64,000 nt of DNA from Achromobacter dolens (lineage in GTDB: Bacteria > Pseudomonadota > Gammaproteobacteria > Burkholderiales > Burkholderiaceae_B), in assembly GCF_902859745.1 (NCBI RefSeq), contig NZ_CADIJW010000017.1, positions 1 to 64,000 on the forward strand, given 5' to 3'. The number at the start of each line of letters is the position of its first letter. The stretch's first letter is position 1. Both the position numbers and the translations under genes were made by a program. Shown piece by piece: positions 1 through 64,000 of this stretch. The notes below the pieces were generated by a model. That model saw nothing but the letters and a program-made list of their open reading frames with translations. It had not been told where the DNA came from and ran no database searches.

Positions 1-1143
1 GATCGAGATCGACAGGCTGACCGTGAGGTACGCGCCCATGATGATGAGAATGCCCTCGATGGCCTGCCCGGTCTGGTTCAGCGTGGTGTTGACCACCGAC
101 ACGATGTCCGGATAGCCGATGGCCACGGCCAGCGAGCTGTTTTTCAACAGATTGAGATACTGGCTGGTCATGGGAGGAATGATGACCCGCAAGGCTTGCG
201 GCAGCACCACCAGGCGCAGGGCCAGCGGCCGCCGCAATCCGAGGGCGCCGGCCGCTTCCCATTGGCCGTTGCCGACCGCCTGGATGCCCGAGCGCACCAC
301 CTCGGCGATGAACGCCGCGGTGTAGATCACCAGGCCCAGCAGCAGCGCCGCGAACTCCGGCGTCAGCGTCAGGCCGCCCGTGAAGTTGAAGCCCTTCAGT
401 TCCGGCATGTCCAGCGTCAGCGAGGCGCCGCTGGCGAGCCAGCCGATCACCGGCAGGCCGATCAACAGGCCGATGGCCGCGCGGCCCTGCGGGAACGCCT
501 GGCCGGTGGCTTCCTGGCGTTTCCGGCCCCAGTGGCCCAGGAACAGGATGGCGACGACCGCCAGGCCCAGCCCGGCCAGCACCCAGTCGAGCGAGGCGCC
601 TTCCAGCCCCGGCACCTTGAGGCCGCGGTTGGAGATGAAGACGCCCGGCAGCGGATGGTGCGCCTGGCGCGGACCCGGCATGTTCTCGGTGATGAGCGCA
701 TACCAGAAGAACAACTGCAGCAGCAGCGGCACATTGCGCATGACCTCGACGTAGATCGAGGCCAGCCGCGCCACCAGCCAGTTCCTGGACAGCCGGCCCA
801 CGCCGATCAGCACGCCCAGCACGGTGGCGGCCACCAGCGCCAGCAGGCCGACCCGCAGCGTGTTCAGGATGCCCACGACGATGGCGCGGCCGTAGGTGTC
901 GGCCGGCCCGTAGGCGATGGGCGATTCGCCGATGGCGAAACCGGCTTCGCGCGCGAGGAAGCCGAAGCCGGTAGCGATGTTGCGCAGCGCCAGGTTCTGC
1001 AGGGTGTTGTGGACCAGGAACCAGATCGTCGATCCCGCCAGCGCCAGCGCCAGGGCCTGGTAGGCCAGGGCGCGGGTGGCGGGATCGTTCCAGGACCAGC
1101 GGCGCGGCGCTCGCCGCGCGTTGGCATTGTTCTGCTTGCCCAC
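1..1143 (-). CDS. Amino-acid ABC transporter permease (AapQ/HisM type), partial
   Basis: Inner-membrane permease of a polar amino-acid ABC importer. The gene runs off the left edge, so its C-terminus is missing. I read a GTG start at 1143, giving GKQNNANARRAP after the initiator, only 3 bases past the stop of the aminotransferase upstream. Visible traits are an N-terminal membrane segment, a long periplasmic insertion typical of the AapQ branch, and an EAA-type loop (EAAGALGLRRPLALRL) followed by [13 protein letters not shown], the site that contacts the ATPase. It is a paralogue of the permease at 41461-42609 (same VLPQALRVIIPPMTSQYL signature). The second permease and the ATPase would be expected beyond the window. 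The family call is secure; the substrate is not readable. Confidence 0.9.
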   Translation of the reverse strand, partial: MGKQNNANARRAPRRWSWNDPATRALAYQALALALAGSTIWFLVHNTLQNLALRNIATGFGFLAREAGFAIGESPIAYGPADTYGRAIVVGILNTLRVGLLALVAATVLGVLIGVGRLSRNWLVARLASIYVEVMRNVPLLLQLFFWYALITENMPGPRQAHHPLPGVFISNRGLKVPGLEGASLDWVLAGLGLAVVAILFLGHWGRKRQEATGQAFPQGRAAIGLLIGLPVIGWLASGASLTLDMPELKGFNFTGGLTLTPEFAALLLGLVIYTAAFIAEVVRSGIQAVGNGQWEAAGALGLRRPLALRLVVLPQALRVIIPPMTSQYLNLLKNSSLAVAIGYPDIVSVVNTTLNQTGQAIEGILIIMGAYLTVSLSISI

Positions 1144-1146
1144 GGT

Positions 1147-2355
<1,209 letters not shown>

Positions 2356-2414
2356 GGTGACTGCTTCAAAGAATGCGGAGGCCGGCGCGAGGCGGCCAGT
2401 CCGCGGAAATCGGG

Positions 2415-2452
2415 AAAACGCGGCGCGGCCCGGCGCCATCGCCGGGCCGCGC
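2415..2452 (-). terminator. Intercistronic hairpin after the binding-protein gene
   Basis: A perfect 13-bp stem (2423-2435 paired with 2440-2452, loop CCAT) lies just downstream of the binding-protein stop. On the minus strand it is followed, after CGCG, by a short run of four T. Such hairpins after a periplasmic binding-protein gene often end part of the transcripts or protect the upstream mRNA, so that more binding protein than permease is made. The short T run suggests partial termination. Confidence 0.6.
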
Positions 2453-2461
2453 GAGAGTCGC

Positions 2462-3478
2462 TCAGCGCACGGGCCAGCCGTACATCAGGCCGCCCTGGGT
2501 CCACAGCTTGTTCAGGCCGCGGTCCAGCTTCAGGGGGCTGTCCTTGCCCATGGCGCGGTCGTAGCTTTCGCCGTAGTTGCCGACCTGCTTGATGATGTTG
2601 TAGGCCCACTTGTCGTCCAGGCCCAGGTTCTTGCCCATGCCGGGCGTCACGCCCAGGATGCGCTGCACGTTGGGGTTGGCGCTCTTGAGCATCTCGTCGA
2701 CGTTCTTGGACGTGATGCCGTATTCCTCGGCTTCGAGCATGGCGTTGAGCGACCAGCGCACCACGTTGAACCACTGTTCGTCGCCCTGGCGCACCATGGG
2801 GCCGAGCGGTTCCTTGGACAGGTTCTCCGGCAGGATCTCCCAGTCGTCCGGCTTGGCCAGGCGGGTGCGCATGTTGGCGGCGGTGTTGGACTTGTCGTTG
2901 GTGTAGGCGTCGCAGCGGCCGGACTCCAGCAGGCGGAAGTTCTCGTCGTAGTTCTCGACCAGCACCGGCTTGAAGGTGATGCCGCGGGCGCGGAAGTAGT
3001 CGGCCAGGTTCAGTTCGGTGGTGGTGCCGGGCTGCACGCAGACCGTGGCGCCGTCCAGTTCCTTGACCGTCTTGACGTTCATCGACTTCTTCACGATCAG
3101 GCCCTGGGCGTCGTAGAAGTTCACGCCCACGCCGATCAGGCCCAGGGTGGTGTCGCGCGTCAGGGTCTGGGTGGTGTTGCGCGACAGCATGTCGATCTCG
3201 CCCGATTGCAGGGCCGTGAACTTGGCCTGCGCGGTCAGCACGTTGCCCTTGACCTTCGCGGCGTCGCCGAACATCGCGGCGGCCACGGCGCGGCACATGT
3301 CCACGTCCAGGCCGGTCCATTCGCCCTTGCTGTCGAGCACCGAGAAACCGGGAATGCCGGCAAAGCCGCATTGCAGGAAGCCTTTTTTCTTGACGGCTTC
3401 GAAGGTGACGCCGGCCTGGGCGCCGGAGGCAACGCACAACAGGGTCGCCGCGACGGCGGTGGTCAGGAACTTGCGCAT
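2462..3478 (-). CDS. Amino-acid ABC transporter periplasmic binding protein (AapJ type)
   Basis: 338-residue solute-binding protein of family 3 that captures a polar amino acid in the periplasm. It has a cleavable signal peptide (MRKFLTTAVAATLLCVASG, cut near AQA at 22) and an AapJ-type mature region: CGFAGIPGFSVLD, WTGLDVDMCRAVAAAMFG, then VCVQPGTTTELNLADYF. Length fits the AapJ branch (about 340), longer than the usual 250-residue family 3 proteins. It heads the operon with the aminotransferase and permease downstream. The protein at 40302-41441 is a clear paralogue (both contain WAYNI-KQ-GNYGE near the C-terminus). A 460-base region upstream carries a 21-bp dyad. Confidence 0.93.
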   Translation of the reverse strand: MRKFLTTAVAATLLCVASGAQAGVTFEAVKKKGFLQCGFAGIPGFSVLDSKGEWTGLDVDMCRAVAAAMFGDAAKVKGNVLTAQAKFTALQSGEIDMLSRNTTQTLTRDTTLGLIGVGVNFYDAQGLIVKKSMNVKTVKELDGATVCVQPGTTTELNLADYFRARGITFKPVLVENYDENFRLLESGRCDAYTNDKSNTAANMRTRLAKPDDWEILPENLSKEPLGPMVRQGDEQWFNVVRWSLNAMLEAEEYGITSKNVDEMLKSANPNVQRILGVTPGMGKNLGLDDKWAYNIIKQVGNYGESYDRAMGKDSPLKLDRGLNKLWTQGGLMYGWPVR

Positions 3479-3938
3479 GAGAGTGTTCTCCAGGGGTACG
3501 GAAAAGGGCAGGGAATGGCTAGGAAACAGACCGGCGGCGCACCGTCGCGTCCCCCGGGCGGGCGGGATGGGACAGGCGCTTGGGACGGGGAGGGGAAAGG
3601 CGGGGCGTCAGCGACGATGGCCTTCCGGGCGGGCCTTACCGGTGGAGGCGGGCGGCGTAGCGTTGGAAGGTCGGGCGGGGGACAGGCAACAGGCTCATCG
3701 GCGGCACTTGGACGGCAGATCTTGCATAACTGATGCGACGTATGATGGCAGCCATCATACAAGTGAGCAAGTCAGGGGATTCCCGTAATTTGCAATGTCG
3801 GCAGCGGTTATATGGCGCGAGCGGCCGGGCGCCATGAGGGCGCGGCGCGCGGCAGGCGACGGGCCTGGGCGGGGCGGCGCGTGGCCGCCCCGGAGGATTC
3901 CGCGGCGCCAGTCGCGCCGGGAACGGGACCGGGGCCGG
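3479..3938. other. 460-base non-coding region
   Basis: Region between the binding-protein start at 3478 and the GntR regulator stop at 3939. It holds a G-rich stretch (about 3540-3680) with no convincing reading frame, and a perfect palindrome at 3740-3760. The leader of the amino-acid operon would have to start here. I see no other gene; the short frames that cross it are Arg/Pro/Gly rich and look like shadows. Confidence 0.6.
3740..3760. promoter_or_regulatory. 21-bp perfect dyad, probable operator
   Basis: GTATGATGG-CAG-CCATCATAC: two perfect 9-base arms around a 3-base centre. It lies 262 bases upstream of the amino-acid binding-protein start and 180 bases past the GntR regulator stop. 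The outer half-sites GTATG and CATAC match those of the GntR sites at 4725 and 5881, but the spacing is 11 rather than 4, so it may belong to another regulator. Confidence 0.5.
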
Positions 3939-4661
3939 TCAGGCCGGCGGGTTGGACAGCAGCTTGCGGTAGCGGGCGATGCTGTCGCCCAGGTGGCGGG
4001 CCATGGCGGCGCGCGCGGCGCCGGGATCGCGGCGCATGATGGCGGTCAGGATGGCTTCGTGCTCCTGCACGTTGCGGGTCTCGTAGACCTCGAGCTCTTC
4101 GGGGGTCTTGCCGCCGTGCTTGATGTTCAGGTCCAGCATCACGTCGCGCACCGCCGCCTGCAGCAGGGCCGGGAAGTGCGGGTTGTTGGACGCGCGCGCG
4201 ATCGACAGGTGGAACTCGTAGTCGGCTTTGACGGCGGCTTCCATGTCGCGGGTGGCGCGGTTGAAGGCGTCGAAGGCCTCGACGATGCCGCTCAGGTCGG
4301 CGGCGCTGCGGCGCTCGGCCGCCAGGCCACAGGCCTCGACCTCGAGGCCGGCGCGCAGTTCCATGATGTGCAGCGCCCACCGCGGATCGGCGGCCGGGGC
4401 GACGACGAAATCGATGGGCTTTTCGCGGTCTTCGGTGACGAACACGCCGATGCCGGCCTTGCTGACCAGCCGGCCGCTCAGGCGCATCGAGGCCACGGCC
4501 TCGCGGATCACGGTGCGGCTGACGTCGAATTCGGCGCACAGCGCATGCTCGGACGGCAGCTTGTCGCCGGGGCGGTACTGGCGGGCGTCCAGCCGCTTGG
4601 TCAGTTCGTCGATCACGACGTCGGTCAGGCGCGAGCGCGGGCGGGGCCGGGGAGTTTCCAT
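3939..4661 (-). CDS. GntR/FadR-family (FCD) transcriptional regulator of the hexarate cluster
   Basis: 240-residue DNA-binding regulator. The N-terminal winged helix spans about residues 10-80, with the GntR signature YRPGDKLPSEHALCAEF and the recognition stretch VSRTVIREAVASMRL. The rest (about 95-225) is an all-helical FCD ligand domain, with ELRAGLEVEACGLAA and the metal/ligand histidine region DYEFHLSIARASNNP. The start at 4661 gives METPRPRPRS. It lies next to the hexarate genes, and its own promoter carries a GTATG-ACAG-CATAC palindrome (4725-4738) that recurs before both kdgD copies and garD. I infer autoregulation and control of the cluster, probably as a repressor released by a hexarate or a pathway intermediate. 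It may correspond to the GguR-type regulators of sugar-acid use, but I cannot confirm that. Confidence 0.88.
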   Translation of the reverse strand: METPRPRPRSRLTDVVIDELTKRLDARQYRPGDKLPSEHALCAEFDVSRTVIREAVASMRLSGRLVSKAGIGVFVTEDREKPIDFVVAPAADPRWALHIMELRAGLEVEACGLAAERRSAADLSGIVEAFDAFNRATRDMEAAVKADYEFHLSIARASNNPHFPALLQAAVRDVMLDLNIKHGGKTPEELEVYETRNVQEHEAILTAIMRRDPGAARAAMARHLGDSIARYRKLLSNPPA

Positions 4662-4724
4662 TGTCTCTCTTGTAGGGTTGCGGCGCCGGGAGGGCCGTAA
4701 CCCCTATGATAAACGCCCGATGCC

Positions 4725-4738
4725 GTATGACAGCATAC
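4725..4738 (-). promoter_or_regulatory. GntR operator, regulator promoter
   Basis: Palindrome GTATG-ACAG-CATAC, 64 bases upstream of the regulator start at 4661. It fits the GTAYG-N4-CRTAY consensus shared by four promoters of this cluster and suggests autoregulation. Confidence 0.65.
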
Positions 4739-4799
4739 AGGAGCGTTATCGGGCCATGGCTGGGGCGGGCTCATGGCGCCGTGGCCGTGGCGCCCAAAG

Positions 4800-4832
4800 C
4801 AGGACGCCCTCCGGTGGGCGGAGGGCGTCCTG
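4800..4832 (-). terminator. Hairpin terminator after kdgD copy 1
   Basis: Perfect 14-bp stem (4800-4813 with 4819-4832) and a 5-base loop, about 60 bases past the kdgD copy 1 stop on the minus strand. The T run after it is short (CTTTGGG), so termination may be incomplete and transcripts could reach the GntR gene. Confidence 0.65.
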
Positions 4833-4891
4833 GCTGCGCGGAACCGCAAGAGGCAGTGGTCGGCGCGTGGCCGCCCGTTGCGGGCTGGCGT

Positions 4892-5806
4892 TTACTGCGG
4901 GCCGAGCTTGCGGATCAGGGCGTCGAGCATCTCCAGTTCCTCGGGATGCAGGTCGGTCAGCGGGGCGCGCACCGGGCCGGCATCGTGGCCGACCAGCTTG
5001 GCGCCGGCCTTGACGATGCTGACGGCGTAGCCGGCGCAGCGGTTGCGGATCTCCAGGTAGGGCAGGAAGAACTCGTCGAGCAGGCGGTTGGTGGTGTCGT
5101 GGTCATTGGCGGCGATGGCGCGGTAGAACTGCATCGCGGTCTTGGGCACGAAGTTGAAGACGGCCGACGAGTAGACCGGCACGCCGAGCGCGCGGTAGGC
5201 GGCGGCATAGACCTCGGCGGTGGGCAGGCCGCCCAGGTAGGAGAAGCGGTCGCCCAGCTTGCGGCGGATGCGGACCATGGCTTCGATGTCGCCGACGCCG
5301 TCCTTGAAGCCGATCAGGTTGGGGCAGCGCTCGGCCAGGCGGGCCAGGTGGTCGGCCGACAGGCGCGACTGGGCGCGGTTGTAGACGATGACGCCGATCT
5401 TGACGGACTTGCAGACCTGTTCGACGTGGTCGGCGATGCCTTGCTGGGAGGCCTCGGTCAGGTAGTGCGGCAGCAGCAGCACGCCCTTGGCGCCCAGGCG
5501 CTCGGCCTCCTGGGCGTAGGCGATGGCCAGGCGGGTGGGGCCGCCTGCGCCGGCCAGGATCGGCACCTTGCCGGCGCAGGTGGTGACGGCGGTGCGGATG
5601 ACATCCGAATACTCGTCGGGGGCCAGCGAGAAGAACTCGCCGGTGCCGCCGGCGGCGAACAGGGCGGTGGCGCCGTAGGGGGCCAGCCATTCCAGGCGCT
5701 GGGCATAGGTCTTGGCGTTGAAGTTGCCTTGCGCGTCGAAATCGGTCACGGGGAAGGAGAGCAATCCTTCCGAGACGATGGCCTTGAGTTCCTGGGGTGT
5801 GGTCAT
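4892..5806 (-). CDS. kdgD: 5-dehydro-4-deoxyglucarate dehydratase, copy 1
   Basis: 304-residue decarboxylating dehydratase of the DHDPS/NAL aldolase family. It converts 5-dehydro-4-deoxy-D-glucarate to 2,5-dioxopentanoate with loss of water and CO2. Seen: [11 protein letters not shown] (51-61) near the phosphate/carboxylate loop, tyrosine in VIVYNRAQ (Y142) and the Schiff-base lysine in [10 protein letters not shown] (K168). I start at the ATG at 5806 because copy 2 supports MTTPQELK as the N-terminus; the ATG four codons upstream is possible. The protein is identical to that of copy 2 (7629-8543). It has its own operator (5881-5894) and is bounded by terminators on both sides, so it appears to be a separate transcription unit. 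Confidence 0.95.
4897..5806 (-). repeat. kdgD duplication, unit A
   Basis: About 910 bases repeated at 7634-8543 in the same orientation, offset 2737. By eye I count 8 differences, all silent, confined to the first ~165 and last ~45 bases. The 703 bases from 5061 to 5763 read as identical. The homology stops at the ATG on one side and at the last codon on the other (the stop codons differ, TAA here and TAG in copy 2). Confidence 0.9.
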
Positions 5807-5880
5807 GCCTGGGTCCATTGAAGCGAAGTGAAGGCCGCCGTAGCGTCATGCCCGCGGCCGGGGATTGGGTAACTGATGAT

Positions 5881-5894
5881 GTATGTCATCGTAC
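5881..5894 (-). promoter_or_regulatory. GntR operator upstream of kdgD copy 1
   Basis: GTATG-TCAT-CGTAC, 75 bases upstream of the kdgD copy 1 start. It is one of four sites with the GTAYG-N4-CRTAY form. A further CATAC half-site follows at once (to 5901), so a second dimer could bind. Confidence 0.7.
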
Positions 5895-5933
5895 AACATA
5901 CAAGTTGAATCGACAATGCCTGCGCGCCGATCC

Positions 5934-5965
5934 AAAAGAAAACGGGCGGCCCGTGGCCGCCCGTT
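5934..5965 (-). terminator. Rho-independent terminator after the dioxovalerate dehydrogenase gene
   Basis: Perfect 11-bp stem (5941-5951 with 5955-5965), 3-base loop, followed on the minus strand by the T-rich tract TTTTCTTTT (5942 down to 5934). It lies 21 bases past the stop at 5987. It separates this operon from the kdgD copy 1 promoter immediately downstream. Confidence 0.88.
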
Positions 5966-5986
5966 CATGGCTTCGCCGGAAGCGGC

Positions 5987-7567
5987 TCAGGCCGACAGCA
6001 CGCCGTCGGTCATGCGCGGCAGGCCGAGCGGATTGGCGCGCTTGAGGCCGTCGGGCAGCAGCGCGTCGGGCAGGTCCTGGTAGCAGACCGGACGCAGGAA
6101 ACGGCGGATGGCGGTGGCGCCGACCGAGGTCGAGGCGGGATTGGAGGTGGCCGGGAACGGGCCGCCGTGCACCATCGCATGGCTGACTTCGACGCCGGTG
6201 GGATAGCCATTGGCCAGGATCCGGCCGGCCTTGCGTTCGAGCACCGGCAGCAGGCCGCGCGCCATGTCGGCGTCGGCTTCGTCCACGAACAGGGTCGCGG
6301 TCAACTGGCCTTCCAGGTGCTCGGCCACCGCGCGCATCTGCGCGGCGTCGCGGCACGCCACCACCAGCGAGGCGGGGCCGAAGACTTCGGCCTCCAGCTC
6401 GGGCGAGGCCAGGAAGCGGGCGGCGTCGGTGCCGAAGACGGCGGGGCCGGCGGCGTTGGCGGCGGGCCGCGAGGCTTCGCCGCGTCCCAGCGTGGCGACG
6501 CTGGCGTGGCCGGCCAGGGCCTGTTCGCCCTGTGTGTAGGCGGCGAAGATGCCGGGGGTCAGCATGGTGGCGGCGCCCTTGGCCTGCACCGCCTGGCCGG
6601 CGGCCTGGCGGAAGCGCTCCAGCGCCGGGCCTTCGATGCCGATCACCAGGCCGGGGTTGGTGCAGAACTGGCCCACGCCCATGACCAGCGATTCGACGAA
6701 GCCCTTGGCGATAGTCTCGGCGCGCGCTTCCAGGGCGGCGGGCAGCAGGAAGACCGGGTTGATGCTGGACATCTCGGCATACACCGGGATCGGCACCGGG
6801 CGCGCGTTGGCGGCCGCCACCAGGGCCAGGCCGCCGCGGCGCGAGCCGGTGAAGCCGACCGCGGTGATGGCCGGGTGCGTCGCCAGCGCGGTGCCGATCT
6901 CGTTGCCGGCGCCGAACAGCAGCGAAAACACGCCTTCGGGCAGGCCGTGCCTGGCCACCGCTTGCTGGATCACGCGGCCCACCATTTCGGAGGTGCCGGG
7001 ATGGGCGTTGTGCGCCTTGACGATCACCGGGCAGCCGGCGGCCAGCGCCGACGCGGTGTCGCCGCCCGCCACCGAGAACGCCAGCGGGAAGTTGCTGGCG
7101 CCGAATACGGCCACCGGGCCCAGCGGCACGTTGGCCAGGCGCAGGTCGGCGCGCGGCAGCGGCTGGCGGTCGGGTTGGGCGGGGTCGACGGTGGCGTCCA
7201 GGAAGTAGCCGTCGCGCACCACGCGCGCGAACAGGCGCAACTGGCCGACGGTACGGCCGCGCTCGCCCTGCAGGCGGGCCAGCGGCAGGCCGGTCTCCAG
7301 GTGGGTGCGCTCGATCAGCGCATCGCCCAGTGCCAGGATGCCTTCGGCGATGCTTTCGAGGAATTGCGCGCGGGTCTCGAGCGGCGCGGCGCGGTAGGGG
7401 TCGAACGCGGCGGCGGCCAGTTCCGCGGCGCGCGCTACGTCCTCGGCGGTGCCGGCGCGGAAACCGGGTTGCAGCGGTTCGCCGCGGGCCGGGTCGATGG
7501 CGTGCAGCGGGGCGCCGGCGCCCTTTACGGACTGGGCGCCGATCAACATATTGCCGGTCAAGGTCAT
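5987..7567 (-). CDS. 2,5-dioxovalerate (alpha-ketoglutarate semialdehyde) dehydrogenase
   Basis: 526-residue NAD(P)-dependent aldehyde dehydrogenase, oxidising 2,5-dioxopentanoate to 2-oxoglutarate, the last step of hexarate degradation. Seen: [16 protein letters not shown] (155-170), the NAD(P)-loop motif GFTGSRRGG (238-246), general base E265 in YAEMSS and the catalytic cysteine C302 in [10 protein letters not shown]. The length and GQFCTNPG motif fit the long KGSADH class rather than betaine- or succinate-semialdehyde enzymes. The ATG at 7567 is preceded by GGAGAG at a good distance. It follows kdgD copy 2 by 61 bases with a hairpin between them, and a strong terminator follows it. The specific substrate is inferred from family plus neighbours. 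Confidence 0.92.
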
Positions 7568-7583
7568 GAATCTCTCCGAATGA

Positions 7584-7606
7584 AAACGCCCCCGGAACGG
7601 GGGCGA
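7584..7606 (-). terminator. Intercistronic hairpin between kdgD copy 2 and the dehydrogenase gene
   Basis: Perfect 8-bp G+C stem (7588-7595 with 7599-7606, loop of 3), followed on the minus strand by TTTT. It is located 22 bases past the kdgD copy 2 stop and 16 bases before the dehydrogenase start. The short T run suggests partial termination or processing. Confidence 0.6.
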
Positions 7607-7628
7607 ACAGGTGTGGCGCGTCGCGGAC

Positions 7629-8543
7629 CTATTGCGGGCCGAGCTTGCGGATCAGGGCGTCGAGCATCTCCAGTTCCTCGGGATGCAGGTCGGTCAGCGG
7701 CGCGCGCACGGGGCCGGCATCGTGGCCGACCAGCTTGGCGCCAGCCTTGACGATGCTGACGGCGTAGCCGGCGCAGCGGTTGCGGATCTCCAGGTAAGGC
7801 AGGAAGAACTCGTCGAGCAGGCGGTTGGTGGTGTCGTGGTCATTGGCGGCGATGGCGCGGTAGAACTGCATCGCGGTCTTGGGCACGAAGTTGAAGACGG
7901 CCGACGAGTAGACCGGCACGCCGAGCGCGCGGTAGGCGGCGGCATAGACCTCGGCGGTGGGCAGGCCGCCCAGGTAGGAGAAGCGGTCGCCCAGCTTGCG
8001 GCGGATGCGGACCATGGCTTCGATGTCGCCGACGCCGTCCTTGAAGCCGATCAGGTTGGGGCAGCGCTCGGCCAGGCGGGCCAGGTGGTCGGCCGACAGG
8101 CGCGACTGGGCGCGGTTGTAGACGATGACGCCGATCTTGACGGACTTGCAGACCTGTTCGACGTGGTCGGCGATGCCTTGCTGGGAGGCCTCGGTCAGGT
8201 AGTGCGGCAGCAGCAGCACGCCCTTGGCGCCCAGGCGCTCGGCCTCCTGGGCGTAGGCGATGGCCAGGCGGGTGGGGCCGCCTGCGCCGGCCAGGATCGG
8301 CACCTTGCCGGCGCAGGTGGTGACGGCGGTGCGGATGACATCCGAATACTCGTCGGGGGCCAGCGAGAAGAACTCGCCGGTGCCGCCGGCGGCGAACAGG
8401 GCGGTGGCGCCGTAGGGGGCCAGCCATTCCAGGCGCTGGGCATAGGTCTTGGCGTTGAAGTTGCCTTGCGCGTCGAAATCGGTCACGGGGAAGGAGAGCA
8501 GTCCTTCCGAGACGATGGCCTTGAGCTCCTGCGGCGTGGTCAT
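7629..8543 (-). CDS. kdgD: 5-dehydro-4-deoxyglucarate dehydratase, copy 2
   Basis: 304 residues, identical in protein sequence to the product of 4892-5806, with the same active-site residues (Y142, K168). It acts in the cytoplasm on the product of GarD, which is encoded divergently at 8804. The start at 8543 (MTTPQELK) lies 70 bases from the operator at 8613-8626. It is followed by the dioxovalerate dehydrogenase gene in the same direction, so this copy probably heads the working pathway operon, and copy 1 is an extra dose with separate transcription. Confidence 0.96.
7634..8543 (-). repeat. kdgD duplication, unit B
   Basis: Partner of 4897-5806 in direct orientation, with the whole dehydrogenase gene between them. 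See unit A for the distribution of differences. The flanks do not match, apart from the separate operator motif. Confidence 0.9.
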
Positions 8544-8612
8544 GGGCGGGTTTCCGTAAGTGGCGGGGTGGCCGCTGGCAGGCGAGCCTGTCGCGCGGAC
8601 CCGATTGAATAG

Positions 8613-8626
8613 GTACGTCATCGTAC
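8613..8626 (-). promoter_or_regulatory. GntR operator upstream of kdgD copy 2
   Basis: GTACG-TCAT-CGTAC, a perfect inverted repeat 70 bases upstream of the kdgD copy 2 start. It extends to GTACAAC on one side, exactly as the copy 1 site does. Confidence 0.72.
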
Positions 8627-8732
8627 AACATGATTTTGGTCGGTTCAACCTATTGCCCAGCGCTTGCAGGCGTAATGTTCGGGAAATCCGCAATGCGAGC
8701 CAGGCTTGGGGCAAAGCATAATTGCATTAGTT

Positions 8733-8746
8733 GTACGATAACGTAT
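8733..8746 (+). promoter_or_regulatory. GntR operator upstream of garD
   Basis: GTACG-ATAA-CGTAT, 58 bases before the garD start and preceded by TT, as in the other sites of this regulon. It shares the 260-base divergent promoter region (8544-8803) with the site at 8613, the two centres being 120 bases apart. Confidence 0.7.
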
Positions 8747-8803
8747 CGCGCGCCGCCTACCGCGGCACTCCATTCTGGCACTCCATTCTCAGAGGACTCC
8801 CCC

Positions 8804-10378
8804 ATGCTGCCCGCGGCTGGCCCTGCGCCCGTGCTGATCAAGATTCATCCCGAGGACAACGTTGCCATCGTCGCCAATGACGGCGGCCTGGCGGCCGGCG
8901 CCGCGCTGGCCGACGGCCTGACGCTGGTCGAAGCCGTGCCGCAAGGCCACAAGGTGGCGCTGCGCGACCTGGCGCAGGGCGAGCCGGTGCGCCGCTACAA
9001 CGTCATCGTGGGCTACGCCGCGCGCGACCTGCCGCGCGGCAGTTGGGTCAATGAACGCGTCACCACCATGCCCGCCGCGCGCACGCTGCAGGACCTGCCG
9101 GTCGGCACGCGCAAGCGCGCGCCGCTGCCGCCGCTGGAAGGCTACACGTTCGAGGGTTACCGCAATGCCGACGGCACCGTCGGCACGCGCAACATCCTGG
9201 CGATCAGCACCACGGTGCAATGCGTGCAGGGCGTGGTCGAACACGCGGTCGAGCGCATCCGCCGCGAGCTGTTGCCGCGCTATCCCAACGTCGACGGGGT
9301 GGTGGGCATCGAGCACACCTATGGCTGCGGCGTCGCCATCGACGCGCCGGGCGCGGCGATTCCGGTGCGCACGCTGCACAACATCGCCCGCAATCCCAAC
9401 TTCGGCGGCACCGCGATGGTGGTGAGCCTGGGCTGCGAGAAACTGCAGCCCGAGCGCCTGCTGGCGCCCGGCGCCATCCCGATCCGCGCTGGCGAGGGCA
9501 TGGCGGCAGACGGCGGCGTCGATACCATCGTGCTGCAGGACGACGAACACGTGGGCTTCGAGTCCATGATCGCCAACATCATGCGCACCGCCGAGCGCCA
9601 TCTGCGGATCCTGGACCAGCGCCGCCGCGAAACCTGTCCGGTGTCGGAGCTGGTGGTGGGCGTGCAGTGCGGCGGCAGCGACGCGTTCTCGGGCGTGACG
9701 GCCAATCCGGCGGTCGGCTTCGCTGCCGACCTGGTGGTGCGCGCCGGCGGCACCGTGATGTTCTCGGAAAACACCGAGGTGCGCGACGGCATCGACCAGT
9801 TGACCGCGCGCGCCGCCACGCCGGAAGTGGCGCAGGCGCTGGTGCGCGAAATGGCCTGGTACGACGAATACCTGCAACGCGGCAGCGCCGACCGCAGCGC
9901 CAACACCAGCCCGGGCAACAAGAAGGGCGGCCTGTCCAACATCGTCGAGAAGGCGATGGGGTCGATCATCAAGTCCGGCACGTCCAATATCGATGGCGTG
10001 CTGTCGCCGGGCGAACGGCTGACGCGCAAGGGCCTGATCTTCGCGGCCACGCCGGCCAGCGATTTCATCTGCGGCACGCTGCAGTTGGCGGCGGGCATGA
10101 ACCTGCACATCTTCACGACCGGCCGCGGCACGCCTTATGGGCTGGCGCAGGTGCCTGTGATCAAGGTCGCCACCCGCAGCGACCTGGCGCGGCGCTGGCA
10201 CGACCTGATGGATGTGGACGCCGGCCGCATCGCCACCGGCCAGGCCAGCATCGAGGACGTGGGCTGGGAGCTGTTCCGTCTGATGCTGGACGTGGCCAGC
10301 GGCCGGCGCCAGACCTGTGCCGAGGCGCTCAAGCTGCACAACGCCCTGGCGCTGTTCAACCCGGGTCCGGTGACCTGA
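8804..10378 (+). CDS. garD: Galactarate dehydratase
   Basis: 524-residue iron-dependent dehydratase of the UxaA/GarD family, converting galactarate to 5-dehydro-4-deoxy-D-glucarate. It agrees along its full length with my recollection of E. coli GarD: an N-terminal SAF-like domain ([21 protein letters not shown]-like PQGHKVAL), [60 protein letters not shown] and [11 protein letters not shown]. The usual length is 523. The ATG at 8804 follows AGAGGA by 8 bases; the longer upstream frame crosses the operator and is rejected. It is divergent from kdgD copy 2 and followed after 51 bases by a Bug receptor. Regulation is by the palindrome at 8733-8746. Confidence 0.97.
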
Positions 10379-10429
10379 CGCCTGTCAGGCGGGCCCGTAC
10401 ACGCTAAATACAACGACAACGGAGACAAC

Positions 10430-11407
10430 ATGGATTCAAACAGAAGGCACCTGCTGGCCGCCGCCGCCGCGCTGGGACTGGCGCGGCTGACGCCGGCCTG
10501 GGCCCAGGCAGACGCATGGCCGACGCGGCCGGTGCGCATCGTGGTGCCGTACCCGCCCGGCGGTTCGTCGGACATCATCGCCCGCGTGATCGCGCCGCGC
10601 CTGGCCGAAGCGCTCAAGCAGACGGTGGTGGTCGAGAACAAGCCGGGCGCCAACGGCAACCTGGGCGCCGGCATCGTGGTGCAGTCGGCGCAGGAGGGCC
10701 ACTCGGTGCTGCTCTGCGACGTCGGCGCGCTGGCGATCAGCCCGTCGGTCTACACCAAGCTGTCGTTCGATCCATCCAAGGATCTGCGCGCGGTCGGCAT
10801 GCTGGCGTATTCGCCGCACGTGCTGGCGGTGCATCCCGATGTGCCCGCCAGGACCGTGCCGGAGCTGGTGGCGCTGTCGAAGAAGCAACGCCTGAATTTC
10901 GCCGTCACCGCCATCGGCAGCGCGCCGCACCTGGCGGCCGTGGCGGTGCAGCAGGCCACCGGCGCGCAATGGGAATACGTGCCCTACAAGGGCGGTTCGC
11001 AGGCGGTGACGGACACCATCGGCGGCCAGACCCAGGTCATCATGAACGGCCTGCTGGCGACGCTGCCGCACATCAAGGGCGGCAAGCTGCGCGCGATCGC
11101 GATCTCGAAGAAGGAACGCATGCAACTGGTGGCCGACATCCCGACGATTTCGGAGCAGGGCGTGGCGGGCTTCGAGTCCGGCACCTGGCAGGGCGTGATG
11201 GCGCCCGTCACCACCACCGACAAGACCGCCAGCCTGCTGGCCGCGCTGATGGGCCAGATTGTCAACCAGCCCGACGTGAAATCGCAACTGAACGAGCAGG
11301 GCGCCGAGATCGTGGTGCGCGATCCGGTGCAACTGGCGCAGTTCTTCAACAGCGAGCGGGCGCGCTGGGCCAAGGTGGTGCAGAGCGCCGATATCCGGCT
11401 GGATTGA
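10430..11407 (+). CDS. Bug-family tripartite tricarboxylate transporter receptor
   Basis: 325-residue periplasmic binding protein of the Bug/TctC family. The signal sequence begins MDSNRRHLLAAAAALGL, with paired arginines that could be Tat-like, and cleavage is near AWAQA. Family motifs: RIVVPYPPGGSSDIIAR and VVVENKPGANGNLGA, the carboxylate-binding loops. No TctA or TctB membrane subunit is nearby, as is usual for these orphan receptors in Bordetella-like bacteria. Its place 51 bases after garD, before a terminator, suggests it binds galactarate or a related hexarate. That ligand is an inference from position only. Confidence 0.9.
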   Translation: MDSNRRHLLAAAAALGLARLTPAWAQADAWPTRPVRIVVPYPPGGSSDIIARVIAPRLAEALKQTVVVENKPGANGNLGAGIVVQSAQEGHSVLLCDVGALAISPSVYTKLSFDPSKDLRAVGMLAYSPHVLAVHPDVPARTVPELVALSKKQRLNFAVTAIGSAPHLAAVAVQQATGAQWEYVPYKGGSQAVTDTIGGQTQVIMNGLLATLPHIKGGKLRAIAISKKERMQLVADIPTISEQGVAGFESGTWQGVMAPVTTTDKTASLLAALMGQIVNQPDVKSQLNEQGAEIVVRDPVQLAQFFNSERARWAKVVQSADIRLD

Positions 11408-11439
11408 GGCGGGCGGCTCCGCCCGGCCCTCCAAAGCAC

Positions 11440-11482
11440 CGCGGACCGTGGAGCGCCTGGCGCCGCACGGTCCGCGTTCTTT
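11440..11482 (+). terminator. Bidirectional terminator between the Bug receptor and proQ-like genes
   Basis: Perfect 11-bp stem CGCGGACCGTG/CACGGTCCGCG (11440-11450 with 11466-11476), followed by TTCTTT. CCAAAG at 11431 pairs with CTTTGG at 11479, so it also works for the converging gene at 11495. Confidence 0.8.
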
Positions 11483-11494
11483 GGGATGCAGCGA

Positions 11495-12208
11495 TCAGTC
11501 GGCCGTCTGCGTATCCGACGGCGCCTGGGCCGGCGTTGCCACCGAGGTATCGACAGACTTATCGACAGACGTGTCGACCGTCGCGTCCACGGACGTGGCG
11601 GCGGGCGCGGCGGCCTCGACCTGCGCCGGCTGCTGGGCGCCTTCCGCGGCCGGCTTGCCCTTGTTCGCATTGCCCTTGCCGCCGCGACCGCCCGCCTTGG
11701 CGTGGCGGCGCGAGGCCATGCGTTTGGCGTGCTGCGCCTCGTTGGCGGTGACGGCGCCGGCGGGTTCGCCGTTCAGGTCCACGCGCGCGGCGGCCTCGAC
11801 CATGCAGTCCCAGTAGCGGCGGCCGTCACACCAGGTCTTGACGGCCTGCTTGATCTCGTCGGCGCTGAGCTGCAGGGCCTTGGCGTGTTGCACCAGATCC
11901 TCGAGCACGCCCAGCTTGAGCGGCACCTTGGGCGCCGGCTTCTTGGGGAAGGCCTTGGGGAATTGCCGTTGCAACCGCGAAATGGCGATCAGCACCGGGT
12001 CGACCGCCGGCGCCTCGCGTCGTTCGCCAGCCGGCGAACGCGCAGGTTTCTTCCGGGCGGCAGCCGCATCGTCGGACGGACGCGCGGAGGGCTTGCGCGA
12101 CCCCGCTTCGTTGGCGGCCGGACGGGCGGGTTTCTTTTTGGAAGCCGCCTCTTCGGGAGCCTGCTTCACGAGCAGTTCTCGGATTGCGGCGAGCTGTTCT
12201 AGACCCAT
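11495..12208 (-). CDS. ProQ/FinO-domain RNA-binding protein
   Basis: 237 residues. The N-terminus (about 15-75) is a Lys/Ala/Arg-rich low-complexity tail. The middle (about 80-170) is a ProQ/FinO domain, with FPKAFPKKPAPKVPLKLGV, then DEIKQAVKTWCDGRRYWDC. The C-terminus is Ala/Lys/Gln-rich and ends with a repeated Val-Asp-Thr-Ser run. ProQ-type proteins bind structured small RNAs and mRNA 3' ends. The start at 12208 (MGLEQLAAIRELLV) is chosen because the longer frame runs through the divergent DUF2946 promoter and gene. The tails are typical of beta-proteobacterial members. RNA partners are unknown. Confidence 0.88.
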   Translation of the reverse strand: MGLEQLAAIRELLVKQAPEEAASKKKPARPAANEAGSRKPSARPSDDAAAARKKPARSPAGERREAPAVDPVLIAISRLQRQFPKAFPKKPAPKVPLKLGVLEDLVQHAKALQLSADEIKQAVKTWCDGRRYWDCMVEAAARVDLNGEPAGAVTANEAQHAKRMASRRHAKAGGRGGKGNANKGKPAAEGAQQPAQVEAAAPAATSVDATVDTSVDKSVDTSVATPAQAPSDTQTAD

Positions 12209-12311
12209 GGTGTGCTGCGACTTCAAATGTTGAAAGCGTGGAGCATAACAGTTGTAGCGGGTCAGATTGAAGTTGCGGCCCTCCGGCGGCCGTCGTAAGC
12301 TCGTGGCCACC

Positions 12312-12773
12312 ATGGGGATGCACACGCCGGTTACGTTTACAAGCCCGTCCGCCGCCACCCGCCGCGCGGTGGCGTGGCTGGCGGCGGCGTTGCTGGTTTT
12401 CCAGTCGCTGGTGGCCTCCGCGGCGTTCGGCGCGCCCGCGCCGGCGGCGTCCGCGGGGGTGTCCGGAAATGGCGCCAGCGTCATCCTCTGCACCGCCAGC
12501 GGTCCGCGCGTGGTGGTGTTGGCGGCGGATACACCGGCCAGCCCGTCCGCGGCCGGCCATGACGCCGGGGCCCTGGGCGGCCCGTTGCCGCACTGCTGCG
12601 CATCGACCTGCGCCATGCTGGGCGGGGCTTGCCCGCCCGCGCCAGCCGACATCGCCTGGCGCCTGCCGGCCGAGCTGCCGGCGTTGCCTTTTGCCATCGA
12701 CGTCGCGCCGCATCCCCGCGGCGAGCCGCTGTGGCTGCCACAGCAGTCACGGGCCCCGCCGCGCGCGGCCTGA
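12312..12773 (+). CDS. DUF2946 exported protein, copper-gene neighbour
   Basis: 153-residue exported or membrane-anchored protein with one N-terminal hydrophobic segment (AVAWLAAALLVFQSLVAS). The visible family pattern is ILCTASGPRVVVL and a Cys/His cluster PHCCASTCAMLGG, with a Pro/Arg-rich end (QQSRAPPRA). The CC-x3-C motif with nearby His and Met could bind metal. It lies 189 bases before copC and copD. A paralogue at 35384-35788 precedes an OprC-like copper receptor, so the link to copper is consistent. The start is at 12312 or at the ATG two codons later. No function is established for the family as far as I know. Confidence 0.8.
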   Translation: MGMHTPVTFTSPSAATRRAVAWLAAALLVFQSLVASAAFGAPAPAASAGVSGNGASVILCTASGPRVVVLAADTPASPSAAGHDAGALGGPLPHCCASTCAMLGGACPPAPADIAWRLPAELPALPFAIDVAPHPRGEPLWLPQQSRAPPRAA

Positions 12774-12962
12774 TGCCGTTTTCGCGCCGCGCCTGCACGG
12801 TTTCGCCCGGCTGGCTCGTCGTTGACACGCACGGGACCCCGGCCCTGGCGCCTGCCTCGCCCCGTCTCGCGCGCCATTCCTTTCGCGACTTTCCCCCGCG
12901 CCTGCCGCGCGTCTCTTATTCGCCACGCGGCCCCGCGCCGCCCATTTTCCAGGAGATTCATC

Positions 12963-13319
12963 ATGTTCAAACCCGTTCTGATCGCCGCCACGCTGATCCT
13001 GGCCCCGCAATGGGCCTGGGCCCACGCCCACCTGCAGCGCGCTACGCCGGCCGACAAGGCCGAAGTGGCCACGCCGTCCTCGGTGAGCGCCAGCTTTTCC
13101 GAAGGGCTGGAGCCCGCGTTTTCCACGCTGACCGTGCTGGATGCCGCCGGCAAGCCCGCCGTCACGGCCAAGGCGGCGCCGGCGCCCGGCGACGACAAGA
13201 CCCTGGTGCTGCCGGTGGCCCAGCCGCTGCCGGTCGGCGCCTACACGGTCAAATGGCAAGCGCTGTCCAAGGACGGCCACAAGACCGACGGCGCCTGGAC
13301 CTTCACGGTCAAGCCTTGA
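12963..13319 (+). CDS. copC: CopC-type periplasmic copper-binding protein
   Basis: 118 residues with a signal peptide (MFKPVLIAATLILAPQWAWA) and a mature N-terminus HAHLQRATPAD. The small beta-barrel CopC/YobA domain carries the Cu(II)-type ligands: the N-terminal histidine and the C-terminal DGHKTDG histidine. The mature part has no methionine, so the Met-rich Cu(I) site of classical CopC is missing. The ATG follows AGGAGA. It is followed by copD with one base between the stop and the start. CopC delivers or sequesters Cu(II) in the periplasm. The long upstream frame is rejected as Arg/Pro-rich non-coding sequence. Confidence 0.92.
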   Translation: MFKPVLIAATLILAPQWAWAHAHLQRATPADKAEVATPSSVSASFSEGLEPAFSTLTVLDAAGKPAVTAKAAPAPGDDKTLVLPVAQPLPVGAYTVKWQALSKDGHKTDGAWTFTVKP

Positions 13320-13320
13320 G

Positions 13321-14208
13321 ATGACCCCGTTGTTGCTGGCGTTCGCGCTGTGCCGGGCCCTCGCCGCCGGCGCGGTGGCGGTGTTGTTCGGCGCTGGCGC
13401 GATGCTGGCCCTGGGCGGTTCGCCCCGCCTCGGGCTGGAGACGGAAGCCGCGCTGCGGCGCGCTTTCCGCCTGGCGGGGATCGTCGGCCTCGTCGCCACG
13501 CTGTCCCTGTTGCCGTTGCAGGCCGCCAGCATCGCCGGCGACTGGCACGCGATGTTCGATGAAGACATGCTCGACACCGTCATCCTGCAGACCCGCTACG
13601 GGCAGGTCTGGATCGTGCGGGCGCTGGCCGCGGCGGCGCTGCTGGGCGTGGTGCTCGGCTTGCGGCCCGGCAGCCCCAGCCTGATCGCCGGGGTCGCCGC
13701 GCTGGCGCTGGCGCCGCTGGCCCTGAGCGGCCATGCGGCGATGCACGAGGGCTGGTTGGGGTTGGCGCACGCGCTGAATGACTTCCTGCACGTGCTTGCG
13801 GCGGCGTTCTGGCTGGGATCGCTGCTGGTCTTCCTGCTGTGGCTGGCGGCTTGGCGGCGGCCGGCGTGGCGGCGGGACGCCACGCGGGCGCTGCTGCGGT
13901 TTTCGGCCTGGGGGCATGTGGCCGTGGCCGTGCTGCTGTTGAGCGGCGTCGCCAATGCGGCGCTGATTCTCGGCCCCGGGTTGCCCGACCCAGCCTCCGG
14001 ATACGTGCAGGCGTTGATGGTCAAGGTGGCGCTGGCGCTGGCCATGACGGGCCTGGCGCTGTGCAACCGCTATCGCTGGATCGCGCGCATCCGGACACAA
14101 CCCGTGGTGGCGTTGCGCGCGATCCGGCGCAACACGCTGTGGGAGCTGGCGCTGGGCGCGTTGGTGCTGGCGGTGGCGGGCCTGCTGGGGCTGACGTCGC
14201 CGCACTAG
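13321..14208 (+). CDS. copD: CopD-type copper import membrane protein
   Basis: 295-residue polytopic inner-membrane protein with about eight hydrophobic segments. It is the CopD domain type: conserved histidines in LALAPLALSGHAAMHEG and LAHALNDFLHVLAAAFWLG, and a C-terminal segment with YVQALMVKVALALAM. It is thought to work with CopC to move copper into the cytoplasm. The start at 13321 is one base after the copC stop, implying translational coupling. Length is normal for stand-alone CopD. Confidence 0.92.
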   Translation: MTPLLLAFALCRALAAGAVAVLFGAGAMLALGGSPRLGLETEAALRRAFRLAGIVGLVATLSLLPLQAASIAGDWHAMFDEDMLDTVILQTRYGQVWIVRALAAAALLGVVLGLRPGSPSLIAGVAALALAPLALSGHAAMHEGWLGLAHALNDFLHVLAAAFWLGSLLVFLLWLAAWRRPAWRRDATRALLRFSAWGHVAVAVLLLSGVANAALILGPGLPDPASGYVQALMVKVALALAMTGLALCNRYRWIARIRTQPVVALRAIRRNTLWELALGALVLAVAGLLGLTSPH

Positions 14209-14245
14209 CCTGCGCCCGCCACGTTGGCCGGGCGCGGCGTGCGGT

Positions 14246-15706
14246 TCAGCCCGCCAGCACCAGCAGCAGCGCCAGGCCCAGCAGGATGGCGAAGGCGCCC
14301 ACCGCGAACGGCAGCAGTTGCGCGTAGACCGCGCGCTCCTGTCCGCGGCCGTGGGCCAGGCCGGCGGCGATCGACATGCGGATCGGCGAGAAGAATCCCA
14401 TCGACGTGCCCGACACGTGCAGCAGCGCGGCCGCCGCCGGCAGGCTCAGGCCGGCGTGCAGCGCCAGCGATAGCTGCGATGGCATGAACAGGCTGTTGGG
14501 CGCGTTACCGCTGTTGGCCAGGATGCCGAAGGCGCCGGCCAGCAGCGGCGTCAGCAGCAGCGTCCAGTCCTGCAGGCTGCGGAACAACCCATCCGCGAAA
14601 GCCTGCGAAATGCCGGCGCCGGCCAGCACCTCGGCCATCATCGCGAACAGGAACACGGACAGCACTGCGTGCTTGCCGGTGTTCCAGGCGTGGCGCGCAT
14701 TACCGGCCAGCAGGCCGGGCTGGCGGCGCAGCAGCGCCATCAGCAGCGCGCCGCCGATCAGCCAGCTCCCGGCGTGCAGGAAAGGCGCCCAGGCGGGCAG
14801 GTCGGGATAGGGCGCGATCCTGGCCAGCCGGGCCAGGGCCGGGTTCAGGCCCGGCGTCAGGCGCGTCACCACCAGGCAGGCGATCAGCACGACGTAGGGC
14901 AGGGCGCCGCGCGCCGCCGCGCGCAGCTCGGCGCGGCCGGGCCGGCGGTCGAGCACGAAACGCAGCACGATCAGCGGGCCATAGGCCGCCAGCAAGGCGG
15001 TCTCGGGCCCCAGCAGCGCCGTGGCCGCCGTCAGCAGCGCCAGGCAGGCCAGCATCCAGCCGGCCTCGCGGGCGCGCTCGTTGGCGGCGGCCGGCAGTCC
15101 GGCGCGGTTCGCGGTGCGCCAGAATAATGTCATCCAGACGATCATCAGCAGGGCCACCGGCACCATGCCGACCAGCGCCAGATGGGATGCCGGCACGCGC
15201 GCATAGGCCGAGGCCAGCAGCGTGCCGCTGCCCATGGCGCCCCAGGGAATCAGGGTCTGGCTCAACAGCGCGAACACCATCAGCTCGCGCGGCTTGAAGC
15301 CGAGCGGCCGGATCAGCAGCACCGTGCCCAGCATGCCGACGCCGAAGCCGGTGGCCGACTCCGCGAAAGGGCCGATCAGGAAACAGGCGAAGAACAGCAG
15401 GCGGCGCCGCGCCAGCAGGTCGGCCGGCGCCCGCGCGTTACGCTGGCCGGGATCGCCGCGCGCCGCCATCTGCCAGAACAGCAGGCCGCCCAGGATGTAG
15501 GGAGTGATGATGGCGCCGATCCACAGGCCGCGCGCCAGGGCATGGCCCAGTTGGCCCGCGCCGAAGACGCCGGGCGCGCTGAACAGGGCCACCGGCGCGG
15601 CCGCCAGCAGGCCCAGCACGGCGGCCAGGGTGGTGTTCAGGCGGCCGCTGGCGATGGCGGCAATGACGATCAGCGCCGGCAGCGACCACAGCAGGTAGGT
15701 CAGCAT
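14246..15706 (-). CDS. Lactate permease (LctP)-family transporter
   Basis: 486-residue secondary transporter with about 12-13 membrane segments. The LctP family signature is clear: FFACFLIGPFAESATGFGVG, FALLSQTLIPWGAMGSG and, near the end, LANSGNAPNSLFMPSQLSLA. It is shorter than LctP/GlcA (about 550), losing part of the central loop. It probably carries lactate, glycolate or a similar 2-hydroxy acid with protons. Its ATG overlaps the stop of the amidotransferase upstream (ATGCTGA, 15706-15700), so the two are translationally coupled. The substrate is not proven. Confidence 0.88.
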   Translation of the reverse strand: MLTYLLWSLPALIVIAAIASGRLNTTLAAVLGLLAAAPVALFSAPGVFGAGQLGHALARGLWIGAIITPYILGGLLFWQMAARGDPGQRNARAPADLLARRRLLFFACFLIGPFAESATGFGVGMLGTVLLIRPLGFKPRELMVFALLSQTLIPWGAMGSGTLLASAYARVPASHLALVGMVPVALLMIVWMTLFWRTANRAGLPAAANERAREAGWMLACLALLTAATALLGPETALLAAYGPLIVLRFVLDRRPGRAELRAAARGALPYVVLIACLVVTRLTPGLNPALARLARIAPYPDLPAWAPFLHAGSWLIGGALLMALLRRQPGLLAGNARHAWNTGKHAVLSVFLFAMMAEVLAGAGISQAFADGLFRSLQDWTLLLTPLLAGAFGILANSGNAPNSLFMPSQLSLALHAGLSLPAAAALLHVSGTSMGFFSPIRMSIAAGLAHGRGQERAVYAQLLPFAVGAFAILLGLALLLVLAG

Positions 15707-16413
15707 GCCGCCGCGAAGCCGCGCAGGATCGATTGCGCGTGCGGGGTGGGCGCCAGGGCGGCGCGCAGCGCGGCGACGTCATGGCCGTCCGCCGCGAGCA
15801 GGCCCTGGCGCCGCGCCAGGCAGGCGTCCATCAGGCCGGCGGTGAATTCGGGGTGGAACTGCACCGACAGCGCGCGCGGGCCGTAACGCAGCACCTGGTG
15901 CGGATCGTGCGCCGTGCCGGCTAGCACCGTCGCGGTCGCGGGCGGCCGCAGCACGCTCTGCTCGTGCGTCAGGTGCGCCAGGAAACGGTCGGGCAGGCTC
16001 GCCAGCAGCGGATCGGCGGCCGCGGCGGGCAGGCGCTGAACCGTATGCAGGCCGATTTCGCGGCCGCGCGGGTGATAGTCGACCACGCCGCCGAACGCGT
16101 GCGCCATCAGTTGATGGCCATAGCAGATGCCTAGCAGCGGCAACTGCGCGGCCATGGCGTCGCGCAGCCATTGCGCGGTGCGCTCGCTCCACGGCTCGCG
16201 GTCGGTCACCATGGACCAGGAGCCGGTCAGCACTGCGCCGCGCAGCGAGGCGGGGTCGGGCAGCGCGTCGCTGGCGGCGGGATGCAGGACCGCCAGGGGG
16301 ACGTCGATGCCGTCCAGGGCGGCGGCGACCCAGTCGGCCTGTTCGCCGTGGGTGGCGCGCAGGTCTTCGGGCGGACGGCCCATTTGCAGGATGGCGAGCG
16401 GTTTGTGCGGCAT
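15700..16413 (-). CDS. Class I glutamine amidotransferase-like protein
   Basis: 237 residues with a type 1 GATase fold. The nucleophile elbow LLGICYGHQLMAHAFGG gives the catalytic cysteine, and VQFHPEFTAG gives His-x-Glu, so the Cys-His-Glu triad is complete. It has no synthetase domain. Stand-alone proteins like this resemble GMP-synthase-like GATases and gamma-glutamyl hydrolases of the PuuD or YfeJ type. The start at 16413 (MPHKPLAILQMG) fits the family N-terminus. It overlaps the LctP-family transporter by 7 bases. No amide acceptor can be named; the two may handle a transported glutamyl or hydroxy-acid compound. Confidence 0.85.
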   Translation of the reverse strand: MPHKPLAILQMGRPPEDLRATHGEQADWVAAALDGIDVPLAVLHPAASDALPDPASLRGAVLTGSWSMVTDREPWSERTAQWLRDAMAAQLPLLGICYGHQLMAHAFGGVVDYHPRGREIGLHTVQRLPAAAADPLLASLPDRFLAHLTHEQSVLRPPATATVLAGTAHDPHQVLRYGPRALSVQFHPEFTAGLMDACLARRQGLLAADGHDVAALRAALAPTPHAQSILRGFAAAC

Positions 16414-16558
16414 GTCGGTGGCGGAATCGGCGCGGGGTCCGGACGGACCCCGCGCCATGATGAGGCCAGCGCGGTCATTCATCAATATGAAAAACCGTCT
16501 ATCTGCTATGAGCCAGGATGATATCGCCGGGCCGCCTGGCGTCCCGCCACGCCCGGCC

Positions 16559-17933
16559 TCAGGCGGAGGCGGCTTCCGCCTCGGCGACAGCGGCTTGCGC
16601 CGCCGCCACGGCCCGATGCGGCGGACGCGCCAGGCCGAGATGCTGGCGCAGCGTGGCGCCCTCATACTCACTGCGGAACAGGCCGCGGCGGCGCAGCTCC
16701 GGCAGCGCCAGTTCGATGAAGTCGTCCAGCCCGCCGGGCAGCCATGGCGACATGATGTTGAAGCCATCGGCGCCATCTTCCTCGAACCATTGCTGCAACT
16801 GGTCGGCCACGCTCTGCGGCGTGCCGACCACCTGCTGGTGGCCGCGGGCGCCGGCGATGCGCAGGTACAGCTCGCGGATCGTCAGGTTGTCGCGCCGCGC
16901 CAGATCGATCAGCAACTGCTGGCGGCTCTTGCCGCCGTTGGTCTCGGGCAGGTCGGGCAGGGGCCCGTCGACCGGATACCCCGATAGGTCGAAGCCGCCG
17001 ATCATGTTGGACAGCAACTGCACGCCGACCACCGGATGGATCAGGTCCTGCAGGCGCGAACTTGTCCTCGGCCTCGGCCTGGGTGCGGCCGATCACGGGA
17101 AAGATGCCGGGCATGATCTTGATATCGTCGGGATCGCGGCCGTACGCCACGGCGCGGCCCTTGATGTCGCGGTAGAACGCCTGGGCTTCGTCGAAGGTCT
17201 GGTGGGCCACGAAGATGACCTCGGCGGTGCGCGCCGCCAGGTCGCGGCCGGCGGGCGAGGCGCCGGCCTGCACCACCACCGGCCGGCCCTGCGGCGAACG
17301 CGACACGTTCAACGGCCCGCGCACCGAGAAATGCTCGCCGCGATGGCGCAGCGGATGCAGCTTGGCGGGGTCGAAGTACTGGCCGCTGGCCTTGTCGCGC
17401 AGGAAGGCGTCGTCCTCCCAACTGTCCCACAACCCCAGCACCACGTCGTGGAATTCGGCGGCGCGGGCGTAGCGGCGGGCGTGTTCCACGTGTTCGTCCA
17501 GGTTGAAGTTCTGCGCCTCGCCCTGGCCGCTGGAGGTCACCAGGTTCCAGCCCGAACGGCCGCCGCTGATGTGGTCGAGCGAGGCGAACTTGCGCGCCAC
17601 GTGGTAGGGCTCGTTGTAGGTGGTGGAGACGGTGGCGATCAGGCCGATCTTCTCGGTCACGGCGGCCAGCGCCGACAGCAGCGTCAGCGGCTCGAAATGG
17701 TCGCTGCGCGCGGTGCGCGACAGCGACGGCAGGTCGGTGTTGCGCACGCCGACCGAGTCGGCCAGGAAGATCGCATCGAACTTGGCGGCCTCGGCGCGCC
17801 GCGCCAGTTCGACATAGTGGCGGAAATTGACCGGCGCATCGGCCTGGGCCTCGGGATGGCGCCAGGCGGCGATGTGGTGGCCGGTCTGCATCAGGAAGGC
17901 GCCGAGCTTGATCTGGCGCGAGGAGCGGGTCAT
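16559..17933 (-). pseudogene. LLM-class flavin-dependent monooxygenase with an internal frameshift
   Basis: NtaA/SnaA/DszA-type monooxygenase split by a frameshift. From the start at 17933 (MTRSSRQIKLGAFLMQTGHH, behind GGAGG) the frame is good to about 17055 (QAEAEDKFA). It then turns into an Arg/Pro-rich translation. The family sequence resumes in another frame as LQDLIHPVVGVQLLSNMIGG and runs to 16559 with SVADQLQQWFEEDGADGFN and LPELRRRGLFRSEYEG. Two bases appear to be missing in a GCGCG run (GCGCCTGCAG, expected GCGCGCCTGCAG). Restored length would be about 457 residues. The intact homologue is at 23525-24853. It may be a real pseudogene or a base-calling error in a GC repeat. Confidence 0.88.
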
Positions 17934-18037
17934 GGGTTTCCCTCCAAAAGGAATGGCGGCCTCGCTCGGGCGGCGGCCGTCGGCAAGTGACGAAACAGGC
18001 GGTCAGGGCGCGACAAGTGGCGTGGCCGTCGCAGGCA

Positions 18038-18904
18038 TCACCAGGCCATCCGCAGCGAGGCCAGCGACGGCAGCGCCGGCACGCCGCCGGCCGCCTCCGC
18101 GCCCAGCGGCGGGCTGTCGTCGGCGGGCGCGCCATCCGGCTCCAGGAAGTCGGACAGCACGTCGTCGCGCAGGCGGATGAAGCGTGGATCGCTGCGGTTG
18201 CGGGCGTGCGCCAGCGGCACGTCGACGATGCGGCGGATGCGCCCCGGGCGCGGCTGCATGATCACCACCCGGTCGCCCAGGTAGACCGCTTCCTCGACAT
18301 CGTGCGTCACCAGGAGCATGGTGATGCGCTCCTTCTGCCAGATGCGCTGCAACTCGGTCTGCAGCCGCGCCCGGGTCAGCGCGTCGAGCGCCCCGAAGGG
18401 TTCGTCCAGCAGCAGCACGCGCGGCCGGTTGACCAGGCCGCGCGCGATCGCCACGCGCTGCGCCATGCCGCCCGAGATCTGGTGGGGATACGACTGCTCG
18501 AAGCCCTCCAGCCCCACCAGGGCGATGTGCTCGGCCACCCGGTCGCGCTTTTCGTTGTTGGAAATCGCCGCGTTGCGCAGGCCCACGGCGATGTTCTGCG
18601 CCACCGTCAGCCACGGGAACAGGCGGTGGTCCTGGAACACGATGCCGCGTTCCGGCCCGGTGCCGCGCACCGGCTCGCCGCCCAGCGTGATGGCGCCCTC
18701 GAAGCTGTCGTCCAGCCCCAGGATCAGGCGCAGCAGGGTGGACTTGCCGCAGCCGCTGGCGCCTACGATGGAAACGAACTGGCCTGCGGGGATGTCCAGG
18801 TCCACGCCCGTGAGCACCTGCAGCACGCCGCCCTCGGCCTGGGCGCTGGGATAACGCTTGCCGACCGCCTGCAGCGACAGGTCCAGCGAAGTAGGTTGAG
18901 TCAT
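18038..18904 (-). CDS. ABC transporter ATP-binding protein (SsuB/TauB type)
   Basis: 288-residue ATPase of a nitrate/sulfonate/taurine-type importer. Walker A GASGCGKST (48-56), Q-loop FQDHRLFPW, signature ISGGMAQR (143-150), Walker B VLLLDEP (163-169), and the switch histidine in LLVTHDVEEAVYLGD. A C-terminal extension of about 60 residues carries ARNRSDPRFIRLRDDVL, common in SsuB-like proteins. It follows the second permease with an 18-base gap and closes the transporter set 18038-21693. Confidence 0.93.
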   Translation of the reverse strand: MTQPTSLDLSLQAVGKRYPSAQAEGGVLQVLTGVDLDIPAGQFVSIVGASGCGKSTLLRLILGLDDSFEGAITLGGEPVRGTGPERGIVFQDHRLFPWLTVAQNIAVGLRNAAISNNEKRDRVAEHIALVGLEGFEQSYPHQISGGMAQRVAIARGLVNRPRVLLLDEPFGALDALTRARLQTELQRIWQKERITMLLVTHDVEEAVYLGDRVVIMQPRPGRIRRIVDVPLAHARNRSDPRFIRLRDDVLSDFLEPDGAPADDSPPLGAEAAGGVPALPSLASLRMAW

Positions 18905-18922
18905 GCCTGAGTTTTCCTGCGG

Positions 18923-19747
18923 TTATTGGTCCTGCCCGCGCAGGCGCGCGAGCCGCCGTTCGGCCACGCGGGCCAGGGCATTCATGAGCCAGCCGATCAC
19001 CCCGACCACGAACATGCCGAAGATCACCAGGTCCATCTGGAAATGTTCGCTGCCCTCGATCAGCAGGTTGCCGATGCCGACACCCGCCACCAGCAGGTAT
19101 TCGGCGCCGATGGTGGCCAGCCAGGAATAGATCAGCGCCAGGTAGACGCCGGTGAAGATGGCCGGCGCGGCGGCCGGCAGCACCACCTGGGCGAAGGTCT
19201 GCCAGCGGCTGTAGCCGTAGACCCGCGCCACCTCCAGCAACTTGGGCGGCGCGTTGCGCACGCCATCGCAGGTGTTGACCACCACCGGCACCAGCGCCGC
19301 CAGCGACAGGAACACCACCTTGGCGGTGTCGCCCAGCCCGAACCACACCGAGATCAGCGGAATCCAGGCGAACAGCGAGATCTGTTTGAAGGTGTTGAAG
19401 CTCGGCCCCACCAGCCGGTTGAACAGCGGCGACAGGCCCAGCAGCACCCCCAGCAGCAGGCCCGAGACCGTGCCGATGGCGAATCCGGTCAGCTCGCGCG
19501 CCAGGCTGGCGCCCAGTGCGCGCCACAGCTTGCCGCCGACGATCTGGTCGGCGGCGGTGGCCAGCACCTTGCCGGGCGACACCAGCAGGGCCGAGTTCAC
19601 CAGGTCGGCGCGCGCCAGCAGCCACCACAGCGCGATGGCGGCCACCGGCAGCACCAGGCCGCGCCAGCGGCCGCCACCGCGCACGGCCAGGGGTTGCGCC
19701 AGCGCCAGTTCGGCCGCGTCGCGCGAGGCAGGCGTGGGCGCGTTCAT
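18923..19747 (-). CDS. ABC transporter permease (SsuC/TauC type), second
   Basis: 274 residues, six predicted membrane segments. EAA loop: PKLLEVARVYGYSRWQTFAQVVLPAAAPAI. The start at 19747 (MNAPTPASRD) overlaps the stop of the first permease by 4 bases (ATGA type). The much longer open frame continuing upstream to 21619 is antisense or shadow coding, rejected because it crosses the real permease and binding-protein genes in another frame. With its partner it forms a heterodimeric channel. Confidence 0.93.
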   Translation of the reverse strand: MNAPTPASRDAAELALAQPLAVRGGGRWRGLVLPVAAIALWWLLARADLVNSALLVSPGKVLATAADQIVGGKLWRALGASLARELTGFAIGTVSGLLLGVLLGLSPLFNRLVGPSFNTFKQISLFAWIPLISVWFGLGDTAKVVFLSLAALVPVVVNTCDGVRNAPPKLLEVARVYGYSRWQTFAQVVLPAAAPAIFTGVYLALIYSWLATIGAEYLLVAGVGIGNLLIEGSEHFQMDLVIFGMFVVGVIGWLMNALARVAERRLARLRGQDQ

Positions 19748-20577
19748 GGCCGCACCTGCACGTTGGCGGCGCCGCGGCGGCCGTGGATCAGGCGCGTCTC
19801 GGTCCAGTCGAGCAGCCGGTCGATGGCGTAACCGATGGCGCCCACCACGATCACCGCGGCCATCACCAGGTCGAGCTGGAACAGTTGGCGGCCATAGACG
19901 ATCAGGTAGCCCAGGCCCTCGCTGGAGGCCACCAGCTCGACCACCACCAGCGACAGCCAGGCCTTGGTGAAGCCCAGCCGCAGGCCGGTGAAGAGCGTCG
20001 GCAGGGCCAGCGGCACCACCACCTCCAGCACTTCCTGGCGCCGGCTGTAGCCATAGACCCGCGCCACTTCGCGCAGCGTCGGACTGGCCTGGCGAAAGCC
20101 CTGCAAGGTATTGAGCGTGACGGGCACCAGCGCCGCCTTGGCGATCAGGATGTACTTGAGCGGTTCGCCGATGCCGACGATCAGCAGCACGAACGGCAGC
20201 CAGGCCAGCACCGGGATCTGCACCAGCGCGTTGAAGGTCGGCAGCACGTAGGCCTCGAGCCGGCGAGACAGGCCCATCGCCGTGCCCAGCAGCAGCCCCA
20301 GCAGGCTGCCCAGGGCAAAGCCGACCAGCACCCGTTGCAGGCTGGCGCGGGTGTTCAGCCACAGGTCGCCGCTGGTCGCCAGGTCGCGCAGGGTGTCCCA
20401 GACGAAGGCGGGCGGCGGCAGCACCTGGGGCGAGATCCAGCCCTGGCTGGCGCCAGTCTGCCACAGCGTCAGCAGCGCCAGCGGCAGCAGCCAGGGCGCG
20501 GCGGTCCAGGCCGCCTGGCGCGCCCAGGCCGGCGCCGGGGCCAGGCGCGGCAGGGCGTGATGAGAAAGAGAGGCCAT
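19744..20577 (-). CDS. ABC transporter permease (SsuC/TauC type), first
   Basis: 277 residues, six predicted membrane segments, EAA loop PTLREVARVYGYSRRQEVLEV. It is paralogous to the permease that overlaps its end. Two different permeases differ from the classical homodimeric SsuC/TauC systems, a feature shared with some riboflavin-precursor, thiamine-precursor and organosulfur importers. It follows the binding-protein gene by 12 bases. Confidence 0.92.
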   Translation of the reverse strand: MASLSHHALPRLAPAPAWARQAAWTAAPWLLPLALLTLWQTGASQGWISPQVLPPPAFVWDTLRDLATSGDLWLNTRASLQRVLVGFALGSLLGLLLGTAMGLSRRLEAYVLPTFNALVQIPVLAWLPFVLLIVGIGEPLKYILIAKAALVPVTLNTLQGFRQASPTLREVARVYGYSRRQEVLEVVVPLALPTLFTGLRLGFTKAWLSLVVVELVASSEGLGYLIVYGRQLFQLDLVMAAVIVVGAIGYAIDRLLDWTETRLIHGRRGAANVQVRP

Positions 20578-20589
20578 GGCGCGGTCCCG

Positions 20590-21693
20590 TCAGCGCGCAG
20601 CCTGCGCCGGGCCCGATACCGGCTTGCCGGCGGCGTCGAACGCGGTCCAGTAGCGCTCCAGCCCCTGGGCCTTGAGCGCATTCTGCAGATAGCGCGGATC
20701 GAACCAGCCGTCCAGCGAGACCTCGCGGCGGATCAGCTTGAGCTTGGCGGCGTCGGCCACCACCGCCTTGTAGCGGGCGATGATGAAGTCGTCGATCAGC
20801 GGCGAGTTGCGCGAGGCCAGGTCCTGCTTGTCGAACTCGGCCTGCCACGAGGCGTAGGGCACGCCGCTCTTTTCCCAGATCTTGAAGAGGGCGTCGCGGT
20901 TCTTCTCGTCGGACGACCACTGCGCGGCGCGCACGAACACGTCCACCACCTTCTGCACCTGGGCGGGATTCTCGCGCTCGAAGTCCTCGCGCACCAGCAG
21001 CGAGGCCTGGCGGGTGTAGGCGGGATCCTGGCCCTGGGTGCTGTAGATGACCTTGGCCAGGCCCTGGTCGCGCACCTTGAACCATTCGTAGCCGCCGAAG
21101 GCCGCGTCCACGCCGTTGGACACCAGCGCCGCCTGGGCGCTGCCGGCATCCAGGTTGACGCCCTTGATGTCGCGCTCCGCCAGGCCATGCGCGGCCAGCA
21201 CGTTGATCGCCACCAGGTGGCCGTTGGTGCCGCGGAAGATCGACACCTTGCGGTCCTTCAGGTCCTCGATGGACTTGAGCGGGGAGTTCGGCGGCGTCAC
21301 CAGGTACAGGTTGTTGCGCGCGCCGCTGACCAGCAGCAGCTTGGTCTTCAGGCCGTTGGCGCGGCCCACCACCTGCGGCAGGTCGCCCTGGTAGGCGAAG
21401 TCGATCTGCTTGTTCGACAGCGCCTCGTTGACGGCCGGGCCGGCGCCCTTGAAGAACAGCCACTCGACCTTGACGCCGTCGGCGGCGAAGGCCTGTTCCA
21501 GCCACTGGTTGACGCGCACCACGCCGCCGGGCGAGCCGCCCCAGGTGATCGGGTCGCCGCCGCCGGCCGTGGCCACGCCGACGCGGATCACGTCGGCGGC
21601 CCGGGCGCTGCCGCCCCATGCCGCCAGGGCCACCAGGCCCAGTGCGGCAACGCGTTTACTCAGGATCATCAATGACTTCATGGAAAGACTCAT
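20590..21693 (-). CDS. ABC transporter substrate-binding protein (SsuA/NrtA-like)
   Basis: 367-residue periplasmic binding protein of the SsuA/TauA/NMT1 superfamily, with signal peptide MILSKRVAALGLVALAAW. The mature part begins near ADVIRVGVATAGGGDP and contains the typical NKQIDFAYQGDLPQVVGRA and FRGTNGHLVAINVLA. I cannot decide between starts at 21693 and 21681; neither has a good ribosome site. It lies between the amidohydrolase (69 bases upstream) and two permeases. Sulfonate or another organosulfur or nitrogen compound is possible. Confidence 0.9.
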   Translation of the reverse strand: MSLSMKSLMILSKRVAALGLVALAAWGGSARAADVIRVGVATAGGGDPITWGGSPGGVVRVNQWLEQAFAADGVKVEWLFFKGAGPAVNEALSNKQIDFAYQGDLPQVVGRANGLKTKLLLVSGARNNLYLVTPPNSPLKSIEDLKDRKVSIFRGTNGHLVAINVLAAHGLAERDIKGVNLDAGSAQAALVSNGVDAAFGGYEWFKVRDQGLAKVIYSTQGQDPAYTRQASLLVREDFERENPAQVQKVVDVFVRAAQWSSDEKNRDALFKIWEKSGVPYASWQAEFDKQDLASRNSPLIDDFIIARYKAVVADAAKLKLIRREVSLDGWFDPRYLQNALKAQGLERYWTAFDAAGKPVSGPAQAAR

Positions 21694-21762
21694 TCAGGAA
21701 AGGATCGGGCAACCGGCCGGCATCACGCCGCCCGGCGGTCAGGCAAACAGCGGCGGGCGGGA

Positions 21763-23286
21763 TCAGGCGGCCGCGCGCGCGGGCGCGGCGGCGAGCTTGC
21801 GCTCGATGGCGGTGCCCTGGAAGAAGGCCGGATTGGCCTCGGTATAGAAGCGGTAGGGGTTGCCGAACACCAGCGCCTTGAAGTCCTGCGCGCTGATCAC
21901 GCCCTGTTCGACCAGGTCCCAGCTTTCGGCCAGCGGCGCGGTGAGGTCGGGCACGTCCCAGTGGCCGATGTCCGAGGACCAGATGGCGTTGATCTTCACG
22001 CCGAGCGGGTTGACCTTGTCGTTGAAGGCCGCCGCCACGGTGCGGTCGTCGGATTCCGAGCCGAAGTAGAAGCTGTCGACCCAGCGCTTGCGGATGTCCT
22101 CGACCGATTCGATGCCGGCGGCGGCGAAATCGTCCAGTTCGTCCGGATGCGGGTCGCGGCTGTGCGGCAGGGCCGAGATGCCCAGGCTGTCGCGCAGCAA
22201 CTGCTGCGGGTCGATGTCGCGGCCCCGGATGAAATCGGCGCCGTAGCGCTGGAACAGCTCGTGCAGCAGCGCCACGTCGGCGTTGGCCGGGTTGTAGTTC
22301 TGCACCGCCGCGCGGTTGCGCTTTTCCCAGCGGTCCACCAGGTGGGTGTAGACGTGCGAGCCCCAGTCGGCGCCGCCTTCCAGCAGCGCCACGCGCAGGT
22401 TCGGAAAGCGCCGCGTGACGCCGCCGAAGAACAGCGCCTTGGCGAAGGCCTGCGAGCCATCGGCGAAGTGGCCGATGTGGTTGAACATGTAGTTGCTGAT
22501 GGAATGGCGCCCGGTCCAGCCCTGGCTGCCGTAGTGCGTGGTGACCGGCAGGCCCAGCTCGACCACCTTGGCCCAGAACGGGTCGTAGTCGTACTCGCTG
22601 TCGATGCCGTAGAAGTCGATGTAGCTGGCGTGTTTCGAGATCTCGGGATGGTCGGCGGCGGGATACTTGCGCGCGATCGCCTTGATCGGCCGCTTCACGC
22701 CGCCGGCGATGTTGATGACTTTCAGGCCCAGCGTCTTGACCGCGAACTCCAGTTCCTCGATGCCTTCCTGCGGCGTGTTCAGCGGAATGCCGGCCACCGG
22801 CGTCAGGCGGTCGCTGTACTTGCGGTACTGGTCGGCATGGAAGTGGTTGATGGCGCGGTGCAGCGGCTGGCGGAACTCGTCGCCCGCGGCCAGCGGCGCC
22901 AGGACGTCATTGGGGAATAGCACGGAGTAGTCCGCGCCTTGCTCGGCCAGGCGCTCGTTGAGCAGCTCGGGCAGGGTGTAGGTGGCCAGGTCCAGCGTGT
23001 TGCGCGTGACCCGCGCCCACCAGGGCGAGCGCAGGGTGCGGTTGTCCTGGCGCTCGGCCGGCGTCTGCTGGTACCAGTCCTTGCCACCGCTCTTGGTGGC
23101 GAAGCGCGAGCCCAGCGCCTTGCGCAGCGCATCCACCAGCTTGCCACCGCCGTAGTGCTGGACATAGTCCTCCAGGACCGGCGCGTAATCGTTGACGTGC
23201 ACGTCGGTGTCGATCACCGGGAAATCCAGGGTCGCCTTGACGGCGGCGGATCGTGACGCGTGGCTCGGGTGCAAAGGCTGGTTCAT
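21763..23286 (-). CDS. Amidohydrolase-2 family metal-dependent hydrolase
   Basis: 507-residue TIM-barrel hydrolase or decarboxylase of the amidohydrolase 2 family. Visible metal-site elements: FPVIDTDVHVNDYAP near the N-terminus (Asp-x-His variant), LPVTTHYGSQGW with a histidine in the middle, and IWSSDIGHWDVPD near the C-terminus, the position of the family's conserved aspartate. It is longer than the usual 300-400 residues. The gene heads the operon with the Ssu-like transporter and LLM oxidoreductase and is divergent from the intact LLM gene at 23525. It may hydrolyse or decarboxylate the imported compound or its oxidised product. The substrate is unknown. Confidence 0.88.
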   Translation of the reverse strand: MNQPLHPSHASRSAAVKATLDFPVIDTDVHVNDYAPVLEDYVQHYGGGKLVDALRKALGSRFATKSGGKDWYQQTPAERQDNRTLRSPWWARVTRNTLDLATYTLPELLNERLAEQGADYSVLFPNDVLAPLAAGDEFRQPLHRAINHFHADQYRKYSDRLTPVAGIPLNTPQEGIEELEFAVKTLGLKVINIAGGVKRPIKAIARKYPAADHPEISKHASYIDFYGIDSEYDYDPFWAKVVELGLPVTTHYGSQGWTGRHSISNYMFNHIGHFADGSQAFAKALFFGGVTRRFPNLRVALLEGGADWGSHVYTHLVDRWEKRNRAAVQNYNPANADVALLHELFQRYGADFIRGRDIDPQQLLRDSLGISALPHSRDPHPDELDDFAAAGIESVEDIRKRWVDSFYFGSESDDRTVAAAFNDKVNPLGVKINAIWSSDIGHWDVPDLTAPLAESWDLVEQGVISAQDFKALVFGNPYRFYTEANPAFFQGTAIERKLAAAPARAAA

Positions 23287-23384
23287 GCTGGCGCTCTCCG
23301 TGGGTCATGTCGCGAGGCGCAGGGGAAGGTCCCTGCTTGCCCGGCAAACATTACGGGAGCGCCGCGCGGCGACCAACGAAGGAT

Positions 23385-23419
23385 TGGTTGTTTAGTTGTG
23401 CGTCATGACCAAATAACCA
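23385..23419. promoter_or_regulatory. 12-11-12 inverted repeat in the divergent promoter region
   Basis: TGGTTGTTTAGT (23385-23396) and ACCAAATAACCA (23408-23419) pair at 10 of 12 positions around an 11-base spacer. They lie in an AT-rich island between the divergent amidohydrolase (start 23286) and LLM (start 23525) genes. This looks like a regulator site serving both promoters; the regulator is not adjacent. Confidence 0.55.
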
Positions 23420-23524
23420 GCGCACGCTCGACGCGCCGGCTTATAGCCATATAGCGCCAGGTTGGTTCGCCTGGCCGTCGGAGCGCGCTATCTTTTTCGT
23501 TTCGGCGAAAACAGGGTTCTTGTC

Positions 23525-24853
23525 ATGCCAGCGCAACGTCAACTCAAGCTGGGCGCGTTCATGCGCCCCGTCAGCATCCACACCGGCGCCTGGCGCTACC
23601 CCGGCGCCCAGCGCGACGCCAATTTCAACTTCGAGCACCTCAAGCGCTACGCCCAGGCGCTGGAGCGGGCGCGCTTCGACGCGTTCTTCATGGCGGATCA
23701 CCTGGCGCTGCTGAACATGCCGATCGAGGCGCTCAAGCGCAGCCATACCGCCACTTCGTTCGAGCCGTTCACGCTGCTGTCCGCGTTGAGCCAGGTGACC
23801 GAGCGGCTGGGGCTGGTGGCGACCGCGTCGACCACCTTCGATGAACCGTTCCACGTGGCGCGGCGCTTCGCCTCGCTCGACCACCTGAGCCAGGGGCGCG
23901 CCGGCTGGAACATCGTGACCACCTCCAATCCCGACGCCGCGCTCAATTTCGGCCGCACCGAACAGCCCGACCATGCCCGGCGTTATGCCCGCGCCCGCGA
24001 GTTCTACGACGTGGTCACGGGCCTGTGGGACAGTTGGGCCGACGACGCCTTCATCCGCGACGCCGACAGCGGCATCTATTTCGACCCGGCGCGCCTGCGC
24101 ACGCTGGATCACCGCGGCGAACACCTGTCGGTGCGCGGACCGCTGCACATCGCGCGGCCGGTGCAGGGCTGGCCGGTGATCGTGCAGGCGGGCGCCTCCG
24201 AGCCCGGCCGGCAACTGGCGGCGGAGACCGCCGAGGTGGTATTCGCCGCCTCTGCCACGCTGGAGGACGGGCAACGCTTCTATGCCGACGTCAAGGGCCG
24301 CATGGACGCGCTGGGGCGCGACCGCGACCATCTCAAGATCCTGCCCGGCGTGCTGGTGGTGGTGGGCGAGACCGATGACCAGGCGCGGGCCATCCGCGCG
24401 CGCCTGGACAGCCTGGTGCACTACGAAAGCGCGATCGCCTCGCTGTCGGTCGCGCTGGGGTGCGACGCCTCGCGCTTCGATCCGGACGCGCCGCTGCCGC
24501 CGTTGCCCGAGACCAACGCCAGCAAGAGCAGCCAGGAACGCGTGCTGCGCCTGGCCGAGCGCGAATCGCTCACGGTGCGTCAACTGGCGCAGCGCCTGGG
24601 CGGCTATGGCGGGCTGGCGATGGTCGGCACCGCCGCGCGCATCGCCGACCAGATGCAGGAATGGCTGGAGACCGAGGCATCCGACGGCTTCAACGTCATG
24701 TTCCCGTGGCTGCCGGGCGGCCTGGACGCTTTCGTCGGCCAGGTCGTGCCGGAACTGCAGCGGCGCGGCATCTTCCGGCGCGAGTACGAGGGCCGCACCC
24801 TGCGCGAGAACCTGGGGCTGCCGCGTCCGGCCAACCGCCATTTCACGCCGTGA
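23525..24853 (+). CDS. LLM-class flavin-dependent monooxygenase (NtaA/SnaA/DszA family)
   Basis: 442-residue FMNH2-dependent monooxygenase, full length for the family. Seen: KLGAFMRPVSIHTGAWRYPG, LSQVTERLGLVATASTTFDE (flavin-site region), NIVTTSNPDAALNFG, RGPLHIARPVQGWPVIVQAG and, at the end, LPGGLDAFVGQVVPELQRRG. Relatives oxidise aminopolycarboxylates, sulfones, sulfides or N-heterocycles using flavin reduced by a separate reductase, which I do not see nearby. The start at 23525 (MPAQRQLKLGAF) matches the family; the upstream extension is possible. It is a homologue of the frameshifted gene at 16559-17933. Confidence 0.92.
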   Translation: MPAQRQLKLGAFMRPVSIHTGAWRYPGAQRDANFNFEHLKRYAQALERARFDAFFMADHLALLNMPIEALKRSHTATSFEPFTLLSALSQVTERLGLVATASTTFDEPFHVARRFASLDHLSQGRAGWNIVTTSNPDAALNFGRTEQPDHARRYARAREFYDVVTGLWDSWADDAFIRDADSGIYFDPARLRTLDHRGEHLSVRGPLHIARPVQGWPVIVQAGASEPGRQLAAETAEVVFAASATLEDGQRFYADVKGRMDALGRDRDHLKILPGVLVVVGETDDQARAIRARLDSLVHYESAIASLSVALGCDASRFDPDAPLPPLPETNASKSSQERVLRLAERESLTVRQLAQRLGGYGGLAMVGTAARIADQMQEWLETEASDGFNVMFPWLPGGLDAFVGQVVPELQRRGIFRREYEGRTLRENLGLPRPANRHFTP

Positions 24854-24865
24854 CGGGCGCCGCGG

Positions 24866-25693
24866 TCAGTGCGTCGGCGCGGGACGGGCCTCGCCCCGGC
24901 GCCGCTCCATATAGGTCTTGACCACCAGTGTCAGCAGCGCCATGCAGGCCAGCAGCGCCGCCGCCGTGAAGGCGGCAACGGTCTTGTAGTCATCGTTGAG
25001 CTGTTCGATCAGCAGCGGCAGCGTCAGCGTCTTGCCCCGGATGGCGCCGGCCACCACCGACACCGCGCCGAACTCGCCGACCGCGCGCGCATTGGTGATG
25101 ACCGCGCCGTACAGCAGGCCCCACTTGATGTTGGGCAGTGTCACGCGGCGGAAGATCTGCCAGCCGCTGGCGCCCAGCGTCAGCGCGGCCAGTTCCTCTT
25201 CCTGGCCTTGCGCCTGCATCAGCGGAATCAGCAGGCGCGCGACGAACGGCGAGGTCACGAACACCGTCACCATCAGGATGCCGGGCCAGGCGAACATCAG
25301 TTGCACGCCGTGGCCGCTGAGCCAGCGGCCGAAGATGCCTTCCAGGCCGTACACCACCAGGTAGCACAGGCCCGCCACCACCGGCGAGGTGGCGTAGGGA
25401 ATGTCGACCAGCGCCACCAGCAGGCGGCGGCCGCGGAAATCGTAGCGTGTCACGCACCAGGCCAGCAGCACGCCGAACACCAGGTTGACGGGCACGCTGA
25501 CCACCGCGGCCAGCAAGGTCAGGCCGATGGCGGCGCGCATGTCGCTGGCGCCCAGGTTCTGCAGCAGGGCGTCGAAGCCGCCGGCGATCACCCGGGCGAA
25601 GATCAGGGCCAGCGGCAAGGCCAGCAACAGCAGGGCGGCGAGCAGGCCGGCGCCGATCAGCAGGCGGCGCGGCCAGGGGGAAGGGCGCGTCAT
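24866..25693 (-). CDS. cysW: Sulfate/thiosulfate ABC transporter permease
   Basis: 275 residues, six membrane segments, with CysW hallmarks: WCVTRYDFRGRRLLVALVD, IPYATSPVVAGLCYLV and the EAA region EEELAALTLGASGWQIFRRV, then NARAVGEFGAVSVVAG. It pairs with CysT in the inner membrane to import sulfate or thiosulfate. The ATG at 25693 follows the cysT stop by 3 bases. It ends 12 bases from the converging LLM gene; no cysA ATPase gene follows, where one is normally found. Confidence 0.95.
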   Translation of the reverse strand: MTRPSPWPRRLLIGAGLLAALLLLALPLALIFARVIAGGFDALLQNLGASDMRAAIGLTLLAAVVSVPVNLVFGVLLAWCVTRYDFRGRRLLVALVDIPYATSPVVAGLCYLVVYGLEGIFGRWLSGHGVQLMFAWPGILMVTVFVTSPFVARLLIPLMQAQGQEEELAALTLGASGWQIFRRVTLPNIKWGLLYGAVITNARAVGEFGAVSVVAGAIRGKTLTLPLLIEQLNDDYKTVAAFTAAALLACMALLTLVVKTYMERRRGEARPAPTH

Positions 25694-25696
25694 GGC

Positions 25697-26539
25697 TCAG
25701 ATTCCCGGCACGCGCTGCCACGGCAGCAGGCGGCCCTGCAGCACCTGCAGGGCGAACAGCAGCAGCAGGGAGGCCGCCAGCACCACGGTCGCGATGGCGG
25801 CGGCGGCGGGGTAGTTGTATTCGGCCAGGCGGCTGAAGATCATCAACGACGTCACCTCGGTCTTGTAGGGAATGTTGCCGGCGATCATGACCACCGCGCC
25901 GAACTCGCCCAGGCTGCGGATGAAGGCCTGCGAGCCGCCGGTGAACAAGGCCGGCACCAGCGCCGGCAGCAGGATGCGCCAGGCGGTCTGGCCCGGGCTG
26001 GCGCCGAGCGTGCGGGCGGCTTCCTCGTATTCGGCCCCGATGTCGGCCAGCACCGGCTGCACCGAGCGCACCACGAACGGCAGGCTGGTGAAGATCATGG
26101 CGATCACCAGGCCCGGGAATGCATACGAAATCTTGATGCCCAGCGGCGCGAACCATTGGCCGACCCAGCCGCCCGGCGCCAGCAGCACCGACAGGGTCAG
26201 CCCGGCCACGGCCGTGGGCAGCGCGAATGGCAGGTCGATGGCGGCGTCCAGCAGGGCCCGCCCGGGGAAGCGGTAGCGCACCAGGATCCAGGCCAGCAAC
26301 AGGCCGATGACCAGCACCACGGCGGTCGAATAGAACGCCGCCAGCAGCGTGACGCGGTAGCTGGCGAGCACGCGCGGGTCGGTGACGGCCTGCCAGTACT
26401 GGCCCCAGCTCATCTGGCTGCTGTAGAGCGGCAGGGCCGACAGCGGCAACAGGATCACGAGCGTGATGAACAGGCTGCTGACGCCGAAACTGAGGCCGAA
26501 GCCGGGCAGGACGGGATGCTGCCGGAAGAACGTGGACAT
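25697..26539 (-). CDS. cysT: Sulfate/thiosulfate ABC transporter permease
   Basis: 280 residues, six membrane segments, CysT/CysU type: LDAAIDLPFALPTAVAGLTL, YEEAARTLGASPGQTAWRIL (EAA loop), SLGEFGAVVMIAGNIPYKTE. The start at 26539 (MSTFFRQHPVLPGF) fits the E. coli protein; the longer frame upstream runs into the terminator hairpin and is rejected. It is the second gene of the sbp-cysT-cysW set. Confidence 0.95.
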   Translation of the reverse strand: MSTFFRQHPVLPGFGLSFGVSSLFITLVILLPLSALPLYSSQMSWGQYWQAVTDPRVLASYRVTLLAAFYSTAVVLVIGLLLAWILVRYRFPGRALLDAAIDLPFALPTAVAGLTLSVLLAPGGWVGQWFAPLGIKISYAFPGLVIAMIFTSLPFVVRSVQPVLADIGAEYEEAARTLGASPGQTAWRILLPALVPALFTGGSQAFIRSLGEFGAVVMIAGNIPYKTEVTSLMIFSRLAEYNYPAAAAIATVVLAASLLLLFALQVLQGRLLPWQRVPGI

Positions 26540-26553
26540 GCGGACCTGAACGT

Positions 26554-26589
26554 AAAAACGCCAGCCACCCTCGCGGGCGGCCGGCTGAC
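26554..26589 (-). terminator. Attenuator-like hairpin between sbp and cysT
   Basis: A 7-bp outer stem (26583-26589 with 26560-26566, one G-T pair) encloses an inner CCC/GGG pairing, followed on the minus strand by GCGTTTTT (five T). It sits between the sbp stop at 26620 and the cysT start at 26539, and could lower permease expression relative to the binding protein. Confidence 0.55.
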
Positions 26590-26619
26590 GAGACGGAAGG
26601 CGGGGATCGACGCGGCGCG

Positions 26620-27636
26620 TCAGCGGCCGGCGCCCAGCAGTTGGTCGAGCACGCCGTTGGCGGCGAAGTGGGTCTTGGTGATCTGGTCCCACGAGCCCAG
26701 CACGTCCTGCGGATTGATCAGCCGGATCGACGGAAAGCGGCTGGCCGCGGCCTTGACCGCCTCGGGGTCATGCACCCGGTAGTTGAAATCGGTCAGCAGC
26801 TTCTGGATGGCAGGCGAGTACTGGAATTGCAGATAGGCCTCGGCGACCTTGCGCGTGCCTTTCTCGTCGGCGACCTTGTCGACCACCGCCACCGGGAACT
26901 CGGCCAGCACGCTGACCGGCGGCACCACCACCTCGAAGCCCTGCGCCTTGAACTCGTCGCCCTTGGCGATGTTGTTGACCTCGGATTCGAAGGTCAGCAG
27001 CGCGTCGCCCTGGTTGTTCTGGGCAAACGCCACGGTCGCGCCGCGGCCGCCGGTGGGAAAGCTCTCCACGTTCTTGAGCAGCTTGCCGACGAAGGTGCGG
27101 GTCTGCGCGTCGTCGCCCTTGAACTTCTCGTTGGCGTAGAGCCAGGCGCCCAGGTACGAGTAGCGCGCGTTGCCCGAGGTCTTGGGATTCGGGAACACCA
27201 GCTTGACGTCGTCGCGCACCAGGTCGTCCCAGGTCTTGATGTTCTTGGGATTGCCCTTGCGCACCAGGAAGGCGATGGTGCTGTAGTAGGGCGAGCTGTT
27301 GTTGGCGAACTTCTTCTGCCAGTCGGCGGCCAGCAGCTTGTTCTGCGCCAGAATGTCGACGTCGGGCACCTGGTTGAAGGTCACCACGTCGGCCTTCAGG
27401 CCCTGGATGATCGACTGCGCCTGGCGCGAGGTGCCGGCGAACGACTGTTCGATCGTGACGTCCTGCCCGGTCCTGGCCTTCCAGTCGGCCTGGAATTTCG
27501 GATTGATGGCGGCGAACAGTTCGCGCGCGATGTCATAGGACGTGTTGAGCAGGGCCTGGGGCGCTTGCTGGGCTTGGGCGGCGCTGGCGGCCAGCGCCGT
27601 CAGCGTCAGGGCCGAGGCGAGCAGTCGTTTGAGCAA
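26620..27636 (-). CDS. sbp: Sulfate/thiosulfate-binding periplasmic protein
   Basis: 338-residue periplasmic binding protein of the Sbp/CysP family. The signal peptide is LLKRLLASALTLTALAASAAQA and the mature part starts near QQAPQALLNTSYDIAREL. Family motifs: LNTSYDIAREL, QSFAGTSRQAQSIIQGLKAD, VFPNPKTSGNARYSYLGAW. I choose a TTG start at 27636 because GGAGAAG lies just before it and the length matches CysP/Sbp (329-338); the longer frame to 27705 adds an Arg-rich stretch that would spoil the signal peptide. It is the first gene of the sulfate uptake operon. Confidence 0.93.
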   Translation of the reverse strand: MLKRLLASALTLTALAASAAQAQQAPQALLNTSYDIARELFAAINPKFQADWKARTGQDVTIEQSFAGTSRQAQSIIQGLKADVVTFNQVPDVDILAQNKLLAADWQKKFANNSSPYYSTIAFLVRKGNPKNIKTWDDLVRDDVKLVFPNPKTSGNARYSYLGAWLYANEKFKGDDAQTRTFVGKLLKNVESFPTGGRGATVAFAQNNQGDALLTFESEVNNIAKGDEFKAQGFEVVVPPVSVLAEFPVAVVDKVADEKGTRKVAEAYLQFQYSPAIQKLLTDFNYRVHDPEAVKAAASRFPSIRLINPQDVLGSWDQITKTHFAANGVLDQLLGAGR

Positions 27637-27722
27637 AGGGCTTCTCCGGATGAAAGACGCTACGCGGGAAACCCGCGGCCGGGGCGAAAGGCCCCGATAC
27701 CGCATGATGCTTATGCCGGCCG

Positions 27723-27736
27723 ATATTTGGAAATAT
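27723..27736. promoter_or_regulatory. AT-rich dyad upstream of sbp
   Basis: ATATTT-GG-AAATAT in an AT-rich island (27718-27765) between sbp (start 27636) and the LysR gene stop (27848). It is a plausible CysB/LysR-type activation site or core promoter for sulfate uptake. No CysB gene is in the window. Confidence 0.4.
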
Positions 27737-27847
27737 TCAATTACCTTTAACTCATAGCCGGGCGTTGTAACCGGCGCGCCGCACCCGCGTTTTCCGGCAT
27801 GTGGTGGTCTTGCGGATCGACCAGGCCTGGCGCGGGCGGCGCCGGTC

Positions 27848-28792
27848 TCACGGGAACGCCATCAACGCGTCGCTTTCCGCGGGATCGAGCTCGATCAGTT
27901 CGACCCGTTCCGGCGCCATCTCCTTGACCAGCCGGATCAGCATGCGGGCGAACTCGCGCGCCTGCTCCGACGGCGCAAAGGCGCTGGGCAACAGGAAGCC
28001 GTAGGGCATGGTCAGCCGCGGCTCGAAATCGCGCAGCACGATGCCCGGCACATTGGCCGCCAGGATCGGATCGGCCAGCGCAATGCCGATGCCCAGCGCC
28101 GCCAACTGGCAGGCCGACTGGCCGGAGGAAGTTTCCATCACCAGCCGCAACGGCAGCCGGCGCCTGGCCATCAGATCGTCGATGTGCTGACGCAGCAGGG
28201 TGAACGGGCGCAGCGCGATGAAAGGCTCGTCCTGGATGTCGTCGGCGGTGACCACCGCCTTGGCCGCCAGCCGATGGCCCTCGGGCATGGCGATCACCAG
28301 CCGCACCTGGGCGAAGGTGCGCGAGATGATGCCGGGGAAGTCGATCGGCAGCGCCGCCACGCCCAGGTCGAACTGCTGCCCGGACATCCACAGGCCGACG
28401 TCGACCCGCGAGCGCACCTCCAGCGACACCCGCGTATGCGGATGACTGCGGGCAAACTCGGCGATGGCGCGCGGCGTGACGCTGTAGGCGAAATACGGCT
28501 GGGTCAGGATGCGCAGCCAGGCGTCCTGCCTGTCGCGGATCGAATCGGCGATGCGCGAGACCTCTTCGAACCCGGCCAGGATGTGGCGCGTGCCTTCGTA
28601 AAAGCGCAGGCATTCCTGCGTCGGGATCAGGCCGCGCCCCTGGCGCAGGAACAGCGGAAAGCCGACTTCCTCCTCCAGCGCCGAGATCAGCCGGCTGATC
28701 TGCGGCTGGGTCCGATGCATGCGATGCGCGGCCTCGGTAACGCTGCCGGTCTCGAGCACGGCGCGCAGCGCCTGCAGGCGGTTCAGGCGCAT
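27848..28792 (-). CDS. LysR-family transcriptional regulator
   Basis: 314 residues. The N-terminal winged HTH (1-60) has LQALRAVLETGSVTEAAHRM and TQPQISRLISALEEEVGFPL; the C-terminal periplasmic-binding-like effector domain runs from about 90 to 300. The start is at 28792. It is divergent from the class V aminotransferase/oligopeptide operon, with a 181-base gap holding direct repeats at 28889 and 28919, so that operon is its likely target. It is not CysB-like in sequence, though it lies upstream of the sulfate operon. The effector is unknown. Confidence 0.9.
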   Translation of the reverse strand: MRLNRLQALRAVLETGSVTEAAHRMHRTQPQISRLISALEEEVGFPLFLRQGRGLIPTQECLRFYEGTRHILAGFEEVSRIADSIRDRQDAWLRILTQPYFAYSVTPRAIAEFARSHPHTRVSLEVRSRVDVGLWMSGQQFDLGVAALPIDFPGIISRTFAQVRLVIAMPEGHRLAAKAVVTADDIQDEPFIALRPFTLLRQHIDDLMARRRLPLRLVMETSSGQSACQLAALGIGIALADPILAANVPGIVLRDFEPRLTMPYGFLLPSAFAPSEQAREFARMLIRLVKEMAPERVELIELDPAESDALMAFP

Positions 28793-28888
28793 AGGGACAA
28801 ACCCCGATGGGTCGGACAGGGGGGTGGCGCTAGTTGGATACCGCGCCAGAGGGAAAATCGCCTTGGCTGCGCCAACACATTACAAAAG

Positions 28889-28927
28889 CGCATGAATCAA
28901 TACTCCAAACGAAATTGACGCATGAAT
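28889..28927. promoter_or_regulatory. Paired direct repeats CGCATGAAT in a divergent promoter
   Basis: CGCATGAAT occurs at 28889-28897 and again at 28919-28927, exactly 30 bases apart, about three helical turns. The second overlaps the palindrome TGAATTCA. They lie 47-85 bases before the class V aminotransferase start and are candidate LysR binding sites. Confidence 0.45.
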
Positions 28928-28973
28928 TCACGCAATCTTAGGATCATCCCACCTTCAATGAAAGAGGCGCGGC

Positions 28974-30179
28974 GTGAATATCCTCGACAAACCGGTTTCC
29001 GTGGGCGGACCCGCGGCACTTTTTCCCGATGACCGCAACGGCATCGAACAGCTCGACTGGAGCAATATCGGCGACGCGTTTCCGATCAAGCAGCGGCGGG
29101 CCTACCTGAACAACGCCTCGATCGGAGCGCTGAGCCTGCCGGTGGTGGCGGCGGTGAACCGCTTCATGGAGGACGTGCGCGACAACGGCCGCAACGCCTA
29201 TCCCGAGTGGTGCCGCTACGCCGAGGAGACCATCAAGGCCCGCATCGGCCGCCTGATCGGCGCCCATCGCGATGAGATCGCCTACGTCAAGAACACCACC
29301 GAAGGGCTGGTTAACGTGGCCAACGGCTTTCCCTGGCGCGACGGCGACAACCTGATCCTGCCGGACATCGAATACCCGTCCAACGTCTATTGCTGGATGA
29401 AGCTGGCCGCGCGCGGCGTGACCATCCGCTGGGTCAAGAACCGCAACGGCCGCATCCTCGTCGATGACATCCGCAAGCTGATGGATGACCGCACCCGCCT
29501 GGTGTCGCTGAGCGCGGTGCAGTTCTCCAACGGCTTTCGCCAGGACCTGGAGGCCACCGCCAACCTGTGCAACGAGCGCGGCGTCTACCTGAACCTGGAC
29601 GCGATCCAGTGGGCCGGTTCGCTCGAACTGGACGTGGAGAGGCTGGGCGTCCATTTCCTGTCGGTGGGCGGCCACAAGTGGATGCTGGCGCCGATCGGCA
29701 CCGGCTATTTCTATTGCCGCAAGAGCGTGCTGGGCCTGCTGGATCCGCCCAGCGTGGGCTATCACAGCGTCGACAGCACCGAGGACCACATGCACTACCT
29801 GCTGGAGTACCGGGCCAACGCCGGGCGCTTCGAGGAGGCCCTGGCCAACTTCACCGGCATCTGGGGCCTGGACGCCGCGGTGCGCATCCAATTGGCGCTG
29901 ACGCCGGCCCGGATCGAATCGCATATCCTGGAGCTGACCGATTACGCCAGCGCCGCGCTGCAACGCAAGGGCTACCAGATCGTCAGCTCGCGCGCGCCGG
30001 GCGAGGCCTCGGGCAACCTGTCGTTCAAGCACTCGGGCCAGGATGCGCAGGAACTGGCGCTGCGCCTGCGCGAGGCGGGCGTGGATCTGGCGGTGCGCGG
30101 CGGCAACCTGCGCATTTCGCCGAGCTACTACAACGATTCCACTGAAATTGACCGCCTGGTCGAGGCGCTGCCGTCCTGA
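28974..30179 (+). CDS. Class V aminotransferase / cysteine desulfurase-like PLP enzyme
   Basis: 401-residue fold-type I PLP enzyme. Seen: YLNNASIGALSLPVVAA (44-60), VKNTTEGLVNVANG (105-118), the PLP aspartate D209 in LNLDAIQWAG and the Schiff-base lysine K235 in VGGHKWMLAPIGTG. This GGHKW-x-LAP pattern is seen in isopenicillin N epimerase-like and kynureninase-like members rather than in NifS/IscS, and I see no desulfurase cysteine loop. The GTG start at 28974 follows GAGG. The Dpp-type transporter starts 45 bases downstream, so it probably acts on an amino group released from the imported peptide or amino-acid derivative. Confidence 0.88.
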   Translation: MNILDKPVSVGGPAALFPDDRNGIEQLDWSNIGDAFPIKQRRAYLNNASIGALSLPVVAAVNRFMEDVRDNGRNAYPEWCRYAEETIKARIGRLIGAHRDEIAYVKNTTEGLVNVANGFPWRDGDNLILPDIEYPSNVYCWMKLAARGVTIRWVKNRNGRILVDDIRKLMDDRTRLVSLSAVQFSNGFRQDLEATANLCNERGVYLNLDAIQWAGSLELDVERLGVHFLSVGGHKWMLAPIGTGYFYCRKSVLGLLDPPSVGYHSVDSTEDHMHYLLEYRANAGRFEEALANFTGIWGLDAAVRIQLALTPARIESHILELTDYASAALQRKGYQIVSSRAPGEASGNLSFKHSGQDAQELALRLREAGVDLAVRGGNLRISPSYYNDSTEIDRLVEALPS

Positions 30180-30224
30180 GGGCGCGCCTGGCAAGCGGAT
30201 AATCCAGAGCAAAAGGGGTACAAC

Positions 30225-31778
30225 ATGACGTTCAAGCAGACCTGGCGCCGGATGGCGCAACTGGCGGGCGCGTGCGCGCTGGCGGCCGCCGCCGCGGTCG
30301 CGCACGCGGCCGACACGCCCAAGCCCGGCGGCACGCTGCGCTATGGCACGGTGTCGGAAATCGTGTCGCTCGATCCGCACGTCTACGGCGGCAGCGCCTG
30401 GAAGGTCCTGATCGAGGCGCTCTACAGCCCGCTGGCGGGCTACGACAAGAGCGGCGCCATCGTGCCGCGCCTGGCGCAAAGCTGGGACCAGCCCGACGCC
30501 CGCACGATCGTGTTCCACCTGCGGCCCGACGTGGCGTTCCAGGACGGCACGCCGGTGACCGCCGACGACGTCAAGTTCTCGCTCGACCGCATCCTGGAGC
30601 CGGGCACCGGCGCCACGCTGCGCTCGAACCTGCTGGGCGCCACCGTCACCGTGGTGGATCGCGCCACCGTCAAGGTCGAAAAGCCGTCGCCCGACGCCAC
30701 CATGCTGAGCGTGCTGGCCTTGCCCGAGGCGGCCATCGTGTCGCGCAAGTGGGTCGAGAGCGGCGCCAACCTGAAGCTGTCGGCCAACGGCACCGGCCCG
30801 TTCCTCTTGAAGAGCTACGAACCCGCCGTGCGCGCCAGCCTGGTGCGCAACCCGCGCTATTTTGTGGCCGGGCAGCCGTACCTGGACGGCGTTGACTTCC
30901 GCATGATCAAAAGCGACGACGCGCGCGTCAACGCGCTGCGCAGCCAGTCGCTGGACATGATCGACTTCGTGCCGTGGAAGGACATCGACGTCCTGCGCCG
31001 CAATGCCGGCACCAGGATCGACACCGCCGGCGGCGCCTTCATGAGCGTCTGGTTCAACGCCAGCAAGAAGCCGTTCGATGATGCCCGCGTGCGCCGCGCG
31101 GTGTCGTACGCCATCGACCGCGAGGCCGTGTCCAAGGCCGCCTTCTTCGGCTATGGCAAGCCCATCTACGGCGCGCCGACGCCCGAGGATTCGCCGTACT
31201 ACGACAAGTCGCTGGACGGCACCTACAAGCGCGACACCGCCAAGGCCCGCGCGCTGCTGGCCGAGGCTGGCTACGCCAATGGCGTGGACGCGTCGATGGT
31301 GGTGTTCCAGGGCCTGGGCATCTACACCACGATGGCGCAGGTGGTGCAGGCCAACCTGAAGGATGTCGGCATCAACCTGAAGCTGGAGCCGGTCGAATGG
31401 GCCACGCTGGTCGAGCGCAAGAACCGCGGCGACTATGACTCGATGATCTATGGCGTGTCGGTCAAGCTGCCCGACCCCGATGCCTACGCCTATTACCTGG
31501 GCGGCGACTCCAGCTATTGGGCAAAGCCGATCGGCTACCGCGACCCCGAGCTGGAAAAACTGCTGGCCGAGGGCCGCGCGCTGACCGACACGAAGGCGCG
31601 CCAGCCGATCTACCAGCAGGCCGAAAAGCGCATCCTGGAGACCAGTCCCTGGGTGTTCGTGAGCTGGCGCGAACAGGCCCAGGGCTACTTGCGCAAGGTG
31701 CACGGCTACACGCAGTTGGGCGGCGCGCTGAGCGAAAGCAGCCCGGGCATTTCGCTGCCGACCATGTGGATCAACTGA
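30225..31778 (+). CDS. Oligopeptide/dipeptide-type ABC substrate-binding protein
   Basis: 517-residue family 5 periplasmic binding protein with a signal peptide (LAGACALAAAAAVAHAADT). Hallmarks: GGTLRYGTVSEIVSLDPH, VPRLAQSWDQPDARTIVFHL, FQDGTPVTADDVKFSLDR, ANGTGPFLLKSYEP and VRRAVSYAIDREAV. Family members bind peptides, nickel, opines, glutathione or glycosides. Ligand cannot be read, but the linked aminotransferase suggests an amino compound. Confidence 0.93.
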   Translation: MTFKQTWRRMAQLAGACALAAAAAVAHAADTPKPGGTLRYGTVSEIVSLDPHVYGGSAWKVLIEALYSPLAGYDKSGAIVPRLAQSWDQPDARTIVFHLRPDVAFQDGTPVTADDVKFSLDRILEPGTGATLRSNLLGATVTVVDRATVKVEKPSPDATMLSVLALPEAAIVSRKWVESGANLKLSANGTGPFLLKSYEPAVRASLVRNPRYFVAGQPYLDGVDFRMIKSDDARVNALRSQSLDMIDFVPWKDIDVLRRNAGTRIDTAGGAFMSVWFNASKKPFDDARVRRAVSYAIDREAVSKAAFFGYGKPIYGAPTPEDSPYYDKSLDGTYKRDTAKARALLAEAGYANGVDASMVVFQGLGIYTTMAQVVQANLKDVGINLKLEPVEWATLVERKNRGDYDSMIYGVSVKLPDPDAYAYYLGGDSSYWAKPIGYRDPELEKLLAEGRALTDTKARQPIYQQAEKRILETSPWVFVSWREQAQGYLRKVHGYTQLGGALSESSPGISLPTMWIN

Positions 31779-31785
31779 GGCCGGC

Positions 31786-32742
31786 ATGCTGCCTTTCCTG
31801 TTCAGACGCCTGGCGTCGGCCATCGTCACCCTGGCGCTGGCGACGGGCGTGGTCTTCATCGCCATCCACCTGCTGCCGGGCGATCCGGTCGCCATCATGC
31901 TGGGCGATCAGGCCGGCAGCGATCCGGTGGCCGTGGCGCGGGTGCGCTCCCAGCTCGGCCTGGACCTGCCGCTAGGCACGCAGTTCACGCACTGGGCCGG
32001 CGCGCTGGCGCGCGGCGACCTGGGCGTGTCGCTGCGCACCGGCGAGCCGGTGGCCGACGAGCTGGCGCGGCGCATTCCGCGCAGCCTGGAACTGATCGGC
32101 GCCGGCCTGCTGGTGGCCGTGCTGCTGGGAGTGCCGCTGGGCGTGGTGGCGGCGCGCTCGCGCGGCCGGCTGGCGGGCGCCGCGGCCTCGGTGGTGGCGG
32201 TGGCCGGCTTCTCGGCGCCGGTGTTCGTGCTGGGCATCCTGCTGGTGCTGCTGTTCAGCCTGGCGCTGGGCTGGCTGCCGTCGTCGGGCTTCGTGGCGTT
32301 CTCGGACGATCCCGCGCAGCATCTGCTGGCGCTGATTCTGCCGTCGCTGACCATCGGCCTGAACTTCATGGGCGTGGTGGCGCGCATGACCCGCGCCAGC
32401 CTGTCAGACGTCATGGGCCGCGACTACGTCAAGCTGGCCCGCGCCAAGGGTCTGCCGCGCGGCAAGGCGATCCTGCGGCACGCGCTGCCCAACGCGCTGG
32501 TGCCGGTCATCGCCATCGTCGGCGTGCGCGCCGGCAACCTGCTGGGAGGCACCGTCATCATCGAGGCCCTGTTCGACTGGCCGGGCCTGAGTTCGCTGCT
32601 GGTGAGCGCTGCCTTCTCGCGCGACTATCCGGTGATCCAGGGCTCGCTGCTGGCCATCTTCGCCTTGTTCATCCTGATCAGCCTGGTCATCGACCTGGCG
32701 CAGGGTTTCGTCGACCCCCGCATCCGCAGGCCCTCCGCATGA
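31786..32742 (+). CDS. Oligopeptide-type ABC permease (DppB type)
   Basis: 318 residues, six membrane segments: N-terminal MLPFLFRRLASAIVTLALAT, LLPGDPVAIMLGDQAGSDPV, EAA loop DYVKLARAKGLPRGKAILRHALPNAL, end FIDLAQGF-like IDLAQGFVDPRIRRP. It starts 7 bases after the binding protein and overlaps the next permease by 4 bases. Confidence 0.95.
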   Translation: MLPFLFRRLASAIVTLALATGVVFIAIHLLPGDPVAIMLGDQAGSDPVAVARVRSQLGLDLPLGTQFTHWAGALARGDLGVSLRTGEPVADELARRIPRSLELIGAGLLVAVLLGVPLGVVAARSRGRLAGAAASVVAVAGFSAPVFVLGILLVLLFSLALGWLPSSGFVAFSDDPAQHLLALILPSLTIGLNFMGVVARMTRASLSDVMGRDYVKLARAKGLPRGKAILRHALPNALVPVIAIVGVRAGNLLGGTVIIEALFDWPGLSSLLVSAAFSRDYPVIQGSLLAIFALFILISLVIDLAQGFVDPRIRRPSA

Positions 32743-33569
32743 TCGCATTCCTTCGAGCTTCCAAGGCCGGCGTGCCGGTGCACCTGGCGCTGGGCTTCCT
32801 GACGGTGGTGGTGCTGGCCGCCGTCTTCGGGCCGGCGCTGGGGCTGGCCGATCCCTATCGCATCGACGCCGCCAATCTGCTGTCGTCGCCATCCTGGCAG
32901 CACTGGCTGGGCACCGACGAGCTGGGGCGCGACCTGCTGGCCCGCGCGGTGTACGGCGCCCGCGTGTCGCTGTCGGTGGCCGCGGCCGCCGTGATCCTGG
33001 CCGGCGTGCTGGGCGTGGCCGTCGGCGTGGGCGTGGCCTTCCTGGGCCGGCGCGCCGAGGCTGCCGCCATCCGGGTGGTGGACGTGTTCGTGTCGCTGCC
33101 GGAGATTTTCGTGGCGCTGGTGGTGCTGGCCTTCATCGGCGGCAACCTGCCGACGCTGGTCGCCACCATCGGCGTGCTGTACGCGCCGCAGTTCGCCCGG
33201 GTCGCGTGGGGCGTGGCGCGCGGCATCCGGGCGCGCGAGCACGTGCTGGCGGCCAGTTCGCTGGGCGCGGGCACCGGCTGGATCATCTGGCACGAGGTGC
33301 TGCCCAACATGCGCTCCATCATCGCGGTGCAGGCCTCGTTCACTTTTTCCTTCGCGATGCTGCTGGAGGCGGGCCTGAGCTTTCTCGGCCTGGGCGTGCG
33401 TCCGCCGGTGCCGTCGTGGGGGCAGATGGTCGGCTCGCTCAAGAATTACCTGTTCACAAATCCATGGCCGGTGCTGGTGCCGGCGCTGGCGCTGTTCTTC
33501 ACGGTGCTGGCCGTCAACGTGCTGGGCGACTGGCTGCAGGACGCGCTCAATCCGGAGTTGCAACGATGA
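32739..33569 (+). CDS. Oligopeptide-type ABC permease (DppC type)
   Basis: 276 residues, six membrane segments: LGTDELGRDLLARAVYGARV is the DppC/OppC signature, with EAA loop REHVLAASSLGAGTGWIIW and EVLPNMRSIIAVQASFTF. ATGA overlaps at both ends (with 31786-32742 and 33566-34432) show a tight operon. Confidence 0.95.
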   Translation: MIAFLRASKAGVPVHLALGFLTVVVLAAVFGPALGLADPYRIDAANLLSSPSWQHWLGTDELGRDLLARAVYGARVSLSVAAAAVILAGVLGVAVGVGVAFLGRRAEAAAIRVVDVFVSLPEIFVALVVLAFIGGNLPTLVATIGVLYAPQFARVAWGVARGIRAREHVLAASSLGAGTGWIIWHEVLPNMRSIIAVQASFTFSFAMLLEAGLSFLGLGVRPPVPSWGQMVGSLKNYLFTNPWPVLVPALALFFTVLAVNVLGDWLQDALNPELQR

Positions 33570-34428
33570 GCCCCGAAACGGATGTGCTGCTGTCGGTCAG
33601 GAACCTGACCGTCGATTTCGACACGCCGCAGGGGACGTTCGCCGCGGTCAAGGGCGTGGACCTGACCCTGCGGCGCGGCGAGGTGGTGTGCCTGGTGGGC
33701 GAATCGGGCTCGGGCAAATCGGTCACCGGCTTTTCCCTGATGGGATTGGTGGACGCGCCCGGACGGGTCGCGGCCGACGAGCTGCGTTTCGCCGGCCGCG
33801 ACCTGTTGCGCGCCACCGAACGCGAACGCGACGCGCTGCGCGGCAAGGACATCGCCATGGTGTTCCAGGAGCCGATGACCGCCCTCAACCCCGGCCGCAA
33901 CGTCGGCAGCCAGATTGCCGAAGTCATGCGCATCCATGGCGACATCGGCCGCCAGGCCGCCTGGGAGCGGGCGGTGGCGCTGCTGGAGCGGGTCGGCATC
34001 CGCGAACCGGCGCAGCGCGCCAAGGCCTATCCGCATGAGCTGTCCGGCGGGATGCGGCAGCGGGTCATGATCGCCATCGCCTGCGCCTTGTCGCCACGGC
34101 TGATCATCGCCGACGAGCCGACCACCGCGCTGGACGTGACGGTGCAGGCCCAGGTGCTGGAACTGCTGTTTTCAATCCAGGCCGAGACCGGCGCCGCCGT
34201 GCTGTTCATCACGCACGACCTGGGCGTGGTGGCCGAGATCGCCGACCGCGTGGTGGTGATGCGGGCGGGCGAAGTGGTGGAGGAGGGCGACGTGGGCCGG
34301 ATCTTCGGCCGGCCCGCGCATCCCTACACCCAGGCGCTGCTGGCCGCCGTGCCGGACGTCGACGCGCCGCGCGATCGCGGCCGCCGGCTGGCGCGGCGTG
34401 CGCGGGCCGAGGCACAAGGATCCTCATC

Positions 34429-34432
<4 letters not shown>
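33566..34432 (+). CDS. Oligopeptide-type ABC ATP-binding protein (DppD type)
   Basis: 288 residues. Walker A GESGSGKS (45-52), Q-loop MVFQEPMTALNPGRNVG, signature LSGGMRQRVMIA, Walker B RLIIADEPTTALDVT, switch FITHDLGVVAEIADR. It is shorter at the C-terminus than DppD (about 325): it ends RRLARRARAEAQGSSS soon after AVPDVDAPRDR, so the usual cysteine-containing C-terminal segment is truncated. It overlaps its partner by 4 bases. Confidence 0.93.
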
Positions 34433-35250
<818 letters not shown>

Positions 35251-35256
35251 TCCGGG

Positions 35257-35286
35257 GCGCGGGCTTGACGCGGATCAAGCCCGCGC
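35257..35286 (+). terminator. Long hairpin after the oligopeptide operon
   Basis: Perfect 12-bp stem GCGCGGGCTTGA/TCAAGCCCGCGC with a 6-base loop, 7 bases past the last stop. There is no T run, so it may be an mRNA 3'-end stabiliser or Rho-assisted terminator. Confidence 0.6.
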
Positions 35287-35383
35287 ATCGGCCGCGGCCG
35301 TTGACGCGTTTCCGAACGTCCTACAAGGCGCCGCGCACCTTTTTGGCCGGATCCTGCGTGCTACCATCGGCGCCTTCGAGGGG

Positions 35384-35788
35384 ATGCGAATGCACACGGG
35401 CGCCAATACCGGGAGACGATGGACCGCGTTAGCCGCGGCGTTCCTGTTCGTGTTCCAGGCGCTGATCGCCTCCGCCGCGCTGCCCGGCCCTGGCGCCAGG
35501 GCGGGCGCCACCACCATCATCTGCACGGCCAGCGGCCCGCGCGTGGTCACGCTGGACGCCGAGGGCGGCGTCGCGCAGGACGCGCAACAACACAGCGGCG
35601 CCTTGCCGCATTGCTGCTTCGCCGGCTGCGCCATGCTCGGCGCCGCGGCGTTGTCCGGGCTGCTGCCGCTGGCCTGGCGCCTGCCCGTGGTGCGGCAGGC
35701 GCTGCCGGCGCCCACCGTCGACATCCACTTCTCCAGCGCGCAGGCGCGATTGCCGCGGCAGTCGCGCGCGCCGCCCGTCCTGGCCTGA
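35384..35788 (+). CDS. DUF2946 exported protein, second copy
   Basis: 134 residues, paralogous to the product of 12312-12773: N-terminal hydrophobic segment ALAAAFLFVFQALIASAA, IICTASGPRVVTLDAEG, the Cys/His cluster LPHCCFAGCAMLGA and a C-terminal PRQSRAPP. It lies 88 bases before an OprC-like copper receptor gene in the same direction, just as the other copy lies before copC-copD. I infer a role in copper handling, perhaps metal binding at the periplasmic face. The start is at 35384 or the ATG two codons on. Confidence 0.8.
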   Translation: MRMHTGANTGRRWTALAAAFLFVFQALIASAALPGPGARAGATTIICTASGPRVVTLDAEGGVAQDAQQHSGALPHCCFAGCAMLGAAALSGLLPLAWRLPVVRQALPAPTVDIHFSSAQARLPRQSRAPPVLA

Positions 35789-35876
35789 ACCCCACCCGTT
35801 CCCGTTGTTGCTGGCGCGCCTTGCTTGCGGCCCGCGCGGCCGCGCGCGTCCAGCCCGTTCAGATCCAGAGACTCTC

Positions 35877-37985
35877 ATGCACAAGAACAACGACATCCTG
35901 CGGGCGACCGGCCTGGCCTGCGCCCTGGCCGCGTCGTTTCCCGCCTGGCCGCAGGCCGCCGGCGTCGACGCCATCACGACCGTCGATCCGGTGGTGATCA
36001 CCGGCGTCGCCCCGAGCGCGCCGCTGACCTTCACGACCGACCCCAAGATCCCGCGCCAGCCCCTGCCGGCCAGCGACGGCACCGACTATCTCAAGACCAT
36101 TCCCGGCTTTTCGGCCATCCGCAACGGCGGCACCAACGGCGACCCGGTATTGCGCGGCATGTTCGGCTCGCGCCTGAACATCCTGACCAACGGCACCTCG
36201 ATGCCCGGCGCCTGCCCGGCGCGCATGGACGCGCCCAGCTCGTACATCTCGCCCGAAAACTTCGACAAGCTGACCGTCATCAAGGGCCCGCAGACGGTGC
36301 TGTGGGGGCCGGGCGCCTCGGCCGGCACCATCCGCTTCGACCGCGACACGCCGCGTTTCAGCGAGCCCGGCGTGCGCTTGGACGGCAGCCTCGTGGGCGG
36401 ATCAAACGGCCGCAACGACCAGGCCGCCGACCTGACCGTGGGCAACGACAAGGTCTACACCCGCATTACCGCCAACCACTCGCACGCCCAGGACTACAAG
36501 GACGGCGACGGCAACAAGGTGCCGTCGCGCTGGGACAAGTGGAACGCCGACCTGGCGCTGGGTTTCACGCCCGACGCCGACACGCTGTACGAGCTGACGG
36601 CCGGCACCGGCGATGGCAACGCGCGCTACGCCGGGCGCGGCATGGACGGCTCGCAGTTCAAGCGCGAAAGCTTCGGCCTGCGCTTCGAGAAGCGCAACCT
36701 GGGCGGCGTGCTGGACAAGCTGGAGGCGCAGCTCTACTACAACTACGCCGATCACGTGATGGACAACTACACGCTGCGCACGCCGGACCCGCACGGCATG
36801 ATGCCGATGGCGATGGCCTCGAACGTGGATCGCGCCACCTGGGGCGGGCGCGTCGCCGGCACCTGGAACCTGGCGCCGGACCTGAGCCTGGTGACCGGAC
36901 TGGATTTCCAGCAGAGCCGGCACCGCTCTCGCAGCGGCACGGACACGGTCTCGTACCGCTCGCAGAACTGGGTCAAGGACGCGAGCTTCGCCAATACCGG
37001 CCTGTTCGGCGAGCTGACCTGGCACGCCACGCAGGACAGCCGCATCATCGGCGGGGCGCGGGTGGACTGGGCCTCGGCCAAGGACTTCCGCCGCGACAAC
37101 GGTTCGATGATGATGCCGATGCCCAACCCGACGGCCGGCGAACGCCGCAACGAGACGCTGCCCAGCGGCTTCCTGCGCTACGAACGGGATCTGGCGGACC
37201 TGCCGGCCACGGTGTACGTCGGCCTGGGCCACGCTGAACGCTTCCCGGACTACTGGGAGCTGTTCTCGCCGAAAAAGGGACCCGACGGCTCGGTCAATGC
37301 GTTCCGCGGCGTCAAGCCCGAAAAGACGACGCAGCTCGATTTCGGCGCGCAGTACAAGACCGAGACCCTGGATGCCTGGCTGTCCGGCTACGCCGGCTAT
37401 GTCGACGACTTCATCCTGTTCGACTACGCCAAGCGCGGCATGGGGGGGATGGGAGGCATGGGCGGCATGCATGGCGGCCATGGCGGACACGGCAGTTCGA
37501 CGCAGGCCGCCAACATCGACGCCCGCATCGCCGGCGGCGAACTGGGGCTGTCCTACCAGGCGGCGCCGCGCTGGAAGCTGGGCGCGACGCTGGCGTATGC
37601 CTGGGGCCAGAATCGCAGCGACGGCCGCGCCTTGCCGCAGATGCCGCCATTGGAGGCCAAGCTCAGCGCCGCCTACGACGACGGCACCTGGTCGGCCGGC
37701 GCGCTGTGGCGGCTGGTGGCGGCGCAGCGCCGCTACGCGCTGAACCAGGGCAACGTGGTGGGCAAGGACTTCGGCCCCAGCGCCGGCTTCGGCGTGTTCT
37801 CGCTGAACGGCGGCTACGCGGTCAGCAAGCAGGTCAAGCTGTCGCTGGGCGTGGACAACCTGTTCAACAAGACCTACGCCGAGCACCTGAACCTGGCGGG
37901 CGACGCCGGCTTCGGCTTTGCCGCCAACACGGCCTTCAATGAACCCGGCCGCACCCTCTGGGCGCGCCTGAGCTTCAAGTACTGA
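35877..37985 (+). CDS. TonB-dependent copper receptor (OprC/NosA family)
   Basis: 702-residue outer-membrane receptor. Signal peptide to about AGV (N-terminus MHKNNDILRATGLACALAAS), short TonB-box area VDPVVITGV, then a plug with DYLKTIPGFSAIRNGGTNGDPVLRGMFGSRLNIL and a barrel ending in LSFKY. The plug segment TSMPGACPARMDAPSSY carries the conserved Cys and Met residues of OprC. A Gly-spaced Met/His run (residues 522-538, GMGGMGGMGGMHGGHGGHG) probably lies in an external loop and is suited to copper. The family imports copper at the outer membrane. The gene follows DUF2946 and its end overlaps the converging LysR gene by 11 bases. Confidence 0.92.
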   Translation: MHKNNDILRATGLACALAASFPAWPQAAGVDAITTVDPVVITGVAPSAPLTFTTDPKIPRQPLPASDGTDYLKTIPGFSAIRNGGTNGDPVLRGMFGSRLNILTNGTSMPGACPARMDAPSSYISPENFDKLTVIKGPQTVLWGPGASAGTIRFDRDTPRFSEPGVRLDGSLVGGSNGRNDQAADLTVGNDKVYTRITANHSHAQDYKDGDGNKVPSRWDKWNADLALGFTPDADTLYELTAGTGDGNARYAGRGMDGSQFKRESFGLRFEKRNLGGVLDKLEAQLYYNYADHVMDNYTLRTPDPHGMMPMAMASNVDRATWGGRVAGTWNLAPDLSLVTGLDFQQSRHRSRSGTDTVSYRSQNWVKDASFANTGLFGELTWHATQDSRIIGGARVDWASAKDFRRDNGSMMMPMPNPTAGERRNETLPSGFLRYERDLADLPATVYVGLGHAERFPDYWELFSPKKGPDGSVNAFRGVKPEKTTQLDFGAQYKTETLDAWLSGYAGYVDDFILFDYAKRGMGGMGGMGGMHGGHGGHGSSTQAANIDARIAGGELGLSYQAAPRWKLGATLAYAWGQNRSDGRALPQMPPLEAKLSAAYDDGTWSAGALWRLVAAQRRYALNQGNVVGKDFGPSAGFGVFSLNGGYAVSKQVKLSLGVDNLFNKTYAEHLNLAGDAGFGFAANTAFNEPGRTLWARLSFKY

Positions 37986-38889
37986 GCGCCGTCCGGATCC
38001 GCTTGAGGTCCCGTTCCAGCTCGATGCGCATCGCTTTCAGCAACGCCCGCGCGTTTTCCGAAAGCGGTGTGCCGGGCCGGAACACCAGCAGGCACGCAAA
38101 GCCGATGTCCAGTTCCAGCGGCTTGATGGCCAGCCCGCGCGCCAGGTAGTCCAGCGCCATGACCGGATGCACCATGCCGATGCCCACGCCGTGCAGGGCG
38201 AACTCGCAGACGGAGTTGGAGTAGGGCGTCTCCAGCACCGGGCGCAGCGCCAGGCCCTGGTCGTGCAGCGCCGCTTCCAGCCGTCGACGGCTGGCGTCCT
38301 CGGGGTTGAGCGCGATGAAGGCGTGCTCGGTCAGGTCGCGCAGCGTGATGCGCGGCCGCGCCGCCAGCGGATGGCGGCTGTGCATGGCGATCACGCCCGG
38401 CAGCCGCAGGAATTCCGAGTGCTCCAGGCCGGCCACCGACAGCTCGTCGGCCATCAGGCCGAAATCGAGCTGGCCGGCCGCGACCTGCCGCAGCACCTCG
38501 CGCGAACTCATGATCTGGAACGACATCTGGATGCGGCGGTCCTGCAGGCCGAAGGCGGCAATGGCGCGCGGCATGAAACCGGTGCCCAGCGCCGGCAGCG
38601 AGCCGACCGCCAGGCGCCCGACGCCGAACGATTTCAGGCTGCGGATGCGGTGCTCGATCAACTCGAAGCCGGCGAAGCAGCGGTCCACTTCCTCCATCAG
38701 CGCGCCGGCCTCCTGGGTCGGCACCAGCCGGCCGCGCACGCGCTCGAAGAGGCGCAGTTCCGACGAGGTTTCCAGCTTGCGGATGGCCTGGCTCACCGCC
38801 GGCTGCGAAATGCCCAGCAGGGTGGCAGCCTTGCTGGTGGTGCCGGCCTGCATCACGGCCCGGAAGACCTGGATCTCGCGCATGTCCAT
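37975..38889 (-). CDS. LysR-family transcriptional regulator
   Basis: 304 residues. HTH at 1-60 (IQVFRAVMQAGTTSKAATLL, SQPAVSQAIRKLETSSELRL), effector domain from about 90. The start at 38889 is preceded directly by the palindrome ATAAG-N5-CTTAT (38892-38906). It is divergent from the cystathionine beta-lyase and Aap-type transporter genes and probably controls them. Its end overlaps the oprC-like gene. Confidence 0.9.
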   Translation of the reverse strand: MDMREIQVFRAVMQAGTTSKAATLLGISQPAVSQAIRKLETSSELRLFERVRGRLVPTQEAGALMEEVDRCFAGFELIEHRIRSLKSFGVGRLAVGSLPALGTGFMPRAIAAFGLQDRRIQMSFQIMSSREVLRQVAAGQLDFGLMADELSVAGLEHSEFLRLPGVIAMHSRHPLAARPRITLRDLTEHAFIALNPEDASRRRLEAALHDQGLALRPVLETPYSNSVCEFALHGVGIGMVHPVMALDYLARGLAIKPLELDIGFACLLVFRPGTPLSENARALLKAMRIELERDLKRIRTALST

Positions 38890-38891
38890 CT

Positions 38892-38906
38892 ATAAGTCCC
38901 GCTTAT
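38892..38906. promoter_or_regulatory. LysR-type site ATAAG-N5-CTTAT
   Basis: Perfect 5-5-5 dyad of the T-N11-A class, 2 bases before the LysR start codon and 92 bases before the cystathionine beta-lyase start. It fits an autoregulation plus activation site in the 108-base divergent region. Confidence 0.65.
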
Positions 38907-38997
38907 TGACTAAGTTTTTTCGATTGTTGAGGCAATGGTGGGAAAGGCAGACACTGGCGCTGTTCCCGGTCACTCCTAAGCCCAGCAAATAGAGTAG

Positions 38998-40146
38998 ATG
39001 AAAGCTATCAATCAGACTAATAGAGATTTCGCCAGTCTCTCGCCCGCCGTCCAGCGGGCCTCCACCGTGGTGTTCGATTCGCTCGACGCCTTCGTCAACC
39101 GCAAGCACCGCCAGCCCGACGGCTTCAGCTACGGCGTCACCGGCACGCCCACCGCGCGCCTGCTGGAAGACCGCATCGCCGCGCTGGAGGGCGGCCGCCA
39201 CTGCGTCATCACGCCGTCGGGCGCGGCGGCGCTGATGACGGTGGTGATGGGCTTCGTGCGCGGCGGCGACCACCTGCTGCTGTCGGCCGCCTGCTACGGC
39301 GCGCTCAAGACCTTCGGCGAGAAATGGCTGGCGCACATGGGCGTGGACGTCGAGCTGTACGACCCGTCCATCGGCGCGGGCATCGAGGCCTTGATCCGCC
39401 CGGCCACCCGCATGATCTGCATCGAGGCGCCCGGCACCGTCACCATGGAAATGGTCGACGTGCCCGCCATCGCCGCCGCCGCCCGACGCCATGGCGTGCT
39501 GACCATGATGGACAACACCTGGGCCAGCCCGCTGGGTTTCCAGCCGCTGGCGCACGGCGTCGACTTCAGCGTCGAGGCCGCCACCAAGTTCTTCGGCGGC
39601 CATTCGGACGTGCTGATGGGCAGCATCAGCATGAACGACGCCGACCACTACGCCGTCCTGCGCGAGACCCAGAGCATCCTGGGCCAGCAGGTCAGCCCGG
39701 ACGATTGTTTCCTGGTGCTGCGCGGCCTGGAGACGCTGGCGCTGCGGCTGCGCGCGCAGAGCGACGCGACGCTGCGCGTGGCCGAGTGGCTGCAGAGCCA
39801 GCCGCAGGTCGAGCGCCTGCTGTATCCGCCGCTGCCGTCGGACCCGGGCCATGGCCTGTGGAAGCGCGACTTCCGCACCAACGGCTGCCTGTTCTCGATG
39901 GTGCTGACGCCGGCGCCCGAGGCGGCTTTCAACGGTTTCTTCGATTCGCTGCGTCATTTCGCCATCGGCGCCAGTTGGGGCGGGGTGCACAGCCTGGCCG
40001 CCTATTACCCGGCGGGCTTGCAGGCGGGCCGCGCGTTCCCGGCGACCGACCGGCCGATCGTGCGCCTGTCGATCGGGCTGGAGGACGTGGACACGCTCAA
40101 GGACGACCTGCGCGGCGCGCTGGCGGCGTACCAGGCGCAACGCTGA
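38998..40146 (+). CDS. metC: Cystathionine beta-lyase (Cys/Met-metabolism PLP enzyme)
   Basis: 382-residue PLP enzyme of the Cys/Met metabolism family. Seen: YGVTGTPTARLLEDRIAALE (45-64), TPSGAAALMTVVMGF (72-86), the PLP aspartate in MMDNTWASPLGF (D172) and the Schiff-base lysine K197 in VEAATKFFGGHSD. This KFFGGHSD and WASPL pattern is that of cystathionine beta-lyase (MetC) rather than gamma-synthase. It cleaves cystathionine, and often cystine, to homocysteine or thiocysteine, pyruvate and ammonia. The first gene of a cluster with an amino-acid importer; it is divergent from a LysR regulator. In Bordetella avium this enzyme family is known as a cytotoxic factor. Confidence 0.92.
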   Translation: MKAINQTNRDFASLSPAVQRASTVVFDSLDAFVNRKHRQPDGFSYGVTGTPTARLLEDRIAALEGGRHCVITPSGAAALMTVVMGFVRGGDHLLLSAACYGALKTFGEKWLAHMGVDVELYDPSIGAGIEALIRPATRMICIEAPGTVTMEMVDVPAIAAAARRHGVLTMMDNTWASPLGFQPLAHGVDFSVEAATKFFGGHSDVLMGSISMNDADHYAVLRETQSILGQQVSPDDCFLVLRGLETLALRLRAQSDATLRVAEWLQSQPQVERLLYPPLPSDPGHGLWKRDFRTNGCLFSMVLTPAPEAAFNGFFDSLRHFAIGASWGGVHSLAAYYPAGLQAGRAFPATDRPIVRLSIGLEDVDTLKDDLRGALAAYQAQR

Positions 40147-40301
40147 GCGCCGGCCGGCAAGGGTGCAGGCCGAGCGTTCGCCGCTGGCGCCGCCCCGCAC
40201 GCCGGCTCGCGCCGAATCCAGTTCAACACACCGGCCGGCCGCGCATGGCCGACCGGCACAAAGCGCCCCAAGGCGCTCACCACATAGCAAGGGGAATTGC
40301 C

Positions 40302-41441
40302 ATGTTCAGCTTCAAGCAGACTTACCGTTGTCTCGCCCTGGCCATCGCGGCCTGCGTCCCGGCCGCCGTGCCGGCCCTGGCCGCCGCCCAGCCCGCGGCG
40401 CAACCCGAGGCACAAGCCGCGACACAAACCGCGACACAAGCGCCCGCCGCCGGCGCCTCGCCGGTGGCGGCGGCCGTCACCCAGGCCAGCAGCCCCACGG
40501 TCGACCAGATCCGCGCCCGCGGCTACGTCATCTGCGGCTCCGGCCATGGCACCACCGGCTTCTCGGCGCCCGACAAGGACGGCAACTGGAAGGGCCTGGA
40601 CGTCGACACCTGCCGCGCCATCGCCATCGCGGTGCTGGGCGACGCCAGCAAGACGCGCTTCGTGCCGCTGACCGGCCAGCAACGCCTGACCGCCTTGCAG
40701 ACCGGCCAGATCGACGTGCTGCCGCGCACCACCTCGTGGACCCTCCGGCGCGACGCCAACGGCATCAACTTCACTTATCCGAACTACTACGAGTACGACG
40801 CCTTCATGGTGCGCAAGGACCTGGGCATCACCCAGACCAAGGACATGAACGGCGCCACCATCTGCGTGCAGACCGGCTCCACCAACGAGGTCACGGTGGC
40901 CGACCTGTCGCGCAAGTTCAAGCTGGGCCTGAAGACCGTGCTGTTCGACAACGTCGCGGCCTCGCGCCAGGCGTTCTTCTCGGGCCGCTGCGACGGCCTC
41001 ATCACCGACGCCTCGGCGCTGGCGGCGGTGCGCGCGACCCAGGCGCAAAACCCGGACGACTACGTGATCTTCCCAGCCAGCGGCCACAGCGAGGCGCTGA
41101 CGCCGTCGGTGCGCCATGGCGACGACCGCTGGTTCGACATCGTCAAATGGGTCATCCAGGTGCCGATCGCCGCCGAGGACATGGGCATCACCCAGGCCAA
41201 CGTCGACGACATGCTCAAGTCCGACGACCCGCGCATCGCCCGCTTCCTGGGCACGGAGCCGGGCAACGGCAAGGCGCTGGGGCTGGATGAGCGCTGGGCC
41301 TACAACATCGTCAAGCAATTGGGCAACTACGGCGAGATCTTCGAGCGCAACGTCGGCAAGAACAGCCCGATGAAGCTCGAGCGCGGCATGAACCGCCTGT
41401 ATCGCGACGGCGGCCTGATGTACCCGTACGTCTTCAACTGA
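40302..41441 (+). CDS. Amino-acid ABC transporter periplasmic binding protein (AapJ type)
   Basis: 379-residue family 3 binding protein. A signal peptide (to about LAAAQ) is followed by an Ala/Gln/Thr-rich linker of about 40 residues, then VDQIRARGYVICGSGHG and WKGLDVDTCRAIAIAVLG. The linker is absent from the paralogue at 2462-3478. Other matches: TICVQTGSTNEVTVADL and WAYNIVKQLGNYGEIFERN. The start at 40302 (MFSFKQTYRC) follows a GGGGAA site; a 6-bp hairpin (40262-40277) lies in the leader. With metC upstream I suspect a sulfur amino acid such as cystathionine or cystine as ligand. Confidence 0.92.
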   Translation: MFSFKQTYRCLALAIAACVPAAVPALAAAQPAAQPEAQAATQTATQAPAAGASPVAAAVTQASSPTVDQIRARGYVICGSGHGTTGFSAPDKDGNWKGLDVDTCRAIAIAVLGDASKTRFVPLTGQQRLTALQTGQIDVLPRTTSWTLRRDANGINFTYPNYYEYDAFMVRKDLGITQTKDMNGATICVQTGSTNEVTVADLSRKFKLGLKTVLFDNVAASRQAFFSGRCDGLITDASALAAVRATQAQNPDDYVIFPASGHSEALTPSVRHGDDRWFDIVKWVIQVPIAAEDMGITQANVDDMLKSDDPRIARFLGTEPGNGKALGLDERWAYNIVKQLGNYGEIFERNVGKNSPMKLERGMNRLYRDGGLMYPYVFN

Positions 41442-41460
41442 GCGGCGCGCGGGGCTCATC

Positions 41461-42609
41461 ATGTTCAAGCGACTCTGGTTCGACGGCCGCGCCCGGTCCG
41501 TCCTGGCGCAACTGCTGATCGCCGGCGCCTTCGTCGGCGGCGTGGGCTGGCTGGCCTGGAACGCCCACGCCAACCTGACCCAGCGCGGCATCGCCATGGG
41601 TTTTGACTACCTCGGCGAGGCGGCCCGTTTTCCCATCGCCGAAAGCCTGCTGGCCTACCAGCCCACCGACAGCTACGGCCGTGCCTTCCTGGTGGGGCTG
41701 GCCAACACGCTGTACATCTCGGCGCTGGTGATCGCGGCTTCGACGCTGCTGGGCTTCGGCCTGGCGCTGGCGCGCCGCAGCCGCCATCCGCTGGTGACGG
41801 GCGTGGCCACGGTCTACCTGGAAGCCGTGCGCAACACGCCGCTGGTGGTGCAACTGCTGTTCTGGTACAGCCTGGTGACGATCAACCTGCCGCCTGCGCG
41901 GCAGGCGTTGCAGCCGCTGCCGGGCGTGTTCCTGTCGGTGCGCGGGCTGTTCTTTCCGAGCCTGTCGTTGCAGGGCGATACCGGGCCGCAGTGGTGGGCG
42001 CTGGGCGCGGCGGCGCTGCTGCTGTGGGGCGCGTGGCACCTGGCGCGCCGGTCGGTTGCGCCGCGCATGCCGTGGCGCCGCCTGGGCCTGGTCGCGGCGC
42101 TGGCATTGGTAGCCGCCGTGGCGCAGTGGGGCGGCGCCTCGCTGCACGCCGACGTGCCGGCGCTGCGCGGCCTGAATTTTGCCGGCGGCAGCGCATTCAC
42201 GCCGGAATTCACTGCCTTGCTGGTCGGACTGACGATCTACTCGGCGGCGTTTTCCGGCGAGATCATCCGCGGCGGCATCGACGCGGTGCCCGCCGGCCAG
42301 TGGGAAGCGGCCCATTCGCTGGGCCTGAAGCCCGGCGCCGCGCTGCGCTGGATCGTGGTGCCGCAGGCGCTGCGCGTGATCATCCCGCCGATGACCAGCC
42401 AGTACCTGTCCATCATCAAGAACACCACGCTGGCGCTGGCGGTGGGCTACCCGGACCTGTCCTTCGTCATCACCACCACCATCAACCAGACCGGCCAGGC
42501 CATCGAGGGCGTGGCGGTGCTGATGGCGGTGTACCTGAGCATCAGCCTGAGCGTGTCGCTCTTCATGAATCTGTACAACCGCCGCATCCTGAGGACGCAA
42601 CGCGCATGA
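41461..42609 (+). CDS. Amino-acid ABC transporter permease (AapQ type)
   Basis: 382-residue inner-membrane permease of the Aap/Bzt branch, with the long insert between the first and second conserved membrane segments. EAA region AAHSLGLKPGAALRWIV, then VPQALRVIIPPMTSQYL. It overlaps the next permease by 4 bases (ATGA type). Paralogous to the partial permease at 1-1143. Confidence 0.94.
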   Translation: MFKRLWFDGRARSVLAQLLIAGAFVGGVGWLAWNAHANLTQRGIAMGFDYLGEAARFPIAESLLAYQPTDSYGRAFLVGLANTLYISALVIAASTLLGFGLALARRSRHPLVTGVATVYLEAVRNTPLVVQLLFWYSLVTINLPPARQALQPLPGVFLSVRGLFFPSLSLQGDTGPQWWALGAAALLLWGAWHLARRSVAPRMPWRRLGLVAALALVAAVAQWGGASLHADVPALRGLNFAGGSAFTPEFTALLVGLTIYSAAFSGEIIRGGIDAVPAGQWEAAHSLGLKPGAALRWIVVPQALRVIIPPMTSQYLSIIKNTTLALAVGYPDLSFVITTTINQTGQAIEGVAVLMAVYLSISLSVSLFMNLYNRRILRTQRA

Positions 42610-43700
42610 GCCTGTCCCATCCTTCCTCTCTGCCGCGGGTTCTGCCGCCGCCGGCGGACCGCCGCGACAGCGCCTGGCACCGCCTGTTCGGCAGCGCCGT
42701 CAGCGCGCTCGCCACCGTGGCCACGCTGGCGCTGGTGCTGGCCGCGGCCGGCAAGCTGCTGAACTGGGCGGTGCTGGATGCCGTCTGGCCCGGCGCCACG
42801 GGCGCCGTCTGCCGCCAGGCCAGCGGCGCCTGCTGGGCCTTCCTGGGCGAAAAAATGCGCCAGATCCTGTTCGGCATCTATCCGCCCGGCGAGCAATGGC
42901 GGCCCACCGTGGTCTGCCTGTTCATCCTGGCGATGACGGTGTTTTCGCTCAGCCCGCGCCAATGGCGCGCGCGCACGGCGGTCATCTGGATCGCGGGGCT
43001 GCTGGCGGGCCTGGCGCTGATGCAGGGCGGCATGTTCGGCCTGGCGCGGGTGCCGACCTCGTCGTGGGGCGGCCTGCCGATCACGCTGCTGCTGGCGGTA
43101 TGCGCGCTGGGCGCCGGCCTGCCGCTGGGCGTGCTGCTGGCGCTGGGACGCCGCGGCAGCCTGCCGACGGCGCGCTTCATCAGCATCGGCGTGATCGAGC
43201 TGATCCGGGGATTGCCGCTGGTCAGCCTGCTGTTCATGGCCTCGATCGTGCTGCCCATCATGCTGCCGGCCGGCATGACCATCGACAGCCTGCTGCGCGC
43301 CGGCATCGCGCTGACGGTGTTCTCGGCCGCCTACCTGGCCGAGGTGATCCGCGGCGGCCTGCAGGCCATTCCGCCCGGGCAGGCCGAGGCCTCGCGCGCG
43401 CTGGGGCTCTCATGGTGGCAGATGACGCGTCTGGTGGTGCTGCCGCAGGCGCTGCGCAAGGTGATCGCGCCGCTCACCAACACCGCCATCGTGATGATCA
43501 AGAACACCAGCCTGGTGCTGATCGTGGGCCTGTTCGACCTGCTCAGCTCGGGACGCGCGGCGTTGACCGATCCGGCCTGGCCCACGCCCTACGTCGAGAC
43601 CTATCTCTTCATTGCATCGATCTATTTCTGCATCTGCTTCGGCCTGTCGCGCTATTCGATGTGGCTGGAACATCGCTATAAAAAAGGGGAACTCCGATGA
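42606..43700 (+). CDS. Amino-acid ABC transporter permease (AapM type)
   Basis: 364 residues. N-terminal AapM-type extension with two or three membrane segments and [19 protein letters not shown], then RARTAVIW and the conserved channel [20 protein letters not shown], with the EAA region [29 protein letters not shown]. The [12 protein letters not shown] motif is a hallmark of the AapM/BztC branch. It overlaps the ATPase gene by 4 bases. Confidence 0.94.
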
Positions 43701-44452
43701 CCACGCCTTCCGCCGCCACGCCGCCCGCCATCGCCATCGCCGGCATGCACAAGTGGTATGGCGACTTCCATGTGCTGCAGGACATCAACCTGCAGGTCCG
43801 GGCGGGCGAGCGCCTGGTGATCTGCGGGCCGTCCGGTTCCGGCAAATCCACCATGATCCGCTGCATCAACCGGCTCGAACGCCACCAGCAGGGCTCCATC
43901 GTGGTCAACGGGGTTGAGCTGAGCGACGACCTGCGCGCCGTGGACGGCGTGCGCACCGACGCCGGCATGGTGTTCCAGCACTTCAACCTGTTCCCGCACC
44001 TGACCGTGCTCGAGAACTGCATCCTGGCGCCGACCCAGGTGCGGCGCATGCCGCGCGCGCAGGCGGTGGATCTGGCCATGCGCTACCTGGAGCGGGTGCG
44101 CATTCCCGACCAGGCCGGCAAGTACCCGGGCCAGTTGTCGGGCGGGCAGCAGCAGCGGGTGGCCATTGCCCGCTCGCTCTGCATGCAGCCGCGCATCATG
44201 CTGTTCGACGAGCCAACCTCGGCGCTCGATCCGGAGATGGTCAAGGAAGTGCTGGACACCATGACCTCGCTGGCCGAGGACGGCATGACCATGCTGTGCG
44301 TGACCCACGAGATGGGCTTTGCCCGCAACGTCGCCGACCGGGTGGTGTTCATGGACGGCGGCCGCATCATCGAGATGGGCGAGCCGGGCGATTTCTTCGA
44401 CAACCCCCGGCATGAACGCACGCGCGCCTTCCTGGAGCGCATCCTGCATTAA
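43697..44452 (+). CDS. Amino-acid ABC transporter ATP-binding protein (AapP type)
   Basis: 251 residues. Walker [14 protein letters not shown]-loop [17 protein letters not shown], signature [15 protein letters not shown], Walker [17 protein letters not shown], switch [15 protein letters not shown]. Normal length and fully conserved for GlnQ/AapP. It energises import by the permease pair just upstream and closes the operon. Confidence 0.96.
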
Positions 44453-44498
44453 GGAGGGCAGGGCGGCGGACGCAGCCATCACGCCCGGGTTTGTTTAT

Positions 44499-44517
44499 GA
44501 AAATGGAAACCATTATC
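44499..44517 (+). promoter_or_regulatory. Fur box upstream of the sigma-factor gene
   Basis: GAAAATGGAAACCATTATC matches the 19-base Fur consensus at 15 positions and sits 27 bases upstream of the sigma-factor start at 44544. It predicts iron-repressed expression of the sigma/anti-sigma/receptor set. Confidence 0.8.
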
Positions 44518-44543
44518 ATGCATGCCTCTGTCGATTGTGCGTC

Positions 44544-45047
44544 ATGTCCTCGCGTCCGTCCCGTCCCTCCGGCTTCCTGGCCTATTACGAAGAGCTGCTC
44601 GCGGTCTGGACCCGCAAGCTGGGCTGCCGCGACGCCGCGCGCGACCTGGCCCACGACGCGCTGGTGAAGTGCCTGGAAACCGACCCGGCGCAGGTGGCGC
44701 AGCCGCGCGCCTATCTGCACCAGGCCGCGCGCAACGCGGCCGTCGACCAGTTCCGCCGCGACGGCGGGCAGGAATGGGTGCCGCTTGATACCATTGCCGA
44801 CCACGCCAGCCCCTTGGGCGACCCGATGGCCCAGGCGCGCACCGGCCAGTTGGGCCAGGCGCTGGAAGCGGCGCTGGCGGAACTGCCGCTCAAGTGCCGC
44901 CAGGTGTTCGTCTGGCAGCGGCTGGAAGGCCTGACGCAGGCCGAGATCGCCGAACGCATGGGATTGAGCAAGAACATGGTCGAGAAATACATGATCCGTA
45001 CCGCGCTGCATCTGCGCGAGCGGCTGGGGGCGTATGCGCCCCACTGA
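44544..45047 (+). CDS. ECF RNA polymerase sigma factor (FecI type)
   Basis: 167-residue iron-starvation-type sigma-70 factor. Region 2 (about 10-75) has YEELLAVWTRKLGCRDAARDLAHDALV and ARNAAVDQFRRD; region 4 (about 105-160) has LPLKCRQVFVWQRLEGLTQAEIAERMGLS. The start at 44544 (MSSRPSRPSG) is the only ATG that keeps region 2 complete. It lies downstream of a Fur box and overlaps the anti-sigma gene by 14 bases. It should direct transcription of the TonB-dependent receptor when the ferric ligand is bound. Confidence 0.93.
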   Translation: MSSRPSRPSGFLAYYEELLAVWTRKLGCRDAARDLAHDALVKCLETDPAQVAQPRAYLHQAARNAAVDQFRRDGGQEWVPLDTIADHASPLGDPMAQARTGQLGQALEAALAELPLKCRQVFVWQRLEGLTQAEIAERMGLSKNMVEKYMIRTALHLRERLGAYAPH

Positions 45048-46020
45048 CGCCGCATCGCCCGGGCAGGCCGGCGGCGAGGCCGGCGCCGACGCCATCCGCG
45101 TCGAGGCGGCGCGCTGGTTCGCGCGCGCCCATTCCGGCGAGTGGGACGCCGCGCAAGAACATGCGCGCGCCGACTGGCTGGCCGCCGATCCGCGCCACGC
45201 CTATGAGTACCGCCTGCTGGAATCGATCTGGCAGGCCGCGGACGCCGTCGCGCCCGAGCGCCTGCGCGCCCTGGCCGAAGCGCCGCGCCGCGCGTCCCAT
45301 TCCGGACGGCGAGCCGCGCTGGCCTTGAGCCTGGGCGCCGCGATCCTCGCCGTCGGCGGCTGGGCGCTGTGGCCGCGCGGCGCGGGCTGGACCGAATACC
45401 AGACACAGATTGGCGAACTGCGCAGCGTGGCGCTGCCCGATGGTTCCCGCGCCGAATTGAATAGCAACAGCCATATCCGCGTGCACTTCGACGACGCCGA
45501 GCGGCGCGTGCTGCTGGTGGCGGGCGAGGCGCTGTTCTCGGTCGAGAAGAACGCCGGCCGCCCGTTCGTGGTGGACGCCGGCCTGGGCACCGCGACCGTG
45601 ACCGGCACGCGCTTCGACGTGCGCCGCGACGCGGAACAGGTGCGGGTGCTGGTGGAGTCGGGTTCGGTCAAGGTGGCCGGCGCGCACGACGCGGCGGCCG
45701 TGCCGGTCACGGCCGGGCAGGGCGTGCGCATCGGCGCGGCCGGGCAGGCCGGGGCGGTCGAGCCCGCCGACGTGGCCGCGACGCTGGCCTGGCGCGGCGG
45801 CCAGATCCGCTTCAGCAATACCGACCTCGCCACGGCGGCGCGGGAAGTATCGCGGTACCGGCAGCATCCGATCGTGCTGGGAGCCGGGGTGGCGCATCTC
45901 ACCGTGACCAGCGTGTTCCAGACCCGCGACACGGACGCCTTCCTGACGGCTTTGCCGCACATCCTGCCGGTGCAGGTGCGCCAGTTGCCCGACGGCCGCA
46001 GCGAGATTTCGGCGCGGTGA
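45034..46020 (+). CDS. FecR-like anti-sigma factor
   Basis: 328 residues. Cytoplasmic N-terminal DUF4880-type domain (ARWFARAHSGEWDAAQEHA), one membrane segment (AALALSLGAAILAVGGWALW, about residues 92-112) and a periplasmic FecR domain (GELRSVALPDGSRAELNSNS, GEALFSVEKNAGRPFVVDAG, VTGTRFDVRRD). It relays the receptor's signal to the sigma factor. Its start overlaps the sigma gene's end. The order sigma, anti-sigma, receptor matches Fec/Fpv/Bup/Hur-type surface signalling systems. Confidence 0.93.
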   Translation: MRPTDAASPGQAGGEAGADAIRVEAARWFARAHSGEWDAAQEHARADWLAADPRHAYEYRLLESIWQAADAVAPERLRALAEAPRRASHSGRRAALALSLGAAILAVGGWALWPRGAGWTEYQTQIGELRSVALPDGSRAELNSNSHIRVHFDDAERRVLLVAGEALFSVEKNAGRPFVVDAGLGTATVTGTRFDVRRDAEQVRVLVESGSVKVAGAHDAAAVPVTAGQGVRIGAAGQAGAVEPADVAATLAWRGGQIRFSNTDLATAAREVSRYRQHPIVLGAGVAHLTVTSVFQTRDTDAFLTALPHILPVQVRQLPDGRSEISAR

Positions 46021-46131
46021 CGCTGTTACAAAATAGTTCGGCCAGACATTCAGGTTTTTTTGCCGTATTGCGTCTTCTTCTTGATTCCGTGGGGCATGGG
46101 GCCCATCGATAGCGGATCAGGAGCAGAAGCT

Positions 46132-48564
46132 GTGGTTCACAAGAAAATGGGACAAGGCGCGCCGGTGGCCGCGCGCCTGACGATGGCCGCGATGGCGGCA
46201 GTGCTGGCGTTCGGTCCGGGGATGGCCGACGCGCAGGCGACGGCGCCCGTCGCCATCGACATGCCGGCGCAATCGCTCGACCAGGCGCTCAAGCGGCTGG
46301 CCGAAACGCACGGCCTGCAGATTTTCTATGCGCCCCAGACCGTGGCCGGCATGCAGGCGCCGGCACTGTCCGGGTCCATGACGCCACAACAGGCGCTGGC
46401 CGCGCTGCTGCAGGGCAAACCATTGCGGCTGCGGCAGGAAGGCTCGGCCACCATCATCGAACCCGAGGCGGCCAGCGGCGGCGCCACCGTGATGGCGCCG
46501 ATCGAGGTCAGCGCCTCGCGCACGGCCAGCAACCTGGTCAGCCCCGTGCAGCAGACCATCGTGCTGGAGCGCGACGCCTTGCAGGAACTGCGCACCGGCT
46601 CGGACAGCCTGGCCAGCGTGCTGGCCAAGACCGTGCCGGGCATGGCCGATTCCAGCCGCACCATGACCGACTACGGCCAGACGCTGCGCGGACGCGGCGT
46701 GCTGGTGCTGGTGGACGGCATCCCGTTGAACACCAACCGCGACTCTTCGCGCAATCTGGCCAACATCGACCCGGCCACCATCGAGCGCGTCGAAGTGCTG
46801 CGCGGCAGCAGCTCGATCTACGGCGCCGGGGCCACCGGCGGCATCGTCTCGATCACCACCCGGCCCGCCGGCGGCGAACCGGTGGCCGAAACCACCGTGA
46901 CCGCCGTCAGCCCGCTGAGCCGGCTGAATTCGGACGGGCTGGGCGGCCAACTGCAGCAGCATTTCGCCGGCAGCCAGGGCATGCTGGACTACGCGCTGGA
47001 CCTGGGCGCGCGCCACAACGGCGCCTCCTACGACGCGCGCGGTCGCCGCATCGCGCCCGAACCCAGCCAGGGCGATCTGTTCGACTCCAACATCTACAGC
47101 CTGGGCGGCAAGCTGGGCCTGCGGCTGGACGACAAGCAGCGCCTGCAGCTGTCGGCCAGCTACTACAACGCCGACCAGCATTCCGATTACACCTCCGATC
47201 CCTCGGTCGGGCGCCTGCCGCCGGGCACGGCGCGCGCGCTGCCGCTCGGCGGCCTGGACCTGGCCGACCAGAACCAGATCCGCAACACGCTGGTGAACCT
47301 CGAATACCAGCATCTGGACCTGCTGGGCAGCAAGGTCACGGCGCAGATGTACTACCGCGACTACTACACGCGCTTCACGCCGTTCGACGCGCGCGCCGTG
47401 GTCACGCGCGGCGGCAACGTCGACCAGGTCATGCAGAACACAAAGGTGTTCGGCAGCCGGCTGACGATCGACACGCCGCTGGGCGAGCAGTCGAAACTGC
47501 TGTGGGGCATGGACTTCAACCAGGAACGCAGCGACATGCCGATCGACGTGTTCGACGCGGCCGCCTACGACGCCAGCGGCGGCCGGGTGTTCCGCAAGAC
47601 CGGCCGCCTGACCTACATGCCCGAGCTGACCTCGCGCAGCACCGGCATCTTCGGCCAACTGGAGCACCGCTTCAACGAGCAATGGTCGGTGCAGGGCGGG
47701 GCGCGCTACGAGTACGCCACCGCCCGCTTCGGCGACTTCGTGCCCCTGTCGCAGTCGCGGGTGGCGTCGCCAGCCTCGGTACGGGGCGGCTCGGTCAGCT
47801 ACGACGCCTTCCTGTTCAACGCGGGCCTGACCTACGCGCCGATCCGCGGCCAGGAGCTGTACGCCAACTTCAGCCAGGGCTTCCAGTTGCCGGACATCGG
47901 CGTGCAGATGCGCAACGCGCGGCCGGGCTTCGACATCGGCTCGTCCGACCTGCAGCCGGTCAAGACCAATAACTACGAGCTGGGCTGGCGCGGCGGGGTG
48001 GGCAACACGACCGCGTCGCTGGCGCTGTTCTACACCACCTCCAAGCTGGGCGATGTGCAGAGCTTCAACAACGGCCTGATCCTGACGCGCACCGAAGAGC
48101 GCATCCACGGCATCGAGGCGACGGTGGACTACCTGACCGACGATGAGAAATGGGGCACGGGCGGCACGTTCACGTGGATGAAGGGACGCGAGCGGCCCGA
48201 CAACGGCCAGTGGCGCGACATGACCGGCTACCGCATTCCGCCGCTCAAGCTCACCGCGTACCTGCAGTACCGGCCCAACGAGCGCTGGAGCAACCGCATC
48301 CAGGCCAATTACTTCGGGGCCAAGGACTACCGGCTGGATGGCGTCGAGAGTTTCGGCCGCCGCGACGTGGGCAGCTACTTCACGGTGGACCTGATGAGCC
48401 GCTACCAGGTCACGCCGAAGGACACGCTGATCGTCGGGGTCGAGAACCTGTTCAACCGCGACTATTACCCGCTCTATAGCCAGTTGATGCGCACCAGCAC
48501 CAATACCAGCCGCCTGCCGGCCCCGGGCACGGTGCTGACGCTGACGTACCAGCATCGCTGGTAG
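46132..48564 (+). CDS. TonB-dependent transducer with N-terminal signalling domain (ferric siderophore type)
   Basis: 810-residue outer-membrane receptor. I choose the GTG at 46132, preceded by CAGGAG; it yields a good signal peptide (LTMAAMAAVLAFGPGMADA). The STN signalling domain follows at about 40-110 (DMPAQSLDQALKRLAETHGL, GSMTPQQALAALLQGKPLRL). Next come the plug (LAKTVPGMADSSRTMTDYG, RGVLVLVDGIPL, VEVLRGSSSIYGAGATGGIV) and the barrel ending LTYQHRW. The STN domain contacts the FecR-like protein in the periplasm. The ligand, a siderophore or related chelate, cannot be read. Bordetella has similar BfrZ/BupIR and HurIR systems. Confidence 0.92.
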   Translation: MVHKKMGQGAPVAARLTMAAMAAVLAFGPGMADAQATAPVAIDMPAQSLDQALKRLAETHGLQIFYAPQTVAGMQAPALSGSMTPQQALAALLQGKPLRLRQEGSATIIEPEAASGGATVMAPIEVSASRTASNLVSPVQQTIVLERDALQELRTGSDSLASVLAKTVPGMADSSRTMTDYGQTLRGRGVLVLVDGIPLNTNRDSSRNLANIDPATIERVEVLRGSSSIYGAGATGGIVSITTRPAGGEPVAETTVTAVSPLSRLNSDGLGGQLQQHFAGSQGMLDYALDLGARHNGASYDARGRRIAPEPSQGDLFDSNIYSLGGKLGLRLDDKQRLQLSASYYNADQHSDYTSDPSVGRLPPGTARALPLGGLDLADQNQIRNTLVNLEYQHLDLLGSKVTAQMYYRDYYTRFTPFDARAVVTRGGNVDQVMQNTKVFGSRLTIDTPLGEQSKLLWGMDFNQERSDMPIDVFDAAAYDASGGRVFRKTGRLTYMPELTSRSTGIFGQLEHRFNEQWSVQGGARYEYATARFGDFVPLSQSRVASPASVRGGSVSYDAFLFNAGLTYAPIRGQELYANFSQGFQLPDIGVQMRNARPGFDIGSSDLQPVKTNNYELGWRGGVGNTTASLALFYTTSKLGDVQSFNNGLILTRTEERIHGIEATVDYLTDDEKWGTGGTFTWMKGRERPDNGQWRDMTGYRIPPLKLTAYLQYRPNERWSNRIQANYFGAKDYRLDGVESFGRRDVGSYFTVDLMSRYQVTPKDTLIVGVENLFNRDYYPLYSQLMRTSTNTSRLPAPGTVLTLTYQHRW

Positions 48565-48580
48565 CGACCGGGAAGAGGCA

Positions 48581-48635
48581 AGGGTCAAGGGCCGTCGGCG
48601 TGTTTTAATACGCGCTTTACGAGCCCTTGAACCCT
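48581..48635 (+). terminator. Large imperfect stem-loop after the receptor gene
   Basis: AGGGTCAAGGGC (48581-48592) pairs with GCCCTTGAACCCT (48623-48635) with one bulged base and a 30-base loop that is partly self-complementary. It sits 17 bases past the receptor stop and 20 bases before the next gene. With no T run it is a terminator only if Rho-aided; it may instead act as a leader structure of the next gene. Confidence 0.45.
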
Positions 48636-48654
48636 GACACGGTTCCCCTGCCTC

Positions 48655-50328
48655 ATGTTGCGCCTGACCGAAATCATCCTGCCCCTGTCGACCTCCCAGG
48701 ACGACATCGAAAACACCCTGCGCGCCGCGGCCTGTAGCCGCCTGGGGATCGCCCCGGAAGCCCTGCGCGCGTTGACCATCTTCCGCCGCAGCTATGACGC
48801 GCGCAAGCGCAGCGCCATCACGCTGACCTATTCCGTGGATGTCGAGGTGGCCGACGAGGCCGCCGTGCTCAAGCGCGTCGCCGGGTTGCGCACCGTCATG
48901 CCGACGCCGCCCATGGAATACCAGTACGTCGGCCACGCGCCGGCCGATCTGCCCGAGAGCCGTCGCCCCGTCGTGATCGGCTTCGGCCCCTGCGGCCTGT
49001 TCGCGGCGCTGATCCTGGCCCAGATGGGGTTCCGGCCGATCATCCTGGAGCGCGGCCGGGTGGTGCGCGAGCGCACCAAGGACACCTGGGGGCTGTGGCG
49101 CAAGAACACCCTGCAACCCGAGTCGAACGTGCAGTTCGGCGAGGGCGGGGCGGGCACGTTCTCGGACGGCAAGCTCTCGACCCAGGTCAAGGACCCCAAG
49201 CATTACGGCCGCAAGGTGCTGCAGGAATTCGTCGCCGCCGATGCGCCGCCCGAGATCCTGTATGTCAGCAAGCCGCACATCGGCACCTTTCGCCTGGTCA
49301 AGATGATCGAGCAGATGCGCGCGCAGATCGCCGCGCTGGGCGGCGAGTTCCGCTTCGAGAGCCGCGTGGACGATATCGAGATCGAGGACGGCCGGGTGCG
49401 CGGCGTGCGTCTGGCGGGCGGGGAGTTTATTGCCGCCAGCCACGTGGTGCTGGCGGTGGGCCACAGCGCCCGCGACACCTTCCGCATGCTGCACAAGCGC
49501 GGGGTGTTCATGGAAGCCAAGCCGTTCTCGCTGGGGTTCCGCATCGAGCATCCGCAGTCGGTGATCGACCGCGCCCGCTTCGGTCCCAGCGCCGGCCATC
49601 CGGTGCTGGGCGCGGCCGACTACAAGCTGGTGCACCATGCCGGCAACGGCCGCGCGGTCTACAGCTTCTGCATGTGCCCGGGCGGCACCGTGGTGGCCGC
49701 CGCGTCGGAGCCCGGCGGCGTGGTCACCAATGGCATGAGTCAGTATTCGCGCAACGAGCGCAACGCCAATGCCGGCATCGTGGTCGGCATCGAGCCCAAG
49801 GACTTTCCCGGCATCGAGGACTCGCCGCTGGCGGGCATCGACTTCCAGCGCCATTGGGAAAAGCGCGCTTACGAACTGGGCGGCGGCGATTACAGCGCGC
49901 CGGCGCAGTTGGTGGGCGACTTCCTGGCGGGCCGGCCGTCGACCGCGCTGGGCAGCGTCACGCCGTCGTACAAGCCGGGCGTGACGCTCACCGACCTGTC
50001 GTCCAGCCTGCCGGACTACGCCATCGCCGCCATCCGCGAAGCCCTTCCGGCGTTCGAGCGCCAGATCAAGGGCTTTTCCATGCACGACGCGGTGCTGACC
50101 GGCGTCGAGACGCGCACCTCGTCGCCGCTGCGCATCACGCGCCGCGACGATTTCCAGAGCATGAACACCGACGGGCTGTTCCCGGCGGGCGAGGGCGCGG
50201 GCTACGCGGGCGGCATCATGTCGGCCGCCATCGACGGCATGAAGGTGGCCGAGGCGGTGGCGCTGCACCTGCTGGGCCGCGACGACATCACCGGCGGCAA
50301 TCGTCGCGGCGCCAGCGACGACTATTGA
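48655..50328 (+). CDS. FAD-dependent oxidoreductase of the COG2509 type
   Basis: 557-residue flavoprotein. The N-terminal ~95 residues form a small domain with FRRSYDARKRSAITLTYSVD. Then come the dinucleotide-binding GxGxxG-like GFGPCGLFAALILAQMGFRP (109-128), FGEGGAGTFSDGKLSTQVKD, an AVGHSARDTF motif and a C-terminal FAD site GLFPAGEGAGYAGGIMSAAI. Conserved across bacteria and often annotated as 'FAD-dependent protein'. The reaction is not known to me. It starts 90 bases after the receptor, but the function seems unrelated. A strong hairpin follows. Confidence 0.85.
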   Translation: MLRLTEIILPLSTSQDDIENTLRAAACSRLGIAPEALRALTIFRRSYDARKRSAITLTYSVDVEVADEAAVLKRVAGLRTVMPTPPMEYQYVGHAPADLPESRRPVVIGFGPCGLFAALILAQMGFRPIILERGRVVRERTKDTWGLWRKNTLQPESNVQFGEGGAGTFSDGKLSTQVKDPKHYGRKVLQEFVAADAPPEILYVSKPHIGTFRLVKMIEQMRAQIAALGGEFRFESRVDDIEIEDGRVRGVRLAGGEFIAASHVVLAVGHSARDTFRMLHKRGVFMEAKPFSLGFRIEHPQSVIDRARFGPSAGHPVLGAADYKLVHHAGNGRAVYSFCMCPGGTVVAAASEPGGVVTNGMSQYSRNERNANAGIVVGIEPKDFPGIEDSPLAGIDFQRHWEKRAYELGGGDYSAPAQLVGDFLAGRPSTALGSVTPSYKPGVTLTDLSSSLPDYAIAAIREALPAFERQIKGFSMHDAVLTGVETRTSSPLRITRRDDFQSMNTDGLFPAGEGAGYAGGIMSAAIDGMKVAEAVALHLLGRDDITGGNRRGASDDY

Positions 50329-50329
50329 T

Positions 50330-50363
50330 ACGCGCCCGGGCCGTTGGCGACCGGGCGCGTTTG
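50330..50363 (+). terminator. Hairpin terminator after the FAD oxidoreductase gene
   Basis: Perfect 10-bp stem ACGCGCCCGG/CCGGGCGCGT (50330-50339 with 50351-50360), 11-base loop, starting 2 bases after the stop. The following T run is short (TTTG). Confidence 0.65.
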
Positions 50364-50442
50364 CTGCGCCTGGCGCGGCGCATCGAGGCCGGCATGGTGA
50401 TCCTGGAGGGCGGCCGCGGCGCCGCCCATCCCTCGCCGCAGC

Positions 50443-51420
50443 TCATTCCGCCTTCATGTTGGCGCTCTTGACGATCCCGCCCAGCCGCTTGTCCTCGGCG
50501 GCGATGAAGCTGCCGAACTTCTCCACCGAGCCGGGAATCGCCTCGTAGCCCGCGTCCGCCAACTGCTGCCGGACCTTGGGCGTGGCCATGACGTCGGCGA
50601 TGGCCTGGTTCATCGCCTTGATGACGTCCTGCGGCGTGCCCTTGGGCGCATACATGCCGCCCCAGTGGGTGATGTTGATCTGGGCGAAGCCCTGTTCCGC
50701 CGTGGTGGGCGTGTCGGGCAGCAGCGGCGAGCGGTGGTCCGCCGTGGCCGCCAGCGCGCGCACCCGGCCCGAAGCGATATAGCTGCGCACCGACACCGCC
50801 GCCTCCGAGGCCGCGTCGACCTGGCCGCCCATCAGCGCGGTGGAACTCTCGGAACCGCTCTTGTAGGGCACGACCGTGACCGGCACCTTGAGCGCCTGGC
50901 CCAGCATTTCCGCGACGAAGTGGCCAGTGCTGCCGGTGCCGGCGGTGGCGAACAGGATGGGGCGCTTCTCCTTGGCGGCCTGTTGCTGCCAGTCCTTGAG
51001 CGAATGGATCTTGCTGTTGGCGCTGACGACAATGACCGAGGACGATTCGAACAGCAGTCCGACCGGCACCAGATCGCTGTCCTCATAGGGCATCTTGCTG
51101 CGCAGCAGCTTGTTGGTGATGGCGCCATTGCCGGCCACCAGGAAGGTGTAGCCATCGGCCGGGGCCTTGGCCACCATGTCCGAGCCGATGATGCCGCCCG
51201 CCCCGGGGCGGTTGTCGATGATGACGGGCTGCTTGAGATGATCGGACAGCCCGGTGGCGAAGATCCGCGTCATGTTGTCGAGCTGGCCGCCCGCCGAAAA
51301 CGGCACGACAAGTCGCACCGGCTTCTCGGGCCAGGCGGCGGCGCTCGCGGCGGACGCCGTCATCACGCCCGCCGCGAGCGCGAGGGCGTACAGGGGATGC
51401 TTGAATCGGTCGAACTTCAT
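50443..51420 (-). CDS. Bug-family tripartite tricarboxylate transporter receptor
   Basis: 325-residue periplasmic binding protein of the Bug/TctC family. Signal peptide LYALALAAGVMTASAASA, then WPEKPVRLVVPFSAGGQLDN and VIIDNRPGAGGIIGSDMVAK, the two carboxylate-binding loops, and TPQDVIKAMNQAIADV. The start at 51420 is 38 bases after the aconitase gene stop, so it is the third gene of the prpB-acn-bug operon. That links it to a tricarboxylic acid such as 2-methylcitrate, citrate or an analogue. No TctA/TctB genes are in the window. Confidence 0.92.
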   Translation of the reverse strand: MKFDRFKHPLYALALAAGVMTASAASAAAWPEKPVRLVVPFSAGGQLDNMTRIFATGLSDHLKQPVIIDNRPGAGGIIGSDMVAKAPADGYTFLVAGNGAITNKLLRSKMPYEDSDLVPVGLLFESSSVIVVSANSKIHSLKDWQQQAAKEKRPILFATAGTGSTGHFVAEMLGQALKVPVTVVPYKSGSESSTALMGGQVDAASEAAVSVRSYIASGRVRALAATADHRSPLLPDTPTTAEQGFAQINITHWGGMYAPKGTPQDVIKAMNQAIADVMATPKVRQQLADAGYEAIPGSVEKFGSFIAAEDKRLGGIVKSANMKAE

Positions 51421-51458
51421 GTTGTCTCCTTGGTAGGGCGTGAGGCGCTGCCTCATCT

Positions 51459-54128
51459 TTATGGTTGTGAAACGCGCTGCGAATCCTCCAGGGCCTGGCG
51501 CAGCACGGCGGGCAGGATGCCGCCCGCGCGCCAGATATCCATTTCGTGTTCGTTGTCCAGGCGGCAGAGCAGCGCCAGCGTGCGCGGCGCGCCAACGCCG
51601 CGGATCACGCACCGCGCCTCGCCCTGGGGCGCCAGGTCGGCCGGAATCTCGAGGTCGAACGTCTCGCTGCCGTCCAGGCCCAGCGTCAGGCGCGTGACGC
51701 CTGACGGCAACTGCAGCGGCAGGACGCCCATGTTCACCAGGTTGGAGCGGTGGATGCGCTCGAAGCTCTCGGCGATGACCGCGCGCACGCCCAGCAACCG
51801 CGTGCCTTTCGCTGCCCAGTCGCGCGACGAGCCATTGCCGTAATCCTTGCCCGCGACCACCACCACCGGCACGCCCGCGTCGCGGTAGCGCATGGCCACG
51901 TCGTAGATCGGCTGGATCTCGCCGTCGGGCTGGTGGCACGTCAGTCCGGCCGGGCCTTGTGGCAGCAGTTCGTTGACCAGCGTCGGCTGCGCGAAAGTGG
52001 CGCGCATCATCACGCGGTGGTTGCCGCGGCGCGCCAGGTAGGTGTGCAGCGCATCGGCCGGCACGCCCAGCGACAGCAGGTAACGCCCGGCGCTCGATTC
52101 GGGCGGGATCTCGTTGGCGGGCGAGATATGGTCGGTGGTGACCGAGTCGCCCAGGATGAGCAGGGCGCGCGCGCCCTCGATGCGCACCGCGCCGGTCTGC
52201 GGCGGCACGTCCAGATAGGGCGGGCGGCGCAGGTAGAGGCTGTCGGCGTCCCACGGATAGCAGGCGCCGCTGCCGCCGGGCAGGGCCTGCCAGGCCGGAT
52301 CGCCCTCGAATACGTCGCGGTAGCGTTCGGTGAACATCGCCGGCCGCAAGTAGCCTGCCACCACGGCGTCGATCTCGGCGTCGCTGGGCCACAGGTCCGC
52401 CAGCATCACGGCCGTGCCATCGGCGCGCCAGCCGACCGCTTCGCGTTGCAAGTCGCGCATGACCGTGCCGGCCAGCGCATAGGCCACCACCATCGGCGGC
52501 GACACCAGGTAATTGGCGCGCGCCAGCGGATGGACACGGCCGGGGAAATTGCGGTTGCCCGACAGCACCGCCGCCACGCGCGGCGAGCCGTCCGCAATGC
52601 GTTGCTCCACCGCCGGCGCGAGCGAGCCCGACAGCCCGGCACAGGTCGCGCAGCCATAGCCGGCGGCGTGAAAACCCACCGCGTCCAGCGCGTCCTGCAG
52701 TCCGCTGGCGCGCAGGTAGTCGGTCACCACCCGCGAGCCGGGCGTGAACGACGTCTTGGTCCACGCCGCGGGCCGCAGCCCCAGCGTCCGCGCCTTGCGC
52801 GCCAGCAGCCCGGCGGCCACCAGCAGGCGCGGATTGGAGGTGTTGGTGCAACTGGTGATCGCCGCCAACACCACCGCGCCCTGCGGCAGGTCGGCATGCT
52901 CATGGCGGGGCAGGGCGGCGGTGGCCTTGGCGAAGGTCAGCGGCACTTCCTCCAGCGGCAGGCGGTCCTGCGGCCGGCTGGGACCGGCCGCCACGCGCGT
53001 GAACTGCGACAGATCGACCTCGACCAGCCGGCTGTAGCCGGGACGTTCCTGCGTGCGCCAGAGCCCGGCGGCCTGGGCATAGCGCCGCACGCGTTCGATG
53101 TGCGCCGCGTCGCGGCCGGTGCGGGCCAGATAGGCCAGGGTTTCCTCGTCGACCGGGAAGTAGGCGCAGGTCGAGCCGTACTCGGGCGCCATGTTCGCCA
53201 GCGTGGCGCGGTCTTCCAGCGATAGCACGCCGTCCAGCGCCTCGCCGGTGAACTCGACGAACTGCGCCACCACCTTGGCCTCGCGCAGGACACGGGTCAG
53301 GTTGAGCACCAGGTCGGTGGCGGTGACGCCGGGCGCCGGCTGGTTGAACAACCGCACGCCGATGACCTCGGGCGCGCGCAACACCAGCGCGTCGCCCAGC
53401 ATCGCGGCCTCCGCCTCGATACCGCCGACGCCCCAGCCCAGCACGCCCAGGGCATTGACCATGGTGGTGTGGCTGTCGGTGCCGACCAGGGTGTCGGGAC
53501 AGGTCACCGCCGCGCCCTGCGGCGTGCGCCGCATGGTGGCCACCTCGGCCAGGTACTCGATGTTGATCTGGTGCAGGATGCCCTTGCCGGGCGGCACCAG
53601 GCGCAGATTGTCGAACGCGCCCTGGGCCCATTTGAGGAAGGTGTAGCGTTCGCGGTTCTGGCGGTATTCGCGCGCCTCGTTGGCCTGGCGCGCGCCGGCA
53701 TGGCCGCCTTCCTCGGCGATCAGCGAATGATCGACGATCAGGTCGGTGGGAATGAGGGGATTGATGCGGCGCGGGTCGCCGCCGCGCGCCTGCAGCGCAT
53801 CGCGCATGGCGGCCAGGTCGATCAGGCTGGGAATGCCGCTGACGTCCTGCGCCAGCACCCGCGTCGGATGCAGCCAGACATCGGCGGGCGCGTCCGGCGC
53901 CGGCGCGTCGGGATGATAGGCCTGCAACAGGGCCAACGCGTGCGGCCGATGGCCGTGGAGGGCACTTTCATGCCGCAACGCGTTCTCGATCAGCACGCGC
54001 GCCACGTAGGGCAGGCGGCCGGCCTGCAGGCCGTGCTCGGCGGCGAAGGCCGGCACGCTGAAATGGCGGCCATATTCCGCGTCCGGGTCATAGGCCTGCA
54101 GATAGGGATCTTGCTCGGGGGGCTGCAC
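51459..54128 (-). CDS. Aconitase A-family hydratase (candidate 2-methylcitrate/methylisocitrate isomerase)
   Basis: 889-residue iron-sulfur hydro-lyase, length as for AcnA (about 890). The three 4Fe-4S cysteines are present: C427 in ITSCTNTSNP, C493 and C496 in GYGCATCAGLSG. Catalytic-region motifs: GTDSHTTMVNALGVLGWGVG, GDSVTTDHISPANEI, and GKDYGNGSSRDWAAKGTRLL with the swivel-domain arginine and serine. AcnA normally reads CTTCIGNSG at the cluster; here it is CATCAGLSG, an unusual change. The gene lies between prpB (59 bases upstream) and a Bug receptor. In the methylcitrate cycle an aconitase supplies 2-methylisocitrate to PrpB. It also could be a plain second aconitase. Confidence 0.92.
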   Translation of the reverse strand: MQPPEQDPYLQAYDPDAEYGRHFSVPAFAAEHGLQAGRLPYVARVLIENALRHESALHGHRPHALALLQAYHPDAPAPDAPADVWLHPTRVLAQDVSGIPSLIDLAAMRDALQARGGDPRRINPLIPTDLIVDHSLIAEEGGHAGARQANEAREYRQNRERYTFLKWAQGAFDNLRLVPPGKGILHQINIEYLAEVATMRRTPQGAAVTCPDTLVGTDSHTTMVNALGVLGWGVGGIEAEAAMLGDALVLRAPEVIGVRLFNQPAPGVTATDLVLNLTRVLREAKVVAQFVEFTGEALDGVLSLEDRATLANMAPEYGSTCAYFPVDEETLAYLARTGRDAAHIERVRRYAQAAGLWRTQERPGYSRLVEVDLSQFTRVAAGPSRPQDRLPLEEVPLTFAKATAALPRHEHADLPQGAVVLAAITSCTNTSNPRLLVAAGLLARKARTLGLRPAAWTKTSFTPGSRVVTDYLRASGLQDALDAVGFHAAGYGCATCAGLSGSLAPAVEQRIADGSPRVAAVLSGNRNFPGRVHPLARANYLVSPPMVVAYALAGTVMRDLQREAVGWRADGTAVMLADLWPSDAEIDAVVAGYLRPAMFTERYRDVFEGDPAWQALPGGSGACYPWDADSLYLRRPPYLDVPPQTGAVRIEGARALLILGDSVTTDHISPANEIPPESSAGRYLLSLGVPADALHTYLARRGNHRVMMRATFAQPTLVNELLPQGPAGLTCHQPDGEIQPIYDVAMRYRDAGVPVVVVAGKDYGNGSSRDWAAKGTRLLGVRAVIAESFERIHRSNLVNMGVLPLQLPSGVTRLTLGLDGSETFDLEIPADLAPQGEARCVIRGVGAPRTLALLCRLDNEHEMDIWRAGGILPAVLRQALEDSQRVSQP

Positions 54129-54187
54129 GATGCGTTTGTCTCCGTTCCGTTGTCGCCGGGTCGGCGCCCGGCTGTCTTCAGCGCGTA

Positions 54188-55096
54188 TCAGGCGGCCTTG
54201 CCAGCGTACAGCGCGTCCAGCCGCGCTTCATAGGCGAAATAGCCGATGCTTTCATAGAGTTCCATGCGCGTCTGCATCTGGTCGATCATGCCGCGCTGGG
54301 TGCCGTCGCGGCGGATCGCCTCGTAGGTGCGCTGGGCCGCGCGGTTCATGGCGCGAAACGCCGACAGCGGATAGAGCACCATGGCGACCTGGGCGGCTGC
54401 CAGTTCCTGCACCGTCAACAGCGGCGTCTGGCCGAATTCGGTGATATTGGCCAGGATGGGCGCTGGCAGCGCGCGGGCGAAATCGCGGAAGCCCTCGAGG
54501 TCGTGGACCGCTTCGGGAAAGGCGATGTCGGCGCCGGCCTCGATGCAGGCGGACAGCCGCTCCAACGCGCTCTGCCGGCCTTCGCTGGCCAGCGCATCGG
54601 TGCGGGCGATGATGACGAAGTGCGGATCGGTACGGGCGTCGACCGCCGCCTTGATGCGATCGACCATCTCCGGCAGGGACACCACTTCCTTGTTGGGGCG
54701 ATGGCCGCAACGCTTGGCGCCGGCCTGGTCCTCGATCTGCATGGCGGCGGCGCCGGCGGCGATCATCGAACGGGTGGTGCGCGCCACATTGAAGGCCGAC
54801 GCGCCAAAGCCGGTGTCGACATCGACCACCAGGGGCAGGGGGCAGACCTCGGTGATGCGGCGCACGTCCGTCAGCACGTCCTCCAGGCCGACGATGCCCA
54901 GGTCGGGCACGCCCAGCGAACCCGCCGCCACGCCGCCGCCCGACAGGTAGATGGCGCGAAAGCCAGCCTGCCGCGCGAGCAGCGCGTGGTTGGCGTTGAT
55001 GGCGCCGACCACCTGCAGAGGCTGCTCGGCCTGCATCGCCATGCGCAGCCGCAGGCCGGCGCTGGCCGGCAGGTCGGGTTCGGGGGAAGTCATCAT
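54188..55096 (-). CDS. prpB: Methylisocitrate lyase
   Basis: 302-residue lyase of the ICL/PEP-mutase superfamily, splitting 2-methylisocitrate to pyruvate and succinate. The PrpB hallmarks are [20 protein letters not shown] (49-68), metal site [19 protein letters not shown] (89-107), [20 protein letters not shown] (121-140) with catalytic C130, and [18 protein letters not shown]. Near E. coli PrpB in length (296). The tandem ATGs at 55096 and 55093 follow GGAG. It is the first gene after the sigma-54 site at 55145-55159 and is divergent from prpR. Related lyases with other acids as substrates exist, so the exact substrate should be kept open. Confidence 0.93.
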
Positions 55097-55144
55097 GGGG
55101 AGCTCCGTGGTGGGTAAGGGCAGGGGAGGAATGACTTCCATCAA

Positions 55145-55159
55145 GCAAGATACATGCCA
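55145..55159 (-). promoter_or_regulatory. Sigma-54 promoter of the prpB operon
   Basis: On the minus strand TGGCATG-TATC-TTGC, with the invariant GG and GC separated by exactly 10 bases; consensus is TGGCACG-N4-TTGC. Transcription would begin about 12 bases on, giving a leader near 35-40 bases before the prpB ATG at 55096. The divergent neighbour encodes a sigma-54 activator. Confidence 0.82.
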
Positions 55160-55271
55160 ATCGCATCCGCACTGGGGCCGAAGGCGGTGGAGCGGGGTAG
55201 GGTTTTCATAATTGAAATGCGGCCATCGCAATGATGAAATCCCCTCTTCGAGTTTCGTTACCGGTGCCGCC

Positions 55272-57218
55272 ATGCTGACTGTCCCGACGCCCGTGGAATC
55301 CGACCTGGCGGCGCTGCCGCGCATCTGGGCCGTGGGCGTGGCGCGCATCGCCCGCACCTTCGCCCAGATCCTGCCCAGTTATGCCCAGCGCGGCGAATTC
55401 AAGCTGATCGAGGCCGGTTTCGACGCGGCCGCCAGCGTCATCAACGAGGCCGCGCGCCAGGGCCGCGTCGACGTGGTGGTGGCCGCCGGCCTGAACGGCA
55501 GCTATCTGCGGCGCCACGTCACGGTGCCGGTGGTGCAGGTCAAGATCAGCGGCTTCGAGGTCATGAACGCGCTGGCCACCGCACGCCGGATCTCGCCGCG
55601 CGTGGCCCTGCTGGGCCAGCACGCGCAGTATCCCGAGCTGCAGACCTTCATGCAGACCTTCGCCGTCGACATCCTGGTGCGCACTTACCGCGACCAGGAC
55701 GACGCGCTGGCGCAGGCCAAGCAGCTCAAGGACGAAGGCATCGAGGTCCTGGTCGGTTCGGGCCTGATCGTCGACTACGCCGAGCGCATGGGACTGGCCG
55801 GCGTGCTGGTGTATTCGCTGGCCACGGTGGCCGCGTGCATCGAGGACGCCATCGAGATCACGCGCCTGCAACGCGTCGAGTCGGGCCGGCGCGACTACCT
55901 GAACGCCGTGCTGGCCAATCTCGACGAGGGCGTGGCCGCCGTTGACGCCGCCGGCCGCGTGCAGGCGCTCAATCCCGCCGTCGAACGCCTGCTGGGCATC
56001 ACCGCCGCCGGCCTGGCCGGACGGCGGCTGGAGGAAATATCGCCGGCGCTGTCGCTGGACGAGGTGCTGCGCACAGGCAAGCGCGAAGCCGAATCGGTGC
56101 ATCGGCTCGGCGGCAAGATGGTGGTGGTGAACCGCATTCCGCTGGCCAGCGGCGCCGGCCTGTCGGGCGCGGTGCTGACCTTGCAGGAAGCCGGCGCCAT
56201 CCACCGCGCCGACCGCAGCCTGCGCACGCGGGCCCGCACCCCAGTGCGCACCGTGCGCTACACGCTGGACGACCTGCACGGCCAGTCCGCCCCGTTGGCA
56301 AAGGCCCGCATGCTCGGCCTGCGCTACGCCCGGGTCGATTCGACCGTGCTGATCGGCGGCGAAAGCGGCACCGGCAAGGAAGTCATGGCCCAGGGCATCC
56401 ACCAGGCCAGCGCGCGCCATCATTTCCCCTTCATCGCGGTCAACTGCGCCTCGCTGCCCGAAACCCTGCTGGAAAGCGAGCTGTTCGGCTACGAGGACGG
56501 CGCCTTCAGCGGCGCGCGCCGCGGCGGCAAGCCCGGGCTGTTCGAGGCGGCCCACAACGGCACGCTGTTCCTGGACGAGATCGGCGACATGCCGCCGGCG
56601 TTGCAGATCCGCCTGCTCCGCGTGCTGCAGGAGCGGCAGGTGATGCCCGTGGGCGGCAGCGAACCGGTGCCCGTCAATGTGCGCATCATGGCTGCCACTC
56701 ATCGCGACCTGGCGGCCATGGTGGCGGCCGGCGCGTTCCGCCAGGATCTCTTTTTCCGCCTGAACATCCTGCGCATCGACATGCCGACACTGCGCGAGCG
56801 CCGCGACGACATCTGGCTGCTGGCGCAGCACCTGTACCAGCGGGTGCGGCAGAACCTGGGCCTGGCCGGCGAGCCGCCGTTGCCCGAAGCCTTGCGCGAC
56901 GCGTTGCTGGCGCACGACTGGCCCGGCAACATCCGCGAACTGGAGAACGTGCTGGAACGCCTGGCGGTGTTCCTGGCGGAAATGCCCGAGACACCGCTCG
57001 ACCCGGAAGTGCGGCGCATCCTGGCCGACGTGGCGCCGGAACTGACGCGAGGCGCCGCCCACTCGGAGCCGGGCGACCTGGCCTCGCACGGCCGGCGCCA
57101 GCAGGCGGCGCATGTGCGCGAGGTGCTGACCCGCTGCGGCGGCGACCGGCGCAAGGCCTGCGAACAGTTGGGAATCAGCCCGACCACGCTGTGGCGGTGG
57201 TTGCGCACGGGCGCTTGA
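55272..57218 (+). CDS. prpR: Sigma-54-dependent propionate/methylcitrate regulator
   Basis: 648-residue activator of sigma-54 RNA polymerase. Domains: PrpR N-terminal ligand domain (about 10-180, [40 protein letters not shown]), PAS (about 195-300), AAA+ (about 325-560; Walker [28 protein letters not shown], Walker [12 protein letters not shown], sensor DLFFRLNIL) and a C-terminal Fis-type HTH ([18 protein letters not shown]). The sigma-54 contact loop reads GAFSGA in place of GAFTGA. I prefer the ATG at 55272; a TTG at 55212 would add 20 residues. PrpR proteins respond to 2-methylcitrate. It should act on the sigma-54 promoter at 55145. Confidence 0.94.
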
Positions 57219-57219
57219 C

Positions 57220-58179
57220 TCATTTCGACGACAGCTTGAGCCCTTCGGCGACCTTGCCCAGTGCGGCATACTCCCGCTCGATCTGCGCGCGGAAGGCGTC
57301 GCCCGTCACGATGGCGATCTGTTCGCCCGCATCCTCGACAAAGCTGCGCGTCGCCGCGGATTGCGCCGCGGCGGTGAATGCCCGCTCCAGCGCCCGCACG
57401 CGCTCGGGCGGCGTATTCCTGGGCGCCAGAATGCCGCGCCACAGCAGCGTCTGTTCCTCACCCAGGCCCAGTTCGTTCAGGCTGGTGGCTTGCGGCAGCG
57501 CCGCCACTTTGTCGGCCGAGGTCAATTGGAGGCATTTGACCTTGCCGCTCTTCACGTAGGGCAGCACCGGGGGAATGGATCCCACATACATGTCGATGTG
57601 CCCGCCCAGCAACGCCAGCAGGGTGTCGCCAGCCCCTTTGTAGGGAATGTCGCGTTGATGGATGTCCTGGCGGTTGAAGATCCGTTGCGCCGCCAACTGT
57701 CCCGGGCCGCCCGCGCCATCGGTGCCGAACGTATAGCGATTCGGCGCCTTGCGCAGCAACTGCATCAGTTGCTTGCCGTCGTCCGCGGCGAAGTCGTGCT
57801 GCACGCACATGACGTAGGGCGCGCTGGTCAACTGGGCAACGGCAATGTAGTCCTTGGGCGTGTAGGAAACCGGCGTGGTGTGCGGCGCCACCGTCACCGG
57901 CCCCAGCCAGACCCCGGCGATCGTGTTGCCGTCGGGCGCGGCGCGCACCATCTGCGTGACGCCGATGCTGCCGCCGGCGCCGCCCACGTTGACCACCACC
58001 ACCGGCGCGCCCAGATGCGGTTCGGCGTCCTTGGCCAACATGCGGAAGAAGCCGTCGGTGCCGCCTCCCGCCGTGGTGGGAACGATCAGGCGGATCGGCT
58101 CGGCGGCAAGGGCGCCGCCCGCGATCAGCGAGCCAAGGGCCAGGGCAAACGCCCGGGCGGTGAAGGAAAAACGGGGCAT
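57220..58179 (-). CDS. Bug-family tripartite tricarboxylate transporter receptor
   Basis: 319-residue periplasmic binding protein. Signal peptide FALALGSLIAGGALAAEP, then IRLIVPTTAGGGTDGFFRML and VVVVNVGGAGGSIGVTQMV. The ligand loop GGGTD carries the conserved aspartate; the second loop VGGAGGSIG differs from the usual NRPGAGG, so the ligand may differ. It is 66 bases downstream of the amidohydrolase gene and probably in its operon. It converges on prpR with one base between the stops. Confidence 0.9.
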   Translation of the reverse strand: MPRFSFTARAFALALGSLIAGGALAAEPIRLIVPTTAGGGTDGFFRMLAKDAEPHLGAPVVVVNVGGAGGSIGVTQMVRAAPDGNTIAGVWLGPVTVAPHTTPVSYTPKDYIAVAQLTSAPYVMCVQHDFAADDGKQLMQLLRKAPNRYTFGTDGAGGPGQLAAQRIFNRQDIHQRDIPYKGAGDTLLALLGGHIDMYVGSIPPVLPYVKSGKVKCLQLTSADKVAALPQATSLNELGLGEEQTLLWRGILAPRNTPPERVRALERAFTAAAQSAATRSFVEDAGEQIAIVTGDAFRAQIEREYAALGKVAEGLKLSSK

Positions 58180-58245
58180 GGCGGTCTCCTGAGGTGGCGC
58201 CGCCTGAAAGCCGGCGCCACGGGTCGTTGATTGTTATGGGAAAAA

Positions 58246-59055
58246 TCAGCCTTCAAAATCGAACAGCAGCTTCGGGGTATCGCGCAGGATGATGTCGCGC
58301 GGGCCCGGGTCGGGCAGCCAATCGCCCAGCCAGTCCAGGCAGCGCCCGTAGTCGACCTCGCTCTCGTGCGATACCCACGGCCAATCCGTGCCCCAGAGCA
58401 GGCGCTGCGCGCCGGCTTCGCGCAGCAGCAGGGCGCTCAACGCCGCCGCATCCTGGCCCGCCAGACGGTAGGGCGCGGACAGCTTGATCCAGGTCTGGCC
58501 TTGGGCAAGCGCTTCGCGCAACAGGCCCAGCGTCGGAAATCCCGGCGTCAGGCCGCCAAAATGGTCCAGGACCAGCCGCACGCCGCTGGCCAGGATCGGA
58601 GGGAGCACCGCGGCCAGATGCTCGCCTTCGACATAGACCTCGACGTGCATGCCGCGCTCGCGCAACCTTGGATAAAGGGCGCGGTAGGCGCGGCTGCCGC
58701 TGTCTGGCAGGGGCCGGCGGCGCAACCAGTTCAGGCGCACGCCGCGCACGCCATGGGCGTACAGCATGTCCAGCTCCGCGTCGCCGATCTCAGGCTCGAC
58801 GAGGGCGGTGCCGCGCAGGCGGCCGCCCGCGACCTGCAATGACCGCAGCAACAGGCCGTTGTCGCTGCCGTAGAAGCTGGGCGCGGTCAGGACGCCATAG
58901 CGGATGCCGTGGGCGTCCAGGACTCGCAGGTACTCATCGACTTCGGCATTGTGCAAGGGCGCCGAATGGCGGCCGGCAACCAGAGGCAGATCGGTGCGCA
59001 GGACGTGGGCGTGGCAGTCCGCGGCGCCAGCGGGAAGATTGAGCGGGGGTGTCAT
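58246..59055 (-). CDS. Amidohydrolase-2 family hydrolase (LigI/PDC lactonase-like)
   Basis: 269-residue TIM-barrel hydrolase. Metal-site motifs: AADCHAHVLRTDLPL (His-x-His), LVLDHFGGLTPGF (histidine) and RLLWGTDWPWVSHES (aspartate). The pattern CHAHV and GTDWPW is typical of 2-pyrone-4,6-dicarboxylate lactonase-like and sugar-lactonase-like members. I choose the start at 59055 because an AGGA site lies 7 bases upstream; 59064 is possible. It is divergent from a LysR gene (72 bases) and followed by a Bug receptor, so it may open a lactone imported through that receptor. Confidence 0.86.
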   Translation of the reverse strand: MTPPLNLPAGAADCHAHVLRTDLPLVAGRHSAPLHNAEVDEYLRVLDAHGIRYGVLTAPSFYGSDNGLLLRSLQVAGGRLRGTALVEPEIGDAELDMLYAHGVRGVRLNWLRRRPLPDSGSRAYRALYPRLRERGMHVEVYVEGEHLAAVLPPILASGVRLVLDHFGGLTPGFPTLGLLREALAQGQTWIKLSAPYRLAGQDAAALSALLLREAGAQRLLWGTDWPWVSHESEVDYGRCLDWLGDWLPDPGPRDIILRDTPKLLFDFEG

Positions 59056-59127
59056 GCACGGCATCCTATCAATAGGATTTACTTTCTTCTAATTAAAGTT
59101 CCTGGCGGTTATGTATAAAATTTCCTG

Positions 59128-60030
59128 ATGAGACGATTTTCCATTCCCCAGATGGAGGCCCTGCTGGCGATCGCCCGGCTGGGTTCCTTCCAGGCGGCCG
59201 CCGAGCACATGAATGTGACCCAGCCGACCATTTCCCTGCGCATCCGCGAACTGGAATCGGCGCTGGGCGTACGCCTGTTCGAGCGCGAGGGCAGGCGAGC
59301 AGTGCTGACAGCGGAAGGGGTGCTGGCGCGGCGCTACGCCGAGCAGGCAGTCGGCGTGCTCGATGAACTGGAAACCCGCCTGCGCACCGGCGACCCCTTA
59401 CAGGGCCGGCTGCGGGTGGGCGCGTCGGAAACCATGGCGATGGCGTGCCTGCCGGCCATCGTCCGGCAACTCGAACAGCGCTATCCGCGCCTGCAGGTCG
59501 AACTGACCATCGCCAACAGTCTGGTGCTCAGCGAGCGCCTGAACACCAACCAGCTCGATATCGCCTTTCTCATCGACGCCGGCGTCAGCCATCATTTGCA
59601 GGTTGAACCGCTGGCCTGGGCCGAGGTGGCCTGGATCGGGCTGGACCCGCGCCCGCGGTTGCGGGCAGTGGACCTGGCCGCGCAGAAATTATTCGTGGTG
59701 CCGCCGCCGTCCCCGCTGCACCAGGTAGTGGCCGCCTGGTGCAGCCAGGAACGCACGCCATTGCCGGAATTCAGCACCTGCACAAGCGTGGCCATCATCG
59801 TCGGACTGATAACCGCCGGCGTCGGCATGAGTGCGCTGCCGGTCAGCGTGATGGCCGATGCGCTGGCCAGAGGCACCGTGGTGCGCTACGAACAGGAGCG
59901 GCCGTTCGCTCCGCTGCGATTGTGCGCGGCATATCCGCGGGTGGCCGACATGGCCGGGCTGGACGCCGTGGTTCGTATCGCAAGGCAGGAACTGGCGCAG
60001 GCGCCGTATTTTTCGGTGATCGAGGCTTGA
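59128..60030 (+). CDS. LysR-family transcriptional regulator
   Basis: 300 residues. HTH at 1-60 (MEALLAIARLGSFQAAAEHM, TQPTISLRIRELESALGVRL), effector domain with RVGASETMAMACLPAIVRQL. The ATG at 59128 lies close to a TATAAAAT element. The 72-base AT-rich divergent region implies control of the amidohydrolase-Bug genes. CbL/GcvA-like features are not evident; effector unknown. Confidence 0.9.
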   Translation: MRRFSIPQMEALLAIARLGSFQAAAEHMNVTQPTISLRIRELESALGVRLFEREGRRAVLTAEGVLARRYAEQAVGVLDELETRLRTGDPLQGRLRVGASETMAMACLPAIVRQLEQRYPRLQVELTIANSLVLSERLNTNQLDIAFLIDAGVSHHLQVEPLAWAEVAWIGLDPRPRLRAVDLAAQKLFVVPPPSPLHQVVAAWCSQERTPLPEFSTCTSVAIIVGLITAGVGMSALPVSVMADALARGTVVRYEQERPFAPLRLCAAYPRVADMAGLDAVVRIARQELAQAPYFSVIEA

Positions 60031-60181
60031 AATCGGGAAAGGCGCGGCGGTTGGACGGGATGGGAATGCACGCCGCTGTGGGTCTCGTCGTAATGCGCAT
60101 AATGTATATTATGTAAAGTAAGATTATCTCCTCGGACCGCCGCGGCAGGAATCGCCGCGCCCCTATTTTGAACTGAGGCGA

Positions 60182-61387
60182 TCACCGTCCCTGCAGCCGG
60201 ACGAGCGCGGCCGAGAGGTCATCGCTCGCCTGGCCAGGCGCGGCATGGTCGAGCGTCTGCCTCAGCGGCGCGACGGCGGCCTGGCCCGTCCGAAGCAGCA
60301 TTGCCTGCACGGATGACCGCAGCATCGGATCGTCACTGCGCAGCCGCGCGTCGATCGCCGCCTCGATCACCGCCGATGCAATTTCAGCCGGCAAAGGCCA
60401 AGATTCACCCACCACCGCCGCCATCATCGTCGCCTTGTCCACGAGCCGTGTGGCGTCGGCCTCCCCTTTGATCGAGCCCGCAAGATACAGCAGCCCGGCC
60501 GGGCCGCTCTGCGCGAGCGTGCGCCACACGACCCTGGAGGACGTGTTGGAGCGCGATACGGCATCGATCATCGCCTGTGCGATGGCGTCATCGGGCTTGG
60601 GAAAGCCGCCGAGCGTGACGATGAGGTGTTCACGCGCTTCATCGGAGGGAGCCCTTTCCAGTGCCAAGATCAGCTCGCGCACGATATCGCGATAGCCTGT
60701 GGACCCTGGCCCCAGCGTCTGGGCGATCTGGATGCGGACAGCGGGCGATGTTGATGCCGCGCTGGCGGCATCGAGTTTCAGGCGCACGTCGTCCGGCAAG
60801 GGCAGGCCTGCGGCGATCTGCGCCAGATCTCCCAGCGTTCTTTCATCCCGCGTGTCGCGGATGGCCTGAAAAACGGTCTCGGACGCGCCTCGAGTCGCGG
60901 TCCATAGCGCCGTCCGCGTTGAAGCACGATCCGGCTCCGCCTGCGCCTGCCGCAAATGCGCGAGCAAGGGGCCTGCCATGGCGGCGCGTCCAGGCGCGTC
61001 GGCCACGGCGAGAATCCTGGCCACCGCGTTCATGCGCGGCTGCGGGACATTGCCGGCCATGTCCCGCGCCATGGCCTGTATCAACGCGTCGGACAGGCCG
61101 ACGCCGCCTTGACGGCGTTGCGAGAGAAACGGCGCCGTCCAGAGCTGTTCGGCCAATGCCTGCGCGGCCTGGGTTTTCTCGCCTTCGTCCTGCGCGGCCA
61201 CATAGCGGCGCGCGATCTCAGCAAACCTGCGCTGGTGCTCCGCCGACAGTTCCTCGCGCGGCGGGGACTGCCGGGGCGGGTCCGGAAGACCGGCCGCGGC
61301 GGCTCCGGCGGCCGTCAATCCCAAGATGGCTGACAGCCCGAATGGCCGCAATGCCGGGCCGCATGCCCGCCACGCCGGTCGCCGCAC
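60182..61387 (-). CDS. Exported protein of unknown function, helical repeat-like
   Basis: 401 residues. I do not recognise a family. The N-terminus has a signal-like hydrophobic segment (FGLSAILGLTAAGAAAAG) after an Arg-rich start. The rest is Ala/Leu-rich, probably all alpha-helical, with repeating blocks such as RMNAVARILAVADAPGRAAM and ALERAPSDEAREHLIVTLGG that resemble HEAT-type repeats. No catalytic motif or cysteine pattern is seen in the mature part. A short AT-rich gap (60031-60181) follows it. It may form an operon with the small membrane protein at 61550-61855. Confidence 0.7.
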   Translation of the reverse strand: MRRPAWRACGPALRPFGLSAILGLTAAGAAAAGLPDPPRQSPPREELSAEHQRRFAEIARRYVAAQDEGEKTQAAQALAEQLWTAPFLSQRRQGGVGLSDALIQAMARDMAGNVPQPRMNAVARILAVADAPGRAAMAGPLLAHLRQAQAEPDRASTRTALWTATRGASETVFQAIRDTRDERTLGDLAQIAAGLPLPDDVRLKLDAASAASTSPAVRIQIAQTLGPGSTGYRDIVRELILALERAPSDEAREHLIVTLGGFPKPDDAIAQAMIDAVSRSNTSSRVVWRTLAQSGPAGLLYLAGSIKGEADATRLVDKATMMAAVVGESWPLPAEIASAVIEAAIDARLRSDDPMLRSSVQAMLLRTGQAAVAPLRQTLDHAAPGQASDDLSAALVRLQGR

Positions 61388-61549
61388 GGCGAGCCTGCGC
61401 AGGTTGTGTGCCCATTGCCAAAGCGTGTTGATAGGTCAGGCTCCGTATTCAGGTAAGGACGCTGGTCACGCTTCCGGGTGGATACCCAGTGCGGCGAGAG
61501 TCCGTATATTAGCCGGCGCTCCTGGCGGTCGCCGGTCGCGCTACGGCAC

Positions 61550-61855
61550 TCAGCCCGGATGGAACTTGTACAGCGCGCATGCCAGAAAACCCGCTGCCAG
61601 CGCGAGATGGATGGCAATCCCCTGCCGGCCTTGCAGGATCGACGCGGGCCGTCTTGCGCGGATCGCCCAGGCGAGCAAGCCGGAATGCGCCAGCAGCAGG
61701 CCGACCGGCCACAGCGCCAGGTAAAGCAGCACCCCGAGCGGGTCGGGGCCATAGCCGTCGCCATGGCGCGGCGCTTCATAGACGGCGGCGGCGACTGTCC
61801 AAACCGCGAGCGTCAGCAGGCTCACAATGAAACTTATCCGGTAGTACAGAAACAA
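61550..61855 (-). CDS. Small membrane protein of unknown function
   Basis: 101 residues, three predicted membrane segments: ISFIVSLLTLAVWTVAAAV, GVLLYLALWPVGLLLAHSGL and AIHLALAAGFLACALYKFHP. No family recognised. It lies between two genes for exported or membrane proteins of unknown function on the same strand (61923-63149 and 60182-61387). The start at 61855 (MFLYYRISFIVS) is the only one that preserves the first segment. Confidence 0.65.
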   Translation of the reverse strand: MFLYYRISFIVSLLTLAVWTVAAAVYEAPRHGDGYGPDPLGVLLYLALWPVGLLLAHSGLLAWAIRARRPASILQGRQGIAIHLALAAGFLACALYKFHPG

Positions 61856-61922
61856 GGGATCCCCTTTGTTTTTGTGAAAGCGTCATCGCTCCGGTCATCG
61901 CGCTCATGCAAGCGTTCTCGAC

Positions 61923-63149
61923 TCAATTTCCCAGCAGCCGCACCGTCTGCGGGTTGTAGCCGGCATAGGCGCCGGCGCCGCAGGCGACGACCGCTCGCGC
62001 TTGCGGCGGCACGCCGGTGGCGCGCACGGCCAGCTCGCCGCCACGCAGCCGGAATTCCCGGAACCGCTCCGCGGCCACCGAGCCATCCGGCAGGAAATAC
62101 AGCCGCACCCGTGGCAGCCCCTTGTCCGGATCCGCCTGGCTCGCGGCGCTGAAAGTGGGCACCACCGCCCTCGCCTCGTGCCAGCGCGAGGGATCTTCCA
62201 GCGTCTGCCAGCGCACGCGCAGCGGCTGTTCCAGGTCCAGCATGGCCGGGCTCCCGCCCCGTCCCGGGTCGCAGGGTTCGCCGGCCTGGCTGCGCGCTGC
62301 CTGGCCGCCCAGGTCCAGCGTCTGGCCATTGATTTCCAGGCGGGCGATTGCCTGCGTCGTGTAGTTGTCGAGGCTGACTATCGTCAGTCCCGGGGGGCGC
62401 GCGGCTGTCATGGCCTCCTCGGTCGTGCCGGCAAAGCGCTCGATGGTCGGCGCGACCTCGACGTGGTCGGCGTAATGGAAGTACTGATAGATCAGCAGCG
62501 CCGCCTCGCCGTAGGCGAATGCCGGCAGCAGCTTGTCCAGATCGGGCGCGGGCAGGCGCCGCAGAGGCAGGGAATCGCCGGCATTGCCATCCTGCGAGGA
62601 ATACGCATAGCGCTCGATGTCTGGCTTCAGGTGCGCGCCGGCGTAGGGAAAGGTGCCAGCCGCCACCAGGTTCGCGCCGGGATAGCGGCGAAAGCGCGAG
62701 AACCGGTCGTTTTGCGCCGAAGCGGGTTCCATGTAAGGCGAGCCGCCGCCATCGTTCGAAGATGCGGCGCGATAGTCCAGCCAGAGCGTGCGGCCGCTGA
62801 AGTTGACGTGGTTTTCAGTGATGGCCGGGTTGGCATCGCGGAAACGGTCGGCGCCCGCCCGGCGCACGGTGTCGTCCACCGGCACGATCAGCAGCGCCAG
62901 CAGCGAGGGCAGGAACAGCAACGCGTGGACCCGGCCGGGCACCTTGCCGCGATCCCGCACCAGGTACGCGACCCAGGTCAGCGCCAATACGATGGCCAGC
63001 GGGCCGCCGTACAGAATGCCGTACGACAGCAGCGCCGCCATGCCCCAGCCGAGGTTGTCGCTGAAGACGGCGAGCAGGCCAAGCGAGGCCAGCAGCGTCG
63101 CCAGCGCGAACGACACGATGATGCCAAACAGATAGTTCGTGGTCTTCAA
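61923..63149 (-). CDS. Membrane-anchored protein of unknown function
   Basis: About 408 residues from a TTG at 63149 (GAGG nine bases before); the frame is open to 63227 but that part is Pro/Arg-rich, and no ATG is available. Three N-terminal membrane segments (NYLFGIIVSFALATLLASLG, AALLSYGILYGGPLAIVLAL, VHALLFLPSLLALLIVPVDD) precede a long exported domain of about 280 residues with no motif I recognise. Features there include NHVNFSGRTLWLDYRAASS and YNPQTVRLLGN at the end. The beta-rich look suggests a carbohydrate-binding-like or adhesin-like fold, but this is a guess. Confidence 0.65.
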   Translation of the reverse strand: MKTTNYLFGIIVSFALATLLASLGLLAVFSDNLGWGMAALLSYGILYGGPLAIVLALTWVAYLVRDRGKVPGRVHALLFLPSLLALLIVPVDDTVRRAGADRFRDANPAITENHVNFSGRTLWLDYRAASSNDGGGSPYMEPASAQNDRFSRFRRYPGANLVAAGTFPYAGAHLKPDIERYAYSSQDGNAGDSLPLRRLPAPDLDKLLPAFAYGEAALLIYQYFHYADHVEVAPTIERFAGTTEEAMTAARPPGLTIVSLDNYTTQAIARLEINGQTLDLGGQAARSQAGEPCDPGRGGSPAMLDLEQPLRVRWQTLEDPSRWHEARAVVPTFSAASQADPDKGLPRVRLYFLPDGSVAAERFREFRLRGGELAVRATGVPPQARAVVACGAGAYAGYNPQTVRLLGN

Positions 63150-63290
63150 TCGATCAGGCCTCGTCGGACTGCCCTGGCATGGGCGGCGGGGTCTTGGGGA
63201 TGCGGCATGGGGATCCGGCCCCGGCAACGATAACAGAGGCCCGGATCTTGCCAGGACGAACCCCTCTAAGGCGTGCCGCGGGCGACCGGG

Positions 63291-63920
63291 TCAGGCCGGG
63301 TCGGCGCGTCCATCGGGCCAGGGATCGGCCCATGCCGGCAGGCGCGCCAGGCCATCGAGCCATTGCACGATGTTCGGGAACGGCGCCATCGGCATGGCGG
63401 ATGTTCGCCAGTACGCCGCCATCGACGCGAGTTGGAAGTCGGCGATCGTCAGCCGGCCGCACGCGAAGTGATCGCGCCGCTGCAGATGCGTGTCCAGCAC
63501 CGCCGCGTACCGGTTGAAATCCTTGCCCTTGCCCGCCAGTTGGCTCTCGTCCGGCGGCCCGATGCCGAAGGTGGGTTTGACGATGTGCTCGAAGTAGTAC
63601 GGCGACACCGCCTGTGCCCAGTGGCAATCGTTCCACGACAGCCAGCGCAGCACCTCGATCTGTTCCCGCGCATCGGTCGGCCACATGTCCGAGCCGGCCT
63701 TGACGCACAGGTAGGCCATGATCGCCGACGATTCCCACAGCCGGTAATCGCCGTCCACCAGGGCTGGCGCCTTCATGTTGGGATTGATGGCGGCGTAGTC
63801 GGGGCGTCGCAGCGCGCCCGCCATCAGGTCCATCTCGACGAGTTCGGCCTCGATACCCAGGTGCTTGACCAGGGCCAGGACACGCCGTGGCGCCTGCGCC
63901 TGGATCCAATAGATCTGCAT
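63291..63920 (-). CDS. Glutathione S-transferase family protein
   Basis: 209 residues. The N-terminal thioredoxin-like domain (1-80) ends with NMKAPALVDGDYRLWESSAI, which has the glutathione-binding Pro and Glu-Ser pair. The C-terminal helical domain (90-205) has LTIADFQLASMAAYW, the usual N-capping box. The start at 63920 (MQIYWIQAQAPRRVLALV) is well formed. It conjugates or reduces with glutathione; substrate unknown. It is on the same strand as the membrane-protein genes downstream but 141 bases away. Confidence 0.93.
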   Translation of the reverse strand: MQIYWIQAQAPRRVLALVKHLGIEAELVEMDLMAGALRRPDYAAINPNMKAPALVDGDYRLWESSAIMAYLCVKAGSDMWPTDAREQIEVLRWLSWNDCHWAQAVSPYYFEHIVKPTFGIGPPDESQLAGKGKDFNRYAAVLDTHLQRRDHFACGRLTIADFQLASMAAYWRTSAMPMAPFPNIVQWLDGLARLPAWADPWPDGRADPA

Positions 63921-64000
63921 GGGTTGCTCCTCCGGGGTGTCGATAGGGTCACGACTTGCGAAACACCATACCCACGCGGCCGGCCTGGCGTCAAAGGACG

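Follow-up and report, generated by a model that had tools for sequence, protein, structure and literature searches.

What could an operon do that carries the regulator and lyase of propionate breakdown together with a periplasmic receptor, without the synthase that makes 2-methylcitrate? The question is raised by a locus in Achromobacter dolens, for which we analysed a window of 64,000 nt of contig NZ_CADIJW010000017.1 (C17 below). In a four-gene unit spanning positions 50443-57218, the gene for a PrpR-type sigma-54 activator points away from three others, which encode the lyase PrpB, an aconitase of AcnA type and a Bug receptor. All four reading frames are open, in the order prpR, prpB, aconitase, Bug. 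The first-pass annotation had placed a lyase, an aconitase and a Bug receptor under a PrpR-sigma-54 system, and the open frames, family models and gene order bear this out. No prpC, prpD or prpF is present at the locus, and for this reason a plain propionate operon was rejected; a citrate-synthase match is likewise absent from C17.

Regulator, operator and promoter

The prpR gene lies on the + strand at 55272-57218, starting from an ATG at 55272, with an upstream TTG at 55212 as a possible alternative start. Its product combines PrpR_N, PAS, sigma-54 AAA+ activator and Fis-type HTH domains (PF06506, PF00158, PF02954). It passed the PrpR model TIGR02329 with 596 bits against a cut-off of 499 and failed a second PrpR model, NF011953, with 540 bits against 703. 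With TIGR02317 also above its cut-off for the lyase, the locus has the divergent pair of PrpR-type sigma-54 regulator and prpB that is expected of a prp operon.

The likely PrpR operator is the palindrome TTTCATAATTGAAA (TTTCA-N4-TGAAA) at 55204-55217, to which no strand is assigned, and an extra TTTCA half-site is located 22 bp beyond it on the side away from prpB. A predicted sigma-54-type -24/-12 element, TGGCATGTATCTTGC, is located upstream of prpB at 55145-55159 on the - strand, which is the operon strand (55159-55145). The Salmonella PrpR enhancer, as described in PMC4987338, has the same TTTCA/TGAAA half-sites, with 2-methylcitrate as the signal. Exact palindromes occur six times genome-wide, and only that of the window is accompanied by a sigma-54 element at the spacing seen in the cassette; single bases were shuffled in the control for the operator. 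Judged from these motifs, the cassette promoter keeps a prp-type operator and a predicted sigma-54 site.

In the PrpR tree, the cassette regulator clusters with the PrpRs of prpBCD operons (SH-aLRT 100); the PrpR trees were made by a quick method with SH-aLRT as their only support, and the tree giving this grouping was computed without one row (L188). Clustering with PrpRs from Bug contexts is rejected by the AU test (p-AU 0.0003), for which 36 of the 88 rows were picked after the larger tree had been seen. No other PrpR_N protein was found in the genome, so the regulator looks dedicated to the four-gene unit.

The unit thus resembles the PrpR-controlled prpBCD and prpBC-acnD-prpF operons in its divergent PrpR, TTTCA/TGAAA half-sites, sigma-54 element and true PrpB. 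Unlike them, it is without prpC, prpD, acnD and prpF; in their place are genes for a Bug receptor and an aconitase of AcnA type.

Lyase and aconitase

The lyase, a protein of 302 aa encoded on the - strand at 54188-55096, passed both TIGR02317 (398 bits against 354) and NF008455 (484 against 353), and its closest solved chains are 2-methylisocitrate lyases. All 18 of the positions checked, which we take to be those of the methylisocitrate-lyase active site, are retained. By family model and active site, the cassette lyase is therefore a true PrpB. The cassette lyases nevertheless form a long branch in their tree, which could reflect an altered substrate.

The aconitase of 889 aa (- strand, 51459-54128) passed the AcnA model TIGR01341 (1012 bits against 945) and failed the AcnD model TIGR02333 (814 against 1420), a missed cut-off that rules out membership of AcnD. 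Like AcnA and AcnD, it is a single chain of AcnA-type architecture in which the Fe-S cysteines and the catalytic motifs are present. It differs from them in occupying a branch of its own, outside the 9 AcnDs (eight from other genomes and that of this genome) and the 31 AcnA-type rows; the outside aconitases in this tree were 30 of 80, and the placement relative to AcnD is weak (91/64). The branch is long, and the residues flanking the Fe-S cysteines are unlike those of both AcnA and AcnD. A hidden AcnD was also considered: the cassette aconitases have 13-16 of 66 AcnD-diagnostic residues, but a paralogue on contig C7 has 12 of 66, so the count gives no evidence for it; the housekeeping-type aconitase on C18 has 2 of 66. 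The dimethylmalate route, which depends on a hydratase of two subunits and on another kind of lyase, was rejected in view of the single-chain aconitase and true PrpB found here.

Searches with the aconitase returned distant relatives. Among the at least 80 loci listed for named relatives in genome contigs, the matches were other aconitases with a best identity of 53%; these loci included one weak PrpD-like match and, at the threshold used, none to prpB, prpC, prpF or PrpR. In an order-wide search of 399 genomes, the best match outside the window reached 54%; this sample excluded the seven other carriers described below, so that no frequency of the cassette can be derived from it. At the 29 order-wide loci inspected, some aconitases of 46-54% identity adjoin Bug, PrpF-like or lyase genes.

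These divergent features bear on the possibility that Bug imports another tricarboxylate or an alkyl-citrate, with the aconitase and lyase acting on the analogue and PrpR retuned to it. The long branches of lyase and aconitase alike, and the residues beside the Fe-S cysteines, are compatible with such a change, as are related operons, found within the family and order, that pair Bug with other hydratases, isomerases and lyases. However, the PrpB active site is fully kept and the operator is unchanged, and the PrpB enzymes reported so far, according to the account in PMC11982470, do not cleave isocitrate. We therefore regard a different substrate as unlikely.

Bug receptor and transport

The last gene of the unit (- strand, 50443-51420) encodes a Bug/TctC periplasmic receptor of 325 aa which passed PF03401 with 195 bits against a cut-off of 27. 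Its closest solved chains are BugD and Bug27, and in these relatives, in the family model and in the lack of adjoining TctAB it is similar to Bordetella-type Bug/TctC receptors; it differs from them in being tied to a PrpR operon with a lyase and an aconitase. The genome is rich in Bug genes: six matches, that of the cassette counted, came from the 231 kb of its own DNA inspected. Against plasmids, the Bug protein matched at below 60% in all 925 records.

There is no TctAB within the four-gene unit, and the receptor is not accompanied by TctA as in a tripartite tricarboxylate transporter. The genome search for TctAB suggested earlier did find TctA-type permease genes at six places, but none of them is on C17.

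Methylcitrate-cycle genes elsewhere in the genome

The earlier statement that prpC, prpD and prpF are missing holds for the operon but not for the organism: a genome search found prpB-prpC-prpD on contig C59 and acnD-prpF on C21. PrpD matches are located on C59, C3 and C7 and PrpF matches on C21 and C66, while mdh and sdh, recognised by eye from the start of their sequences, are on C59. GntR-type regulators are present near both the prpBCD and acnD-prpF loci. According to the first-pass annotation, a full prp operon at another locus, controlled by the same PrpR, would refute scavenging; a complete set does exist across C59 and C21, but the PrpR-type palindrome and upstream sigma-54 element are absent at both loci. 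It follows that the ordinary cycle has no need of the second PrpB.

The presence of prpC means that the cell can make its own 2-methylcitrate. It is possible, if rather doubtful, that this internal pool activates PrpR during propionate use and that toxic intermediates of the methylcitrate cycle are removed by the additional aconitase and lyase, with Bug recapturing leaked acid or serving something else. The full cycle in this genome fits such a role, as does prpBCD, the set that was scored, in all seven other carriers of the unit; for Pseudomonas aeruginosa, the intermediates accumulating without PrpB are described in PMC11982470 as more toxic than those without PrpC. It would, however, give no reason for a receptor to end all eight units, nor for the regulator to be found at this locus instead of at prpBCD, where a separate prpB is present.

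Recurrence in related genomes

The same four genes recur in eight related genomes with 78-98% protein identity, in identical order and all intact in every carrier (8/8). The flanking DNA is mostly unrelated between carriers and the settings differ; in one carrier (L127), the PrpR-side flank extends for only about 1.5 kb before the contig ends. The arrangement is therefore beyond chance, and since the genes recur with little common flanking DNA, both Bug and PrpR are to be counted as members of the unit. The sigma-54-type element upstream of prpB is present in all eight cassettes and the exact palindrome in seven, 57-58 bp from the element. No carrier without the ordinary methylcitrate cycle was found among the eight.

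The cassette search was keyed on a PrpR_N neighbour, so cassettes without one would escape it. Outside the genus it covered 80 of 101 PrpR_N places, the other 21 being 10 in g22, 6 in g3, 2 in g42 and 3 below the cut-off in g2. By DNA, 39 plasmid records matched, none over more than 80% of the query, and E. coli gave weak matches, the three listed being glrR.

The recurrence also bears on whether the unit is what decay left of a prp operon, with prpC, prpD and prpF gone and Bug gained by chance. Regulator, lyase and promoter do resemble their counterparts in prp operons. However, the set is complete and identically ordered in all eight carriers, whose genomic settings differ, which argues against decay, and the aconitase is not the AcnD of prp operons; we consider a remnant very improbable.

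A possible route for scavenging methylcitrate-type acids

The explanation that we favour, to which we give about an even chance, is that the unit lets the cell take up a methylcitrate-type acid from outside and break it down. PrpR, a predicted sensor of 2-methylcitrate, would turn on the predicted sigma-54 promoter; Bug would capture the external tricarboxylate, and a TctAB-type permease encoded elsewhere would move it inward. The divergent aconitase would hydrate 2-methylaconitate and, together with the methylisocitrate lyase, convert the acid to pyruvate and succinate. If the imported acid is 2-methylcitrate, its first dehydration probably falls to PrpD or AcnD-PrpF encoded elsewhere. With no dedicated enzyme for this step in the unit, 2-methylcitrate would have to be turned into 2-methylaconitate by PrpD, by AcnD-PrpF or by the divergent aconitase.

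Scavenging had been suggested in the first-pass annotation. It gains from the terminal position of Bug despite unrelated flanks and from the apparently dedicated PrpR, but it stays a proposal because PrpR could be answering 2-methylcitrate that the cell itself can make. More tentatively, the genes may form an uptake-based lower half-cycle, in which 2-methylcitrate, 2-methylaconitate or 2-methylisocitrate from other organisms is scavenged while the cell's own cycle runs under other regulators; from sequence, we hold this to be plausible at somewhat less than even chances.

A described parallel is in Advenella mimigardefordensis, where a prpC-acnD-prpF-prpB region has two tctC genes nearby (PMC5373536), so that methylcitrate genes and Bug-type receptors occur together as in the cassette. 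Unlike the cassette, that region as described has a complete set including prpC, with Xre and LysR regulators, and its receptors adjoin 3-mercaptopropionate genes outside any prpB operon.

If scavenging is correct, the acids of the methylcitrate cycle would be carbon sources passed between organisms, beyond their role as internal intermediates. Most Bug receptors are without an assigned ligand, according to PMC11452294, and the family would gain a testable ligand class. In the cassette, moreover, the regulator of a propionate operon would be coupled to an uptake gene, which makes the question of the ligand directly testable.

Organization of the four-gene locus

The cassette consists of prpR and three genes that diverge from it. 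On the reverse strand, prpB (54188-55096), named PrpB by a curated model, is followed by an aconitase gene (51459-54128), which curated models assign to the AcnA type and not to AcnD, and by a gene (50443-51420, PF03401) for a Bug protein, the TctC-type periplasmic receptor, with gaps of 59 bp and 38 bp. prpR, also named by a curated model, runs in the opposite direction to prpB, from 55272 (or 55212) to 57218. The first-pass annotation had described prpC, prpD and prpF as missing here, and this is borne out at the locus.

Beyond the receptor gene, a TonB-dependent siderophore receptor (46060-48564, TIGR01783 above cut-off) is followed by the gene of a FAD-dependent protein (48655-50328) converging on the cassette. 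On the other side (57220-60030), another Bug gene converges on prpR; next come an amidohydrolase with distant kinship to 4-sulfomuconolactone hydrolase and, divergently oriented, a LysR regulator. This group is probably a separate catabolic unit.

Methylcitrate genes elsewhere in the genome

A search of the genome (6.29 Mb, 114 contigs) located the three genes on other contigs, so their absence holds for the locus and not for the organism. Contig C59 carries prpB-prpC-prpD together, adjoining an mdh-like gene and near a GntR-UTRA regulator, sdh-like genes and a second citrate synthase, while contig C21 carries acnD-prpF behind an FCD-GntR regulator. The window operon should therefore be dispensable for a complete methylcitrate cycle in this organism. 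From their position, we infer that the GntR proteins control these genes. Upstream of the C21 genes we found ATTGTTGACAAT, which is one base off ATTGTCGACAAT; the available text of PMC9765439 gives the latter as the palindrome of the Pseudomonas aeruginosa PrpR, a GntR-type protein.

Six TctA places are present in the genome, none of them on the window contig. The aconitase domain gave seven matches, including further AcnA-type proteins on contigs C18 and C7. A divergent AcnA-type aconitase on C7 (L027:7025-10610), just under the TIGR01341 cut-off, overlaps the beginning of a reading frame for an FCD-GntR regulator. On contig C66 (L029:5480-8639), a PrpF-family protein (383 bits) has a LysR-like regulator (by eye) adjacent and precedes a gene that matches Bug weakly; this is possibly another Bug-linked isomerase unit.

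Regulator and promoter

The window PrpR is the only protein with the PrpR N-terminal domain (PrpR_N) found in the genome, and it appears to be a dedicated regulator of the cassette. Two elements lie in the prpR-prpB gap: TTTCAATTATGAAA, which is palindromic, and TGGCATGTATCTTGC, which is of the sigma-54 type. Among the eight cassettes, counting the window, the exact TTTCA-N4-TGAAA palindrome is present in seven (all except L130) and the sigma-54 element in all, the two being 57-58 bp apart wherever both occur. The palindrome did not arise in any of 2000 base shuffles. In 19 other PrpR-prpB gaps it was exact in 13, and a sigma-54-like element was present in 18 by the pattern used. Genome-wide there are six exact palindromes and none of the reversed pattern; the window's is the only one accompanied by a sigma-54 element at the spacing given above. 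According to the available text of PMC4987338, the Salmonella PrpR enhancer is CGTTTCATGAAACG and the signal 2-methylcitrate; its half-sites are identical to those of the window palindrome but their spacing is different. By kinship, the window PrpR would be a 2-methylcitrate sensor.

A complete prp operon under the same regulator had been named as evidence against a scavenging role. The full gene set does exist on C59 and C21, but the PrpR-type palindrome is absent from the stretches searched there and the regions upstream of both operons yielded no sigma-54 element.

Recurrence of the cassette

Within the genus, nine of 43 genomes encode a PrpR_N protein; all nine contexts were read, and six contain the complete unit. 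At family level, 94 of 268 genomes gave a match; outside the genus there were 101 such places, of which 80 were read, yielding two further units, L221 and L224. Gene order is identical in all eight. Their flanks are mostly unrelated: on the receptor side, a long common stretch (3.4 kb) is confined to carriers L127 and L129, either of which shares less than 60 bp with the window, and on the PrpR side common stretches link the window, L129 and L221 (0.7-2.8 kb), L130 and L224 (1.1 kb) and, far out, L126 and L128 (259 bp). Base composition of the units is similar to that of their surroundings. For both PrpR and the aconitase, the trees place L221, which comes from another genus, beside the window's group, a pattern suggestive of inter-genus transfer. 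A search of the protein database with the receptor (12 matches at the threshold used) also reached proteins of Bordetella hinzii, B. genomosp. 12 and B. trematum at 83-87% identity.

All seven other carriers have prpB, prpC and prpD side by side, and thus no carrier lacking the ordinary cycle was found among the eight. The main rival explanation is that the cassette boosts the cell's own methylcitrate cycle, which accounts for the enzymes but leaves the constant presence of the receptor unexplained.

Origin of the parts

Among 88 PrpR proteins placed in one tree, the eight cassette regulators and ten encoded beside prpBCD form an 18-row clade (SH-aLRT 100), separate from regulators beside other Bug operons. 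A clade of cassette and Bug-context regulators was rejected (p-AU 0.0003) on a 36-row subset picked after that tree. Cassette PrpR likely descended from a propionate-operon PrpR.

Set against 41 other PrpBs, the lyases of the cassettes group together in a clade with a long stem (0.76); the window lyase keeps all 18 active-site positions that were checked. The aconitases likewise group apart from nine AcnDs and 31 AcnA-type rows, in a clade whose stem is long (1.48). The aconitase has its Fe-S cysteine motif and catalytic motifs in place, but residues flanking the Fe-S cysteines are unlike both types. A second rival, that the cassette handles a different tricarboxylate, is permitted by these long branches. 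A search for AcnD-like residues was negative (window 13 of 66, all eight 13-16, control paralogue 12, C18 aconitase 2).

Related operons

The publications listed by the literature search, with subscription journals largely outside its coverage, include no account of a prpB-aconitase operon linked to Bug, nor of methylcitrate use that depends on uptake. Advenella mimigardefordensis has prpC, acnD, prpF and prpB near two tctC genes, but that region, as given in the available text of PMC5373536, differs from the window unit in its complete gene set and Xre/LysR regulators. Six of 89 family contexts (L168, L174, L175, L176, L186 and L191) join PrpR_N, Bug, an aconitase-superfamily hydratase and an ICL-superfamily lyase. 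Because of this related architecture, the window unit is best filed as a variant of an already known operon kind. In L168 (7958-13920), the one scanned, the regulator diverges from Bug, hydratase and lyase genes; the hydratase has two subunits (HacA/LeuC-type and LeuD/DmdB-type) and the lyase is under the PrpB cut-off. It looks like an uptake operon of dimethylmalate-type or other hydratase-lyase kind, sharing its logic with the window unit.

Elsewhere, L267 (68-5269) and L268 place an AcnA-type aconitase, 53-54% identical to the window's, beside Bug genes and a PrpF-like isomerase, which in L267 scores under the PrpF cut-off; this may be an uptake operon of the aconitate type. In L274 and L281, from other families of the order, an AcnA-type aconitase, a PrpB-like lyase (scanned in L281, under the PrpB cut-off) and Bug adjoin each other.

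Proposed function

The cassette likely serves to take up and break down an extracellular acid belonging to the methylcitrate family. PrpR, as the predicted 2-methylcitrate sensor, would turn on the predicted sigma-54 promoter, and the Bug receptor would capture the acid and pass it to a TctAB-type permease encoded elsewhere. If the imported acid is 2-methylcitrate, its first dehydration would fall to PrpD or AcnD-PrpF of the other loci. The cassette aconitase would then hydrate 2-methylaconitate to 2-methylisocitrate, which the lyase would cleave to pyruvate and succinate.
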